A DNA stretch of 44,597 nucleotides, from IMG/VR virus record IMGVR_UViG_3300013132_000084, positions 1 to 44,597 of that record. One strand, given 5' to 3'. How positions within the stretch are numbered: the stretch's first letter is position 1; each line of letters starts with the position of its first letter. The position numbers and the translations under genes were made by a program. The DNA comes from a virus. Under the pieces are notes generated by a model. That model had not been told where the DNA came from and searched no databases. It saw only the letters and a program-made list of their open reading frames with translations. Below, in pieces: positions 1 to 44,597 of this stretch.

Positions 1-1
1 A

Positions 2-820
2 GATCTTGAAGAAGGTGTAACGATTTCTTTAGAACTTCCAGATGATCTAGAACTTGATGCTAGCGATGTCACTCTTTCTGTCGAAGACGAAGACGAAGAC
101 ATGGAATCTGACGAAGAAGAAGAAGACATGGAAATGTCTGACGAAGAAGAAGAAGAGGAAGTCAAACTAGATCTAGGCTACGATGAAGAAATGTCGATGG
201 ATGACGACGAAGAAGAGGAAGAAGAAGAGGAAGAAGAAGAGGAAGAAAAAGAGGAAGAAGAGGAAGAAAAAGAGGAAGAAGAAGAGGAAGAAGAAGAGCC
301 TCCTCCAATGCTTTATGGCAGTGGAGCAATGGAAGAAAGTCTTTATGAATCTGTTCTCCGTTCCCGTGCTTCCAAGAGAACCCGTCTTCTTGAATCCAAA
401 CTTCACAAAACAGTTCACGCAGCTTCAAAAGTTAAGAAGCTTGCTGAATCTCGTAACAGAGAATTACAAACAATGAAATCAGAAATGGCCGAAACGAACC
501 TATTCTTATCAAAGGTTCTATTACTTAACAAGTTCCTACAAAGAGAAGATCTTTCACAGAAACAAAAGCAAGTAATAGTTGAACATCTTGATAGAGCACA
601 AACTATCGCAGAGGCTAAGGAAATATACGTTAAAATTAAGAATAAGCTTAACGAGGCAGCAACAAGAGGTGCAGTTCGTACAGGAGGTGCATCAGCCCCA
701 GTATCTTCTGGAGCAGCTTCCTTCAAAGTGATTTCTGAAAGTGCAAATCAAGCCAATGATATTGTACTAGGAACCCCAGAACGTTGGGCGCTACTCGTTA
801 AGGGTCGCAAAGACGATTGA
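2..820 (+). CDS. Prohead core scaffolding protein, gp22-like (5' partial)
   Basis: The reading frame is open to the left edge of the window, so the gene starts upstream; the first ATG at 101 is internal. The visible protein has an extreme Glu/Asp tract (encoded at about 100-300, mostly GAA/GAG repeats), then a basic, coiled-coil-like helical region and a small Ala/Ser/Gly-rich segment before the C-terminus. It lies 45 bases upstream of the major capsid gene, the place of gene 22 (prohead core scaffold) in T4-like phages. Acidic, helical, low-complexity composition is typical of such scaffolds, which fill the prohead and are degraded by the prohead protease. The assignment rests on composition and synteny, not on a conserved motif. 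Confidence 0.75.
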   Translation, partial: DLEEGVTISLELPDDLELDASDVTLSVEDEDEDMESDEEEEDMEMSDEEEEEEVKLDLGYDEEMSMDDDEEEEEEEEEEEEEKEEEEEEKEEEEEEEEEPPPMLYGSGAMEESLYESVLRSRASKRTRLLESKLHKTVHAASKVKKLAESRNRELQTMKSEMAETNLFLSKVLLLNKFLQREDLSQKQKQVIVEHLDRAQTIAEAKEIYVKIKNKLNEAATRGAVRTGGASAPVSSGAASFKVISESANQANDIVLGTPERWALLVKGRKDD

Positions 821-865
821 TAATAATTTAGCCAAAGAAATAGTTTATAAATTTAGGAGATAATA

Positions 866-2782
866 ATGAAAACGTTTACACTATCACAATTAGCAGAAGG
901 CGTACACCGCCGCTCTCTTGGTGCTGACTCACCACGCCTTGTTAAGAAATGGGGCGCAACCGGTCTACTTGAAGGTCTTAAAGGCATTCAACGTGACAAC
1001 ATGGCTTCTCTTCTAGAGAATCAATGTGCAGAACTACTAAAGGAATCAAATGCTCTATCCACAGGTGGTGGTAGCTTAGTTTCCTCCGGTCAAGTAGTTG
1101 GCTTTACTAACGTTGCATTCCCAATCGTTCGTAGAGTATTCGCTGGTCTAATCGCAAATGAAGTTGTCTCAGTACAACCAATGAGCCTTCCAACCGGTCT
1201 ACTATTCTACTTAGATTACACCTATGGTAATAACAATGGTGGCGATGCAGGCGTTACTCTTAGCGATTCAGCTTCAGCAGCAACCTATGCTCGTGGTCAA
1301 TCTGTTTATAACAATCCACGCGGCGCAGGCGTTCGCTCTGGTTCACTTGCAACCGGTGGTCAATACGATCTAGTCGGCACTGGTTACTCCAAAGTTCACA
1401 AGAACTCAAACACCGTTCTTGTTCACTCTGGCGCAATGGGTGCATGGGCAGCAGGAACCAATGCCTGGGTTAACTACGGCGTAGTTTCCGCTTCCTCTGA
1501 CTTCGGTGGTTACAATGCACGCTTCGTCAACTACGATTCAAAAGTTGAAGTTGATCTTGCTGAAAATCTTGTTGACTACTCCTTCCTATTCATTTCAGCC
1601 TCTTCAATCACCACTGCCATCTCCGGCGCTGATCTACTAAATCTAGATCAAGTTGCTCTATATGGTCTTGGTGGCACGGGTGGCGTTGGTGGTTCAACGC
1701 TACGTGCATGGGGCGAAGGATATCAAGGTGGTACGGGCATCCTAAACCTTCGTAAAGCAAATCGTCGTGGTAACTGGAATGGTTCTGTCTTCACGCCAGA
1801 TCCACTCAATGGTACCCACGTACTATTTGTTCTACGTGTTGAAAATGCTACCTCTCCATCTTTCGTCACTGCTGGTACCACAATCAACGCTTCCGGTTCT
1901 GCCGCAATCGCTGACTCACTATCAGTTAACTCCGATGGTTCAACGCTAACGATTCCATCCTTCGAATCAAACTTCGCTGTCGATGCTTCTCCAAAGATCC
2001 CAGATGTTGACATTCGTATCGAATCAACCAGCGTAACTGCAACGACCCGTAAGCTCCGCGCACGTTGGTCCCCAGAAATGGCTCAAGACCTCACGGCATT
2101 CTACTCAATCGACGTAGAAGTTGAACTTACAAACATCCTATCTGAAATGATCACGCTTGATATCGACCGTGAAATTCTTAATGACCTTCTTACGCAAGCT
2201 GGCGCAGCAAACCTTTACTGGTCACGCGCTCCAGGTAAGATCGTTAACAAGTTCACTGGTGCAGAAGCTCTACAAAGCTCCGCATTCGCTCCAGGTCCAC
2301 AAGCCTTTGTCAATATCCAAGAATGGTATCAAACACTTGTTGAAACCGTTACGGACGTTGCAAACACCATCCACAAGAAGACCCTACGTGGCTCCGGTAA
2401 CTTCGTTGTTACCTCACCAGACGTATGCACGATCTTCGAACACATGGTTGCTTACAAGCCATCCTACCGCCTCGATAGCGATGGTCAAGTTCGTGACAGC
2501 ATGACCGTAGGTGCAGAATCTGTCGGTACGCTTAACAACAGATACACCGTTTACAAAGATCCATATTTCCCAGCCAACAAGATCCTTGTTGGTCTTAAAG
2601 GAAATACCTTCCTTGAATCCGGTTATATCTACGCACCATACGTTCCACTAATCCTTACCCCAGTTATCTACGCTCAGGAGGATTTCACGCCCAGAAAAGG
2701 AGTGATGACTCGTTACGGCAAGAAAATGGTTCGTTCGGACTTCTACGGAACCGTTACGGTCCTTGACCTCTCACTAATCTGA
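866..2782 (+). CDS. Major capsid protein, T4 gp23-like
   Basis: This 638-residue protein is predicted to form the hexamers of the icosahedral head. The N-terminal region contains the pattern of the gp23 family: an N-terminal segment (about residues 1-70) that would be the prohead-protease-removed peptide, then a stretch around residues 80-120 with VGFTNVAFPIVRRVFA followed by a QPMSLPTGLLFYLDY-type motif. The C-terminal part includes a conserved-looking KMVRSDFYGTVTVLDL ending. It is longer than T4 gp23 (521 residues), so extra insertion domains are likely in the middle (Gly/Ser-rich, about 130-330). A good ribosome site, AGGAG, stands 6 bases before the ATG. Codon use is richer in GC than in neighbouring genes, as expected for a very highly expressed late gene. 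A strong terminator follows. Confidence 0.93.
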   Translation: MKTFTLSQLAEGVHRRSLGADSPRLVKKWGATGLLEGLKGIQRDNMASLLENQCAELLKESNALSTGGGSLVSSGQVVGFTNVAFPIVRRVFAGLIANEVVSVQPMSLPTGLLFYLDYTYGNNNGGDAGVTLSDSASAATYARGQSVYNNPRGAGVRSGSLATGGQYDLVGTGYSKVHKNSNTVLVHSGAMGAWAAGTNAWVNYGVVSASSDFGGYNARFVNYDSKVEVDLAENLVDYSFLFISASSITTAISGADLLNLDQVALYGLGGTGGVGGSTLRAWGEGYQGGTGILNLRKANRRGNWNGSVFTPDPLNGTHVLFVLRVENATSPSFVTAGTTINASGSAAIADSLSVNSDGSTLTIPSFESNFAVDASPKIPDVDIRIESTSVTATTRKLRARWSPEMAQDLTAFYSIDVEVELTNILSEMITLDIDREILNDLLTQAGAANLYWSRAPGKIVNKFTGAEALQSSAFAPGPQAFVNIQEWYQTLVETVTDVANTIHKKTLRGSGNFVVTSPDVCTIFEHMVAYKPSYRLDSDGQVRDSMTVGAESVGTLNNRYTVYKDPYFPANKILVGLKGNTFLESGYIYAPYVPLILTPVIYAQEDFTPRKGVMTRYGKKMVRSDFYGTVTVLDLSLI

Positions 2783-2814
2783 GAAATCTCCCTATAAAAT
2801 AGGGGTCTGAGAAG

Positions 2815-2839
2815 GGGCAGCAGAAATGCTGCCCTTTTT
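2815..2839 (+). terminator. Rho-independent terminator after the capsid gene
   Basis: A perfect 8-bp stem GGGCAGCA/TGCTGCCC with a GAAA tetraloop is followed directly by a T run. It ends the capsid transcript and insulates it from the endonuclease gene. Confidence 0.92.
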
Positions 2840-2905
2840 CTTTTTCTTTTTCTTAAGTTATACAAACCCTTAATGACAATGTACAATATGATATAAGAGG
2901 TTTGC

Positions 2906-4354
2906 ATGACAATTAATACTAATTGTAAAATATGTAATGAAAATTTTCAAACACTAAAGGGATTATCAACCCATATACAATATAAACATAAACTTACATC
3001 TGAACAATATACAATAAAATATATTCATGATGAAATTCGTCCGCAATGTAAATTGTGTTCTGAATTTACAAGATACGTATCATTTGAATTTAAAGAATAT
3101 TGTAAAGCCCATACCAAGGAAGCTTGTTCTGCGGCAGGTAAAACCGGTGGCAAAATAAAGAAAACTTGGAACAAAGGATTAACTAAAGAGAATGATGTCA
3201 GAATATATAATCAATCTTTATCGGTTGCTGGTTCTGCAAATCATTTCTATGGTCGTAAACATACAGAAGATACTAAAAGAAAAATTTCTATATTGAAAAC
3301 AATATCAGAGGATGAATTTAATAAAAGAATTGAATTGAGATCGAATGAATTTCGTTATTTATCAGATTACCAATCTTATACTAATAGACAGCATACAAAA
3401 TTAAAATTAGAATGCATTAAATGTTTTGGTAAACAAGAAAAGACGCTGCAAGCATATGAGCGTGGGGGTTTGTGTATATTTTGTTATCCTTTTATGGTTT
3501 CAAAAGATGAGATTCAAGTTGGAAACTATATAGAAAGTTTAGGATATCTCATTAAACGTAATAACAGAACTCTTATTTCTCCTAAAGAGCTAGACATAGT
3601 AGTTTTGGATAAGAATTTTGCTATTGAGTATAATGGATTATATTGGCACGATGTAGAAAAGGTTGGAAAGAATCACCATCAAGAAAAGACTAAAAAATGT
3701 AGAGAGATAAATTATTCTCTTTTTCATATCTTTTCTGATGAATGGGAGAGTAAATCTGAGATTGTAAAATCTATGATATCTAGCCGACTAAGATCTAACA
3801 ATATAGAAAACATTGATGCAAGAAAGTGTTCTGTAGTAGAGATCAAACCTCAACAGGCTCATAAATTTTTTGATTCATCGCACATTTCAGGGAATGTTCC
3901 TGCTAGCAAATATTTTGGATTAGAATATAGAGGAGATATTGTAGCAGCCATTTCATGGAGAGTTCCTCAGCAAAAGAAGAAATGGATCAAGAATAATCCT
4001 GATGTTATTGAGATAGCGAGATATGCTAATAAATTATATACAAATGTTCGAGGAGGCTTTAGTAAACTGCTTAAACATTCTATTAACAACTGGTTAGTTC
4101 CAGAAACAAAATATAGAAGAATAATAAGTTATTGTGATTTAAGATTTGGGTATGGAAATGTTTATCTTCAATCTGGATTTTCTTTGATTAAAGAAGATAC
4201 TGGTGTTAACTATTGGTATACTGATGGTAAGGTTAGATATCCCCGCTTTAAATTTCGTGCTACAAAAGATAAAACAGAAAAGCAGGTAGCAGAAGAAAAC
4301 AAGGTTTGGAAAGTATTCGGCTGTAGTAATGCTCTCTATGAGAGAGTCATATAA
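2906..4354 (+). CDS. Zinc-finger homing-type endonuclease (Vsr/PD-(D/E)XK-like)
   Basis: This 482-residue protein is probably a free-standing homing endonuclease. It begins with a C2H2 finger (CKIC...H...H, residues 7-28), then more Cys/His pairs (about 48-70 and 170-194). A short segment near residue 112 (HFYGRKHTEDTKRKIS) looks like a NUMOD3-type DNA-binding helix. The nuclease core is near 230-250: PKELDIVVLDKNFAIEYNG followed by LYWH, as in Vsr-like phage endonucleases. The long C-terminal half has the SYCDLRFGYGNVYLQSGF block often found with this nuclease. Ribosome site AGAGG lies 7 bases before the ATG. It sits alone between the capsid gene and unrelated genes and is more AT-rich, which fits a mobile insertion. 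Confidence 0.75.
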   Translation: MTINTNCKICNENFQTLKGLSTHIQYKHKLTSEQYTIKYIHDEIRPQCKLCSEFTRYVSFEFKEYCKAHTKEACSAAGKTGGKIKKTWNKGLTKENDVRIYNQSLSVAGSANHFYGRKHTEDTKRKISILKTISEDEFNKRIELRSNEFRYLSDYQSYTNRQHTKLKLECIKCFGKQEKTLQAYERGGLCIFCYPFMVSKDEIQVGNYIESLGYLIKRNNRTLISPKELDIVVLDKNFAIEYNGLYWHDVEKVGKNHHQEKTKKCREINYSLFHIFSDEWESKSEIVKSMISSRLRSNNIENIDARKCSVVEIKPQQAHKFFDSSHISGNVPASKYFGLEYRGDIVAAISWRVPQQKKKWIKNNPDVIEIARYANKLYTNVRGGFSKLLKHSINNWLVPETKYRRIISYCDLRFGYGNVYLQSGFSLIKEDTGVNYWYTDGKVRYPRFKFRATKDKTEKQVAEENKVWKVFGCSNALYERVI

Positions 4355-4406
4355 CTTTATTTTTAAAATGATATAAATTTTATTTTTCATGTTGAATTAT
4401 ATTGAC

Positions 4407-5630
4407 ATGAGATTGTTTAATATCATTTTATCATTATTAATAACTTGTTGTACTCTCTATCCAGAAGATATACCTGATGCATCAATGGATACGTCTTTTG
4501 ATGTTCCTAGTTTTGTATGTGCTTTTGATGGGGGGATAGAAGATGATTTTAATAATTGTGGAGCATGTGGATATTCTTGTCCTTATTCAATATCTGATCG
4601 ATGTATAGGGGATGAATGTAGATGTGGGAATTCTCCTCCGTGTGATTCTTTAATGGAAGAGTGTAGGTTTGGTGTATGTAGACCATATGATCCTGCTGGT
4701 GCTATTTGCGAGTTTGATGAGGAATGTGGTCGTAGTGGGTCTGGATTTGGTTGTATTCGTGGGAGATGTTCTCGTATAGATTGCACTCCAGAAATATGTG
4801 ATAATCTTGATAATGACTGTGATGGGGATATAGATGGGGATAGTAGAGGTCCGTTATCAAGATGGTGTTATGACAGGGAAACTCCGGCGGACATAACAAT
4901 ATATCCACCTTGTCGAAGAGGAGTACAGGTTTGCTCTCAGGGAGACTGGGCAGTATGTTTAGATTCTATCTCACCTGTTGATGAAATAGGGACATATGGT
5001 TGTGACGGCATAGACAATGATTGTGATGGTTGTATTGATGGGGTTATGATTGCTGGAGAGTGTTTACGGGTATCAAATGATGGTTTTGATATAGTTTATG
5101 CTATTGATACTTCTGGGAGTATGTCTTCCGAGATAGATGCAGTTAGGGATGCTACTGCTGCCTTTACTACAAGCTTTGCTTCTGAAGCAAGTTTTAGATT
5201 TGGTCTTGTATTTGTTCCAGGGCATATTGATGGACAAGCAGAACTGATTAGTCCCTTGGTTCCATTTTCAACTTTTAATTCTGTATTGAGTAGTACATCA
5301 TTTAGTTTTAGTGTTGGACAGGAACCATCTTATGATGTTGTCTATCTTTTGGCGACCGAATCTATACCAATAGGATGGCGTAGAAATACGATTCGTATAA
5401 TAATATTATTTACTGATGAAGAAGGGCAGAGTTGGGTTACTCCTCCAATAACTGAGGGTAGGATGTGCGCTTCTCTTACTCACGGCGAAGTATTTGCTGC
5501 TGTGGTTGAAAGTCTATATGTACCATCATTTGATGATTGTGCGATAATTTTTAATTTAACAACGGATCCTGTTGAGATGGCAAATTCATTGGCGACAATA
5601 ATAAGAGATCCATGTATTTCTTCGCCATAA
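4407..5630 (+). CDS. Lipoprotein with MopE-type Cys/Asp motifs and a vWA domain
   Basis: I start the gene at the second ATG (4407), which gives a proper signal sequence MRLFNIILSLLITCC with a lipobox-like end (Cys14 or Cys15); the in-frame ATG at 4389 would add six polar residues in front. Residues about 30-220 are rich in Cys and contain two copies of the motif CDNxDNDCDG (near 131 and 199), known from MopE-like and other secreted proteins of Myxococcota and related bacteria. Residues about 225-405 form a vWA domain with a MIDAS motif DTSGS and a second acidic loop FTDEEG. The protein is probably exported and anchored at the cell surface or periplasm. It is out of place in a phage structural region. 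GGG-rich codon use differs from the neighbours and suggests recent transfer from a bacterium. Confidence 0.8.
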   Translation: MRLFNIILSLLITCCTLYPEDIPDASMDTSFDVPSFVCAFDGGIEDDFNNCGACGYSCPYSISDRCIGDECRCGNSPPCDSLMEECRFGVCRPYDPAGAICEFDEECGRSGSGFGCIRGRCSRIDCTPEICDNLDNDCDGDIDGDSRGPLSRWCYDRETPADITIYPPCRRGVQVCSQGDWAVCLDSISPVDEIGTYGCDGIDNDCDGCIDGVMIAGECLRVSNDGFDIVYAIDTSGSMSSEIDAVRDATAAFTTSFASEASFRFGLVFVPGHIDGQAELISPLVPFSTFNSVLSSTSFSFSVGQEPSYDVVYLLATESIPIGWRRNTIRIIILFTDEEGQSWVTPPITEGRMCASLTHGEVFAAVVESLYVPSFDDCAIIFNLTTDPVEMANSLATIIRDPCISSP

Positions 5631-5693
5631 ATAATTTTTTTAATATACAACTATACAAATACTTATAAACTTTCTACAAAGAGGTGTATCTAA

Positions 5694-6569
5694 ATGTCTG
5701 AAGAACAAGAACAGAGAAATCTAAGAAATGCTATATTTGCTGCCCAACAGGCATCTGCTACGGCTGTACCGGGTATGTCAAGAGAGGAATACGCCAAGAA
5801 GGAATTAGGAATGGAAATTCCAATTGATGCAGTTCCACTACCTTCTGCTGGTAAAGTATATGCTGTAAGTCATCCATTACATGCGGCTGGTGAAATTGAA
5901 TATAGAGCGATGACAGCTAAAGATGAAGACATCTTAATGAGTCGTGCTCTTATTAAGAAAGGTACAGTTATTACTGAACTTCTTAAGAGTTGTTTAATTG
6001 ATCCAAATATTGATGTTAATTCTCTTCTATCTGGTGATAGAAATGCACTCATGATAGCTGTAAGAATTTCTGGTTATGGTAGAGAATATAATCCAATAAT
6101 GCAATGTCCAAATTGTGAGTTCAAGAATGAACTTGAGATTGATCTTACTCAGCTTCCTATTAAACCATTACAACTAGAGCCATCAGTTCCTGGTGAAAAT
6201 CTATTCTCTTTTGTTCTCCCAGTTTCAAAGAAGAATGTTAAATTTAAATTCTTGACTGGTAAAGAAGAAGAAGAAATGTTACAGCAAATGGAAATGAGAA
6301 AGAAGAAAGGTCTTGTAAATGACAATTTGATTACAAGCAGACTTCTATCTTCTATAGTTGAAATAGAAAACAATAAAGATCGTTCATTTGTTTCCAAGTT
6401 CGTTCAGTACATGCCAGCTCGTGATTCTCTTGAACTTCGAAAGTTTATTGATGAAAACGAACCTGGTGTCAACATGACGATTAATTTTTCTTGTAAATCA
6501 TGTGATCATAGCGATGAGGTGTCCCTGCCAATGGGACCAACGTTTTTTTGGCCTAACGCCAGAAGATAA
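5694..6569 (+). CDS. Baseplate hub protein, T4 gp26-like
   Basis: The 291-residue product matches the T4 baseplate family of gp26-like hub subunits. It has the PLPSAGKVY segment (49-57), the characteristic RAMTAKDEDIL motif (71-81), a CPNC pair (138-141) and a second CKSC pair near the C-terminus; together these probably bind one zinc. It ends in FFWPNARR, the FFWP ending being usual in this family. The gene has an AAGAGG ribosome site 9 bases before the ATG. Its 3' end overlaps the next frame by 68 bases and contains a seven-T run at 6543-6549, a possible frameshift site. Confidence 0.82.
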   Translation: MSEEQEQRNLRNAIFAAQQASATAVPGMSREEYAKKELGMEIPIDAVPLPSAGKVYAVSHPLHAAGEIEYRAMTAKDEDILMSRALIKKGTVITELLKSCLIDPNIDVNSLLSGDRNALMIAVRISGYGREYNPIMQCPNCEFKNELEIDLTQLPIKPLQLEPSVPGENLFSFVLPVSKKNVKFKFLTGKEEEEMLQQMEMRKKKGLVNDNLITSRLLSSIVEIENNKDRSFVSKFVQYMPARDSLELRKFIDENEPGVNMTINFSCKSCDHSDEVSLPMGPTFFWPNARR

Positions 6570-6819
6570 AGAAGCTCTACTCCTTGAGCCATTCTTTCTA
6601 TTAGGATATTATTTTGGTATGACATGGCATGATTACTATCATCTTCCTGTGACATATAAAAGATGGCTAATAGAAAGAATTCAAAGAGAAATTAAGAAAA
6701 CAAATAGCAACGGAAACGAAGCAGGAACTAAGGGTGCTCATCACAATGATCCTCAGACAAGAGCATTCCAGGGTAAACACCGAGAACATGTTCCTGCTCG
6801 TCTTCGTAGATTTACTTAA
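6502..6819 (+). CDS. Baseplate hub/tail assembly protein encoded in the +1 frame after gp26
   Basis: The frame encodes FFGLTPEDKEALLLEPF followed by LLGYYFGMTW and PVTYKRWLIERI, a pattern of small proteins that follow gp26-like genes in T4-like phages (probably a tail or baseplate assembly factor). The start is unclear. ATGs at 6502 and 6514 lack a ribosome site and give an N-terminus that is only the out-of-frame translation of the gp26 zinc motif. The conserved part begins exactly at the T7 run (6543-6549), so it may be made by +1 frameshifting from gp26. The C-terminal third is polar and basic. Confidence 0.65.
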   Translation: MIIAMRCPCQWDQRFFGLTPEDKEALLLEPFFLLGYYFGMTWHDYYHLPVTYKRWLIERIQREIKKTNSNGNEAGTKGAHHNDPQTRAFQGKHREHVPARLRRFT

Positions 6820-6866
6820 TATTTATAACTGTTTAAACCCATATTCTTGGCTGTTATTTTAGATGT

Positions 6867-7478
6867 ATGACCGATTCACCTCTAATACAAAAGATAACAG
6901 CCAATTGGGTTTTATATAAAAATCTTGTTTCTAAGATTGAAAACAATGAAAAAAGAGAAGCCCTGTTGGATCTTTGTGAAAAAGTAGCAGATAGAGCACC
7001 TGTTTGTCCTGCTTCAACAAAACAAGAATATATTGGATGTTTTACCGGCGGCTTAATTTGGCATAGTATAAATGTAACTAAAATGATGAAAGATTTAGTT
7101 AAGCTATATGATGTTGATGTACCAACCGATAGTATTATTGTAACTGGTCTTTTTCATGATATCGGTAAACTAGGTAATCTTGAAGAAGATTATTATTATC
7201 CACAAAATTCTCAATGGCATCGAGAAAAGGGAATGCTATTTGAGATTAATTCAGAACTATCCAATATATCTGTTGCTACCAGATCTCTATATTGGCTTAA
7301 TCAATTTCATTGTCCATTAACCGAAGATGAAATTGCAGCTATCATGTCTCTTAATGTAAGATCCACAGAAGCTATTAGCTATGTACCATCTTATAAAGAT
7401 TCATGGCTATCAATTGTTTTGCAGCATTCCGTAAGGACTGTTTGCATTAAAAATAATGGAATTACTTCCCTTATTTGA
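6867..7478 (+). CDS. HD-domain phosphohydrolase
   Basis: This 203-residue protein has the HD superfamily signature: a first metal-binding His in LIWHSINV (His66) and the HD pair in LFHDIGK (97-98), followed by a helical region with further His residues (WHREKG near 119). HD proteins hydrolyse phosphate esters such as nucleotides or cyclic nucleotides; the substrate cannot be told here. Similar small HD proteins are frequent in large phages. It lies between the hub gene and gp32. No clear ribosome site precedes the ATG. Confidence 0.8.
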   Translation: MTDSPLIQKITANWVLYKNLVSKIENNEKREALLDLCEKVADRAPVCPASTKQEYIGCFTGGLIWHSINVTKMMKDLVKLYDVDVPTDSIIVTGLFHDIGKLGNLEEDYYYPQNSQWHREKGMLFEINSELSNISVATRSLYWLNQFHCPLTEDEIAAIMSLNVRSTEAISYVPSYKDSWLSIVLQHSVRTVCIKNNGITSLI

Positions 7479-7496
7479 CTGTTTTTTAGGTATAAA

Positions 7497-7584
7497 GTTG
7501 CACAAAGCAAATAATTATATATGCCACTAGTGCAACCCATTTATTAACAACTTAACTTATTATTTAACGCCATTAGTGCAACCC
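7497..7584 (+). promoter_or_regulatory. gp32 leader with repeated and inverted TTGCAC/GTGCAA elements
   Basis: Upstream of gp32 lies GTTGCAC (7497-7503) and two copies of its complement GTGCAAC (7530-7536 and 7576-7582). The two copies belong to a 16-base direct repeat GCCAYTAGTGCAACCC (7523-7538 and 7569-7584, one mismatch). The first element can pair with either copy, giving two exclusive hairpins, or the repeats may be protein-binding sites. T4 gp32 represses its own translation by binding a folded leader, so an autogenous operator is a reasonable inference. The repeats end 23 bases before the start codon. Confidence 0.55.
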
Positions 7585-7607
7585 TAACCAAAGAAAGAAA
7601 AATAAAT

Positions 7608-8465
7608 ATGTCATACGATATCGAAGCTATTAAACGTAAAATTGCAGCCCTCTCAGGAAACAAGTCAGCAACTCTAACAACGGAAAATAAGAATAGACCA
7701 AAGCTTACGTATTGGAAGCCACAGATTGGTCAACATGATATCCGAATTCTCCCATACCGTGATTCAAATGGTCAGCCGGTACAGGAGGTAAGCTATTATG
7801 ATAGCCGTCTACTCTCAGAGAGACGATTTGTAGCACCAGCACAGTTTGGTATGCCAGATCCAATCTTTGATATGCTTACCGATCTTCGTAAGGATCGTAG
7901 CAGCAAGTCTTCATGGAAGCTGTTTACTCAGCTTCGTCCTCGTGAACGCTATTATATTCCAATCCTTGTAAGAGGAGAAGAGGCTAAAGGTGTTCAGCTA
8001 TGGGAGTTCAATAGCAAAATGCTAAAGGATCTCTATGCTATCTTTGCTCATCCAGATTATTCTGATGAGGATCTTACGCATCCAGAGAATGGTTATGATT
8101 TTACTGTAACCGTTACGCCAACAGAAAAGACCTTTAACGGCTTTGCAGTTAAGGACATCAAACTACAGCCCCGTCGTAAGCCAAGCCCTCTAGCGGCTTC
8201 TGAGGCGGATAGAACGAAGGTTATAGCTGGTATTCCAAACCTTGAAGAAATCTTCAAGAGTCAGGTAAAGAATCCAGAGCAGCTAAATGAAGTAATTGAG
8301 AATTTCCTAGCTTCTAAGTCTTCTATTGTTGAGTCAATGGAAGTATCTGAATCTTCTGGTTCAGTAGAAGAAGAAGTTCTCGAAGAAGAAGTAAAGCCAG
8401 CAGCAAAGAAAGTTTCTTCCAGTAAGAAGAAGATTGATGAAGCCTTCTCTGCTCTTGATGATTGA
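7608..8465 (+). CDS. Single-stranded DNA-binding protein, gp32-like
   Basis: This 285-residue protein resembles T4 gp32: a basic N-terminus with an IKRKIAALSG segment for cooperative binding, an OB-fold core (about 25-210) with KLTYWKPQIGQHDIRILPY at its start, and a Ser/Glu-rich acidic tail ending EAFSALDD that would recruit replication partners. It coats single-stranded DNA in replication and recombination and works with UvsX, whose gene is next. The zinc-binding Cys/His cluster of T4 gp32 is absent: the region around residues 55-80 has no Cys. A tandem-repeat leader lies upstream and a terminator downstream, so it can be transcribed and controlled alone. Confidence 0.88.
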   Translation: MSYDIEAIKRKIAALSGNKSATLTTENKNRPKLTYWKPQIGQHDIRILPYRDSNGQPVQEVSYYDSRLLSERRFVAPAQFGMPDPIFDMLTDLRKDRSSKSSWKLFTQLRPRERYYIPILVRGEEAKGVQLWEFNSKMLKDLYAIFAHPDYSDEDLTHPENGYDFTVTVTPTEKTFNGFAVKDIKLQPRRKPSPLAASEADRTKVIAGIPNLEEIFKSQVKNPEQLNEVIENFLASKSSIVESMEVSESSGSVEEEVLEEEVKPAAKKVSSSKKKIDEAFSALDD

Positions 8466-8503
8466 TCTCTAGATAATCATCCCTCCCCAATATCTAGGGA
8501 CGA

Positions 8504-8536
8504 AGACCATGTGGTTAATTTCACATGGTCTTTTTA
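8504..8536 (+). terminator. Terminator after gp32
   Basis: A 10-bp stem AGACCATGTG/CACATGGTCT followed by a T-rich run (from 8531) lies 39 bases after the gp32 stop codon. Confidence 0.92.
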
Positions 8537-8600
8537 TTTTATTCTTTATGGTATATTTTTATATTTTTGTCAGTTAAGATTAATCAAACAAGAGGTTTAT

Positions 8601-10295
8601 ATGGCACGCCCCGCAAAAAAAGATAAAGAAACAACCGCAGAAGCTTCTATGACAGAAGACTTTGCAAATGAATTAATTAAAGAAATTAACAAAACTCATA
8701 ATGAAAAAATTGCTTTCAATTTAGGAAGCGATGATGCTCCTACCAATGTTAGTAGATGGATTTCTACCGGTTCTCGTCAGTTAGATTATATCATCGCTAA
8801 TCGTAGAGATGGGGGAATGCCAGAAGGACGTATTGTAGAAATACAAGGTCCACCAGGTATCGGTAAATCAACCCTAATGGCTCAAATAGCACGTTCCACC
8901 CAAAGAATGGGTGGTATAGTTGTTTTCATTGATACTGAGAATGCGACCAATCCAGATACTCTTTCTAATATGGGAATTGATGTCGCAAGAAGATTTGTAT
9001 TCGTTCAAACTCCATGTACAGAGGAAATCCTTTCAATTATTGAAAGCACTATCCTTAAAGCCCGTACAATGACCAAAGACGTTCCTGTTACCGTTATTTG
9101 GGATAGCGTTTCTCAGTCTTCTCCAAAGGCAGAGTTGGAAGGTGACTATGATCAGAATACCATCGGTCTACAAGCCCGTGTTCTATCTAAGGGCATGAGA
9201 AAGATCGCTAACGTTATCGGTGGTCAGAAAGTCTTGTTGGTTCTTGTATCACAACAAAGAATGAAAATTGGCTGTGTTGGACCTGAGACAAATATTCAAT
9301 ATTCTTACTGTAACAAAATAAAAAATGAAACAATAAAACAAATGTTCAATGAAATGGGATATGAATTTGAACAAATGCCAACAAATCAACCAATCCCAGT
9401 AACAGGATGGGAAGTAAAAACTTTAGACGAAAAAGGAAATGTTCTTTGGAAAGATGTTAAAAATATTATAAGAAAACAAAATGCAGTTCATATGAAAATT
9501 ATCACTGCATTGTCATATACATTATCCTGCTCTCCTGAACACAAAATATATGTAAAGCATATAAGCTCTGATTCCCCCTTATATGAAGAAGTTGGAACAA
9601 TTTTTCAAAATGAAAAAGAATATGTTGTTTTAACTGAAAAAGGTTGGTCTTCATTTGAAATTTCAAAAATCGATGGAGAATTAGAGATTGCAGATTTAGA
9701 AGTCGCAGATTCTCATTCGTATTTAAGTAACGGCATTCTTTCACATAATACTATGTTTGGTGATCCGACTACAACATCTGGTGGTATGGCGATACCATAT
9801 TCTTCATCTGTTCGTATTCGTCTTGATGGCGGGTCAGCAATAAAGGATAAAGAAGAAAATACAATTGGTATTAATGTAACAGCAAGAACTATTAAGAATA
9901 AGGTTGCCAAACCATTCCGCAAGGTTGGTTTCCAAATAATGTTTGGCAAGGGAATCTATGAAAACGATGAAATCTTTGATCTTCTCCGGGAGTATTGTAA
10001 GAATTCAAAGCGGGGAGTAGAGGTAAACGGAAAAACAGTAAATCTTTCTGGGGATGCCGCTTGGAAAACTTTTACTGTTATGAACAACAAGACTGGTGAA
10101 ATAGAAACGGAAATTAAGTTTTACAAACAAGAGTTTATGCAGAAGGTAGTCAATAAACCAGAGTATTCTGATTATATCAATGCTTTAATGGATGCGGCAT
10201 TAATTCTAAATGCAGAAGAAAGTCTAGAAGAGCATTCAACATATGAAAGGTTAACAGATGGAGAAATGGCTGCGGAACAACAGGTTAATGCTTGA
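8601..10295 (+). CDS. uvsX: UvsX/RecA-type recombinase interrupted by a mini-intein
   Basis: The precursor is 564 residues; removing the intein (9273-9749) leaves a 405-residue recombinase, near T4 UvsX (391). It forms filaments on single-stranded DNA for strand exchange, replication restart and repair. Visible motifs: Walker A GPPGIGKST (83-91), IDTENA as the catalytic-Glu region (about 116-121), LLVLVSQQRMKIG before the intein, and MFGDPTTTSGG after it, which continues the RecA sequence exactly. The start at 8601 has an AGAGG ribosome site; the open frame reaches back to 8511, but that extension runs through the gp32 terminator and is rejected. It follows gp32 and precedes the dUTPase. Confidence 0.92.
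   Translation: MARPAKKDKETTAEASMTEDFANELIKEINKTHNEKIAFNLGSDDAPTNVSRWISTGSRQLDYIIANRRDGGMPEGRIVEIQGPPGIGKSTLMAQIARSTQRMGGIVVFIDTENATNPDTLSNMGIDVARRFVFVQTPCTEEILSIIESTILKARTMTKDVPVTVIWDSVSQSSPKAELEGDYDQNTIGLQARVLSKGMRKIANVIGGQKVLLVLVSQQRMKIGCVGPETNIQYSYCNKIKNETIKQMFNEMGYEFEQMPTNQPIPVTGWEVKTLDEKGNVLWKDVKNIIRKQNAVHMKIITALSYTLSCSPEHKIYVKHISSDSPLYEEVGTIFQNEKEYVVLTEKGWSSFEISKIDGELEIADLEVADSHSYLSNGILSHNTMFGDPTTTSGGMAIPYSSSVRIRLDGGSAIKDKEENTIGINVTARTIKNKVAKPFRKVGFQIMFGKGIYENDEIFDLLREYCKNSKRGVEVNGKTVNLSGDAAWKTFTVMNNKTGEIETEIKFYKQEFMQKVVNKPEYSDYINALMDAALILNAEESLEEHSTYERLTDGEMAAEQQVNA
9273..9749 (+). mobile_element. Mini-intein in UvsX (159 residues, no endonuclease)
   Basis: The insert begins with Cys1 (CVGPETNIQYSY, block A) and ends ILSHN, followed by extein Thr+1. 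Block B is TLSCSPEHKIYV with the usual Thr and His; block F is IADLEVADSHSYLSNGILSHN-like with the penultimate His and terminal Asn. The sequence QRMKIG is joined to TMFGDP by splicing, rebuilding a conserved RecA segment. The length leaves only the splicing domain; there is no room for a homing endonuclease. The insert is more A-rich than the flanking exteins. Confidence 0.93.
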
Positions 10296-10311
10296 CAAAC
10301 AAGAGGAATAA

Positions 10312-10914
10312 ATGAATACACATAATCCAAATGATGCAATTAGAATTGCAACAGAAGAACCGGTTGCAAAGAATGATTACAAAACGTTAGATAGAAATTG
10401 GTTTGATCCACAAATACCAAAAGCACCAAGAACTATTAACATTAAATTTAAGAAAATGTCGGAGACAGCTAAGATTCCAACAGCAATAAGAGATGGTGAT
10501 ATTGGTTTTGATATTTATTGTGACGAGGACTTTACAATTAAGTCGGGACAAACTAAGAAAATTAAAACTAATATTCAACTTGCTGACATGCCAATAATGG
10601 ATAATGATCGAAATCGTATTTTTATGAAGATTGAAGGTCGTTCTGGATTATCGGTATCTGGCATTTTTCCCACCGGGGGGGTTATCGATCCGACTTACAA
10701 AGGGGAAATTTGCGTTGTTCTTAACTGCTTGAATTTTAATTATAACGATTTTTCGCTCTCACCAGGCACAATTCAGACTTTTAAAAAAGGAGAACGTATT
10801 GCACAATTAGTTGTTTATAAAGTAGCTACTATGGGTGAAGTGGTTATGGAAGAAACCGATATAGTAACAGAATCTATTCGTGGACAGCAAGGTTTTGGTT
10901 CATCTGGAAAGTAA
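10312..10914 (+). CDS. dut: dUTP diphosphatase (trimeric dUTPase)
   Basis: It hydrolyses dUTP to dUMP and pyrophosphate, keeping uracil out of phage DNA and feeding dTMP synthesis. All motifs of the trimeric family are visible: motif I DIGFDIY (63-69), motif II EGRSGLSVSG (108-117), motif III GVIDPTYKGEI (123-133), motif IV KKGERIAQLVV (158-168) and the Gly-rich motif V RGQQGFGSSGK (190-200) that closes over the substrate. The first 40 residues are an extension of the usual 150-residue core. An AGAGG ribosome site precedes the ATG; it lies 16 bases after uvsX and is probably cotranscribed. A terminator follows. Confidence 0.93.
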   Translation: MNTHNPNDAIRIATEEPVAKNDYKTLDRNWFDPQIPKAPRTINIKFKKMSETAKIPTAIRDGDIGFDIYCDEDFTIKSGQTKKIKTNIQLADMPIMDNDRNRIFMKIEGRSGLSVSGIFPTGGVIDPTYKGEICVVLNCLNFNYNDFSLSPGTIQTFKKGERIAQLVVYKVATMGEVVMEETDIVTESIRGQQGFGSSGK

Positions 10915-10960
10915 AAACCTTTGTAGCCACATCTTTATAAGTTAAACGTTTAAAAGAAAG

Positions 10961-10996
10961 ACGCCGCTTGGATTTAGATTTCCCAGCGGCGTTTTT
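10961..10996 (+). terminator. Terminator after dUTPase
   Basis: An 8-bp stem ACGCCGCT/AGCGGCGT is followed by five Ts. It ends the gp32-uvsX-dut transcription block. Confidence 0.9.
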
Positions 10997-11012
10997 ATTA
11001 TTAAAAATAAAT

Positions 11013-11045
11013 CAAATAAAAAGGCGTTCCATAAAGAACGCCTTT
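11013..11045 (-). terminator. Terminator of the minus-strand block
   Basis: On the minus strand a 10-bp stem AAAGGCGTTC/GAACGCCTTT is followed by a T-rich stretch. With the preceding plus-strand terminator it forms a back-to-back pair between convergent blocks. Confidence 0.88.
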
Positions 11046-11071
11046 AACTGTTTAAATTGAATATAGAATAT

Positions 11072-11380
11072 TCAGGAAGGTTGTTCCTGGTCATCTGATG
11101 CTAGACGAGCTTGAGCAGCGGCAGCAGATGCCTGTGCTTCGCTATTAAGCTTCTCGATGTGAGCATTATATGCTTCAACATATTCAGGTGTAAGAGTTAG
11201 ATATTGTGGTCTAGTTGTTTCTGTCTCTACAACAACTGCTCTGAGATGATCAATGATATTGCTATTGGTAAGCAATGAAAGTTGGAGAAGATCTCTAACA
11301 AGAGCAATAATATCGTCGCTAAACTTAAAAGTTTTACGTTCAGTGGTAGCAGTAGTAGTTTCTTTTGTTTCTTCGCTCAT
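11072..11380 (-). CDS. Small acidic unknown protein
   Basis: The 102-residue product is not recognised. It has a Thr/Glu-rich N-terminus, a helical middle (FSDDIIALVRDLLQLSLL) and an Ala/Gln/Asp-rich tail. There are no Cys residues or membrane segments. An AAGGA ribosome site precedes the ATG. It is the last gene before the minus-strand terminator. Confidence 0.7.
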   Translation of the reverse strand: MSEETKETTTATTERKTFKFSDDIIALVRDLLQLSLLTNSNIIDHLRAVVVETETTRPQYLTLTPEYVEAYNAHIEKLNSEAQASAAAAQARLASDDQEQPS

Positions 11381-11415
11381 AAGGATTCCTTTAAACTAAT
11401 TGAATCTATTATATA

Positions 11416-11739
11416 TTATAATAAAGGAATTGGATTAATGATTTTATGTTTTTGTTCATACAATCGTTCTGGCATAATAAGCCAGCAAACAAGATCTTTA
11501 TTTAGAATCTTAAAGAAAGAATAGTATTCTGGGATACGTTGTTTTTCTCCGAGAAATAGGAAGATATCATCTTTGTTAAGATGAAGCCTTTTGTCTTCTA
11601 CAACATAGGAATGCTTCTGATAATAATAAAATTTTGCTTTTGGTTCTAAGCTAAGACGATGCCCACCCAGATCTTCTACTTTATATAAGTTACCTGTTTC
11701 TGGTTGCCAAGTAAGTTTAATTACATACTCTTTCATCAT
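11416..11739 (-). CDS. Small beta-rich unknown protein
   Basis: The start is set at the ATG at 11739, whose first base is the last base of the stop of the preceding 30-residue gene (TGATG); upstream TTG codons in frame are less likely. The 107-residue product alternates hydrophobic and charged residues (LYKVEDLGGHRLSLEP, FYYYQKHSYVVEDKRL, DDIFLFLGEK), suggesting a beta barrel. It resembles the pattern of several small proteins at 33-44 kb. Function unknown. Confidence 0.72.
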   Translation of the reverse strand: MMKEYVIKLTWQPETGNLYKVEDLGGHRLSLEPKAKFYYYQKHSYVVEDKRLHLNKDDIFLFLGEKQRIPEYYSFFKILNKDLVCWLIMPERLYEQKHKIINPIPLL

Positions 11740-11831
11740 CAACAATGATTATACAGGGCAAACAATAACATATAAATCAACAATACAAACCCTAATGGCC
11801 ATTTCAATTCTTCTTTTGATGGATCTTCCAT
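11739..11831 (-). CDS. 30-residue membrane peptide
   Basis: This very short gene is supported by its fit: its ATG overlaps the stop of the upstream gene (TAATG at 11829-11833) and its TGA overlaps the ATG of the next (TGATG at 11737-11741). The product has a charged, Pro-containing N-terminus (MEDPSKEELKWPLG), then a hydrophobic helix of about 15 residues (FVLLIYMLLFALY) and a short end NHC. It is likely a single-pass inner-membrane peptide made by coupled translation. Function unknown. Confidence 0.65.
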   Translation of the reverse strand: MEDPSKEELKWPLGFVLLIYMLLFALYNHC

Positions 11832-12121
11832 TACTTATCTATTACTCTTCTAATTACTTCCTCAATAGTAAGATTATGTTGTTTAGCCCAATCAAGAACT
11901 TTCTGTTGATTTTCTGGAGTTAGATTATAGAAAGCAGTCATTGGATCCTTATAAAAGGAAGAGTTACGCAATCTTTCTTTGCGAGGATCTAGATTTGCTT
12001 GTTTCACTGGAAGATGGTTGCCGCCATTGTCTGTAAGAACGTTTATAACTGTTTCTGCGGCGGTTAAACCGACCAGAAGTTTGGCTGGACCTGTTAGGCT
12101 ATCCCATAGTTCTTTAAACAT
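11831..12121 (-). CDS. Small unknown protein
   Basis: The 96-residue product is not recognised. It has an N-terminal amphipathic or weakly hydrophobic helix (WDSLTGPAKLLVGLTAAETVINVL), a basic middle with RKERLRNS, and a helical C-terminus (NLTPENQQKVLDWAKQHN). An AAGGA ribosome site lies before the ATG. Its stop overlaps the start of the 30-residue membrane peptide, and the two may work together at the membrane. Confidence 0.75.
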   Translation of the reverse strand: MFKELWDSLTGPAKLLVGLTAAETVINVLTDNGGNHLPVKQANLDPRKERLRNSSFYKDPMTAFYNLTPENQQKVLDWAKQHNLTIEEVIRRVIDK

Positions 12122-12196
12122 ATCTATATCCTTGTTTTAAATATCCTGATTTGTATATTCTTCTTTATTCCAGAAAAGAAAAAGAGAAGCAATTCT

Positions 12197-12355
12197 TCAA
12201 ATATTATTTCTTAGAAAGACATCTAAAATTTTAATTAGCTGCTTTTTAGAATTAATAATTCTATGAACTGCTTCTCTTTTCGAAGAAGCTATAATGCTTT
12301 CGTGTTGCTTGATAGTATCAATACTATAGATGACTGTCCAAATTTTCTTGTTCAT
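12197..12355 (-). CDS. 52-residue basic unknown protein
   Basis: A short frame runs from ATG at 12355 to TGA at 12197. The product is helical and basic (MNKKIWTVIYSIDTIKQHES...SKRE...), without a signal or metal motif. There is no ribosome site, but a strong sigma70-type promoter has its -10 box ending six bases before the ATG, so the transcript would start at or next to the start codon. If it is not translated, this stretch would be the 5' leader of the 12121 gene. Confidence 0.45.
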   Translation of the reverse strand: MNKKIWTVIYSIDTIKQHESIIASSKREAVHRIINSKKQLIKILDVFLRNNI

Positions 12356-12361
12356 ATACTA

Positions 12362-12389
12362 ATGATAGCATATGACTTATGCTTGTCAA
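12362..12389 (-). promoter_or_regulatory. Sigma70-type promoter
   Basis: Minus-strand TTGACA, 16-base spacer ending in GC, then TATCAT. The -35 box overlaps the stop of the ClpP-like gene. It would drive the minus-strand block from 12355 to the terminator at 11013. Confidence 0.75.
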
Positions 12390-13021
12390 CCTGAATGCTT
12401 GAAGTCGATCTTCATTTCAACTGCAATATTAAACGATGGAATTCCAACTTTATTAGCAAGATTATGTTTTAGGCAATCATCAGAATCAAGGAATAGATCA
12501 ATATTTTTATTCTGATGCAATAAATCGATAAAATAATGTTCTGGCTTTCCTACATTACGAGCCATCAGCTTAAAGAGGAATGTATTAAGTCTATCTGTTT
12601 CTTTAGCAGTTGCCTTGATATCTTCATTCTTTCCAAAAGAGAACGAGGAGACTTCGTGTAACATTACAGTACCACAATGACCAATAAATCGATATCCTTC
12701 TGTACCACATGAGAACAGTACAGCTCCACAAGACATTGCTTTACCTTCAACGATAGTTGCTACTGGGAGTGGGCAATTTTTAATAATATCTACCATTCCT
12801 AGCAGAGCATAAACATCTCCTCCGTAACTATCGATAACGATTGGCAGCACACCTTGCTTAGATTTTACGGCATGGTCTTCTGCTGCTTTAAATTCTTCTA
12901 TAAACTTCCTACAGTTCTCCTCGGTAAAATCTCCAGAGAAAGTAAGAGCAACTGGAAATTCCCAATGCTTTTCTGGTTCTGGAATTTTTAAACGAGGATC
13001 AATGTTAATGCTGTACTTCAT
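12386..13021 (-). CDS. ClpP-like serine protease
   Basis: The 211-residue product has the ClpP/crotonase fold signature: IDSYGGDVYALLGMVDII (63-80), the catalytic Ser97 in GKAMSCGAVLF, and the catalytic His122 in MLHEVSS. An acidic cluster (175-182, LFLDSDD) is placed where the third residue of the triad is expected. ClpP subunits (about 195-210 residues) form barrels that degrade unfolded proteins delivered by ATPases; no Clp ATPase is visible in the window. A role in prohead maturation is possible, but it is far from the capsid genes. Its ATG overlaps the stop of the exonuclease gene (ATGA), so the two are translated together. Confidence 0.82.
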   Translation of the reverse strand: MKYSINIDPRLKIPEPEKHWEFPVALTFSGDFTEENCRKFIEEFKAAEDHAVKSKQGVLPIVIDSYGGDVYALLGMVDIIKNCPLPVATIVEGKAMSCGAVLFSCGTEGYRFIGHCGTVMLHEVSSFSFGKNEDIKATAKETDRLNTFLFKLMARNVGKPEHYFIDLLHQNKNIDLFLDSDDCLKHNLANKVGIPSFNIAVEMKIDFKHSG

Positions 13022-13587
13022 TTTAGCTCCTTCAGTTTGTTTGACATTAGCTTAAATAACTGAGTTGTTATTTGAACATCTTTCTTGGCTTCATGCATAC
13101 CATCTGTATCTAAATGATAGTGTTCAGCCAAAGTTTTTAGTGAGTATGAATCATATTTTGGTAAATAGCCAGAAAAACCTAAAAACATAGCAACCGAATG
13201 GCAATCCATTTTTCTATACGAAAAATGTTTATCCCATTCAGAAGAAGAAATCAGATAATTCTTAACAAATTTAATATCTAGAGAAACGTTATGTCCCATT
13301 GGGATAATTTTTTCCCCTGAATTCATCGAATGGCGACAAATAAAGTTATTAAATTTGCCAGATGCTTCTGACATAGGTATAGAGATCTTATCATGTTCAA
13401 CAAGATTAATTCTATTAATGCTTAATGCATCGGCGCTAACCTTATATATGCCATCATCTGGCTTAATCTTAAGATCTATCTCATCTAAAACATTTAGATC
13501 TTCATTTAAGATTTGTCCATATAAGGTTAGAAGAGAATATTCTTTCTTTAGTCCGCCAAGTTCGGTATCAAAACAGAAATATTTCAT
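13018..13587 (-). CDS. DnaQ-like 3'-5' exonuclease (DEDDh)
   Basis: This protein has the three Exo motifs of the DnaQ family: FDTE (Asp7, Glu9), GHNVSLDIKFV with Asp104, and HEAKKDV with His165 and Asp170. It would remove nucleotides from the 3' end of DNA or RNA, as proofreading or RNase T-like activity. I start at the ATG at 13587, which places FDTE near the N-terminus as is usual; the frame extends six codons farther. A TTTATT-17-TATCAT promoter ends six bases before this ATG. Confidence 0.87.
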   Translation of the reverse strand: MKYFCFDTELGGLKKEYSLLTLYGQILNEDLNVLDEIDLKIKPDDGIYKVSADALSINRINLVEHDKISIPMSEASGKFNNFICRHSMNSGEKIIPMGHNVSLDIKFVKNYLISSSEWDKHFSYRKMDCHSVAMFLGFSGYLPKYDSYSLKTLAEHYHLDTDGMHEAKKDVQITTQLFKLMSNKLKELK

Positions 13588-13593
13588 TCTTAT

Positions 13594-13622
13594 ATGATAG
13601 CCCATGAATCTTTTTAAATAAA
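13594..13622 (-). promoter_or_regulatory. Sigma70-type promoter of the exonuclease-ClpP operon
   Basis: Minus-strand TTTATT, 17-base spacer ending in GC, TATCAT. The start codon of the exonuclease lies six bases beyond the -10 box, so the mRNA would be leaderless or nearly so. Confidence 0.6.
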
Positions 13623-13662
13623 CGATATGTTAATTTGGAAACCATAATTAAATTGGTATCAT

Positions 13663-16107
13663 ATGAGCAAATCTCCAAAATTAAAAGACTTATTAGAAAA
13701 TGCCGGAGATCCAATGGGTGATCCATCCTTTCGAGGTGGTCCATATGGATTTGGCGGGATTCGACAACTTTATGTAATAAATCCAGCTACTCAAGCAATT
13801 GCAAATCAAGAAAACGAAGACAATCCTCTTGATATAGATAGATTAAGTTGGGTTATGAACAAATATCGTAGACTTCCGCCATTGGAACCTCTTGATTTAA
13901 ATCCAAGATTACCAGCTCCAGCCGCAATCAAAGAAGAAGACGAAAAAAATTTAGAAGAAGAACTTCTCCTTGAAAGAGAACCTTCCGATGGTTTTTATAG
14001 AGATCTTCCAGGATATCCTCCTCAACCCAATGCTCTTGTTATGCAAGTTGATCATGTCCCGGATCCTGATGGTAAAATTAATTTAGATCCATTATCTGGA
14101 CAACCTTTAGAATTCTTAGGACCAACATTAGATTTTGCTCCAATAGATTCTATCGAAACGGAAAATTGGAATGATCTTAGTCCAGAAGAAGTAGGTGTTG
14201 TTGTAAGAACTCAACAATCTATGGAAAATGAAGGAACAGAATTACAAGAATTGTTAACTCCAGGTTCTGGACCAATGATGCGCGGCGCAAATAATGTTCA
14301 AGTTAATTCCTTAGCTCGTCCAGCACTTTATATTCCTCCCGAAGAAAAACCATATCTTGATGAACCTATCAATCCATTAGGAGGAATGGGGGCTATTGGT
14401 TTTCCAAGAAAGTATGTTCCAGATGACTGGGAAGTACGAATGAGACAAATAGATCAATATAGTATGGCTACTCAAGATATTATGGGAAGTCGTCGTCTAC
14501 AATTGCATCAAAATCCGACAATGATGCCTGAAGAAAATACTTATAATGAAGAAAAAGAAGTTTTGGATGAAGAAGCTATGACAAAAGAAAATATTTTAGA
14601 AACACCAAAATTACCGCTAGAGCAAAAGGAGCTAAGACCAAAAAGAAAAAGGTCTACTACAGCTCTTCATGAAATGATTGATGCAATTGTTTCTGAAATT
14701 GTTTTACCATCTCCAGCAGAAACAGGATTAGGCGGAGCCAAAGCTTTTAAAAGAAGTCAAGGAAACGTACAAGCTGATTTACGCAAATTAGATCCAAATG
14801 ATCCAGGAATTTTGAAGGATGTTGAAATTGTTCAACTTGATGAGGCTCTTGAAGAAGCCAAGTTCTGTATTAATTCTAAAGAAGAAAGAAAAGAAAAATT
14901 CAAGAAACACGTTAGACCAACAAAACCAAAGACTTGGGCAAAAGCTAAAAGAATGGCTAAAGAAGAATTTCATTTAAAAACAAATAAACGAATGATGAAT
15001 TGGCCAAGTGTTAGAGCTGTTGCTCGTGCAGAAGAAATATATAGAAGCATGGGTGGTAAATGGAGAAAGCAAAAGAAACGTGATCCATTTGCTAAAGATG
15101 CTGCTGGTAACTTAAAAGAATCTATTTCTTTAGATGAGGTTATTAATACGGAACTTCTTTTAGAAAAAAATGTTCCTACTAACAAAGCTTTATGGAGCCG
15201 AGCTAAAGCTGCTGCCCGAGCTAAATTTGATGTATATCCTTGTGTTCCTCTAGCTTCTAAAGCTTTAACTAAAGATGGCTGGAAAACATATAATGAATTA
15301 TCTATTGGTGATGTTATATGCACTTATAACATTTCAGAAGATTGTTTAGAATGGAAAACAATACAGCATTTGCATTTTTATAAAGATGCTGAAACTATAA
15401 ACATTTATACTCCGCAAACTAATTTTAATTTTGTTTGTACTCCAAATCATAAATGGGTATTAAAGAAGAATTGGGCAGATATAAATGAAGAAGATAAAAG
15501 AGGCTATCGTTATTGGAAAGAAGACCATTTAGTAGAAGCAAAAGATATTAATAAAAGAATGAAGATCATAACTGCTGCTAAAATGAAGAATAATAGTTCT
15601 GGTCCAATATTATTAGAAAATTTCTCAAAGTATGGTGAATCTTGGGTGCAAAAAGTTACAAGAATGACAAATCAACAGCGTGAAGCATTTTTTGCTGCGG
15701 CAATTGTTTATGATGGACATGAAAAATTATCTGAAAGCAAAGAAGAGCAGGCAGTAATTCGTTATGGATTTAGTCAAAAAAATTCAGATCATGGAGAAGC
15801 TGTAGAGATTTGTGCAGCTCTCCTAGGATATCGAGTCTCTTTTAGAGATAAAAAATATAATTCTACAATGACAGATTGGACTTTTTCTACAAGAAATTCT
15901 CAAGGAACAAACAATGTATTTACAAAGCCAGATATAATTCAGGATGTCTGGTGTCCGCAAACGGAAAATTCTACTTGGCTAATGAAACAAGATGGTATGA
16001 TTACAATTACTGGTAATTCTGCCTATGCAAATGCCTGGGCATCCAAGTGGTATAAGAGTAAAGGTGGCGGCTGGAGAAAAACTAAAGGAAAGAAGAAGAA
16101 GAAGTGA
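13663..16107 (+). CDS. Lys-rich repeat-domain protein interrupted by an intein
   Basis: The precursor has 814 residues; splicing out 15241-16017 gives 555. The N-terminal 370 residues are Pro/Glu-rich and not recognised. The C-terminal part holds two copies of a basic domain: one with WAKAKRMAKEEF...WPSVRAVARAEEIYRSMGGKWRKQK, the other with LWSRAKAAARAKFDVYP joined after splicing to SAYANAWASKWYKSKGGGWRK. This domain looks like one seen in phages and giant viruses, function unknown, possibly nucleic-acid binding. The protein ends in KGKKKKK. No ribosome site precedes the ATG, and a TTGGAA-16-TATCAT sequence abuts it, so the true start may differ. The stop overlaps the next start. Confidence 0.8.
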   Translation: MSKSPKLKDLLENAGDPMGDPSFRGGPYGFGGIRQLYVINPATQAIANQENEDNPLDIDRLSWVMNKYRRLPPLEPLDLNPRLPAPAAIKEEDEKNLEEELLLEREPSDGFYRDLPGYPPQPNALVMQVDHVPDPDGKINLDPLSGQPLEFLGPTLDFAPIDSIETENWNDLSPEEVGVVVRTQQSMENEGTELQELLTPGSGPMMRGANNVQVNSLARPALYIPPEEKPYLDEPINPLGGMGAIGFPRKYVPDDWEVRMRQIDQYSMATQDIMGSRRLQLHQNPTMMPEENTYNEEKEVLDEEAMTKENILETPKLPLEQKELRPKRKRSTTALHEMIDAIVSEIVLPSPAETGLGGAKAFKRSQGNVQADLRKLDPNDPGILKDVEIVQLDEALEEAKFCINSKEERKEKFKKHVRPTKPKTWAKAKRMAKEEFHLKTNKRMMNWPSVRAVARAEEIYRSMGGKWRKQKKRDPFAKDAAGNLKESISLDEVINTELLLEKNVPTNKALWSRAKAAARAKFDVYPCVPLASKALTKDGWKTYNELSIGDVICTYNISEDCLEWKTIQHLHFYKDAETINIYTPQTNFNFVCTPNHKWVLKKNWADINEEDKRGYRYWKEDHLVEAKDINKRMKIITAAKMKNNSSGPILLENFSKYGESWVQKVTRMTNQQREAFFAAAIVYDGHEKLSESKEEQAVIRYGFSQKNSDHGEAVEICAALLGYRVSFRDKKYNSTMTDWTFSTRNSQGTNNVFTKPDIIQDVWCPQTENSTWLMKQDGMITITGNSAYANAWASKWYKSKGGGWRKTKGKKKKK
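15241..16017 (+). mobile_element. Intein (259 residues) in the Lys-rich domain protein
   Basis: It starts with Cys1 (CVPLASKALTKDGWKTYNEL, block A) and a block with IGDVICTYN, has block B NFVCTPNHKWVL, and ends TWLMKQDGMITITGN before extein Ser+1. The penultimate residue is Gly, not His, as in several phage inteins with the ...TTENGTW...TGN ending. The middle has an AAAIVYDGHE segment and GFSQKNSDHGEAVEICAALLGY, resembling a reduced LAGLIDADG (DOD) endonuclease, probably inactive. The insertion splits the conserved YP-SAYAN motif of the host domain. Confidence 0.92.
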
Positions 16108-17156
16108 TGAGTAAAGATAATATAGAAATACTATATGAAGTTTACGCTGCTTCAGGTCTTGGAAAGTGGTTCGCTCAAGATTGGAAAGATATTAGCCGTA
16201 AAAAAAAGGGTGGGGGTCATCCTTCCTGTGGTGCATCTGCTGGCAAGGGTGTACGTAAGAAGAGCAAATCAAAGAAATATCCCAAGTGTGTTCCCGCCTC
16301 TCGTGCTGCTGGTATGAGTAAAAAAGAAAAATCCAGTGCAGTTAAAAGAAAGCGTGCAGCGGGAAATAAAGGAAAAAAACCAAATTGGGTTAGTACAAAG
16401 CCGAAGAAAGAAGTATTTATTGCTACGGAGAATAACATGAGAGTTAATGAATTATTAAAGTTTTTAAATGAAGAAGCAAAGCCATCTAAAAAAATGGTAA
16501 AAGAAAATAATATTGTTGAAACCATTAGAGCTTTGGTTCTTGAAGAGTTAACTAAAGAAAATGCCTCGCCAACAGGTACAACAGGTACAGGTACTCCTCC
16601 TGCTGCCGCCCCAGCCGCTGGTGCTGCGCCCGCTGCTCCTGCTGGTCAAGCCACTCCTGCCCCTAATGCTACTCCTCCCGCACCCGCACCAGCAGCCGGT
16701 CAAGCCACTCCTGCCCCTAATGCTACTCCTCCTGCCGATCCTACTGCTCCAAATGTAGATACGCCCCCCGCTCCCAAAGTTGAAGAATCGAAAACTTTAG
16801 AAGAAGATCTTGATGAAGCTTTCGGTTTAGAAGAACAACAATACGGTACATATGGAAATCATTCTACTGATGCTGGACTTCTTGGATTTCCCAAACAAGG
16901 TAACAGAGATGGCAGAGATGGCAGAGATGGCAGAGATGACGAAGGTGATGTAAGACCAAGAGGTGATTATGAAGAACTTGAGGAATGTGGTTCTAGATAT
17001 GAGAATGAATTAGAAGAGAATTTATTTGCTGAGAGCAAGGTAGTTCGTGGTCGAGTTCTTAGTGAGTCTGCGAAGAATGGTGAGCTTTTAATGCAAGAGC
17101 GCCGCAGAAAGCAACTCATCCAAGTTCAAAATAAAATTCTTTACTCAAAACGCTGA
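16107..17156 (+). CDS. Basic Cys/Lys domain protein with Pro/Ala linker
   Basis: The ATG at 16107 overlaps the preceding stop (TGATG). Residues 1-105 are very basic and include GLGKWFAQDWKDISRKKKGGG, PSCGASAGKG, YPKCVPASRAAGMSKKEK and AGNKGKKPNW; this pattern occurs in phage and giant-virus proteins, often with the Lys-rich domain of the preceding gene. Then come a helical segment (MRVNELLKFLNEEAK), a Pro/Ala/Thr linker (about 150-225) with a 35-base DNA repeat, an RDG repeat (about 267-277), and a helical basic C-terminus ending YSKR. Probably a virion or DNA-associated protein; function unknown. Confidence 0.75.
   Translation: MSKDNIEILYEVYAASGLGKWFAQDWKDISRKKKGGGHPSCGASAGKGVRKKSKSKKYPKCVPASRAAGMSKKEKSSAVKRKRAAGNKGKKPNWVSTKPKKEVFIATENNMRVNELLKFLNEEAKPSKKMVKENNIVETIRALVLEELTKENASPTGTTGTGTPPAAAPAAGAAPAAPAGQATPAPNATPPAPAPAAGQATPAPNATPPADPTAPNVDTPPAPKVEESKTLEEDLDEAFGLEEQQYGTYGNHSTDAGLLGFPKQGNRDGRDGRDGRDDEGDVRPRGDYEELEECGSRYENELEENLFAESKVVRGRVLSESAKNGELLMQERRRKQLIQVQNKILYSKR
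16644..16732 (+). repeat. 35-base direct repeat in the linker
   Basis: Two identical 35-base copies (16644-16678 and 16698-16732) encode GQATPAPNATPP. They are more GC-rich than the surroundings. Confidence 0.9.
16904..16939 (+). repeat. 9-base tandem repeat (RDG)
   Basis: CAGAGATGG or close variants occur four times in a row, encoding a short Arg-Asp-Gly stretch in the same gene as the linker repeat. Confidence 0.85.
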
Positions 17157-17183
17157 TTTATTATCATAGATTGTTTATCTATT

Positions 17184-18146
17184 ATGAAAAAGAAGAAGAA
17201 AAATACAAATCTAATATCATTGTTAGAAGTTCTTGCATCGCCTCAAGAACCTATTAATAAGAATGATGTAGATACGTATTTTAGAATTATACGTGAATAT
17301 ATTAAACGTATAGCGTCGGGCGCGGATCCTACGGAACAAAAAAAACTTTTAAATACAGAACTTTTCAGAGAACCAAAACTTAAATCTATAATCCAAAATA
17401 TACCAGTTCCAATTGAACCAGATGCCTGTAAAAAAATAATATTTCATCTTAATGCAATTGAAAATTTACCTAGTGAAACAAATAAGATTCCCATTAAATC
17501 TATTTTAGATGGACTAAAGGAACAAGAGGAGGTAGGAGATATTGTAAGTTATTTTTTAACCCAAATCTGTGATCCTATAAAAATGCAAAAAACAAAAGAT
17601 GATTACGAACAAAAAAATTTGCTTCTTGTTTTTAAATCATTGTTTATACCTGGGCTCAATACCAGTTCTGTGACTATAGATACAATAAAACCATATTGGG
17701 AAAAATATAAAAACGACACTGAATTTAATAATTTGATTGAAAAACGTAAAGAAAAGGATTCATTTTTCGAAGAATTTACATTTCGTAATGAAGGATGGCA
17801 AATTTTATTTTTTCGTATTTTTAACGAACTTTTTCCAGGTAAGATTGAGGAACTTTTTCCGGACAGAGCAAAAGAATTGTTAAAACTATTAAATAAGGAG
17901 CTCGTTCCTTCTGTAACAGCACCATTATCAGCGATAAAAGGGTCTGTCGAAGCATTAAGAGATCGATTACGAAAATCAAGACCTATTGAGAGAGGAATAG
18001 GAGGAGAAAATCCTACTGCTTTAAGAAGAAGAATCGACGCGACAAGGCGCACGGCTGAATTTCCAGCAGTAGCTGCTGAATTACAAGAATCATTACAATT
18101 AAAAACTCTTTCATTAAAAGAAGCAATGGAAAAAGAATACGATTGA
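17184..18146 (+). CDS. Unknown helical protein with C-terminal SLKEAMEKEYD peptide
   Basis: The 320-residue product is not recognised. It begins with a Lys run and LISLLEVLASPQEP, is mostly helical and charged, and ends TLSLKEAMEKEYD. The same last eleven residues end the next protein, with matching DNA. The start region also resembles that of the next protein (KNLANLLEYLADPKES), so the two share their ends but not the middle. It is followed one base later by the next start. No ribosome site is seen. Confidence 0.75.
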   Translation: MKKKKKNTNLISLLEVLASPQEPINKNDVDTYFRIIREYIKRIASGADPTEQKKLLNTELFREPKLKSIIQNIPVPIEPDACKKIIFHLNAIENLPSETNKIPIKSILDGLKEQEEVGDIVSYFLTQICDPIKMQKTKDDYEQKNLLLVFKSLFIPGLNTSSVTIDTIKPYWEKYKNDTEFNNLIEKRKEKDSFFEEFTFRNEGWQILFFRIFNELFPGKIEELFPDRAKELLKLLNKELVPSVTAPLSAIKGSVEALRDRLRKSRPIERGIGGENPTALRRRIDATRRTAEFPAVAAELQESLQLKTLSLKEAMEKEYD

Positions 18147-18147
18147 T

Positions 18148-19176
18148 ATGAAAGCTATAAACAAAAAAAGAAATAAAAATTTAGCAAATCTTTTAGAATA
18201 TCTTGCGGATCCGAAAGAATCTAAGATTCTAAGCTTCTCTAATAATAAAATAAATAAAAGAGGACAAAAAAGAAAAACAAAAAATTTGGATGAAACAATC
18301 CATCTTCTTATGGAAGAAGTTTTAAATGAAATAGAAATTAAAACTCCAAAACAACCAGCAATACGATCAAATTCTACAAGGGGTTCATCTGGGTACAATC
18401 CGACAGCAACGTTGAATAACTTGAAACGGGATATTGAATCATTTAATGATGCTAATTATTTACCTGTTAAAAAACAAGCTTTAACTGATATTGCAGAAAA
18501 TTTCTCTAATGTCATGTCAAATGGCACTGATGAGCAAAATAAAACTATTGTTGAATATCTAAAATCTTTAGAAGAAGGAGATTTTTATCAAAAATTTAAT
18601 TCAATGGTTAATATTCATGGAGATAAAAACCAAAAAAAAATTGTTGCTAGGATGTCCCAGTATATTGAAAGAGTATTAGGAAAAAAATATATTGACCCAA
18701 TACAATTGAGTATAGAATTTCAAAATCAAATAGATACACTTCAGGATACATTAGAGAAATATCGAGTTCCATATCTAAATAAATCTCAAAGTGATTCTTT
18801 TAGAAAACAACTCAATAATTTACGATTAATAAATAAACCAGGAGATACTGAAGACACAAAAAAGAAAGAATTCATAGAAATTCTTAATAAGATTAAAGAA
18901 TTGCAGCCAAAGAAATCTCCGCAGAAGTCGCAAGAACCATATGCTGTTACGCAAAATGTGCCACAGACACCACCTGGAATTTTAGGAAAGATAGGTTCAG
19001 GAATTAGCGGAGCATTGAGTCGATTCAAAGGGATGTTTACAGAATATAAAAATATTCCAGATGAAGTTTTGTTAGAAATGTTCAACAGAGCAAACATTAA
19101 TGAACAAATGTTAATAGAAATATTAGGCTACGAAAATTATTCATTAAAAGAAGCAATGGAAAAGGAATATGACTGA
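18148..19176 (+). CDS. Unknown helical protein with C-terminal SLKEAMEKEYD peptide
   Basis: This 342-residue protein shares N-terminal style (NLANLLEYLADPKES) and the exact C-terminal peptide SLKEAMEKEYD with its upstream neighbour. The centre is charged and helical; a Gly/Ser-rich segment near residue 275 (PGILGKIGSGISGAL) separates the C-terminal helical part. Its end overlaps the next start by eight bases. The shared ends suggest a targeting or assembly tag. Function unknown. Confidence 0.75.
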   Translation: MKAINKKRNKNLANLLEYLADPKESKILSFSNNKINKRGQKRKTKNLDETIHLLMEEVLNEIEIKTPKQPAIRSNSTRGSSGYNPTATLNNLKRDIESFNDANYLPVKKQALTDIAENFSNVMSNGTDEQNKTIVEYLKSLEEGDFYQKFNSMVNIHGDKNQKKIVARMSQYIERVLGKKYIDPIQLSIEFQNQIDTLQDTLEKYRVPYLNKSQSDSFRKQLNNLRLINKPGDTEDTKKKEFIEILNKIKELQPKKSPQKSQEPYAVTQNVPQTPPGILGKIGSGISGALSRFKGMFTEYKNIPDEVLLEMFNRANINEQMLIEILGYENYSLKEAMEKEYD

Positions 19177-19753
19177 CGTACCAGATTGGGAAAAAAAGTA
19201 TTGGGCAAATCGTCTTCAGCAAAAGACATCTGGACAGCATCAACAACAGATGCCTCAACAACCTCACTACGAGCCTCTACATGTCACTCAAGCAAGACTG
19301 AAGGGACAAGACCCCAATCAATTAATGAGAAGCTTAGGAGTTCAAATAGACGGCTTCTCGAATATGGATGATCCACGAGTAATGGCTTCCAGAGAAATCA
19401 CTGGACAATTATCGGCAAGAGATCAAGTTAGCGGCGCTAAAGTTGTAATGATTAGAGAAGGAGCAAGATACTTTAGACAAGTTCAATCTGAAGCCTATGG
19501 CGTATCTATTCCTCTCTTAAGATCTATGGGACAAATAACAAATGCTACAGGAAAAGAATTTGAACTTCGTGGTCCATCTCGTGGTTATGTAATTGATGGA
19601 TTAAATGTAATTGATGCCGGTAAAATGAATGAATCTCCAGAAAGATTTGTGTCTTTAATGAAAGTGCGAGCACCTTTTATTGGAGATATTTTTGTTGAAT
19701 CTTCTGCTGTAATTGAATCTTTTAATGGTCAAAGATCAATACTTCGTGGATGA
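19169..19753 (+). CDS. Unknown structural-type protein
   Basis: This 194-residue protein has a Gln/Pro/His-rich N-terminal 40 residues, then a compact region (about 70-194) with VSGAKVVMIREGARYFRQ and many beta-type segments such as RGYVIDGLNVIDAG. It has no recognised motif. It overlaps the upstream gene by eight bases and lies before fibre-type genes, so a virion role is likely but not shown. Confidence 0.7.
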   Translation: MTDVPDWEKKYWANRLQQKTSGQHQQQMPQQPHYEPLHVTQARLKGQDPNQLMRSLGVQIDGFSNMDDPRVMASREITGQLSARDQVSGAKVVMIREGARYFRQVQSEAYGVSIPLLRSMGQITNATGKEFELRGPSRGYVIDGLNVIDAGKMNESPERFVSLMKVRAPFIGDIFVESSAVIESFNGQRSILRG

Positions 19754-19818
19754 AAAATAGTTTCAGCTCAGGAAACATAATATTATTCATATTTATATTA
19801 GATTCCTGTTAATTTTTT

Positions 19819-20295
19819 ATGGCTATTTTATTTCCAACAGCATTAGATAACTTTATCAATCCAACATCAACAACTCCGTTGAATGCTGCTGCTGGATTAC
19901 GTCATTCAGAACAACACGGTAAATTAAATGATTCCATAGAAGCTATAGAATCAAAAGTTGGTATTGATTATTCTAATGTAAATAATTCTATAGACTATAT
20001 AACCAAATTATATTTGATGACTCAAACACAACATCAGGATGGTGGATATAGAGAGATAGAGTATGTTCCTGGTAATCCTGTTATACCTTCAAAAGTAAGA
20101 TGGTATAAAGATTCTTCAAAGGCTGTATTGTTAGTTGAAAAACAATTTACTTATGGAGCCAATAAGATCATTCCAGCTCAAGTTACTTTGAAGTTATTTT
20201 CTGGAACTCCTGATAATTCTTTAAAAAGAACGATAAATGACGTAATATCTTATAATAAAGTGTTTGAGGTTTCTCGCACCAGATCTGTCATATAG
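19819..20295 (+). CDS. Fibre/tail-type protein with phage N-terminal PTALDNF domain
   Basis: The N-terminus, FPTALDNFINPTSTTPLNAA then HSEQHGKLNDSIEAIESKVG, is a motif at the start of many phage tail-fibre and virion proteins. After this helical attachment region comes a beta-rich part (residues 75-158) with YREIEYVPGNPVIPSKVRWYKD. At 158 residues it is short for a fibre and may be a fibre adaptor or connector. It is followed by the large repetitive structural gene. Confidence 0.75.
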   Translation: MAILFPTALDNFINPTSTTPLNAAAGLRHSEQHGKLNDSIEAIESKVGIDYSNVNNSIDYITKLYLMTQTQHQDGGYREIEYVPGNPVIPSKVRWYKDSSKAVLLVEKQFTYGANKIIPAQVTLKLFSGTPDNSLKRTINDVISYNKVFEVSRTRSVI

Positions 20296-20396
20296 GATTG
20301 AATATAAAATATTTATATGTGTAGAGGTTTGTCCTATCACCTGAAATGATTCAGTGTGAAAAGGGTACGCTTTTATAAAAAACATGTAGGTGTTTT
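20296..20396 (+). promoter_or_regulatory. Leader with hairpins before the 691-residue structural gene
   Basis: The stretch contains a hairpin CTGAA-ATGA-TTCAG (20341-20354) inside CACC...GTG, and a second AAAAG...CTTTT. TTCAGT-18-TATAAA is a weak promoter candidate. I cannot tell whether it is a promoter, a processing site or an mRNA-stabilising leader. Confidence 0.3.
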
Positions 20397-22472
20397 ATGA
20401 GTTTTGAATCTCCAATTTCAGTATTACAAAACCTTGCTGGCGACGAAGTAGCAGTTGTTTCCGGTTCAGCAATGGGTTCAGACCAACCAGGTGTTGCCAT
20501 TCTTGCAAAAGATGAATCTGGCAATGCTCAATTCCTTAATTTAAACGCTTCTGGCGAACTTAAGGTTGAAGCTACGGTAGACGTAGCTCTATCTGCTTCA
20601 ACGGACAGTATCCTTGTATACGGTTCAGCAGATGTTGCTCTTCAACAAGATGGTGAACGTGCAAATTCACTTAAGACATATGATGCATATGTTTCTGGTG
20701 CAATTGATAACATGGGTTCAAATCTTGGTGGTAAGCTTGACACTCTAGATTCTTCTGTCGGCGCAGTTGAAACGGCAGTTGACAATGCATCCTCTGCAAT
20801 CAGCGGCTCAGTAGTCGCCCTAGGTTCAGACCTTGGCGGCAAACTAGACACGCTAAATGCAGTTGATTTTGCTACCGAAACCACGCTAGCAGCATTCAAG
20901 AGCGATAACCGTTCTGATCTACAAGCAGTTTCTGGCGCAATTGATATCGTTGGTGCAATGCTAGAATCAACTCTAACATCAATTGACGGTAAAGATTTCG
21001 CTACCGAAGCTACATTACTAGCAATTTCTAGCTCTATTGCTCAAAACGAATATATTGATGGCAAACTTCGTGTTGACGCTGACGTTAACGTAACGCTTAA
21101 CTATGCCGACGATAGTGTTACTGTATACGGCTCAGAAGCTGTAATGCTTCAACAATCTTCCGCTCATGCTAATGCGCTTAAAGTCATCGATACAGATGTT
21201 TCCGGTGCAATCGTAGCAATGGAAAGCGGTCTTGGCGGTAAGCTTGATACCCTAGATTCTTCTGTTGGTGCAGTTGAAACAGCGGTTGATAATGCTTCTT
21301 CTGCAATCAGCGGCTCAGTAGTTGCTCTAGGCGCAGATCTAGGCAGCAAATTTGATACGCTAAATGCAGTTGATTTTGCTACCGAAACCACGCTAGCTGC
21401 ATTCAAAGCTGACAATCGCTCTGATCTACAAGCAGTTTCCGGTGCAATTGACGCAATGAAAGTTGAACTAGAAGCAACCTTAACATCAATTGATGGCAAG
21501 GATTTCGCAACTGAGGCAACTCTTGATGCATTCAAGAGCGAAAACAATGGCAACCTAGTTGCTCTTTCAAGCTCTCTTGCTCGCTTTACCTTTAACGGTT
21601 CAAATGAACTACTTGTCAATGCAGCTGTTGACGTAGCTCTATCTGCCTCAACTGACAGTATCACCATTTATGGTGATGAAGGTATCCCATTCTCACAAAT
21701 CTCTGGCTCTGGCGAGATGGTCACCGTTCCACTAGGTAGCGAAGGGAACTCTTTCCTACAAGCCGCTTCTGGTTCTATCCACAGCGACGTTAGTGGTAAT
21801 GGCGCACTTCTTATTGGTCTACTTGGTAGCAACAGCAAGAATGTTCTTCAATCTTCTGTAAACGATATCCTTATAGTTTCTGGTGCTGGCAACTTTAATG
21901 TTACTGCAACTGCTCTTGACATTCGCCCACTTACGTCTGCTGACGTAGTAACTGTTGATAACATGGTAGACGTTTCTTCTCTTGCAACAGAAGCAACCCT
22001 ATCTGCTGTCTCCGGTGCAATCAATGGTCTAGGTGTAAGCGTTAACGCTGTCCAGGCTGCTGTTGAAGCAATTGATGCAGCACAACTTGGAACAGTAACT
22101 GTTTCCGCAACCGATCTTGATATTCGTGATCTAAGCAGTGCAACTGATAGCATCAGCGCAGTTCAATCTGGTGATTGGATTGTCCGTAAGCACACAACTT
22201 CCGCAGCAGTTTCTACTGCAAATGCAAGTGTAACTAGCGCAGAAGTACTAGCTTCTAACGGTGATCGTATGAATGCAACCTTCTTCATGGACGGTAACGC
22301 AACATGCTATATCAAACTCGGAGGCGCAGCTTCTAATTCTGACTTCTCAATTAGACTAGTAAACAATGGTTACTATGAACTACCAGAAGGCTACACTGGC
22401 GCAATTCACGCTGTATTCAGCGTAACGGATGCCGCTATTAAGCTTCGTATGACTGAACTATCCTACGTTTGA
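20397..22472 (+). CDS. Repetitive virion protein (fibre or head-decoration type)
   Basis: This 691-residue protein is built from repeats. A unit with VYGSxxVxLQQ...ANxLK, VSGAI, KLDTLDSSVGAVETAVDNAS, SAISGSVVALG, AVDFATETTLAAFK and SIDGKDFATEATL occurs at about residues 57-225 and again at 228-400; a shorter copy of the first part follows near 405. The coiled-coil-like ETAVDNASSAISG and repeated FATEATL segments resemble fibre shafts. The last 90 residues (RKHTT...YIKLGGAASNSDF...YYELPEGYTGAIHAVFS) are a beta domain common at the end of phage structural proteins. Codon use is as GC-rich as in the capsid gene, suggesting high expression. A strong terminator follows. Confidence 0.82.
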   Translation: MSFESPISVLQNLAGDEVAVVSGSAMGSDQPGVAILAKDESGNAQFLNLNASGELKVEATVDVALSASTDSILVYGSADVALQQDGERANSLKTYDAYVSGAIDNMGSNLGGKLDTLDSSVGAVETAVDNASSAISGSVVALGSDLGGKLDTLNAVDFATETTLAAFKSDNRSDLQAVSGAIDIVGAMLESTLTSIDGKDFATEATLLAISSSIAQNEYIDGKLRVDADVNVTLNYADDSVTVYGSEAVMLQQSSAHANALKVIDTDVSGAIVAMESGLGGKLDTLDSSVGAVETAVDNASSAISGSVVALGADLGSKFDTLNAVDFATETTLAAFKADNRSDLQAVSGAIDAMKVELEATLTSIDGKDFATEATLDAFKSENNGNLVALSSSLARFTFNGSNELLVNAAVDVALSASTDSITIYGDEGIPFSQISGSGEMVTVPLGSEGNSFLQAASGSIHSDVSGNGALLIGLLGSNSKNVLQSSVNDILIVSGAGNFNVTATALDIRPLTSADVVTVDNMVDVSSLATEATLSAVSGAINGLGVSVNAVQAAVEAIDAAQLGTVTVSATDLDIRDLSSATDSISAVQSGDWIVRKHTTSAAVSTANASVTSAEVLASNGDRMNATFFMDGNATCYIKLGGAASNSDFSIRLVNNGYYELPEGYTGAIHAVFSVTDAAIKLRMTELSYV
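20690..21520 (+). repeat. About 510-base tandem duplication inside the structural gene
   Basis: Sequence from about 20690-21010 reappears at about 21198-21520 with high similarity, including GCGCAGTTGAAAC-type and GATTTTGCTACCGAAACCAC blocks. It encodes the repeat units of the 691-residue protein. Confidence 0.85.
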
Positions 22473-22509
22473 TAATTTCTACGTAGATTAGTAAAGTAAT
22501 CTAATCTAG

Positions 22510-22541
22510 GAGAGGGGAGAGAAATCTCCCCTCTCTTTTTA
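22510..22541 (+). terminator. Strong terminator after the repetitive structural gene
   Basis: An 11-bp stem GAGAGGGGAGA/TCTCCCCTCTC with a GAAA loop, followed by a T run. It touches the 3' end of the convergent minus-strand gene. Confidence 0.93.
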
Positions 22542-22868
22542 TTTTATCTTATCCCAATTTTTAATATAATTTTCTAAATTTTCTTTTTCTTGAATAGATC
22601 CAGAATGAGAAAATATTTTTGGCAATTCATATCCTTTAGGATGTATCTTTTCTTTTAAATGATCTAGAAATAGATAAACATTGAAAATGTTTAGATTGTC
22701 CAAATCTAAGGTCATCTCATATGGTTCTCCATATGTATTTGAATAGTTAATAGCTTCTTCTATAGAATTAAAAAGAATCCAACTGGGATCTGGAGGAGGA
22801 TTCCAACTATCTAGAAAACATTTCCATCCAAAGACATTAGGTTTTTTTCTTTTCTTTTTTATTTCCAT
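22539..22868 (-). CDS. Small unknown protein, possibly receiver-like
   Basis: This 109-residue protein has a basic N-terminus, a Trp/Pro-rich part (SWNPPPDPSWILF), then TLDLDNLNIFNVYLFLDHL and KIFSHSGSIQEKENLENYI. The order of an acidic beta strand, a helix and a His-Ser strand recalls small receiver-like (cyclic-phosphate processing) domains, but the usual DHDL motif is altered, so this is only a possibility. It starts two bases after the upstream lectin-like gene ends and is probably cotranslated. Confidence 0.65.
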   Translation of the reverse strand: MEIKKKRKKPNVFGWKCFLDSWNPPPDPSWILFNSIEEAINYSNTYGEPYEMTLDLDNLNIFNVYLFLDHLKEKIHPKGYELPKIFSHSGSIQEKENLENYIKNWDKIK

Positions 22869-22869
22869 A

Positions 22870-24150
22870 TTATTTTTTATCTAGAACAAACTTAACATCA
22901 TTAAGTTTATACTTTTGTTTTAAATATAGAAGGATCCAATTCTCATTTTTATTTTCCGATGAATTGAAAAATATTCTATCAAATATAAAAATTTCTTTTA
23001 TTCTCCCGGAAAAATTTCCATCTGGATTTAGAATTAATTTAGCATTTGCTGCATTTGATTTTTTTATTTGTAATTCTTCGTTTGTTTCCGTTAAAGAAAA
23101 CCATTTGTCTTTATGATAATTAAAATCTTTCATAAAGATCTTATTATTTTCAATAGATTGATATGAGAGGAGAAATACTCTTGGACCTGGTACTTCATTA
23201 TCGATGAATCTGTCTAAGAATTTATAACCCGTAAACAAATCAATAAAATTTTTATTTTCAAAAGTTTTGCCGCAAATGTTAAAAACATGTTTACAAAAAA
23301 CTCTTGTAACATTTGTATATTCCGGATATCTACCAATCTGGTCTTTTTCTTTCTCCAAGATCATGTCTATAGAATTATTATTTGAATCTATTAGAGTTAA
23401 AACTCTTTGTTTATCTCCTTTAAAGACAAATTCCGACATCTCGAATACAGCCATAATTGTTAAATTTAAATCTCTCTGTAAATCTATATTAAAAGGTTTG
23501 CTATATAAAATATCTCCAGAATTAAATTCAATCATTTCTCTATCCGAATCTAATTGTGGAGCCTTAAGAATATCTTCTTGTAATAAATGATTAGAATTTC
23601 CAGAATTATCTTTCCAGGAAGCAATTTTATTTGTTTCAGGATATAAGTCACATGGATTATCCCATTTTAACCATAATTTTAATCCAGCAATGTTCTTTAG
23701 AGAATCAGAGATTTGAAAGAATTTCCCTCCTTCTTCTATGGATTCAATATAAGTTTTTGTTTTATCGTTAGAGATAGAAATAAAAGGTATTGCTCTGGTT
23801 CTTGGCGCAACTCCTTTCCAAGTTCCATCTGTTAATCCAGTTCCTGTAAGTCTTATAATTCCTTCTGAAAAAGAAAAACTAACATTAATTTTTTGTTGCT
23901 CTATAAACTCTATTTTTTCTGTCTTTGTAAGTTCTTTGCCATATTCTTTTAATATGAAACGTTGCCCTTCATAAGATAGAGAAAGATGTCTGCCAAATTT
24001 TATTAATTCAACATCTGATTTCTGCAAAATAATATTAATGTTCCAAATATTTTTAAAAATCCAATTAATTTGAGAATCTTTGCAAACAAACTCATTTTCC
24101 TTTGAAGATTTTAATTCGGAAGTTAGTTTGTTAAAAAATTCTTTCATCAA
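22870..24150 (-). CDS. Lectin-like (ConA/LamG) fibre-type protein
   Basis: The 426-residue protein has an N-terminal part of about 150 residues without known motif, then GLKLWLKWDNPCDLYP...KIASWKDNSGNSNHL, a typical start of a concanavalin-A-like lectin domain found in phage fibres and surface proteins. It ends with FSGRIKEIFIFDR and LLYLKQKYKL, the usual closing strands of this domain. It may bind cell-surface sugars. It is transcribed opposite to the preceding structural genes and divergently from the patatin operon. Confidence 0.72.
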   Translation of the reverse strand: MMKEFFNKLTSELKSSKENEFVCKDSQINWIFKNIWNINIILQKSDVELIKFGRHLSLSYEGQRFILKEYGKELTKTEKIEFIEQQKINVSFSFSEGIIRLTGTGLTDGTWKGVAPRTRAIPFISISNDKTKTYIESIEEGGKFFQISDSLKNIAGLKLWLKWDNPCDLYPETNKIASWKDNSGNSNHLLQEDILKAPQLDSDREMIEFNSGDILYSKPFNIDLQRDLNLTIMAVFEMSEFVFKGDKQRVLTLIDSNNNSIDMILEKEKDQIGRYPEYTNVTRVFCKHVFNICGKTFENKNFIDLFTGYKFLDRFIDNEVPGPRVFLLSYQSIENNKIFMKDFNYHKDKWFSLTETNEELQIKKSNAANAKLILNPDGNFSGRIKEIFIFDRIFFNSSENKNENWILLYLKQKYKLNDVKFVLDKK

Positions 24151-24222
24151 AAATAAATATCTTTTATTTGTATTATAAATTAAATTTCTATAATTAAAGA
24201 TATGAATTGCTGAGAGGAATAA

Positions 24223-25131
24223 ATGTCTGAACCAAAGCGAGCACTTGTACTTTCCGGCGGCGGCTCAAATGGAAGTTACCAAGTTGGAGCTTTGCAAGCA
24301 TTGGCTGAAGCAGGACATAAATGGCACAGTGTCCACGGTATCTCAGTAGGTGCCTTAAATGCTTCCTGGATTGCTATGTTTCCGCCAGATGAACAAGCAG
24401 CTAATATGCATGGATTGTTAAATATATGGAATAATATTCATTCTACATCTGACATATATATTCCTTGGTCTTCTATTAAACCAATTAATTATCTCTATTC
24501 CATGAGAAAAGGAAGCCTATACTCTGGAGCTCCATTAAGAGCTTTGGTTACAGAATTCTTAGATGAACAAAGAATTATAGGTAGTAAAACCGTATTAACT
24601 GTTGGATGCGTAAATCTTCATTCAGGAGAATATGTTGCTATTCCCGGAAATAATGAAAAGATAAGAGAATATATTCTTGCTAGTAGTCATCTTCCTCTTA
24701 TATTTGATCCTATAATAATAGATGGACAAAAATGGGTAGATGGAGGTATACGTCACCAGGTTCCTATTCTAGAAGCCCTAAAAGAAAGACCAGATGAAAT
24801 TGATGTAATTTTAACTACTCCAATAGCTACAAGAGAAAGAATAGGCGAGGAATATACTCTTGTAAGCGCACCAAGGGTAGCTCTTAGAGCATCAGAAATA
24901 ATGAGCGATCAAATATATCTAATGGATTGCTATACAGCTCTTCGTGCAGCAAAAACTATCGATAATATTAAAATTAATATATTTATTCCATCTAGAATCC
25001 CAAATCCAGATAGCATGATCTTTCAAAAAGAATCTATTAAGGAAGCTATTATATTTGGATATGAAGAAACAAAAAAACAACTTCTTCAAACTCTATCTAT
25101 TATAGATGAGGAAAAAAAGATATTCTTATGA
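24223..25131 (+). CDS. Patatin-like phospholipase
   Basis: This 302-residue enzyme has the full patatin pattern: oxyanion-hole loop SGGGSNGSYQVGAL (11-24), nucleophile elbow GISVG with Ser41, and the dyad Asp173 in WVDGGIRHQVPI. Patatins hydrolyse acyl chains from phospholipids. In a phage it could act on host membranes at lysis or at entry, or in lipid remodelling; the sequence does not decide. No signal peptide is present, so it starts in the cytoplasm. An AGAGG ribosome site precedes the ATG. It heads a three-gene operon with ATGA overlaps. Confidence 0.9.
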   Translation: MSEPKRALVLSGGGSNGSYQVGALQALAEAGHKWHSVHGISVGALNASWIAMFPPDEQAANMHGLLNIWNNIHSTSDIYIPWSSIKPINYLYSMRKGSLYSGAPLRALVTEFLDEQRIIGSKTVLTVGCVNLHSGEYVAIPGNNEKIREYILASSHLPLIFDPIIIDGQKWVDGGIRHQVPILEALKERPDEIDVILTTPIATRERIGEEYTLVSAPRVALRASEIMSDQIYLMDCYTALRAAKTIDNIKINIFIPSRIPNPDSMIFQKESIKEAIIFGYEETKKQLLQTLSIIDEEKKIFL

Positions 25132-25625
25132 AACGAGTTTTCGAAAGATTCTTAAATGAAGAGCAACTCTATGACGACAACTTCCTCTGGGACGATCTTC
25201 TTCTCTGGGATGGTGGTATCGAACTCCCAGGTGCCCCCGCAGGACAACCTCAAAGTAAATTTAGATTTCTTGGAGGTTCCGGCGCTGGCAAAAGAAGAGA
25301 AATTAAATTGGATCTTAGTGTAGAAACTAATCTCTTAACTCTTAATCAAAAAAGACTAGAAAAACATCAGGCAGCTCCTAAAACTATTAAATTAAAAGGT
25401 AGCTTACAAGTTCCTAAAATACAAACCATAGCTCATGGTGTATCCGATAAACCTAATATAATAGTCGAAGTAGAAGATTTCTATTATACCTCTCAGCAAC
25501 TTTCAGATGAAGCACTTGTAGGTTCTTGTATACTTGAAAACAATACTTATCAAAATAAAGAAGTCTTACCAATAGTTAAGAGTAACTTCCTAAATCTTAT
25601 CTCAGAAAAAAGAACTAATCTATGA
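25128..25625 (+). CDS. Unknown protein of the patatin operon
   Basis: The start overlaps the patatin stop (ATGA). The N-terminus MKRVFERFLNEEQLYDD followed by NFLWDDLLLWDGG is acidic and aromatic, resembling short N-terminal helices of the 16-19 kb genes (xxLLxFLNEE). The rest is beta-type (KFRFLGGSGAGKRREIKLDLS...KTIKLKGSLQVPK). Not recognised; likely structural, as it is translated together with the acidic protein that follows. Confidence 0.72.
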   Translation: MKRVFERFLNEEQLYDDNFLWDDLLLWDGGIELPGAPAGQPQSKFRFLGGSGAGKRREIKLDLSVETNLLTLNQKRLEKHQAAPKTIKLKGSLQVPKIQTIAHGVSDKPNIIVEVEDFYYTSQQLSDEALVGSCILENNTYQNKEVLPIVKSNFLNLISEKRTNL

Positions 25626-26779
25626 ATCCAATCCCAAAAGTAGAACTACGTCTAAATGAAGAAAATGAACTTAGCTTCAAAATGTCAATTGAAGGAACTA
25701 CTTCAGATCCTAAATCAAAACCTAAGTTCCGTTTCCTTGTAACAGATTTCGGTTCAGATAAAGGTATCGTATATCCATGTACAAGAGAACCAAATGATGT
25801 AATCAAAGTTCTAATCCCAGGATTAAAAGAAAATTATAATATCGGTAAAAAATATCTCGGTAAATTAGAAGTCATCCTGGGAAGTTTATACTTTACCCCA
25901 ACGGAATTACTCATCTCATTCAAAGAACCATTAAAAATAAAAGCAGCCCCAGTTACAGTTACAGCCGCTGTAGACAAAGATAAATCTACCCCATCAGAAC
26001 CAATTGACTCAGATGAAGAATTAGAAGACGAAGATTATAATGAAGATGAAGATCTCGAAGAAGAAGAGTCAGACGAAGAAGATATGGAAGAAGACGATAT
26101 AGATGATGATTCTTCGGAAGAAGACATGGAAGATGAAGATATTGAAGAAGAAGACGCCATAGAAGAAGAAGAAGAATTGATGGAAAAGAAGAAACCTGAA
26201 TATCGTGAAGAATATCATCAATTAACTTCTGAAGATAAAATAAATCTTGATGAATTCTTTATCTCAGATCCAGTAACGACAAACTCACAACGAAAACCTG
26301 TTCCACCAGAAGCAGTTTCAGGGATTGAACAGATAGTTTTTGCTGCTCCGGCTCTAAAATCAGGTACAGTTTTATTAGCACCAGGATTTGAAGGTGTTGT
26401 TCCAGAAAGAGTTCAAAAGACATTCACAGCATCAGGTATACCTGAATCTTCTACAATTTCAGAATCAAATGAAGATTCATTCCAGGAATCTAAACTTTCT
26501 AAAGCTGCTACCGCCGCTAAAAATAATCTTAAAAAAGCATTCCTTGAAGCTTTAACCCATAATGAAGAACCACAACAAAAATCTGCTCCAGCTCCTCAAC
26601 CAATAAAAGAGGCGGTAACAAAAAATAAAGATACCCTAGAAGAAGCTAAACGCTTACTCATGTCAGCAGCAGAAGAAAATAGAAAAAAGAAAATAACCGT
26701 GAATGCTAAAGTAGCTAATGTCTCTGTAGCTAGACCAAAAAGCCTTAAAGATCTCTTCTCAAAAGATTTCTTAGATTGA
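25622..26779 (+). CDS. Acidic scaffold-like protein
   Basis: Translation overlaps the previous gene (ATGA). Residues 1-115 form a beta-rich domain (KFRFLVTDFGSDKG...LGKLEVILGSLYF). Residues about 125-195 are an almost pure Asp/Glu tract with Ser, the rest is helical and charged, and it ends KSLKDLFSKDFLD. This recalls the acidic tract of the scaffold gene at the window start and ends with a peptide similar to SLKEAMEKEYD of the 17-19 kb proteins. A role in head assembly or DNA or protein packing is inferred from composition only. Confidence 0.7.
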   Translation: MNPIPKVELRLNEENELSFKMSIEGTTSDPKSKPKFRFLVTDFGSDKGIVYPCTREPNDVIKVLIPGLKENYNIGKKYLGKLEVILGSLYFTPTELLISFKEPLKIKAAPVTVTAAVDKDKSTPSEPIDSDEELEDEDYNEDEDLEEEESDEEDMEEDDIDDDSSEEDMEDEDIEEEDAIEEEEELMEKKKPEYREEYHQLTSEDKINLDEFFISDPVTTNSQRKPVPPEAVSGIEQIVFAAPALKSGTVLLAPGFEGVVPERVQKTFTASGIPESSTISESNEDSFQESKLSKAATAAKNNLKKAFLEALTHNEEPQQKSAPAPQPIKEAVTKNKDTLEEAKRLLMSAAEENRKKKITVNAKVANVSVARPKSLKDLFSKDFLD

Positions 26780-26782
26780 AAA

Positions 26783-26809
26783 GAAAAAGCCCCGGATCTC
26801 TCCAGGGCT
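26783..26809 (-). terminator. Terminator between convergent genes
   Basis: The stem AGCCC..GG/CC..GGGCT is followed on the minus strand by a T run, ending the zinc-ribbon gene. In the plus direction it has no T run. Confidence 0.75.
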
Positions 26810-26819
26810 CTCTCATCAA

Positions 26820-27857
26820 TCAAACATACCTTCTATAACCATAACCACTTCGACCACTACTGAATGTATATGAATTAGGCGGAGTAATGTCTTCACTAGA
26901 AATCTCCCTAGTTTCAGTAAAGATATGGGAATTCGTAATGACTCCCTTTACAGTATCCAGATGCTCCTTCTTAAATCGCCATAGCTTTGTCACAGGATCA
27001 AATGCACGAGAATCATAAGGAACAGCAGACTTCAAACTAGCAATAAATCCTGCCATGTTTGTATTTCGCATCCAATTAAACTGAAGAGTAAAATCCTCAC
27101 TCCTCATACGGATATATGCAACTCCATCTAGTGCTTCAGTAACTGTAGGAGTAATATAAAACGTCTGATCCGGTGCCGGTGGAACCCATGCAGCAGCCGC
27201 AGCACGAATCTCTCCAAAGTCTCCCTCGTACATTGGATAGAACCGCAACACAAGGCTCAGGAAGGGCTCTAGAAGGCTCACAGGAGCCATGTAAGGCTTG
27301 CCAACGGCACGAGGTAGCGTAACTCCACGAATGGCTGCAAATGCCCTATACGCATTCTTATTGCGGCTGCCCTGAAGATTTACCTTTCCATTCTCAAACC
27401 ATAGACGAGCTTCGCCAGTAGAAGCCTCACCAGAAAGAACACCAGCCAAACCAACATATCCAAGATGACGAACAACCTGAATAAGATGATCCCTGGTAGA
27501 TTCACGGGGATGACGATAAGAAAGAATAAAATCAATATTCTTTACAATCCGACGAAGATCCTCACCAGTCCAAGCAAAATTATTTGCCTGATCCACATTT
27601 GCTGCATTCTGCGTAGCCTCAAGAAGCTTCTGACGGGTTTCATGCCATAGAGAATGACACTCAGAATGCATTAGTTCATCGTTGATTGCAAGAGCACTAA
27701 TATTTGCCATTGCATAATTTGCAGGAATAGTCTTTGCATATAGCTTGGTGCTCTTACCTGCACAAAGCGGACCCATTCCACGTTCCATTGATGCTACATC
27801 GCTCAATTCACAACGGCAACGAGAACAATAACGGTGCTGTAGCGGCTGAAAAGTCAT
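26820..27857 (-). CDS. Zinc-ribbon protein with a HARP-like C-terminal region
   Basis: The 345-residue protein begins with CSRCRCELSDVASMERGMGPLC (two CxxC-type pairs, residues 11-32), a DUF6011-type zinc ribbon common in phage and host proteins. The middle (about 90-210) is helical. Near residues 265-310 there is NMAGFIASLKSAVPYDSRAFDPVTKLWRF, resembling the HARP-type module that binds branched DNA in SMARCAL1-like helicases; this second match is weak. Possibly DNA-binding. It has an AGGAGA ribosome site and its own promoter. Confidence 0.72.
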   Translation of the reverse strand: MTFQPLQHRYCSRCRCELSDVASMERGMGPLCAGKSTKLYAKTIPANYAMANISALAINDELMHSECHSLWHETRQKLLEATQNAANVDQANNFAWTGEDLRRIVKNIDFILSYRHPRESTRDHLIQVVRHLGYVGLAGVLSGEASTGEARLWFENGKVNLQGSRNKNAYRAFAAIRGVTLPRAVGKPYMAPVSLLEPFLSLVLRFYPMYEGDFGEIRAAAAAWVPPAPDQTFYITPTVTEALDGVAYIRMRSEDFTLQFNWMRNTNMAGFIASLKSAVPYDSRAFDPVTKLWRFKKEHLDTVKGVITNSHIFTETREISSEDITPPNSYTFSSGRSGYGYRRYV

Positions 27858-27877
27858 TTCCTATCTCCTTTCTTATA

Positions 27878-27906
27878 GTTCTAGCATTCACTCCACAGCT
27901 TGTCAA
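27878..27906 (-). promoter_or_regulatory. Sigma70-type promoter of the zinc-ribbon gene
   Basis: Minus-strand TTGACA, 17-base spacer ending in GC, TAGAAC. Its first transcribed bases lead to AAAGGAGATAGGAAATG. Confidence 0.7.
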
Positions 27907-28208
27907 CTCTTTTGAATTTTCTTCTGTTGCATAATATTTACTTAAAAAAATTAGCAGCTAAACAAGGTGCAATAGAAAAATTCTTAGCCTCAAACCCAGA
28001 ATTCGGGGAAAAAGCTTTTAAAAAGCTTGAACCGCTTATGGTTCCTGTTTTTAAAAAATTAATTGATAGAGCATTGAAAATGGAGCCAAGTTTACAAACA
28101 GAAGATATTACAAGTAAGATGTTTCCAGAACCGGTAAAAGAATCAATTAATAGAATAGATAGAATGGTCCGCGAAGAAATAACTCGTCAATTACGCAGCA
28201 AACGCTGA
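27900..28208 (+). CDS. Helical basic protein, possibly a start-lost fragment
   Basis: The frame has no ATG near its 5' end; TTG at 27900 is the only early start and lies inside the opposite promoter. From about 27950 it encodes a plausible soluble protein (LKKLAAKQGAIEKFLASNP...VFKKLIDRALKMEP...REEITRQLRSKR). No ribosome site or promoter is visible. It could be a remnant of a longer gene, cut by the neighbouring insertion of the zinc-ribbon gene and its promoter. Confidence 0.45.
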   Translation: MSTLLNFLLLHNIYLKKLAAKQGAIEKFLASNPEFGEKAFKKLEPLMVPVFKKLIDRALKMEPSLQTEDITSKMFPEPVKESINRIDRMVREEITRQLRSKR

Positions 28209-28233
28209 ATAATAAAAAAATCTAATAAAAACA

Positions 28234-28269
28234 ATGAAGCCGCTAAGAAATTAATCCTAGCGGCTTCAT
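28234..28269. terminator. Palindromic hairpin, probably a bidirectional terminator
   Basis: A 12-bp perfect stem ATGAAGCCGCTA/TAGCGGCTTCAT closes after the fragment on the plus side and after a small minus-strand gene. T-runs are poor, so a processing or stabilising hairpin is the alternative. Confidence 0.6.
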
Positions 28270-28301
28270 GCTATTCTTAAACTCTTTTCTTTTACCACAT
28301 C

Positions 28302-28406
28302 TCACTTATTGAGTATATAAATGTTGCATCGATCCATTACCGCCCATACAACAATTACAGCAAGAATCATCGAATCAACAAACAAAGTCCATTCATCTAT
28401 ACTCAT
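28302..28406 (-). CDS. 34-residue membrane protein
   Basis: A short frame starts ATG with an AAGG ribosome site 7 bases upstream. The product MSIDEWTLFVDS is followed by a hydrophobic helix (MILAVIVVWAVM) and DRCNIYILNK. It is likely an inner-membrane peptide. It lies downstream of the intron-containing tRNA on the same strand and ends before the palindrome. Confidence 0.55.
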   Translation of the reverse strand: MSIDEWTLFVDSMILAVIVVWAVMDRCNIYILNK

Positions 28407-28443
28407 AATATACCTTATTTTTTTATTTTGGTGTTCTCACACA

Positions 28444-28776
28444 TAGGACCACCCGGACTCGAACCGGGACGCTCTTGCGAGCAGCAGATTTTCTTACCAC
28501 TATAGTTTTCACTACCCTTACGGTTTGTGGTCTGGACTATACCTTGACCTTCAACTCTACTTGTTCAGGTCCGCACCATCTAGTCTCTACACACGCCTGG
28601 AAATAATTCTCATTACTTCCTGCTTGGCTCGGGATTGCCATCAGCTTTACCTGCTAAGGTTTCACCGAATTTGATGCGATTCATTCAAAGCATTTCTGCT
28701 TAGATGCTCAAGTGTAAATGTTTATCATACATTTACCTACAAGTCTGCCATGTATACCTGATTCCATCATGATCCC
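28444..28776 (-). tRNA. tRNA-Leu(UAA) interrupted by a group I intron
   Basis: The exons (28741-28776 and 28444-28492) join into an 85-base class II tRNA. Acceptor GGGATCA/TGGTCCT with discriminator A; D stem ATG/CAT; anticodon stem GCAGA/TCTGC; loop CTTAAAA with anticodon UAA; variable arm with CTC-GCAA-GAG; T arm CCCGG-TTCGAGT-CCGGG. The CCA end is not encoded. The intron sits between U34 and A35, the same position as in cyanobacterial and plastid tRNA-Leu(UAA). A promoter lies upstream on the same strand. Confidence 0.93.
28493..28740 (-). ncRNA. Group I self-splicing intron in tRNA-Leu(UAA)
   Basis: The 248-base intron begins GUAGG and ends in G (omega G), after a 5' exon ending in U. 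Core elements are recognisable on the minus strand: ATTCGGTGAAACC (P), GGCAATCCCGAGCCAAGC (Q), GTGTAGAGACTAGATGG (R) and AAGGTATAGTCC (S). P1 can be drawn: exon CUU plus G pairs with UGAG, with the U-G wobble at the splice site, then a small internal loop and a 7-bp GTAAATG/CATTTAC stem. It carries no endonuclease gene. The pattern matches the bacterial tRNA-Leu(UAA) intron class. Confidence 0.93.
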
Positions 28777-28818
28777 ATTTTTAGTTTTCAATCAGTCTCT
28801 GTCAATCTCTACTCTCTT

Positions 28819-28847
28819 ACTATAGCATCTGTTCTTCTAAATGTAAA
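28819..28847 (-). promoter_or_regulatory. Promoter of the intron-containing tRNA
   Basis: Minus-strand TTTACA, 17-base spacer ending in GC, TATAGT, about 40 bases before the tRNA 5' end. Confidence 0.7.
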
Positions 28848-28872
28848 CTGTTTTCATCATTCTTTTTGACAA

Positions 28873-28959
28873 TACCAGCGGTCAGAGTCGAACTGACAAG
28901 AGTGTAAAAATACTCGGCGGGACTTGAAACCGCTGTGGCTGCCATTTCACCACGCTGGC
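28873..28959 (-). tRNA. tRNA-Leu(CAA)
   Basis: A class II cloverleaf: acceptor GCCAGCG/CGCTGGT with discriminator A; D stem GTG/CAC; anticodon stem GCGGT/CCCGC (one T-C mismatch next to the loop); loop TTCAAGT with anticodon CAA; long variable arm GAGT...ACTC; T arm GTCAG-TTCGACT-CTGAC. The CCA is not encoded. Confidence 0.85.
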
Positions 28960-28971
28960 ATAAACAAGTTT

Positions 28972-29235
28972 TCAACAAGTAGAAGGAAGCAATTCTATGA
29001 GATTTAGATATCTCTCTACATCTTCTTCAGATAGATGACCTAATACGTCATCCGTAATTGGAGTAGTATAACATAAATCAAAATTATCTATATTGGAACC
29101 ATTAAATCTGATAACAGCCATTTCAGTTCCATAGGAGAAACTATGATTTACTATACTAGCACCATAACCGTTATTAAAACGTATAATTCTTTGGGTACCG
29201 CTATTCACAGAACGTGTTATTTGATCTATTATCAT
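28972..29235 (-). CDS. Small unknown protein between tRNAs
   Basis: The frame reaches into the tRNA-Ile gene, so I choose the ATG at 29235 (MIIDQITRSVNSGTQR). The 87-residue product has beta-type segments (YGASIVNHSFSYGTEMAVIRF) and an acidic helical end. A weak A-rich ribosome site precedes it. Not recognised. Confidence 0.6.
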   Translation of the reverse strand: MIIDQITRSVNSGTQRIIRFNNGYGASIVNHSFSYGTEMAVIRFNGSNIDNFDLCYTTPITDDVLGHLSEEDVERYLNLIELLPSTC

Positions 29236-29273
29236 AATTTTATTTTCTTGAAGAATTTTATTGTTTATTTTAA

Positions 29274-29351
29274 TGGTGTAGGTGGGATTTGAACCCACAA
29301 GACGTTCCTACTTTATAAGAGTAGCGGCTGTACCAATTCGCCTTCCACACC
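29274..29351 (-). tRNA. tRNA with anticodon UAU (Ile)
   Basis: Acceptor GGTGTGG/CTACACC with discriminator A; D stem GGC/GCC; anticodon stem CTACT/AGTAG; loop CTTATAA with anticodon UAU; variable loop GAACGTCTT (9 bases); T arm GTGGG-TTCAAAT-CCCAC. UAU would read the AUA codon. Position 8 is A instead of U, and the D stem has 3 bp as in the two Leu tRNAs of the cluster, so aminoacylation identity needs care. Confidence 0.8.
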
Positions 29352-29370
29352 ATATTTTCTTGATGGATTT

Positions 29371-29399
29371 AGTATAGCAATTGAAGTATAACTTATAAA
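29371..29399 (-). promoter_or_regulatory. Promoter of the UAU tRNA
   Basis: Minus-strand TTTATA, 17-base spacer ending in GC, TATACT, ending about 20 bases before the tRNA. Confidence 0.65.
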
Positions 29400-29403
29400 C
29401 TGA

Positions 29404-29712
29404 TTAGGATATATTTTTATTTATAATATAACCAAATGCTTTAAGATCATCTAGGAGGATTTTTTTATTTTTTTGGGTATGATTTGGTAATTCTTTTAGG
29501 ATAGTTCTGACGTACATTTCTTCGCAACCTGTTGCGAAGATTTTATATAACCAATCTGTATTAAGGTTTAATGCTGAGAATACGATTCTTGTTTGGATAT
29601 CTTTGTCCATTTTTTGCATAACGACGAGTGACAATTTAAGATTATTTGTTTCGCCGCTTAACTTTTCTGGTGCGGGAACTATGACTTTCTTTTTTTTATT
29701 ATCTGTCATCAT
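29404..29712 (-). CDS. Small unknown basic protein
   Basis: I start at the MMTD codons near 29712; an upstream in-frame start would be at the foot of a large hairpin. The 102-residue product has a Lys run, then a helical region with one CEEMYVR segment and a basic end. No motif is recognised, and no ribosome site is visible. Confidence 0.6.
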   Translation of the reverse strand: MMTDNKKKKVIVPAPEKLSGETNNLKLSLVVMQKMDKDIQTRIVFSALNLNTDWLYKIFATGCEEMYVRTILKELPNHTQKNKKILLDDLKAFGYIINKNIS

Positions 29713-29762
29713 GAATAAATATGTATGAAGGATTTGATTAGAATCCAACAGAAGGTACCGCA

Positions 29763-29804
29763 CCCTCCAAGACTATATTTTAATGTTCCTAAAATCTTGG
29801 AGGG
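29763..29804. other. Long hairpin upstream of the small gene
   Basis: The arms CCCTCCAAGA and TCTTGGAGGG (10 bp) enclose a second TTTTA/TAAAA stem. On the minus strand it lies about 50 bases before the 29712 start, so it may be a regulatory or stabilising RNA structure. Confidence 0.6.
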
Positions 29805-29981
29805 CACTTCTCTCCGAATATGAACCATAACATACGAGAGCTTTTCCAAATAAACGGAAATATATTACGGTTTCTCTCCTTCTATATGTCCAATGGATAA
29901 TTGCATTACGAAGGAAAGTATAAAGGAATAATGCGATTAGAACATATTCCTTGGACTCGAATTTTAAAAGAACGTTAGAAA
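29805..29981 (-). other. Non-coding stretch with long-range pairings
   Basis: No open frame of note is present between the hairpin and tRNA-Gly. Complementary pieces such as GTCCAA/TTGGAC, GAATATG/CATATTC and GCATTA/TAATGC occur on the minus strand, which could fold into a structured RNA. It could equally be a tRNA transcript spacer. I cannot assign a family. Confidence 0.35.
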
Positions 29982-30053
29982 AGCGGGCAGCGAGATTCGA
30001 ACTCGCAACAATCAGTTTGGAAAACTGAGACTCTACCGTTGAGCTATGCCCGC
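29982..30053 (-). tRNA. tRNA-Gly(UCC)
   Basis: A canonical 72-base cloverleaf: acceptor GCGGGCA/TGCCCGC with discriminator T; D arm GCTC-AACGGTA-GAGT; anticodon stem TCAGT/ACTGA with loop TTTCCAA, anticodon UCC; variable TTGTT; T arm GCGAG-TTCGAAT-CTCGC. Confidence 0.95.
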
Positions 30054-30070
30054 AAATGTTCTATATTTTT

Positions 30071-30100
30071 AGTATAGAACAAGTGGATAGATTTTTACAA
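30071..30100 (-). promoter_or_regulatory. Promoter of tRNA-Gly
   Basis: Minus-strand TTGTAA, 18-base spacer, TATACT. The -10 box lies in a palindrome GTTCTATA...TATAGAAC. Confidence 0.5.
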
Positions 30101-30155
30101 GGAATCTATCCTAAACCTTTCTCCGTAGTTTCAACCCAACAAGGAGACTAAAAGA

Positions 30156-31415
30156 TCACTTCTTAGCGCCACGAGTACGGGGCTTATTGGGATCTGCTGC
30201 GGCAGTGGTAGTACCTGCATCCTTGGATGCGAGTCCGACATTGATATTAACGTCAGAGGTATCCTTACCCATAGCGGTTGCGACCATAAGCTCCTGAATT
30301 CTCGGATGGATCTTGATAAGGTTCTTATAATTCTTCTGCGAACCGACCCAAACAAGCATACGGGGCTCAGGAGGGCAATCCTTCATAAACATAGCAAGCT
30401 GATCTGCCTGCTTATCTTCAAGAGTACCCTTAGCCAGCCATTCATTAAGCTTATGGGAGAGCTCAATAAACTGCTCATTGCTGATCTGGCTTCCAAGCCT
30501 GTTCTTAGCCTTTGTCCAATCGGCAAGAATATCCTTGGCGCTCACATGACGCTCACGCTCTCGGCAGAACTTCTGGAACGCTCCTGCCGTTTCGGAGCCA
30601 AGGAAAGCACCGGAGATAACATAGAACATATGCTCGTGGGCATTCTCAAAGAGATCTAGACGAGCCAGCTCCTTATCAAGCTTCCACCAGGAACGACGAT
30701 CCGGGTACTTCTTGTTAGCCTCAAAGGGACCGTTATGCTCTAGAGCCTTGTGATTCTGTCGAATAAACTCGACGGTAGCAGGGTGACAAGTCTTCTGAGC
30801 GTAATCGATCCACTCTTCGGGGGTAGTCTCAAGGATCACCGTTGCAGCACGGCTGATCTCGGCAGGATCGGACTGATTAACCTGATATGCATCACCGATA
30901 TTCTCAGCGATAACGATACGGGTTCCATCGTGGAGGCGATTTCCGTAAAAAGCCTTGCTATCGGCAAGCTGGAAGACCGACTGCTTAACCTGCTCAAGCG
31001 CACGGTTACGCTCGTCAAGGAAGAGAAGGACAGGGAAATCGCAGGAATAGATAAGCCAATCGCAGGGCTTGAAGGAAGTGAAACGACCCTCCATCTTGGG
31101 TAGACCGATGGTATCGCCCTCGCTCATCTGAGACAGACGCCGCTCAATCACCGGCAGACCCATCTCATGGGTCCAGACACCACCAGACTTAGCAAGTCGC
31201 TTTGCAATAGCGGGCTCATTCTTAAGAGCCTCCACCATGCTAGCGCAATTGGCGGGATCAAGATAAAAATCATCTCGACAAAGCTCTGCTGCCTGATGAA
31301 CACCCTCGGACTTACCCTTAGCGTGTCCACCACGGACACAGATGGTAATCTCGGGGGAGACGCTGCTGATTAGCGTCTGCATAGACTTCATTCCTACGGG
31401 TAGTGCAAGACTCAT
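30156..31415 (-). CDS. MoxR-type AAA+ ATPase
   Basis: The 419-residue protein has a Walker A motif GGHAKGKS (29-36), a Walker B motif VLLFLDERNRA (about 128-138) and a later helical C-terminal part, as in MoxR-family ATPases, which work with vWA proteins as chaperones or metal-insertion machines. Its tail is Lys/Arg-rich (RTRGAKK). A TAGGAGAG ribosome site precedes the ATG. Codon use is GC-richer than around. The metallopeptidase/vWA gene stands next to it, divergently transcribed, as expected for a functional pair. Confidence 0.85.
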   Translation of the reverse strand: MSLALPVGMKSMQTLISSVSPEITICVRGGHAKGKSEGVHQAAELCRDDFYLDPANCASMVEALKNEPAIAKRLAKSGGVWTHEMGLPVIERRLSQMSEGDTIGLPKMEGRFTSFKPCDWLIYSCDFPVLLFLDERNRALEQVKQSVFQLADSKAFYGNRLHDGTRIVIAENIGDAYQVNQSDPAEISRAATVILETTPEEWIDYAQKTCHPATVEFIRQNHKALEHNGPFEANKKYPDRRSWWKLDKELARLDLFENAHEHMFYVISGAFLGSETAGAFQKFCRERERHVSAKDILADWTKAKNRLGSQISNEQFIELSHKLNEWLAKGTLEDKQADQLAMFMKDCPPEPRMLVWVGSQKNYKNLIKIHPRIQELMVATAMGKDTSDVNINVGLASKDAGTTTAAADPNKPRTRGAKK

Positions 31416-31471
31416 AAATACTCTCCTAAATGTTAGTGTGTAACTTGTTGGGTTGTTTTCGTTACATTCTC

Positions 31472-31500
31472 TTTATAGCATTCTTGGTTAGAGTTGTAAA
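31472..31500 (-). promoter_or_regulatory. Promoter of the MoxR gene
   Basis: Minus-strand TTTACA, 17-base spacer ending in GC, TATAAA, followed by a leader of about 50 bases with a ribosome site. Confidence 0.7.
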
Positions 31501-31557
31501 CCTTATTTGGAAAGTTTTCTATTCTTTTATTTTTTTGTTCTATACAAATAAATCTTG

Positions 31558-31586
31558 TTGAGTTACCGGTAGATATTTATTAATAT
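31558..31586 (+). promoter_or_regulatory. Promoter of the vWA metallopeptidase gene
   Basis: Plus-strand TTGAGT, 17-base spacer, TAATAT. With the opposing promoter it forms a divergent control region. Confidence 0.55.
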
Positions 31587-31661
31587 AACGATGGGAACAA
31601 TATCTTGAAAAAGGTTTACATCGTTTAGAAGGTGTGCTACATATGGGGAATGAGGAGCAAC

Positions 31662-33053
31662 ATGGAAAACGAAAACATTGATGAAGTTACTGCTGGTAGT
31701 GGTATTCTTGATGGCGTTGAGGAAGACGAGGCTGTTTCTTCTGCTATTCAGAAGGCTAAGGACTCTCTTGAGTATTTTTCGCCTCGTGAATTTGATGGTG
31801 ACTTCCTTCATGTTTACATGAATGATCCGTTTCTTGGACAGGTCAGCATGGAGATTACCAAGCGAATTGATCTTACTGTTCCTACTGCATACATTGGTTT
31901 GCGCCGTGATGCTCGACAGAATTATGAGATTATGATGGGATATAATCCCAAGTTTATGCGTTCTCTCAATAAGGCTGAGAGGGTTGGTGTTATCCGCCAT
32001 GAGCTTTATCATCTAATCTTCCAGCATATTTTTGGTCGTGGTGTTTCTGATCCTGACAATCAGAAGCTTTATAACTGGGCTACGGATCTTGCGATCAATA
32101 GTATCATTGGACAGGAGAATCTTCCTGATTTGTGTCTTTTTCCTGGCAAGCGTCCCATTGACCCTGCTAATGGCAAGCCTATTGAGGGTGCATACGCTGA
32201 TTTCTTGGAGAAGGCAAAGCCTAACGAGAGTAGCGATTACTACTTTGAGGAATTGAAGCGTATTCGTGATGAAGAGCGTGAAAAGAATGGCGGGGGAAAT
32301 GGTACGATTGATATCATGAGTTCCCCGATTGATTCTATAGACGATCACAGCGGTTGGGGCAATATTCCAGAGGAAATTGCAGAACAGCTTCGTGGCAAGC
32401 TTAAGGATATGGTTGAGAAGGCTGCTAAGAATGCAGAACGTAGTAACAATTGGGGATCTGTTCCTGCTCACATTCAGGAAATGATTCGTAAGATGATCTC
32501 TCGTGAGATTGATTGGCGTAGCGTTCTTAGGAATTTCATTGGTCGTTGCCGTTCTCAGGAGCGTCATGCTACGATCAAGAAGATTAACAAGAAGATGCCC
32601 TATATCCATCCTGGGGTTAAGCGTCCTCTGCACGCAAACTTTGCGTGCTTTATGGATCAGAGTGGCTCTATGAGTGACGAAGATATTGCTCTACTCTTTG
32701 CAGAGTTGCAGAGTCTTTCTTCTCTTGTAGAGATTGACACGTATCATTTTGATACGGAGATCGATGAGAATTCTTATCGTCGCTGGAAGAAGAATGATCC
32801 ATTCCCTCCTCTTCGTACCCGTAGTGGTGGCACCGATTTCCAGGCAGTTGCTGATTTCTGCAATCGTCCTGAGAATCGTGGTCGTTGGAGCGGTATCATT
32901 ATCCTCACAGACGGTTATGCTCCTACCATGGGACAGATTCTTAATGCCCGTGTTATGTGGGTTGTTACTGAGTCTGGAACCATGAATCATGTGCGTCAGG
33001 GTGACTTGGCAGTTCAGATGAAACAGTCTGGTGGTAAGTTCCAGTCGATCTGA
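31662..33053 (+). CDS. Metallopeptidase-like domain plus vWA protein (MoxR partner)
   Basis: I start at 31662 because GAGGAG lies seven bases before it. The N-terminal domain has an HExxH motif (HELYH, 113-117) in the setting VGVIRHELYHLIFQH, as in DUF2201-type putative metallopeptidases; an acidic-rich helical stretch follows. The C-terminal vWA-like domain has a MIDAS motif DQSGSMS (about 332) and a later Thr/Asp loop (IILTDGYAP). Such proteins pair with MoxR ATPases; the target is unknown. Codon use is GC-richer than nearby genes. Confidence 0.85.
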   Translation: MENENIDEVTAGSGILDGVEEDEAVSSAIQKAKDSLEYFSPREFDGDFLHVYMNDPFLGQVSMEITKRIDLTVPTAYIGLRRDARQNYEIMMGYNPKFMRSLNKAERVGVIRHELYHLIFQHIFGRGVSDPDNQKLYNWATDLAINSIIGQENLPDLCLFPGKRPIDPANGKPIEGAYADFLEKAKPNESSDYYFEELKRIRDEEREKNGGGNGTIDIMSSPIDSIDDHSGWGNIPEEIAEQLRGKLKDMVEKAAKNAERSNNWGSVPAHIQEMIRKMISREIDWRSVLRNFIGRCRSQERHATIKKINKKMPYIHPGVKRPLHANFACFMDQSGSMSDEDIALLFAELQSLSSLVEIDTYHFDTEIDENSYRRWKKNDPFPPLRTRSGGTDFQAVADFCNRPENRGRWSGIIILTDGYAPTMGQILNARVMWVVTESGTMNHVRQGDLAVQMKQSGGKFQSI

Positions 33054-33073
33054 CTTATAAACATGTTCGCTTT

Positions 33074-33099
33074 AAAAGCCGGGTATCCCCCGGCTTTTT
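33074..33099 (+). terminator. Terminator after the vWA metallopeptidase gene
   Basis: Stem AGCCGGG/CCCGGCT with a T run after it, 20 bases after the stop codon. Confidence 0.9.
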
Positions 33100-33169
33100 C
33101 TTTTAAAGAAGTTATTTATTATTGTTTATGTATGTATAATTTAACATTATACTAGATGTAGTTAAAAAA

Positions 33170-33559
33170 ATGGAACAGACTCAAGGACCAAAAAAAGAAG
33201 AAATAGAAAATTTTACAAATAAGATTTGTTCTGGACAACTTTACTATGTCAGCAATCAATGTATTGAACATTTTATTAAGTCAGGATTTTGGTTAGAAAG
33301 AGATCATTTATTGTCTTTTTTAAGAGGCAATGGAGAGTGGGTTCTAAATAGAATTACTCCTCCTAAGTTTAGAAATCATAACAAAGACAAAGAAAATATA
33401 TTATTAATAACAGAAAAATATATCATTGAAACTACTTTTGGTAAAGTTCATGAAAAATATATTGTTTTAGGATTCCTGTTTCAGGATAAACATTATTACA
33501 GCTATATTCATTCATTTTATGAAAAATTTATTAATGAATATTTACAACCTGTAATATGA
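33170..33559 (+). CDS. Small unknown beta-rich protein
   Basis: This 129-residue protein begins with charged residues and has SGQLYYVSNQCIEHFI, HLLSFLRGNGEWVL and many aromatic strands (YIVLGFLFQDKHYYSYI). The pattern (G-x-L-Y-hydrophobic, then alternating strands) resembles other small genes in this region. A TTTATG-17-TATACT promoter candidate lies at 33124-33152. Its stop overlaps the next start. Confidence 0.7.
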   Translation: MEQTQGPKKEEIENFTNKICSGQLYYVSNQCIEHFIKSGFWLERDHLLSFLRGNGEWVLNRITPPKFRNHNKDKENILLITEKYIIETTFGKVHEKYIVLGFLFQDKHYYSYIHSFYEKFINEYLQPVI

Positions 33560-33909
33560 GAGACAGATTATCAGGATATAATTCTTATTATTTAACAGAA
33601 GAAGAAGCAAGAGAAAAGATAAGTTATTTTTCTATTGGAGATCTTTTCCGCATCAATGAAGAAATTGTTTTTTATAATTTATCATTAGGGGAGTTTGGAA
33701 ATATAAAGACACCTCAAATTATAGAAAGCGAAGAATATATAATCTATCTTGAGAAGATAGAGCTGCCAGGTGAGAAGATTAGATTAATTTTTTTTCATCA
33801 TAAGTTTGAAAAGGTTTGTCATGACATACGTTTTAACGATATATTTGCAAACAAACGTATTTCTGGAGACCTTCTAGAAAAAATAATTCTTGTACCCACA
33901 GAAAGATGA
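33556..33909 (+). CDS. Small unknown beta-rich protein
   Basis: Translation overlaps the preceding gene (ATGA). Its 117 residues include FSIGDLFRINEEIVFYN, EYIIYLEKIEL and EKIRLIFFHHKF, a barrel-like alternation seen in its neighbours. No motif is recognised. A strong hairpin follows. Confidence 0.7.
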   Translation: MRDRLSGYNSYYLTEEEAREKISYFSIGDLFRINEEIVFYNLSLGEFGNIKTPQIIESEEYIIYLEKIELPGEKIRLIFFHHKFEKVCHDIRFNDIFANKRISGDLLEKIILVPTER

Positions 33910-33976
33910 AATAGTTAACACTATTTATTCCTAGTTTGTTTCCCTACATAACCCCCCAAATCATAAACAAACACTA

Positions 33977-34011
33977 GAAAGCAGAAGATGTAAGTCTTCT
34001 GCTTTCATCTT
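33977..34011. terminator. Bidirectional terminator between convergent genes
   Basis: A perfect 12-bp stem GAAAGCAGAAGA/TCTTCTGCTTTC with T-rich sequence after it. The minus-strand peptide deformylase-like gene ends inside it. Confidence 0.8.
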
Positions 34012-34589
34012 TTATAGTCTAAGAATTTTATATTGGAGAAATGTTCATGAATATGTTGGAACACTCTTGCTCTCCAACCATTTATTTCTTCAATGATGTG
34101 ATAATTTTCGTTATCTTGATTAAGAGAGATATAATTTGCAATAATAGAATATGGTCTTTCTATAAGAATTCTTTCTTCTGGAGAAGATGAGCAACATTCA
34201 TAAGCAGATACTTTCCCTCTGCTATTTGAATTTATATTCCAGGTTGGATTTATAATAACAATAAATGGTCTATCTGCAATCTTATTTGCTATTGGTAGGA
34301 TACCTTCTCCAGATAGGTCGAATAGTCTCATTACAGCAAAGCATTTATTTATTCCTATCTGTGGTGCAGTTAAATATTCTAAATCTTTTTGGACACATGT
34401 AGCAATCATTTTCCAGATAATGTCAATAAAGTAATCATTAGCTATCCATATTGATTTATCTATTTTTGGAATTTCTATCAACTTATCTGGATATAGAGGA
34501 ATATCAATTCTATTGATCAATTGATATTGAACATCTGGATTTGGAATGTTTTTAGATTCGAAAGTTTTAATTTCGATTAAGCTAATCAT
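34005..34589 (-). CDS. Degenerate peptide deformylase-like protein
   Basis: Peptide deformylase removes the formyl group from new proteins. The three motifs are recognisable but altered: TAPQIGIN (74-81, motif I), ECCSSSP (131-137, for EGCLS), and QHIHEH (178-183, for QHExDH). Motif II keeps the Cys ligand (133) but not Gly, and motif III keeps both His (179, 183) while the catalytic Glu is Ile180. VIINPTWN and the Arg-rich GWRAR before motif III fit the family. It is probably inactive for deformylation or has another role. No clear ribosome site. Many phages encode active deformylases. Confidence 0.75.
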   Translation of the reverse strand: MISLIEIKTFESKNIPNPDVQYQLINRIDIPLYPDKLIEIPKIDKSIWIANDYFIDIIWKMIATCVQKDLEYLTAPQIGINKCFAVMRLFDLSGEGILPIANKIADRPFIVIINPTWNINSNSRGKVSAYECCSSSPEERILIERPYSIIANYISLNQDNENYHIIEEINGWRARVFQHIHEHFSNIKFLDYKR

Positions 34590-34595
34590 AAAATC

Positions 34596-35075
34596 TCAAT
34601 TACCGAAAGTATTATATTTGGCAAAAAAGATTGGATACGGAATTGTAGATATATCTCTTTCGATTAGGGAATATGTTAGGTCAAGGTCGCTACGAATTTT
34701 TCCTGCGGAGTCTGAGATTAATGCTAACATTTCAGCGGGAGAAGAAAGACCTTTTCCTTTTAACTCTTCTTTAAAAACTCTATCAAAAGATCTATATAAC
34801 TCCATATATTCTTCCCAGTTTAGTTTTTCTTGATTTGGAGTTTGCATTGCTACATCTTTAAGCACACCGTCAATTATAGTCTTAACCTGAGAAACTGAAT
34901 CATGAATAAGACTCCAGAATTCTGTATCGCTACCAATCTTTCTTCCTGAAACGATCATTTCACGAATAACCATTCCTAAAACTTTGTTCTTAAAAAGATA
35001 AAGGGGTCCAACAGAATAATTTGTTTGTTCTTCTACAAGCAGCTCTATTAATTCTTTTAATTTTTTCTTACTCAT
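34596..35075 (-). CDS. Unknown helical protein
   Basis: The 159-residue product is mostly helical (KKKLKELIELLVEEQ, IHDSVSQVKTIIDGVLKD, FDRVFKEELKGKG). No motif is recognised. The short KELIELL N-terminus is of the style seen at the start of the 16-19 kb genes. It lies in a minus-strand row of unknown genes. Confidence 0.65.
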   Translation of the reverse strand: MSKKKLKELIELLVEEQTNYSVGPLYLFKNKVLGMVIREMIVSGRKIGSDTEFWSLIHDSVSQVKTIIDGVLKDVAMQTPNQEKLNWEEYMELYRSFDRVFKEELKGKGLSSPAEMLALISDSAGKIRSDLDLTYSLIERDISTIPYPIFFAKYNTFGN

Positions 35076-35086
35076 ACAAACTTTAA

Positions 35087-35479
35087 TTATTCATTTTTAT
35101 TTTCTATTCGCCTTAAATGTTTTTTTAAAAGAAGATTTTTAGTTTCATAACTACCTTCTACATAAGGTTCTACTTCATCATCTTCAACCCAAACATATTG
35201 AGTTGTTCCATCCTGTTTTGTTAGAATACATTTCCAATACACCTTGTTCTTAAGAATAACATTACCAACTTTGTATTGATGAGATAATTTATCTACCACT
35301 AATAATGCATACTGATATTTAAGTTCTTCAAAAACTTGCTCTTCACTAATCCTAGTTTTTTGCTTAAACCATTCAAAGACATTATTATCTTCATATGTAC
35401 TTGTTGGTTTTTCTTTATAAATCCAACCCCATTTTGAGTTATCAAATTTCCATTGAATTAACATTCCTGGTTTAATCAT
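35087..35479 (-). CDS. Small barrel-like unknown protein
   Basis: This 130-residue protein starts MIKPGMLIQWKFDNSKWGW and later has YALLVVDKLS, YWKCILTKQDG and TTQYVWVEDDEVEPY, an SH3/KOW-like pattern, as in several neighbours. A GAGGAA ribosome site lies before the ATG. Function unknown. Confidence 0.7.
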   Translation of the reverse strand: MIKPGMLIQWKFDNSKWGWIYKEKPTSTYEDNNVFEWFKQKTRISEEQVFEELKYQYALLVVDKLSHQYKVGNVILKNKVYWKCILTKQDGTTQYVWVEDDEVEPYVEGSYETKNLLLKKHLRRIENKNE

Positions 35480-35495
35480 AATTCCTCTAAACAGA

Positions 35496-35523
35496 AAGCC
35501 CGAAGCATTTCTACTTCGGGCTT
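35496..35523. terminator. Hairpin upstream of the small barrel gene
   Basis: A 10-bp stem AAGCCCGAAG/CTTCGGGCTT. It may end the preceding minus-strand gene (35551-36102); the T-run after it on the minus strand is short. Confidence 0.65.
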
Positions 35524-35550
35524 ATCATATGGAGATTTTATTTTAAATAA

Positions 35551-36102
35551 TCAGTGGATGACTATTGAACTAACTACTCCGGAGTGTCGATATGACCAGA
35601 GTTCATAGTTATCATCACCATTCACAAGTGTCAGTACGACCTGACCATTACGCCCACGTAGCTGTACAGCCCTCTGGACGGTGAAGGTGCCATTTAGATG
35701 CGGGAGGCTAGAGTTGACCGTAACACGCTTTCCAGACGTACCCACGAGGCTCCTAGCGGCTTCCTTGAGGGTTGCAGCCTGCTGGTTGTCACGAGGGTAG
35801 ACAACAGGCATCTCTGCGGCATTAGCATAGCCTACAAGCTCTCCACCAGCCGCCTGGAAGTTTAGAATACTATCGCTATGCGACGTACCAATCTGAACCA
35901 TCGTTCCATTACTGTCCATAAGATGCATGATAAGAGATCCACCCTTACCACGCCCGGTAGACTTACGATTAAGGGTAAAGGTACCTGAGTTTGCTACATG
36001 CACTCCACGAGAGTCCACAAGAGAACCTCCAACAAAGTTAACTGTAAGAGAAGTTCCGGGATTTAGAGAGTTAATAAACGAACGAACGCTATTCTTATCC
36101 AT
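35551..36102 (-). CDS. Internally duplicated beta-domain protein
   Basis: The 183-residue product has two similar halves. The first has TSLTVNFVGGSL...GTFTLNRKSTGRGKGGSLIMHLM, the second RVTVNSSLPHLNGTFTVQRAVQLRGRNGQVVLTLV. Each is about 60-70 residues, with the GTFT(L/V)xR and G(S/Q)(L/V) strands repeated. An AGGA ribosome site precedes the ATG. Codon use is GC-rich, suggesting high expression. Function unknown; possibly a structural or binding protein. Confidence 0.75.
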   Translation of the reverse strand: MDKNSVRSFINSLNPGTSLTVNFVGGSLVDSRGVHVANSGTFTLNRKSTGRGKGGSLIMHLMDSNGTMVQIGTSHSDSILNFQAAGGELVGYANAAEMPVVYPRDNQQAATLKEAARSLVGTSGKRVTVNSSLPHLNGTFTVQRAVQLRGRNGQVVLTLVNGDDNYELWSYRHSGVVSSIVIH

Positions 36103-36180
36103 TTTGTTTTCCTATAATGTTTGGGTTGTTTATATTTGCCGTTTGGCTTATCTTTATAATAACAGATGGTTATAAGATTA

Positions 36181-36525
36181 TTAACAGTTTATCAAATTAT
36201 TTTGATCAATATATTCAACACAGTTAACATCAATCTTATATAAGTTTTTATTAATCAATATAATATAATACGGGAGAGAACCACGACGAACACGAGTTCT
36301 TTTCCCGGCTAGAATCATTCCAATAGTTCCTGCTGGGAATTTTATAGAGAATTGAAATTTGCAAGGTTTGTCAACCTGAAAGACTACAATATCTTCCGGG
36401 CGGGGAGTTGAGTTACCTGGAGAAATTCCCCAAAGATATCTTGGCATAATCTTTCTAGCTAAGAAATTATTACCAGGAACTAACTTAACTAAATTCCCTT
36501 CTTGAGTTCCCTTTGGTTTCCGCAT
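36181..36525 (-). CDS. Small barrel-like unknown protein
   Basis: The 114-residue product has a basic N-terminus and EGNLVKLVPGNNFL, DIVVFQVDKPCKFQFSI and YYIILINKNLYKIDVNCVEYI, a beta-barrel-type pattern. An AAGGAA ribosome site precedes the ATG. The previous gene ends two bases before its start, so they are cotranscribed. Confidence 0.7.
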   Translation of the reverse strand: MRKPKGTQEGNLVKLVPGNNFLARKIMPRYLWGISPGNSTPRPEDIVVFQVDKPCKFQFSIKFPAGTIGMILAGKRTRVRRGSLPYYIILINKNLYKIDVNCVEYIDQNNLINC

Positions 36526-36526
36526 A

Positions 36527-36793
36527 TTATTCCTTATGAGCTATTTCTAACCAGTCTTCAGGACAATAATAGAATTTATCATCAATTAATATCTGATATT
36601 CTCCATACATCTCATTGTCTTCATCATCTGGATTTCTTATTACTATAGCATAGGTTCCATAAGAAATAAATTCTTCTCTGACTTCGAATGTATCTATATT
36701 TTCTTGATAGATAATCGTTAACATTACTCCTGGTGAATATGGAGACATGTTAGTATTTTTTATCTTAACTAAATCTCCTGGAGTAAATTTCAT
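36527..36793 (-). CDS. Small barrel-like unknown protein
   Basis: The 88-residue protein begins MKFTPGDLVKIKNTN and continues PGVMLTIIYQENID, YAIVIRNPDDEDN and YQILIDDKFYYCPEDWLEI, like the KOW/SH3-type small barrels of the neighbourhood. Its ATG overlaps the stop of the cytidylyltransferase gene (ATGA). Confidence 0.72.
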   Translation of the reverse strand: MKFTPGDLVKIKNTNMSPYSPGVMLTIIYQENIDTFEVREEFISYGTYAIVIRNPDDEDNEMYGEYQILIDDKFYYCPEDWLEIAHKE

Positions 36794-37206
36794 TTAGAAA
36801 ACTTCTTTAATTCTGCTTCATAGACTCTCTTACGTAATTCAGATGTAGAGAATCCATGATTTCTAGAATTAAATACAACCGGGATATCTAAATCATATCC
36901 AGTATATTGTTTTCCCTGCCAATCAGCTCCAATGATTCGGATATCAGGCTTTATTCGCTTCAATAACTCACATAAATCTTTTTCTGTATCATAATATGTA
37001 ATCTCATCTACATATTTGATTGCTTTGAGCATTGTAATTCGCTCTTCATAACTTTGAATTGGTTTGTTTTTAGTTTCTCTATCAAGAGTGGGATCGCTTT
37101 GTATTGCAACAATTAAATAATCACAATAAGATTTTGCTTCCTGGAGCATCATTGCATGTCCAGTATGTAGCAAATCAAATGATCCACATGTAAAACCAAT
37201 CTTCAT
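36790..37206 (-). CDS. Cytidylyltransferase-family nucleotidyltransferase
   Basis: This 138-residue enzyme has the nucleotidyltransferase motif GSFDLLHTGHAMML (HTGH, 14-17), a conserved RIIGADWQGKQYTG region and STSELRKRV near the end (the ISTSxxR motif). The length matches glycerol-3-phosphate cytidylyltransferase or the nucleotidyltransferase part of ADP-heptose synthase. It joins CTP or ATP to a sugar or polyol phosphate, probably in synthesis of a surface or modified compound; the substrate is unknown. The start is 15 bases after the tRNA-Ser gene, which leaves almost no leader. Confidence 0.85.
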   Translation of the reverse strand: MKIGFTCGSFDLLHTGHAMMLQEAKSYCDYLIVAIQSDPTLDRETKNKPIQSYEERITMLKAIKYVDEITYYDTEKDLCELLKRIKPDIRIIGADWQGKQYTGYDLDIPVVFNSRNHGFSTSELRKRVYEAELKKFSK

Positions 37207-37220
37207 AAGATTTTTGATAA

Positions 37221-37305
37221 CGGAAAGCAGAGAACTCGAATCTCATAGGGTTTCCCCCACCAACCGAATTCCAATCGGTGCTCCAACCTCAGAAGGTTAC
37301 TTTCC
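37221..37305 (-). tRNA. tRNA-Ser(GGA)
   Basis: Acceptor GGAAAGT/GCTTTCC, discriminator G; anticodon stem ACCGA/TCGGT with loop TTGGAAT, anticodon GGA; long variable arm with GGG-GGAAA-CCC; T arm GAGA-TTCGAGT-TCTC. The D arm pairs weakly. Positions 8 and 9 are A. GGA with a long arm fits Ser. Confidence 0.82.
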
Positions 37306-37309
37306 AAGT

Positions 37310-37378
37310 ATCAACCAGAAGGATTCTAACCTTCATCTTCCCTGTGACCAACAGGGGCTTTATTTAAGCTACAGTTGA
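37310..37378 (-). tRNA. Atypical tRNA, anticodon GGU (Thr?)
   Basis: The acceptor TCAACTG/TGGTTGA, anticodon stem CCCTG/CAGGG with loop TTGGTCA (anticodon GGU), variable AAGAT and T arm GAAGG-TTAGAAT-CCTTC are clear. But the D arm is tiny (GCTT-AAATA-AAGC), its loop lacks the usual GG, the T loop lacks C56, base 26 is absent and position 37 is C. Elbow contacts G18G19-Psi55C56 cannot form in the normal way. It may be a degenerate or specialised tRNA. It lies four bases upstream of tRNA-Ser. Confidence 0.6.
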
Positions 37379-37415
37379 TAGCTTTAACTATACTAAATTT
37401 CTAAAAATAAGTATA

Positions 37416-37709
37416 TCACTCTACATCGATACAAGTAAGAGCTTCATAAGGGACACAGATAGAAAAGCGATTATATCCATCCCCGTGCTGATTTACACCT
37501 TCGACAAGCAATCCATTAGATCTTTCACAACTCCGAGACAATTCGATAGAAGGGCTGGGACTTATCTCAGTATCAGAAAGCAGTACAAGTTGGAAAATAG
37601 TAACAAATCCAACTACCATACACATAAAAGTAACGGCAGTTGCAATGCTAGCCTTTATAACAACCCAGCGAGCCTTTTCCTTAAGAATAGTAACATCTTC
37701 AGTTTCCAT
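37416..37709 (-). CDS. Small single-pass membrane protein
   Basis: This 97-residue protein has a membrane segment (IKASIATAVTFMCMVVGFVTIFQLVLL, about 18-44) after a charged N-terminus, then an outer part with Cys residues (SRSCERSNG, FSICVPYEALTC) that could form a disulfide. AGGAG ribosome site. A promoter with -10 TATACT is directly upstream. Function unknown. Confidence 0.75.
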   Translation of the reverse strand: METEDVTILKEKARWVVIKASIATAVTFMCMVVGFVTIFQLVLLSDTEISPSPSIELSRSCERSNGLLVEGVNQHGDGYNRFSICVPYEALTCIDVE

Positions 37710-37733
37710 TTACTCTCCTTTGTTTAAACACTC

Positions 37734-37762
37734 AGTATAGCTAAAGTTAATAACAAAATAAA
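37734..37762 (-). promoter_or_regulatory. Promoter of the membrane protein gene
   Basis: Minus-strand TTTATT, 17-base spacer ending in GC, TATACT, next to the terminator of the upstream gene. Confidence 0.6.
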
Positions 37763-37763
37763 C

Positions 37764-37793
37764 GGGCGGGAGAAAATAAATAATCCCCCGCCC
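37764..37793 (-). terminator. Terminator after the 86-residue gene
   Basis: Minus-strand stem GGGCGGG/CCCGCCC with an AT-rich loop and GTTTATTTT after it. It separates the amidoligase block from the membrane gene. Confidence 0.8.
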
Positions 37794-37798
37794 ATATA

Positions 37799-38059
37799 TC
37801 AATTAAGCTGCAATTCTGTAACGGAAATCATTCCGCAATCCATAAGACTGCGAACAAAATGATCGGGAGAATTCCAGTTAATATCAATTCCGATGATATT
37901 TCGGAGTCTCTGTGCAAAGCCATACATATAACCATCTAGATCCTTTGGATCATGATTCTGAGAAAACCAATGTCCAAAACTTAGCTGTCTGACAAAAGCT
38001 TCGTGACTGTGTGCAAAATAGGTGACTCCATCTTCAATAAAGACATACTTGTTTAGCAT
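37799..38059 (-). CDS. Unknown protein downstream of the amidoligase
   Basis: The 86-residue product has an aromatic and His-rich N-terminal half (YVFIEDGVTYFAHSHEAFV, FGHWFSQNH) and is otherwise helical. An AGGAGG ribosome site precedes the ATG, 17 bases after the amidoligase gene, so both are in one transcript. It may be an accessory of the amidoligase. Not recognised. Confidence 0.75.
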   Translation of the reverse strand: MLNKYVFIEDGVTYFAHSHEAFVRQLSFGHWFSQNHDPKDLDGYMYGFAQRLRNIIGIDINWNSPDHFVRSLMDCGMISVTELQLN

Positions 38060-38076
38060 TTCAACCTCCTAGCGTA

Positions 38077-39225
38077 TCAGGAAAACTCGCTGGTACGCTC
38101 GTTATAAAACTGAGAAATTTCAAGCGGCATATTGTCAAAAAGGGTATCTGCCGATGCAACCGGGGGAACGGTATAGGTCACAACTCCCACCTGATTATTT
38201 CGGCGGCTATTAAGATAAGAGGTGCGTGCATCCAGAGCAGGATCGGCAGACTGGGTATTTCCGAGCCAGACATTCATCATGGCTTCGTTGTGAATTCCCC
38301 TGATTTGTGCCCGTCGCGGCGAATTAAGAGTGACGTTTGCAAACTGACGAATTTCGTTAAAAATCTGTCCTCGGAATCCAAGGCGATTTTCTGCATAACC
38401 AGAAATATTTGCCAATTCTCCCGCGCTGCAACCCCACATATATCTCTCGTTATTCATTAGAGCAGAAACTACCTGCCTACGAGCTTCATAGTTGGGACGG
38501 CGACCACGCCGCACGATACGAGCCGCTGCATTTTCCGTAGTAGGCATAGCTGCCGGAAGAACCTGAGCCTGGATAGCCTTGCTCACAAAATGCACACAAA
38601 AGGTAATCCAATTACAAATCTTAACAGAATTGGTACTACCGCTGTGCTGACGAAATTCAATCGTACCATGACGAGCGTAGCTAGCAAGATTAACCGCCAT
38701 ATAGCGATTCAACCCGCCAAAGATATTCCGTGGATTTCCATAACGGTTAACCTGTCGCAGTAGACTATCGACATAATCACCGCCGACACTATGCGCCCAA
38801 CGACTTCCACGACGGGAAGGAGGCATAAAATTATTGATATCATCCTCGAAATGAGCATAACGACGCACAACAGAAAGAATCTGTCCAGCGTTTAGATCAT
38901 TTGCATCCACATGCACATGCAAGCCGCAAGACTTGTTAACGGTTGCACCAGCGAGAGAGATAGCCCTTGCAACGATACGGACCTGTTCAAGACCGGCATC
39001 ACCAGAGAGCGGCGGGGAAACCAATTCACCGCACATACCAGGCTCCATATTGGAATTAACCTGGACACTACCATCACTTACAACCTTCCAATGATTGCGA
39101 GTAGCATGATTGTAACCCTCGACAGCGCAAGGAATCCCTGCGGCAGTGATAGCACGAGCCACATCATTGGGATATGCACCAATAAATTCAATCTCAACAC
39201 CAAACTTGCGCCCCGGAATCGTCAT
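38077..39225 (-). CDS. Amidoligase (COOH-NH2 ligase, GCS-like fold)
   Basis: This 382-residue enzyme has the pattern of the Amidoligase_2 family of glutamine-synthetase-like ligases: FGVEIEF (8-14), WKVVSDGSV (46-54), GELVSPPLSG (66-75), SCGLHVHVDA (99-108) and GTIEFRQHSGS (187-197). These Glu and His residues bind ATP-Mg in the family, which joins a carboxylate to an amine to form a peptide or amide bond. The substrate is not known. A TTGACA-16-TATCTT promoter lies upstream and a GGGAGA ribosome site precedes the ATG. It stands divergently from a gamma-glutamylcyclotransferase. Codon use is GC-richer than the neighbours. Confidence 0.87.
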   Translation of the reverse strand: MTIPGRKFGVEIEFIGAYPNDVARAITAAGIPCAVEGYNHATRNHWKVVSDGSVQVNSNMEPGMCGELVSPPLSGDAGLEQVRIVARAISLAGATVNKSCGLHVHVDANDLNAGQILSVVRRYAHFEDDINNFMPPSRRGSRWAHSVGGDYVDSLLRQVNRYGNPRNIFGGLNRYMAVNLASYARHGTIEFRQHSGSTNSVKICNWITFCVHFVSKAIQAQVLPAAMPTTENAAARIVRRGRRPNYEARRQVVSALMNNERYMWGCSAGELANISGYAENRLGFRGQIFNEIRQFANVTLNSPRRAQIRGIHNEAMMNVWLGNTQSADPALDARTSYLNSRRNNQVGVVTYTVPPVASADTLFDNMPLEISQFYNERTSEFS

Positions 39226-39269
39226 TTGTATCTCCCTTGTTAGAACCGTTAGCTATTCCGTATGTTCTT

Positions 39270-39297
39270 AAGATAGCAGATCCGTATAGAGTGTCAA
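39270..39297 (-). promoter_or_regulatory. Promoter of the amidoligase operon
   Basis: Minus-strand TTGACA, 16-base spacer ending in GC, TATCTT. Confidence 0.72.
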
Positions 39298-39340
39298 CCG
39301 ATTAGAGCATTCATTCTAAAAAGAAAATTTTTTCTTTTGA

Positions 39341-39369
39341 TTGAAATTATCTGTATCATATGGTAATAT
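39341..39369 (+). promoter_or_regulatory. Promoter of the cyclotransferase gene
   Basis: Plus-strand TTGAAA, 17-base spacer, TAATAT. It faces away from the amidoligase promoter. Confidence 0.7.
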
Positions 39370-39397
39370 ACTGTCACACAGGTTAATGGTGATTATT

Positions 39398-39808
39398 ATG
39401 TACAATGTATTTGTTTATGGAAGTTTAAAAGAAGGATTTGGAAATCATGGATTTTTAAGTCAATCTGAATTTTTAGGAGATGCGACAACTGTTGATTCAA
39501 GATTTAGAATGGTTAGTCTTGGAAGCTTTCCTGGTGTTTATGATGTAGGTAATGATAAGATTAAAGGAGAGATTTATTCTGTTAATCATTATACACTTCG
39601 AAATTTAGATAGGCTTGAAAGCGAAGGTAGCTTTTATTCACGTAGAACTTTTTCGTTTAAGTTATCAAATGGACAGATTATAGATTCTTATATTTATATT
39701 TTATTAGATGATTTTAGTGGCTCAAATGATGACTCTATTTTAGATTCAAGCGAAGAATCATCACGGATAGCTTTTTGGACATCAGATAGAAAAGTAAAAT
39801 ACATTTAA
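39398..39808 (+). CDS. Gamma-glutamylcyclotransferase-like protein (GGCT/AIG2)
   Basis: The 136-residue product starts MYNVFVYGSLKEG, the classic YGSL motif, and has LDRLESEGSFYSRR with the catalytic-Glu position of the GGCT family, plus YIYIL near the end. These enzymes release 5-oxoproline from gamma-glutamyl amines or peptides. Upstream in-frame ATG codons exist (39386, 39341), but the chosen start places the motif at the N-terminus. It lies beside the amidoligase and is divergently transcribed; together they may build and trim a gamma-glutamyl-type bond. Confidence 0.87.
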   Translation: MYNVFVYGSLKEGFGNHGFLSQSEFLGDATTVDSRFRMVSLGSFPGVYDVGNDKIKGEIYSVNHYTLRNLDRLESEGSFYSRRTFSFKLSNGQIIDSYIYILLDDFSGSNDDSILDSSEESSRIAFWTSDRKVKYI

Positions 39809-39868
39809 TTTTACATCAAGAAAAAATGATATTTTCCTAATAATATCAAGCATATTCAAACATACTCG

Positions 39869-39899
39869 AAAGTAGAAGATTTATTTCTTCTACTTTTTA
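39869..39899 (+). terminator. Terminator after the cyclotransferase gene
   Basis: An 11-bp stem AAAGTAGAAGA/TCTTCTACTTT and a T-rich tail. Confidence 0.85.
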
Positions 39900-39921
39900 T
39901 TTTTTGAACATCATTATTATT

Positions 39922-40449
39922 ATGGAGCCTACATCAAAAGAAGATCCAGAGTTTAGAAAAAAAATTGATGAGGTATTTGAGTATTTCAAACCTGGCAAAA
40001 TATTCAAAATTATTAGCAAGTCTGTTTCATTTTATGAACACACAAGCATGATTAATTTTATTAAAAATTTAAGACGACAACAAACAAATAATGTTATATC
40101 TCCTGGATTAAAAATATTAGAAATTAAAGAAGAATGTGTATTGTTATTAAACGTTAAAACAATAGATTCTACTTTTCAGTTATATGAAGACATAGACATC
40201 TCTTCGTTTGCTGCCTTTAATTCAAAAACAAATCATCTGAGAATATATTTAGAATTTTTAGTTGGTAATGAAAAAGGAATAAAAATATTAAGATTATATC
40301 CTGATATCAATAAAGCTTTTCTTCACGCAAGAAAAAAAATTAAAGCTAATACGGATGCCGAGATTCAATATCAATTATATGATGGGTTAGATGGTGAAGT
40401 AATTGGACTAATTTTAGAAGAACTACAAGAGAAAAAAGAAAATGAGTGA
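39922..40449 (+). CDS. Unknown protein of the small barrel type
   Basis: I start at the ATG at 39922 (MEPTSKEDPEF); an earlier TTG adds six Ile-rich residues. The 175-residue protein has KPGKIFKIISKSVSFYE, PGLKILEIKEECVLLLNV and a helical C-terminal half. The first part follows the G-x-h-h-x-h pattern of the small proteins nearby. It overlaps the next gene by eight bases. Confidence 0.7.
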   Translation: MEPTSKEDPEFRKKIDEVFEYFKPGKIFKIISKSVSFYEHTSMINFIKNLRRQQTNNVISPGLKILEIKEECVLLLNVKTIDSTFQLYEDIDISSFAAFNSKTNHLRIYLEFLVGNEKGIKILRLYPDINKAFLHARKKIKANTDAEIQYQLYDGLDGEVIGLILEELQEKKENE

Positions 40450-40801
40450 ATCAATTAGATATACATCTATATCAGCAGATATAGTAATTGAGCCGGGTAA
40501 ATTATATTGTGTAACAAGTCCAATTGTACCAGTTACTGATTTTCCAAAAGCAGATAGAATCTATACTTCAGATATATCTTTACTAATTCCTGAAGATTGG
40601 TTACAATTATATAGAGAAGATACAAATGGATATTATGATATGAATTCTCCATTTTTAGTTCTTGATATAGGACCATCTAAATTAATTCAATTATCTTCAG
40701 ATCCTCCCACATCTTTTCATGAAGTTTGGTTATATATTCTTTATGAAGAACGCAGGGGTTGGATTAAAGTAGATACAAATCGTTTAGAAGAAGTTATATA
40801 A
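40442..40801 (+). CDS. Small barrel-like unknown protein
   Basis: The 119-residue product has VIEPGKLYCVTSPIVPV, SDISLLIPEDW, SPFLVLDIGPSKLIQLSS and YILYEERRGWIKVDTNRLEEV, strongly like the other small barrel-type proteins. Cotranslated with the upstream gene. The end overlaps the convergent gene. Confidence 0.72.
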   Translation: MSESIRYTSISADIVIEPGKLYCVTSPIVPVTDFPKADRIYTSDISLLIPEDWLQLYREDTNGYYDMNSPFLVLDIGPSKLIQLSSDPPTSFHEVWLYILYEERRGWIKVDTNRLEEVI

Positions 40802-41216
40802 TTTCTTGTTCTGGTAAAAACAGCAAAGGATCATATAAATTAAAAATTCTTTTAAAAAGATCTAATCCTGAAGAAGAAGATTGGAACTCACTTGTGCTAA
40901 ATAATTGATTTCTATACATAAATCTCAAAAAGAACCCAGTGGTTGAATCTTTTTGATTTAAAAAACTGGGTGGCGAGCTGGAGATATCTATTAGAAGCAA
41001 TGGTTCTCCAAAGAGAAATAGCAAATCTTCGCAATATTGTTTACTTGATAAATGATATATGTCAAAATCATCTAGATAGTTCCAAAAGTCATTGTGACTA
41101 AAGAAAGGGAAATCTCCAGTAAATTCTAATAAAGTTCCAGATTTGTATCCAGCGTCTGCAAGAATACTTTTAATTTCTTTAATGGAATATGCATTCTCTT
41201 GAATATTTTTCCCCAT
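40794..41216 (-). CDS. Small unknown protein of the barrel type
   Basis: The 140-residue product begins with a helical segment (NAYSIKEIKSILADAG) then YKSGTLLEFTGDFPFF, LLFLFGEPLLLIDI and GFFLRFMYRNQLF. The KSGTLLEF strand follows the common lead motif of the region. No ribosome site is clear. Convergent with the preceding gene, overlapping by eight bases. Confidence 0.68.
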   Translation of the reverse strand: MGKNIQENAYSIKEIKSILADAGYKSGTLLEFTGDFPFFSHNDFWNYLDDFDIYHLSSKQYCEDLLFLFGEPLLLIDISSSPPSFLNQKDSTTGFFLRFMYRNQLFSTSEFQSSSSGLDLFKRIFNLYDPLLFLPEQEII

Positions 41217-41259
41217 ATTACTAATTAAATTGGTAATATATTAAGATGCTACTAATAAA

Positions 41260-41472
41260 ATGACAAAAAGATTAAAAATAGCAAATATACAAGAAGAAGT
41301 CTTAAAAGAAGTTCTTTTCTTATTGAAAGAAAAGTTTATTTCAGAACAGAGTGCTGCGGCAGAAGAAATAAAAGAAATAATTCCTCCTGATGCTGGAAAT
41401 TTGATTAATGTAGAACCTTCTGGAGATCCAAACGCCCCTTTGTTAATATTTTTGAATCCCTCCAAGAAATAA
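41260..41472 (+). CDS. Small unknown protein
   Basis: The 70-residue product has a long helix (IQEEVLKEVLFLLKEKF) with Ala/Glu, then a Pro/Gly/Asn end that includes EPSGDPNAPLLIFLNPSKK. No motif recognised and no ribosome site seen. It lies 33 bases before the next gene. Confidence 0.6.
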   Translation: MTKRLKIANIQEEVLKEVLFLLKEKFISEQSAAAEEIKEIIPPDAGNLINVEPSGDPNAPLLIFLNPSKK

Positions 41473-41505
41473 AAAAGAAATAATTTAAAAAGTAAAGGAC
41501 GAAAT

Positions 41506-42894
41506 ATGGCTGGCTTAGGATTTGCTGAATTAATAAAAAGAAATAATTTAGAAATTTTATTAAATAAAATTAAAAACGATGAACCTCTTGCTGTCATAAA
41601 TGATCCGTTAATGCGTATTATTTACGGTAACGAAGTCAAGATAGTCAAACAACCTAAATTAATAACTAATTTAGAAACCATGGTAAAAGATCGTGCCGAA
41701 GGAAAGACTATTTCTCCAATTAATTTGAACAGAGAATATCTTCCAAGTGAAGGTGATAAAGAAGAAATTTATGCAAAGCTTTTCAAACGTGGAGATAGGG
41801 AAGCTTACAGTATTAAATTACCTTTACAACAACCTATCTTTAAATCAAAAGAAGATATAATATCTGATTTAAAAGCAGCTAAATTTTCAGAGAAACAAAT
41901 AAAAGATGCTCTAGAAAAGTTTGAAAGTAAAAAGTATGGAGCTGACATAGATCGCGTTTCTTACAAGATAGACACGATATATACGGGAAAATTGTTAAAA
42001 ACATCTGATTTTGGTGGTAAAGAATCTGAACATGCTTTAAAAAAGGAAAAATTTTATTTTGATAAATTGAATAGTTTAATTGAAGCGGCAACTGATAATG
42101 GTATTACACCAATAACAATTCATGTCATTGATTCTTTTAAAAAAGAAATAATGTTATTGAAAGATGTTGTTAAAGTTATAAGAACTCCAGGTTCTGCTAA
42201 TAAACCTATTTCTGATTTTGAAATTAAAGATAAGGCAAACAAAACAATTGCTTTCATTTCTCATAAATCTGGTAAAGAACCAACAGATTTCGGACAATAT
42301 AGTGGAGTTTCTGAAAAGGGAAGAAATAAAATCTTTAGTCATCCTGAAACGCAAGATTTTGGCAAATCTATAAAAGATTGGTTATATTCTATATCAAAAA
42401 GATATGGTGATGGAACAATAAGTCAATTTATTGATGCTGATTTGTCTAAAGGAACTAAAAGTACAAATCCTTGGAACGATTCAATCAAAGACAAAAGATT
42501 TGGGGAAGAATCGATTTATATCTTTCCAAGAAGAATTACAATTGCCAAATTAATAGTTGATCCAAATCTAAAAAAGATGGCAATGTTTGGACAAGATATC
42601 GTTGATAACGAGGGTAAAATAACAAAAGAAAAAGGAACAAATGCAGTAGATTTCCTTGCACAAGGAATGTTTACCTTAACACCAAGGGAAGATGGAACTT
42701 GGGATTTGACAGCAGATAAAATTATCTCCTCTGCTGAAGATTTAACAAGTCTTGAAACAAAATATGCTCCTGTCTTTGTTGCAAGATACGAAGGTAAGAA
42801 AGCAAATCTTGGTATAGCTGGTTGTAGAATCTCAATCTATGCTCAAGAAGGAAGAAACATAAAGTATTATGTTGTTAAAGAAGAAGTTGAATGA
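41506..42894 (+). CDS. Large unknown protein with a nuclease-like strand pattern
   Basis: The 462-residue product is not recognised. Near residues 238-262 the sequence ISDFEIKDKANKTIAFISHKSG has an acidic residue followed, after a strand, by SxK, and then DFGQYSGVSE; this is reminiscent of PD-(D/E)XK cores and of a family of phage proteins with SHKxG...DFxQ. The C-terminal part has EGKKANLGIAGCRIS. The N-terminus AGLGFAELIKRNNLEILLNKI recalls the helical starts of genes at 17-19 kb. A weak AAAGGA site precedes the ATG. Function unknown; virion-associated or nuclease are both possible. Confidence 0.7.
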   Translation: MAGLGFAELIKRNNLEILLNKIKNDEPLAVINDPLMRIIYGNEVKIVKQPKLITNLETMVKDRAEGKTISPINLNREYLPSEGDKEEIYAKLFKRGDREAYSIKLPLQQPIFKSKEDIISDLKAAKFSEKQIKDALEKFESKKYGADIDRVSYKIDTIYTGKLLKTSDFGGKESEHALKKEKFYFDKLNSLIEAATDNGITPITIHVIDSFKKEIMLLKDVVKVIRTPGSANKPISDFEIKDKANKTIAFISHKSGKEPTDFGQYSGVSEKGRNKIFSHPETQDFGKSIKDWLYSISKRYGDGTISQFIDADLSKGTKSTNPWNDSIKDKRFGEESIYIFPRRITIAKLIVDPNLKKMAMFGQDIVDNEGKITKEKGTNAVDFLAQGMFTLTPREDGTWDLTADKIISSAEDLTSLETKYAPVFVARYEGKKANLGIAGCRISIYAQEGRNIKYYVVKEEVE

Positions 42895-43707
42895 TTAATA
42901 ATTTGTAATCACAAGTTCCTTCTTCTTTTTACCCGCCGAATTCATATTATATACGACATCTATCTCCTGAATGTTTGCCCAGGAAAATAGATGTCGTATA
43001 TGTTCATTATCATTATATGTAATCATCCATAGATGATCTTTGCAGTTTTTACAATTATCTGCAAATTCAACATGATTAAAACCCTGGTGCATATTTCCAG
43101 TACTGCCATATAGATTACTTGATTTAATATCATATGGCGGATCTAGAAATATAAAAACCTTACCATTTGATTGGTCCGCCGGAGCTGTAAGTAAATCATT
43201 ATAATCTAGATTTGTAATCTTAGCGTTCGAGAACAGGGGTTCTACTTTAGAAATATTCTTAATGCTATTGGTAGTTAGTCTACCATCAAAAGCTTGTTGG
43301 CTATACCCACCGCTGAACGTAAGACCGCTGAAGCTACAACGATTTAAAATGAACAAGGCTGCTGCTTGTTCATCCTTATTTAGATTAAGATACTCTCTTC
43401 TCAACTTGGCATGAAGTTCTTTGCCAGTTGAATATTGTTGCTTCAATGAGTTTACAATATTTGTTAATTGATCGGATGAATTTGCAGATTGTTGCCAAAA
43501 ATTTGCAATTGGTTCGAATTTATCGTTAATCCACCAATTATGAACTTCACTTCTCTGCTGTTTTATATAGAAAAATACAGAACCTCCTCCAAAGAAAGGT
43601 TCACGATATTCTGTGAACTCTAGAGGAATTTTATTATAGATATCTTTTACAATCCTTTGCTTTCCACCCGGATACCGCAAAGAACTCTTAATCAAAACTT
43701 GAGACAT
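42895..43707 (-). CDS. dam: DNA adenine methyltransferase (Dam, D12 class)
   Basis: The 270-residue enzyme has motif I in YPGGK (12-16) and PFFGGGSVF (37-45), and the catalytic motif IV DPPY (189-192), with WMITYNDNEHIR (about 225-236) after it, as in Dam methylases that transfer a methyl group from S-adenosylmethionine to the N6 of adenine, usually in GATC. It may protect phage DNA from restriction. It ends at the stop of the convergent gene with no gap. Confidence 0.93.
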   Translation of the reverse strand: MSQVLIKSSLRYPGGKQRIVKDIYNKIPLEFTEYREPFFGGGSVFFYIKQQRSEVHNWWINDKFEPIANFWQQSANSSDQLTNIVNSLKQQYSTGKELHAKLRREYLNLNKDEQAAALFILNRCSFSGLTFSGGYSQQAFDGRLTTNSIKNISKVEPLFSNAKITNLDYNDLLTAPADQSNGKVFIFLDPPYDIKSSNLYGSTGNMHQGFNHVEFADNCKNCKDHLWMITYNDNEHIRHLFSWANIQEIDVVYNMNSAGKKKKELVITNY

Positions 43708-43754
43708 GTTATTTCCTCAATAGATGAAGACATGATTGTTGTTAATTTTATAAT

Positions 43755-44156
43755 TTATTTAGCGTATGTTTGTCCGCTATTAATTAATACCTTAAAAGAG
43801 TCACCAAGGATCTTACCCTGAAGACCTGGCTTAGAAAATTTATCATAATCTAGATAAAGAACCTTGTCTTCATATACAAAGACAAGGACCATGTGCTTTA
43901 GAATTGAGCAATAATCGATTCCTGCAAATAAAACACTGCTACTCCCAGGCAGGAGTACAGGAACATCAACTCCAAGTTTATCTCCAATCATTGAATGACA
44001 TTCAATGGGTTGCTGAATTTCAATCATTGATCCTATCTTCATTCCAAGATAGTTTTTTAATTCAAATTGAATATCCATTTTTCTTCCTTTAATATTACTG
44101 GGAAGATCTGACTTTGTTAGCTTTTTAGCTACTTCATCTTTGAATGTTATGCTCAT
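43755..44156 (-). CDS. Small unknown protein
   Basis: I start at 44156 (MSITFKDEVAKKLTKSD) because an AGGA ribosome site lies six bases before it. The 133-residue product has a helical N-terminus, then KIGSMIEIQQPI, DVPVLLPGSSSVLFAGI, HMVLVFVYEDKVLYLDYDKF and a Gly-rich end. It fits the small beta-rich pattern of the region. Function unknown. Confidence 0.72.
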   Translation of the reverse strand: MSITFKDEVAKKLTKSDLPSNIKGRKMDIQFELKNYLGMKIGSMIEIQQPIECHSMIGDKLGVDVPVLLPGSSSVLFAGIDYCSILKHMVLVFVYEDKVLYLDYDKFSKPGLQGKILGDSFKVLINSGQTYAK

Positions 44157-44181
44157 GTTTTTCCTAAATAGGGATTTCTCT

Positions 44182-44210
44182 ATCATATCATATAGGAAAA
44201 CGCTTTTCAA
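44182..44210 (-). promoter_or_regulatory. Promoter of the 43755-44156 gene
   Basis: Minus-strand TTGAAA, 17-base spacer, TATGAT: a near-perfect sigma70 promoter. Confidence 0.75.
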
Positions 44211-44216
44211 GTATTA

Positions 44217-44597
44217 TCAGGGTTCCCACTTAACTAAAATACATGAAAAGAAATCAAGGAAATTTTCTTGAGTAATTGCATTTATATCTCTCATCTCTTC
44301 AAAAGTAGCAAAAGATATAATGCAAACTTGATCATTGTTAATAACTTTTGCCGCTAAACATTTATTTGCGTCATCATAAACAATTTCAAGAAACATTAGG
44401 ACATTATCTTTGCTGAATCTAAAAAAAGAAATTCTCTTAGTAGAGTCTATGTTGCCATCATCTATAGTTTGAATTAAAGTAAAATCAAATGTTGTTTTTA
44501 TGAGGGTACCTTTTTTTATTCCCAGCTCTTTCTCTAAAAGATAAGTTAAATAATCTATTTCTTTTAAAGATGGCTTTACTACTTCCAATCTAACTGG
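44217..44597 (-). CDS. Small unknown protein (5' partial)
   Basis: The frame is open to the right edge of the window, so the true start is probably beyond it; a TTG at 44588 is the only start codon visible. The product has helix KPSLKEIDYLTYLLEKELG, then IKKGTLIKTTFDFTLIQ and strands such as RISFFRFSKDNVLMFLEIVYDD. The GTLIKTT strand follows the same lead pattern as its neighbours. Confidence 0.65.
   Translation of the reverse strand, partial: PVRLEVVKPSLKEIDYLTYLLEKELGIKKGTLIKTTFDFTLIQTIDDGNIDSTKRISFFRFSKDNVLMFLEIVYDDANKCLAAKVINNDQVCIISFATFEEMRDINAITQENFLDFFSCILVKWEP

Follow-up and report, generated by a model that had tools for sequence, protein, structure and literature searches.

Among annotated sequences, the nearest to the intein described here are phage inteins of PolA, portal and TerL. 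The PolA inteins of Justusliebigvirus and Phapecoctavirus phages are full-length homologues, with 25-27% identity (E ~1e-17), and one PolA relative is annotated as 'intein-containing DNA polymerase precursor'. The PolA inteins of PaulScherrer, ESCO5 and phi92 share with it Cys at position 1, H-x-W in block B, Cys at F:4, the pattern VWCPQTE...W(V/L)M.Q...ITITGN and a penultimate Gly. They differ by the gene and site that they occupy and by their +1 residue, which is Cys rather than Ser. Similarly, the inteins of the Gordonia phage portal (Lahirium/Woes), of TerL (GMA3) and of PolA in KIL3 and nepoznato have Cys1, the H-x-W of block B, the F:4 Cys and a TGN end, but they are longer, reside in other genes and sites and are 22-30% identical. 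The GMA3 TerL intein reads EHKW and LWCP and has the same TGN end. Cys1 is present in all five annotated relatives that we examined.

Class 3 inteins, including those of the Bethlehem and mycobacterial DnaB proteins and of AceL NrdHF, resemble our intein in their WCT triad (MCT in AceL NrdHF), Ser+1, which is usual in that class (PMC5222942, PMC7891396), and HINT fold. In contrast with the invariant Cys1 found here, class 3 inteins are described as devoid of a position-1 nucleophile (PMC5050341, PMC3196547, PMC7664689). A 2020 census defined the class by the absence of an N-terminal Cys (PMC7891396); a group combining Cys1 with the triad would thus be omitted from it by construction. The Bethlehem gp51 RDF intein is likewise a phage intein with a penultimate Gly; it belongs to class 1, splices and lies in a different host gene (PMC5050341). 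A phage intein ending in Gly has been reported to splice, and a Gly-to-His change to slow splicing (PMC5050341). The penultimate Gly pointed out by an earlier sequence-only reading of our locus, and visible in the TGN end of its translation, is a known phage intein variant. Tori and Perler in 2011 reportedly noted mixed class 1 and class 3 marks in a few inteins; the DUF5872 site is a different one. The kind of element analysed here is already known; its insertion site in the DUF5872 domain is new.

The window, i.e. the whole stretch of viral DNA that was analysed, is 44,597 bases long. Among its PHROG matches are a major head protein, a baseplate hub protein, a single-strand DNA binding protein and a UvsX-like recombinase, which suggests that the virus is a T4-like tailed phage. 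An identical copy of the intein is present on a second contig, IMGVR_UViG_3300013131_000215. The features of the locus are as follows, with block numbering (A:1, B:7, B:10, B:12, F:4, G:5) after PMC5222942 and PMC5050341.

13663-16107, plus strand: host gene, open for 814 codons (814-residue precursor, predicted spliced product of 555 residues)
14914-15063, plus strand: first, intein-free and diverged domain copy (PTKPKTW...NWPSVRAVARAEEIYRSMGGKW; tblastn E 2e-4)
15169-15240, plus strand: N-extein half of domain copy 2, with FDVYP at its end and Pro at -1
15241-16017, plus strand: intein of 259 residues (C1...GN259), precursor residues 527-785, translated as CVPLASKALT...MITITGN
15241-15243, plus strand: Cys1 (A:1), in 32/32 inteins
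15439-15456, plus strand: block B TPNHKW with T67 (B:7), H70 (B:10) and W72 (B:12), each in 32/32
15613-15885, plus strand: endonuclease-like insert, one alpha-beta-beta-alpha-beta-beta unit, missing from five mini-inteins
15688-15717, plus strand: LAGLIDADG-like motif FFAAAIVYDG, with Y157, D158 and G159 in 27/27
15952-15954, plus strand: C238 (F:4) in the VWC of block F, in 32/32
16009-16017, plus strand: end of block G, with T257 (G:5), G258 and N259, each in 32/32
16018-16104, plus strand: C-extein, with Ser+1, SAYANAWASKWYKSKGGGW and a Lys-rich tail
16158-16409, plus strand: module B, the second half of DUF5872 (KWFAQDWKDI...YPKCVPASRAAGM), within the ORF that follows (16104-17156); phrog_23735, E 3e-13

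The insert is very probably a phage-type homing intein lodged in the VYP/SAYAN turn of a DUF5872 domain, between Pro and Ser. Of the two domain copies in the host protein, it interrupts the C-terminal one. The sequence-only reading had described the domain as repeated, and the first copy is indeed real though diverged: its local alignment score, 86, was reached by none of 5000 shuffles. After translation, the intein would cut itself out and join YP to SAYAN, giving a product that spans FDVYPSAYANAW and restoring a two-helix basic hairpin. Removal of 259 of the 814 residues yields the 555-residue product proposed earlier, with YP rejoined to SAYAN. On the DNA side, the single-motif LAGLIDADG domain of the intein, probably as a dimer, would cut intein-free copies of the site, and repair of the cut would copy the intein in.

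We scanned uncultured viral contigs with the DNA pattern TGN/SAYAN and obtained 48 loci, 45 of which bear a homologous intein at the same junction, read in frame. The others are two chance matches (L021 and L059) and a remnant (L026). Both junctions lie within the sequence for 39 of the 45 loci, the remaining six running off the end of the stretch, and all 39 inteins are inserted after ...YP. They include 32 distinct complete sequences, counting that of the window, to which the lowest identity is ~31%; one relative, which occupies this site on a different contig, is 60-62% identical. When close relatives were sought with single proteins, the only matches were the virus of the window itself and a second virus. 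Five members lack the endonuclease segment and are thus mini-inteins (L030, L034, L051 and L055, of 138 residues, and L031, of 163 residues). The tree requires two changes to account for them. L031 is separate from the CLP-type minis, so the segment was likely lost twice, although the branches of the tree are long. The same pattern, searched as the exact motif, gave 24 matches and no intein in 84,980 cellular genomes, and no match in plasmids.

In the annotated phage collection, no phage was found with an intein at the DUF5872 site, and the empty site occurs as FDVYPSAYANGW in S-BM3, TVYPSAYANAW in C72C1 and KVYPSAYANAF in DSL-LC04. In these homologues, YPSAYAN is uninterrupted at the very junction predicted from the window. 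When the two flanks of an intein-bearing locus are joined, the resulting sequence can be aligned over the junction to an intein-free locus with 81-85% nucleotide identity in five pairs (L037/L139, L048/S-BM3, L019/S-BM3, L033/S-BM3 and L032/L101). Site and boundaries are thus observed in the sequences rather than assumed. Splicing being here a prediction from sequence, the insert might instead be retained stably as part of the host protein, but this is highly improbable: all the catalytic residues are invariant, the fold is of the HINT type, the insert is homologous to annotated inteins, and intein-free alleles display the exact junction. We rejected the stable domain on account of these empty alleles. 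The original identification of an intein at 15241-16017 is upheld by blocks A, B, F and G, the empty alleles and the homologous insert in 45 of 48 loci, which greatly exceeds what chance would give.

We compared codons -4 to +7 between copies with the intein (32) and copies without it (80). Trp occupies position seven of the C-extein, with TGG two codons past Asn, in 31 of the former vs 37 of the latter, and for the Ser following the junction TCN codons are favoured over AGY in intein-bearing copies. These biases may reflect the specificity of the endonuclease or lineage, the two being confounded. Copies of the LCPRGKAAAK type, which are common among intein-free ones, harbour no intein.

The L026 contig contains a 69-residue ORF (L026:3400-3570) in which the start of the N-extein is followed by no more of the intein than its final residues (AMVQDGVICVTGN) and then by the C-extein in frame. 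This ORF is either what a deletion has left behind or an artefact of assembly. A further intein-like C-terminus (PVYCLTVPTSFFLVRRNNKIMVTGN; weak match) is found on the minus strand at L026:6227-6316.

Searches of Pfam, NCBIfam and PDB sequences with the window intein alone returned nothing above the cut-offs, and relatives were required: PF14890 (Intein_splicing) scores 11.4 bits for the window intein vs a cut-off of 35.8, and it matches 18 of the 32 members at E <= 0.1. We modelled the intein with AlphaFold2 (pLDDT 90.3). The model consists of a HINT splicing fold and one helix-strand-strand-helix-strand-strand unit, and it matches HINT structures and endonuclease-bearing inteins. The top structural neighbour by Z is 6zgq, the class 3 AceL NrdHF intein (Z 17.5, entries within 1 Z being tied). 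The model also matches 7qsu (TliVMA; Z 16.6 over 235 residues, rmsd 3.8) and PI-SceI (E 1.9e-8).

Ten intein residues are invariant in the 32 sequences (C1, T67, H70, W72, V236, W237, C238, T257, G258 and N259), as are Ser+1, Tyr-2 and Pro-1 of the exteins. The general features of inteins are thus found in all 32, namely an N-terminal nucleophile, B:7 Thr, B:10 His, a C-terminal Asn and a +1 nucleophile. The family also combines the marks of two splicing classes: the position-1 nucleophile of class 1, Cys1, and the Trp B:12/Cys F:4/Thr G:5 triad of class 3 (W72, C238 and T257) are both present in 32/32. Either cysteine might start splicing, because Cys1 and C238, within its full triad, are both invariant; we lean towards Cys1, as in class 1, over C238 or a relay through both. 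Tentatively, our intein might rather be a class 3 intein that has kept its position-1 Cys, C238 starting the reaction and Cys1 being dispensable. The complete triad with Ser+1 in all 32 members and the AceL NrdHF structure as the top neighbour by Z, albeit tied with entries within 1 Z, speak for this reading. So does Pro-1, as proline at that position hinders Cys1 chemistry, and its presence beside Cys1 makes the combination of marks from the two classes more puzzling. Against it, Cys1 is invariant in the 32 sequences and is found in the five annotated relatives as well, and the published definitions exclude a position-1 nucleophile from class 3 (PMC5050341, PMC3196547). It is rather improbable that both cysteines are needed and act in a relay, with the N-extein passing from Cys1 to Cys F:4 and then to Ser+1, as a hybrid route in a large group of phage inteins. 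If true, this would represent a living intermediate between classes 1 and 3 and would have implications for the possible derivation of class 3 from class 1. The PolA, portal and TerL relatives, which have both Cys1 and the triad, indicate that the mixture belongs to a broader phage group. With this invariant mixture, the origin of class 3 inteins, which is debated, can be tested directly.

The central segment of the intein had been described as a worn LAGLIDADG endonuclease. This does not agree with the conservation of the segment. Y157, D158 and G159 of the LAGLIDADG-like motif (FLASAIVYDG) are kept in all 27 full-length members, in which F and QK are also fully conserved. In the model, the unit comprises helices 144-158 and 182-194 and strands 159-163, 173-179, 198-204 and 207-216, with the motif on helix 144-158. 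It has the alpha-beta-beta-alpha-beta-beta core of LAGLIDADG proteins, and the motif ends in an acidic residue and Gly; no Pfam LAGLIDADG family is among the matches of the 32 members. Omega values for residues 125-215 are ~0.04-0.16 in pairs with usable dS, i.e. no more relaxed than those of the splicing domain. The segment is thus under strong purifying selection and is not visibly worn. Most inteins carry two LAGLIDADG motifs. The short appearance of the segment is due to the presence of one motif instead of two: it is a single-motif LAGLIDADG-type domain, which would have to act as a dimer.

We also compared synonymous divergence between inteins and their flanks. In three pairs, the intein dS is far below most flank values. 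For L052/L054, it is 0.23, vs 2.55 for the N-extein, 0.61 for the C-extein and saturation or >2 for most neighbours, most flanks being at 2.3 or more. For L015/L049, it is 0.08, vs 2.10 for the C-extein, 0.6-1.5 for neighbours and 0.26 for the N-extein (31 codons). For L033/L048, it is 0.24, vs 0.95 for the C-extein and a saturated N-extein. This points to recent transfer between viruses, which is at odds with a worn endonuclease and gives indirect support to cutting of the intein-free allele. In the L018/L045, L023/L041 and L019/L033 pairs, there is little or no gap between the intein and its flanks, which indicates that transfer is episodic. The close pairs could in part result from whole-domain recombination and not from homing, as the N-extein dS of L015/L049 is also low (0.26).

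A splicing-competent intein with a dead endonuclease, propagated by vertical inheritance or when its host gene recombines in the ordinary way, would be compatible with the single motif, the replacement of the Gly of LAGLIDADG by Ala or Ser, the loss of the insert in the five mini-inteins and the flank-like dS of L018/L045 and L019/L033. We consider it unlikely, however, in view of the three pairs with low intein dS, the low omega values, the full conservation of YDG, F and QK in 27/27 and the occupation of one site across very different proteins and viruses. A homing intein with an active endonuclease remains our preferred interpretation, and the intein belongs to a recently mobile phage clade. 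This clade is a good natural homing system, as it has full-length members as well as minis, alleles with and without the intein, and transfers of recent date.

The host domain corresponds to the first half of Pfam DUF5872 (PF19197). PF19197 gives no match in the unjoined window because the intein splits the domain; the joined copy scores 22.9 bits vs a cut-off of 27.5, and L119, an intein-free and naturally fused relative, scores 45.1 bits, above the cut-off. This single Pfam family covers a pair of separable but tightly linked modules, A (LW..AKA.AK.KF.VYPSAYAN...YK..GG.W) and B (GLGKWF.E.WVD.KTGK.CGR...YPACRP). Of the 132 loci with A, 114 also have B, the two lying in one protein, in either order, or in adjacent genes as in the window; DUF6321 is a third companion. 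MAFFT placed the YPSAYAN of A onto the YPACRP of B, and the two modules may be distantly related. A further recurring basic module (KRDDPARRKNFRARHNCD...), which matches phrog_7595 only, lies beside A in L018, L042, L045, L052, L054, L056, L071 and L099.

Module A is predicted to form two helices (8-21 and 28-40; pLDDT 81) joined by a turn that contains YPS; the intein would thus sit between the helices, in that turn. A search for PDB folds similar to this two-helix domain gave one candidate chain and no match with Z >= 2. Weak fold matches include a DUF5872 protein from Chrysochromulina ericina virus, and the domain has been listed for a haptophyte giant virus too (PMC12085832). The suspicion that the domain is more conserved than its Lys-rich appearance implies proved well founded, as DUF5872 is present in phages, cyanophages and algal giant viruses, with the intein in its best-conserved motif. 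The further suggestion that the intein may mark a functional site is conjectural. Where loci were retrieved by means of YPSAYAN itself, its conservation is a circular finding; among copies found by similarity, CRP-2 has WPSAYAS, P-TIM68 is devoid of the motif and the first window copy has WPSVRAV. Conservation of the motif is thus strong, not absolute. In annotated phages, module A is often set among head and packaging genes: it lies close to the small and large terminase genes (Kyanoviridae), between the scaffold and major capsid genes (P-SCSP2) or beside the major capsid gene (DSL-LC04). From this neighbourhood and the charge of the domain alone, we infer a possible role in head assembly or DNA packaging.

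As a rule, inteins are described from enzymes that act in nucleic-acid metabolism. The single clade analysed here occupies, in at least 45 viral contigs, a very small basic domain without known enzymatic role. Its occupancy marks DUF5872 as a widely shared target kept by many viruses.

Three other features of the window are worth mentioning. The major head protein (gene at 866-2782) has 638 residues, its best-scoring PHROG stretch being residues 358-620 only; inspection by eye revealed no intein blocks, and the protein may hold an extra domain. Directly after the head protein gene, at 2906-4354, lies a free-standing gene of the homing-endonuclease type, coding for 482 residues (phrog_3339, E 2e-67). 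Finally, another intein, a mini-intein of 159 residues at 9273-9749, interrupts the UvsX/RecA-like gene; it has a canonical SHN/T end and matches the NCBIfam model intein_Cterm above the cut-off.

Follow-up and report, generated by a model that had tools for sequence, protein, structure and literature searches.

Group I introns that interrupt tRNA-Leu(UAA) genes between U34 and A35 are a classic of cyanobacteria and plastids. Small introns of the anticodon loop also occur in tRNA-Ile(CAU) of Azoarcus and in genes of the Agrobacterium tRNA-Arg(CCU) type, with a P3-P9 core similar to that of the intron described here but in other tRNAs, at other loop positions and on host chromosomes. Phages harbor group I ribozymes as well, often together with homing endonucleases, as in td, nrdB and nrdD of T4, in Twort and in the Bastille group, but these introns interrupt coding genes, whereas the one described here interrupts a tRNA. 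According to the review of Hausner et al. (2014), all phage introns then known lie in protein genes, despite the many tRNA genes of phages (PMC3984707). The main text of the 2020 huge-phage paper does not mention introns (PMC7162821), and a 2025 paper on a group I intron database names viral introns without touching on tRNA genes of phages (PMC11835236). No prior report of phage tRNA introns was found in the open-access literature, subscription papers and preprints being outside the scope of the search. In sequence records, the nearest case is Microcoleus phage My-WqHQDG (OR578706), in which a tRNA-Arg of 286 nt with an anticodon-loop intron is already annotated at full length; it differs from the present case by its tRNA, a tRNA-Arg(CCU), and by its junction, located after position 36.

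The locus analyzed here is carried by a viral genome fragment, IMG/VR virus record IMGVR_UViG_3300013132_000084 (44,597 bp; this whole stretch is called the window hereafter), whose virus identity is known only roughly. Its genes are T4-like and include those for a major head protein, a baseplate hub, UvsX and a single-strand binding protein. The capsid protein, T4-like too, shares less than 49% identity with those of the nearest cultured phages, the first-listed match being a Microcystis phage. The major capsid gene (866-2782) is immediately followed by a plus-strand reading frame (2906-4354) for an HNH-type homing endonuclease of 482 aa that bears a NUMOD3 motif. The UvsX/RecA-like protein (8511-10295, plus strand, 594 aa) matches RecA in two stretches and, over residues 274-349, weakly matches an intein-splicing domain, so that this recombinase probably contains an intein.

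We are highly confident that the phage possesses a tRNA-Leu(UAA) gene whose anticodon is interrupted by a small group I intron; this intron is of the bacterial tRNA type, is predicted to splice and would represent a dispensable insert at a recombining site (Table 1). ARAGORN lists four tRNAs on the window, and the split gene is not among them. Once the two exons are joined, the same program calls a tRNA-Leu(taa) of 85 nt, whose acceptor stem counts 7 bp and whose anticodon and T stems count 5 bp each, whereas the unspliced segment (28776-28444) yields no tRNA, even with intron options, only the neighboring tRNA-Leu(CAA) being reported there. The first-pass annotation had proposed that a full class II tRNA forms only when 28493-28740 is removed, and these coordinates prove exact. 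The spliced molecule is indeed a class II tRNA with the intron exactly in the anticodon; its first acceptor pair, a G-U, is a minor blemish. UUA represents 28.6% of the leucine codons of the window.

Table 1. Features of the split tRNA-Leu(UAA) gene and of its surroundings in the window.
Feature	Position	Strand	Description and evidence
tRNA-Ile(UAU), uninterrupted neighbor	29273..29352	minus	ARAGORN; conserved in L243 and L245
tRNA-Leu(CAA), uninterrupted neighbor	28872..28960	minus	ARAGORN
tRNA-Leu(UAA) 5' exon	28741..28776	minus	Acceptor 5' strand, D arm, anticodon stem 5' strand, C32 U33 U34; ARAGORN on spliced exons; aligns with uninterrupted tRNA-Leu(UAA) of L243 and L245
P1	28707..28743	minus	Exon CUU (28743-28741) pairs with intron GAG (28709-28707); U-G at 5' splice site; loop extended by a 7-bp hairpin
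Group I intron	28493..28740	minus	248 nt, between U34 and A35, terminal G; RF00028, 94% identity to L118 intron, absence in L243 and L245, covariation
P3 helix	28572..28678	minus	28678-28673 pairs with 28577-28572; 100% paired, compensatory changes in 5/6 pairs
P7 helix	28535..28585	minus	Guanosine-binding core helix, pseudoknotted with P3; 28585-28581 pairs with 28539-28535; 100% paired, compensatory changes in 3/5 pairs
P9 domain	28496..28531	minus	Adjoins the 3' splice site; 98% paired, compensatory changes in 4/5 pairs
tRNA-Leu(UAA) 3' exon	28444..28492	minus	A35 A36, anticodon stem 3' strand, long variable arm, T arm, acceptor 3' strand, discriminator A
Next gene downstream	26820..27857	minus	345 aa, no assigned function; homologues anchor synteny with L118, L243, L245 and L246

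A focused Rfam search assigns positions 28511-28736 to the group I intron family RF00028 (52.3 bits, E 2.5e-12), a score only just above the gathering score of 50; a second search gives E 3.5e-14, and a quick default-speed Rfam scan of the whole window missed the intron. Covariation was analyzed on 31 aligned phage and bacterial precursors of tRNA-Leu(UAA), using the structure drawn from the window. Across these relatives, 94.7% of the cells of the named structure are paired, with 435 double changes, and both sides have changed somewhere in 49 of the 68 pairs. When the partners are slid by 1-3 columns, pairing falls to 31-44%, and none of 500 shuffles reaches as high. P3, P7 and P4 are 100% paired, P9 98% and P8 86%, with compensatory changes in P3, P7, P8 and P9. 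Most relatives were picked by a core motif and all of them by tRNA pairing, so that the pairing of P4 and of the tRNA stems is partly true by selection, whereas P2, P3, P7, P8, P9 and the intron side of P1 stand outside these criteria. P4 shows no variation at all, in part because the pattern by which most loci were chosen covers one of its strands. A proposed P6 pairing fits only 49.5% across the relatives and was set aside.

The P1 helix with a U-G pair at the splice site and the G ending the intron (position 28493), both already noted in the first reading, are recovered here: the pair types CG, UA and UG of P1 are invariant in 31/31 precursors, the terminal G being itself a condition of the search for relatives. 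The intron resembles those of Azoarcus and cyanobacterial tRNAs and is a candidate member of subgroup IC3. With the cyanobacterial and plastid introns it shares the tRNA, the U34/A35 position, the U-G splice site, the small size and a similar core; it differs from them by its phage setting, a separate clade in the trees described below, the extra hairpin of the P1 loop and the coexistence of alleles with and without intron in near-identical relatives. The ribozyme itself looks like a typical representative of a well-known family, and it is its setting that the literature has overlooked.

As predicted from this structure, the intron RNA would fold after transcription (P1-P9) and bind guanosine in P7; the strand would then be cut 3' of U34, where P1 has its U-G pair, U34 would be joined to A35 as the intron leaves, and the restored tRNA would read UUA. 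No endonuclease reading frame was found inside the intron of the window, whose 248 nt are too few to hold one in addition to the core. Since it carries no endonuclease, the intron would currently be unable to home unaided.

The same intron is found at the same, syntenic locus in a second phage contig, L118, which was identified by an intron motif and is the only match to an exact 22-base intron pattern. Between the window and L118, identity reaches 94% in the intron, 91% in exon 1 and 85% in exon 2, versus 77% in the upstream flank and 74% in the adjoining gene. Three other contigs, L243, L245 and L246, carry at this locus a tRNA-Leu(UAA) without intron, although their flanks are 99.0-99.6% identical to those of L118. 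In L243, whose ATPase protein is 82% identical, the uninterrupted tRNA-Leu(UAA) occupies the position of the split gene in the window; across 2.5 kb downstream this contig is 99.1% identical to L118, and both are therefore regarded as strains of one phage. In L243 and L245, the junction falls exactly at the predicted place, which establishes the insertion between U34 and A35 claimed in the first-pass annotation. L246 displays a different tRNA-Leu(UAA) sequence. Given these allele differences among L118, L243, L245 and L246, the locus is a hot spot of replacement. The first-pass annotation had also considered a very old lineage, an idea that finds no support at this locus, where contigs with 99% identical flanks differ in the presence of the intron. 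The intron would rather be an insert that the phage can do without, at a site exchanged through recombination, close relatives existing with or without it. A second pair of this kind consists of L022, with an intron in tRNA-Arg(UCU), and the cultured cyanophage S-SZBM1, whose uninterrupted tRNA-Arg equals the L022 exons except for small D-loop differences.

Close protein relatives of the gene located downstream (26820-27857) were not found from the window sequence alone and came through the L118/L243 alignment. The block lying upstream of the split gene in the window (28777-28866) shows conservation among relatives, and L243 has a comparable copy ahead of tRNA-Ile (4060-4121); this block is possibly a shared promoter or processing signal.

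In the three intron-free contigs, a 251-aa reading frame starts 3-15 nt behind tRNA-Leu(UAA). The protein combines a helix-turn-helix-like start with two LAGLIDADG-like motifs (LLGLYLGDG and LKGLIHSDG) and shows a Pfam LAGLIDADG_3 match that is weak and below cut-off, as well as weak I-DmoI matches. Its Foldseek matches are nearly all LAGLIDADG endonucleases, a comparison that counts as supporting evidence only, because the fold model of the L243 protein is poor (pLDDT 44). The L243 protein has no match among cultured phages and no usable NCBIfam match. Taken together, these features weakly suggest a LAGLIDADG-type endonuclease. Free-standing homing endonucleases such as SegB of T4/T6 likewise lie beside phage tRNAs, at a tRNA locus that recombines (PMC13096335). 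SegB is a GIY-YIG enzyme, whereas the present gene is LAGLIDADG-like, alternates with a tRNA intron and belongs to the relatives, being absent from the window.

This alternation is strict among the alleles compared, as the putative endonuclease gene is present in 3/3 intron-free alleles (L243, L245 and L246) and in 0/2 intron-bearing ones (the window and L118), which suggests competition or co-conversion on the basis of five alleles only. It could mean that intron and endonuclease are competing alleles, the enzyme cutting the intron-free tRNA-Leu of co-infecting rivals and the intron, which splits the target, being kept as a shield. The near identity of the flanks around the two states and the LAGLIDADG-like signatures of the protein speak for this proposal, as does L246, in which a different tRNA-Leu(UAA) is accompanied by the same endonuclease, as if recombination were replacing pieces of the locus. 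Nevertheless, the five alleles come from two lineages, so that the anti-correlation may reflect a single exchange, the Pfam match stays below its cut-off and the fold model is poor; we regard the proposal as rather improbable. It would add to the reading of a spliced, dispensable intron and leave its splicing part unchanged. A wider version, about as improbable, would see phage tRNA genes as a battleground between introns and homing endonucleases, in which the free-standing LAGLIDADG-type enzyme beside intron-free tRNA-Leu(UAA) attacks the tRNA genes of rivals and the intron is an immunity allele spreading among phages and into bacteria. It is highly unlikely, on the other hand, that the element is a decayed, non-splicing remnant in a tRNA-Leu pseudogene. 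The covariance score is modest, and the final position at which P4 could pair, a G-C in L118, corresponds to a U-C mismatch in the window, where it could weaken the ribozyme, but the exon stems are intact, the core helices pair and the intron is better conserved than the adjoining gene.

The origin of the intron was addressed with a bacterial and archaeal sample of 115 genome stretches, which yielded 76 split tRNAs. In this sample, introns at the 34/35 site of Leu(UAA) are not confined to Cyanobacteria but recur in Bacteroidota, Alphaproteobacteria, a gammaproteobacterial bin, Acidobacteriota, Planctomycetota, Bacilli and Chloroflexota, i.e., in at least seven non-cyanobacterial groups, and CAU-type introns sit after position 36. 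Two trees were built, from 97 and 93 introns of phages and bacteria. The cyanobacterial introns form one clade (98/97 and 99/99) that includes neither the window intron nor any phage intron, and the window intron groups with phage introns (98/87). This clean split, seen in the first tree, is weakened by the AU test, which gives no support for exclusion: a topology in which one branch separates the window and cyanobacterial introns from all the others is not rejected (p 0.54 and 0.40). The intron phylogeny called for by the first-pass annotation thus places the window intron outside the cyanobacterial clade in the best trees, although the two may still be kin, and the deeper placement of the intron, as estimated from these alignments, is not secure. 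That the whole intron-bearing tRNA-Leu gene was recently acquired from a cyanobacterial host would agree with the shared insertion site, with these p values and with the Microcystis phage heading the capsid matches; we nonetheless consider it very improbable, given the two groupings in the trees, a site common to many non-cyanobacterial bacteria and the 15 best blastn neighbors of the window intron, all of which are phage introns. In the trees, the introns of phage and bacterial tRNAs are intermingled and a single phage clade is rejected (p 0.003 and 5e-21), implying that introns have passed repeatedly between phages and bacteria. Hence, the phage-host exchange suggested at first sight is supported for phages and bacteria in general, but not for cyanobacteria or plastids as its specific source.

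The tRNA-Leu(UAA) introns from the Chloroflexota and Bacilli bins of this sample (L156, L175, L187 and L229) and from a 595-kb phage (L004) contain, except for L187, a similar HNH frame, which suggests phage-bacteria exchange. In the same sample, two contigs labelled Pacearchaeota (L135 and L144) carry tRNA-Asn(GUU) with group I-like introns; they may be bacterial contigs placed in the wrong bin or else an instance in archaeal tRNA. In three Patescibacteria contigs (L167, L172 and L224), group I-like introns interrupt tRNA-Phe(GAA) close to where the anticodon loop begins.

Split tRNAs also occur in dozens of further phages. A survey of viral contigs with an 18-base core pattern returned at least 119 stretches, to which four phage-collection loci and the window were added, all being processed with a custom split-tRNA finder. 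This core-motif scan, combined with BLAST, gives at least 72 split tRNAs in at least 69 phage loci, the window included, and at least 32 intron clusters below 90% identity. Besides at least 17 clusters in Leu(UAA), six further tRNA species are concerned, with at least 5 clusters in Arg(UCU), 4 in Lys(UUU), 3 in Asn(GUU) and 1 each in Lys(CUU), Arg(CCU) and Ser(UGA). With 2,160 random anchors on the same loci, the finder returned any match for 30 and a score of at least 19.5 for 12, and nine of the ten best listed random-anchor matches are true intron loci struck by accident. Several intron-bearing contigs include phage structural genes. Split tRNAs are found in the cultured Agrobacterium jumbo phage Atu_ph07, whose tRNA-Leu contains a 278-nt intron and whose annotation has a hypothetical protein spanning the junction, in 735-kb and 595-kb huge phage records and, as tRNA-Arg, in the Microcoleus phage mentioned above. 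Endonucleases of their own are carried by the introns of L004 (HNH) and of L060 and L066 (LAGLIDADG_2). Five introns (L002, L003, L004, L005 and L008) do not reach RF00028 at E 0.01 and rest on the split-tRNA structure, complemented by alignment for L002 and L003.

The novelty lies in the setting and in the scale, as compared with a review denying such introns. Common tRNA finders do not report split phage tRNAs, as seen here for ARAGORN and as stated for tRNAscan-SE 2.0 by its own authors, who did not design it for group I intron detection (PMC8450103). Phage tRNA inventories, which serve arguments on codon use and anti-defense, therefore undercount them. The natural alleles with and without intron in near-identical phages are unusually clean and make testable both the movement of small tRNA introns without endonuclease and the shielding of a gene from the homing endonuclease of a rival.

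Gordonia phage Daredevil (L008, about 838-1150) also harbors, as seen by eye, an unannotated tRNA-Lys(UUU) split by an intron after U34, with an unusual T loop, about 570 bases from the integrase gene. In four loci of the survey (L048, L058, L100 and L116), split tRNAs with the anticodon UAA display a short variable region of 5 nt, unlike the body of a class II tRNA-Leu.
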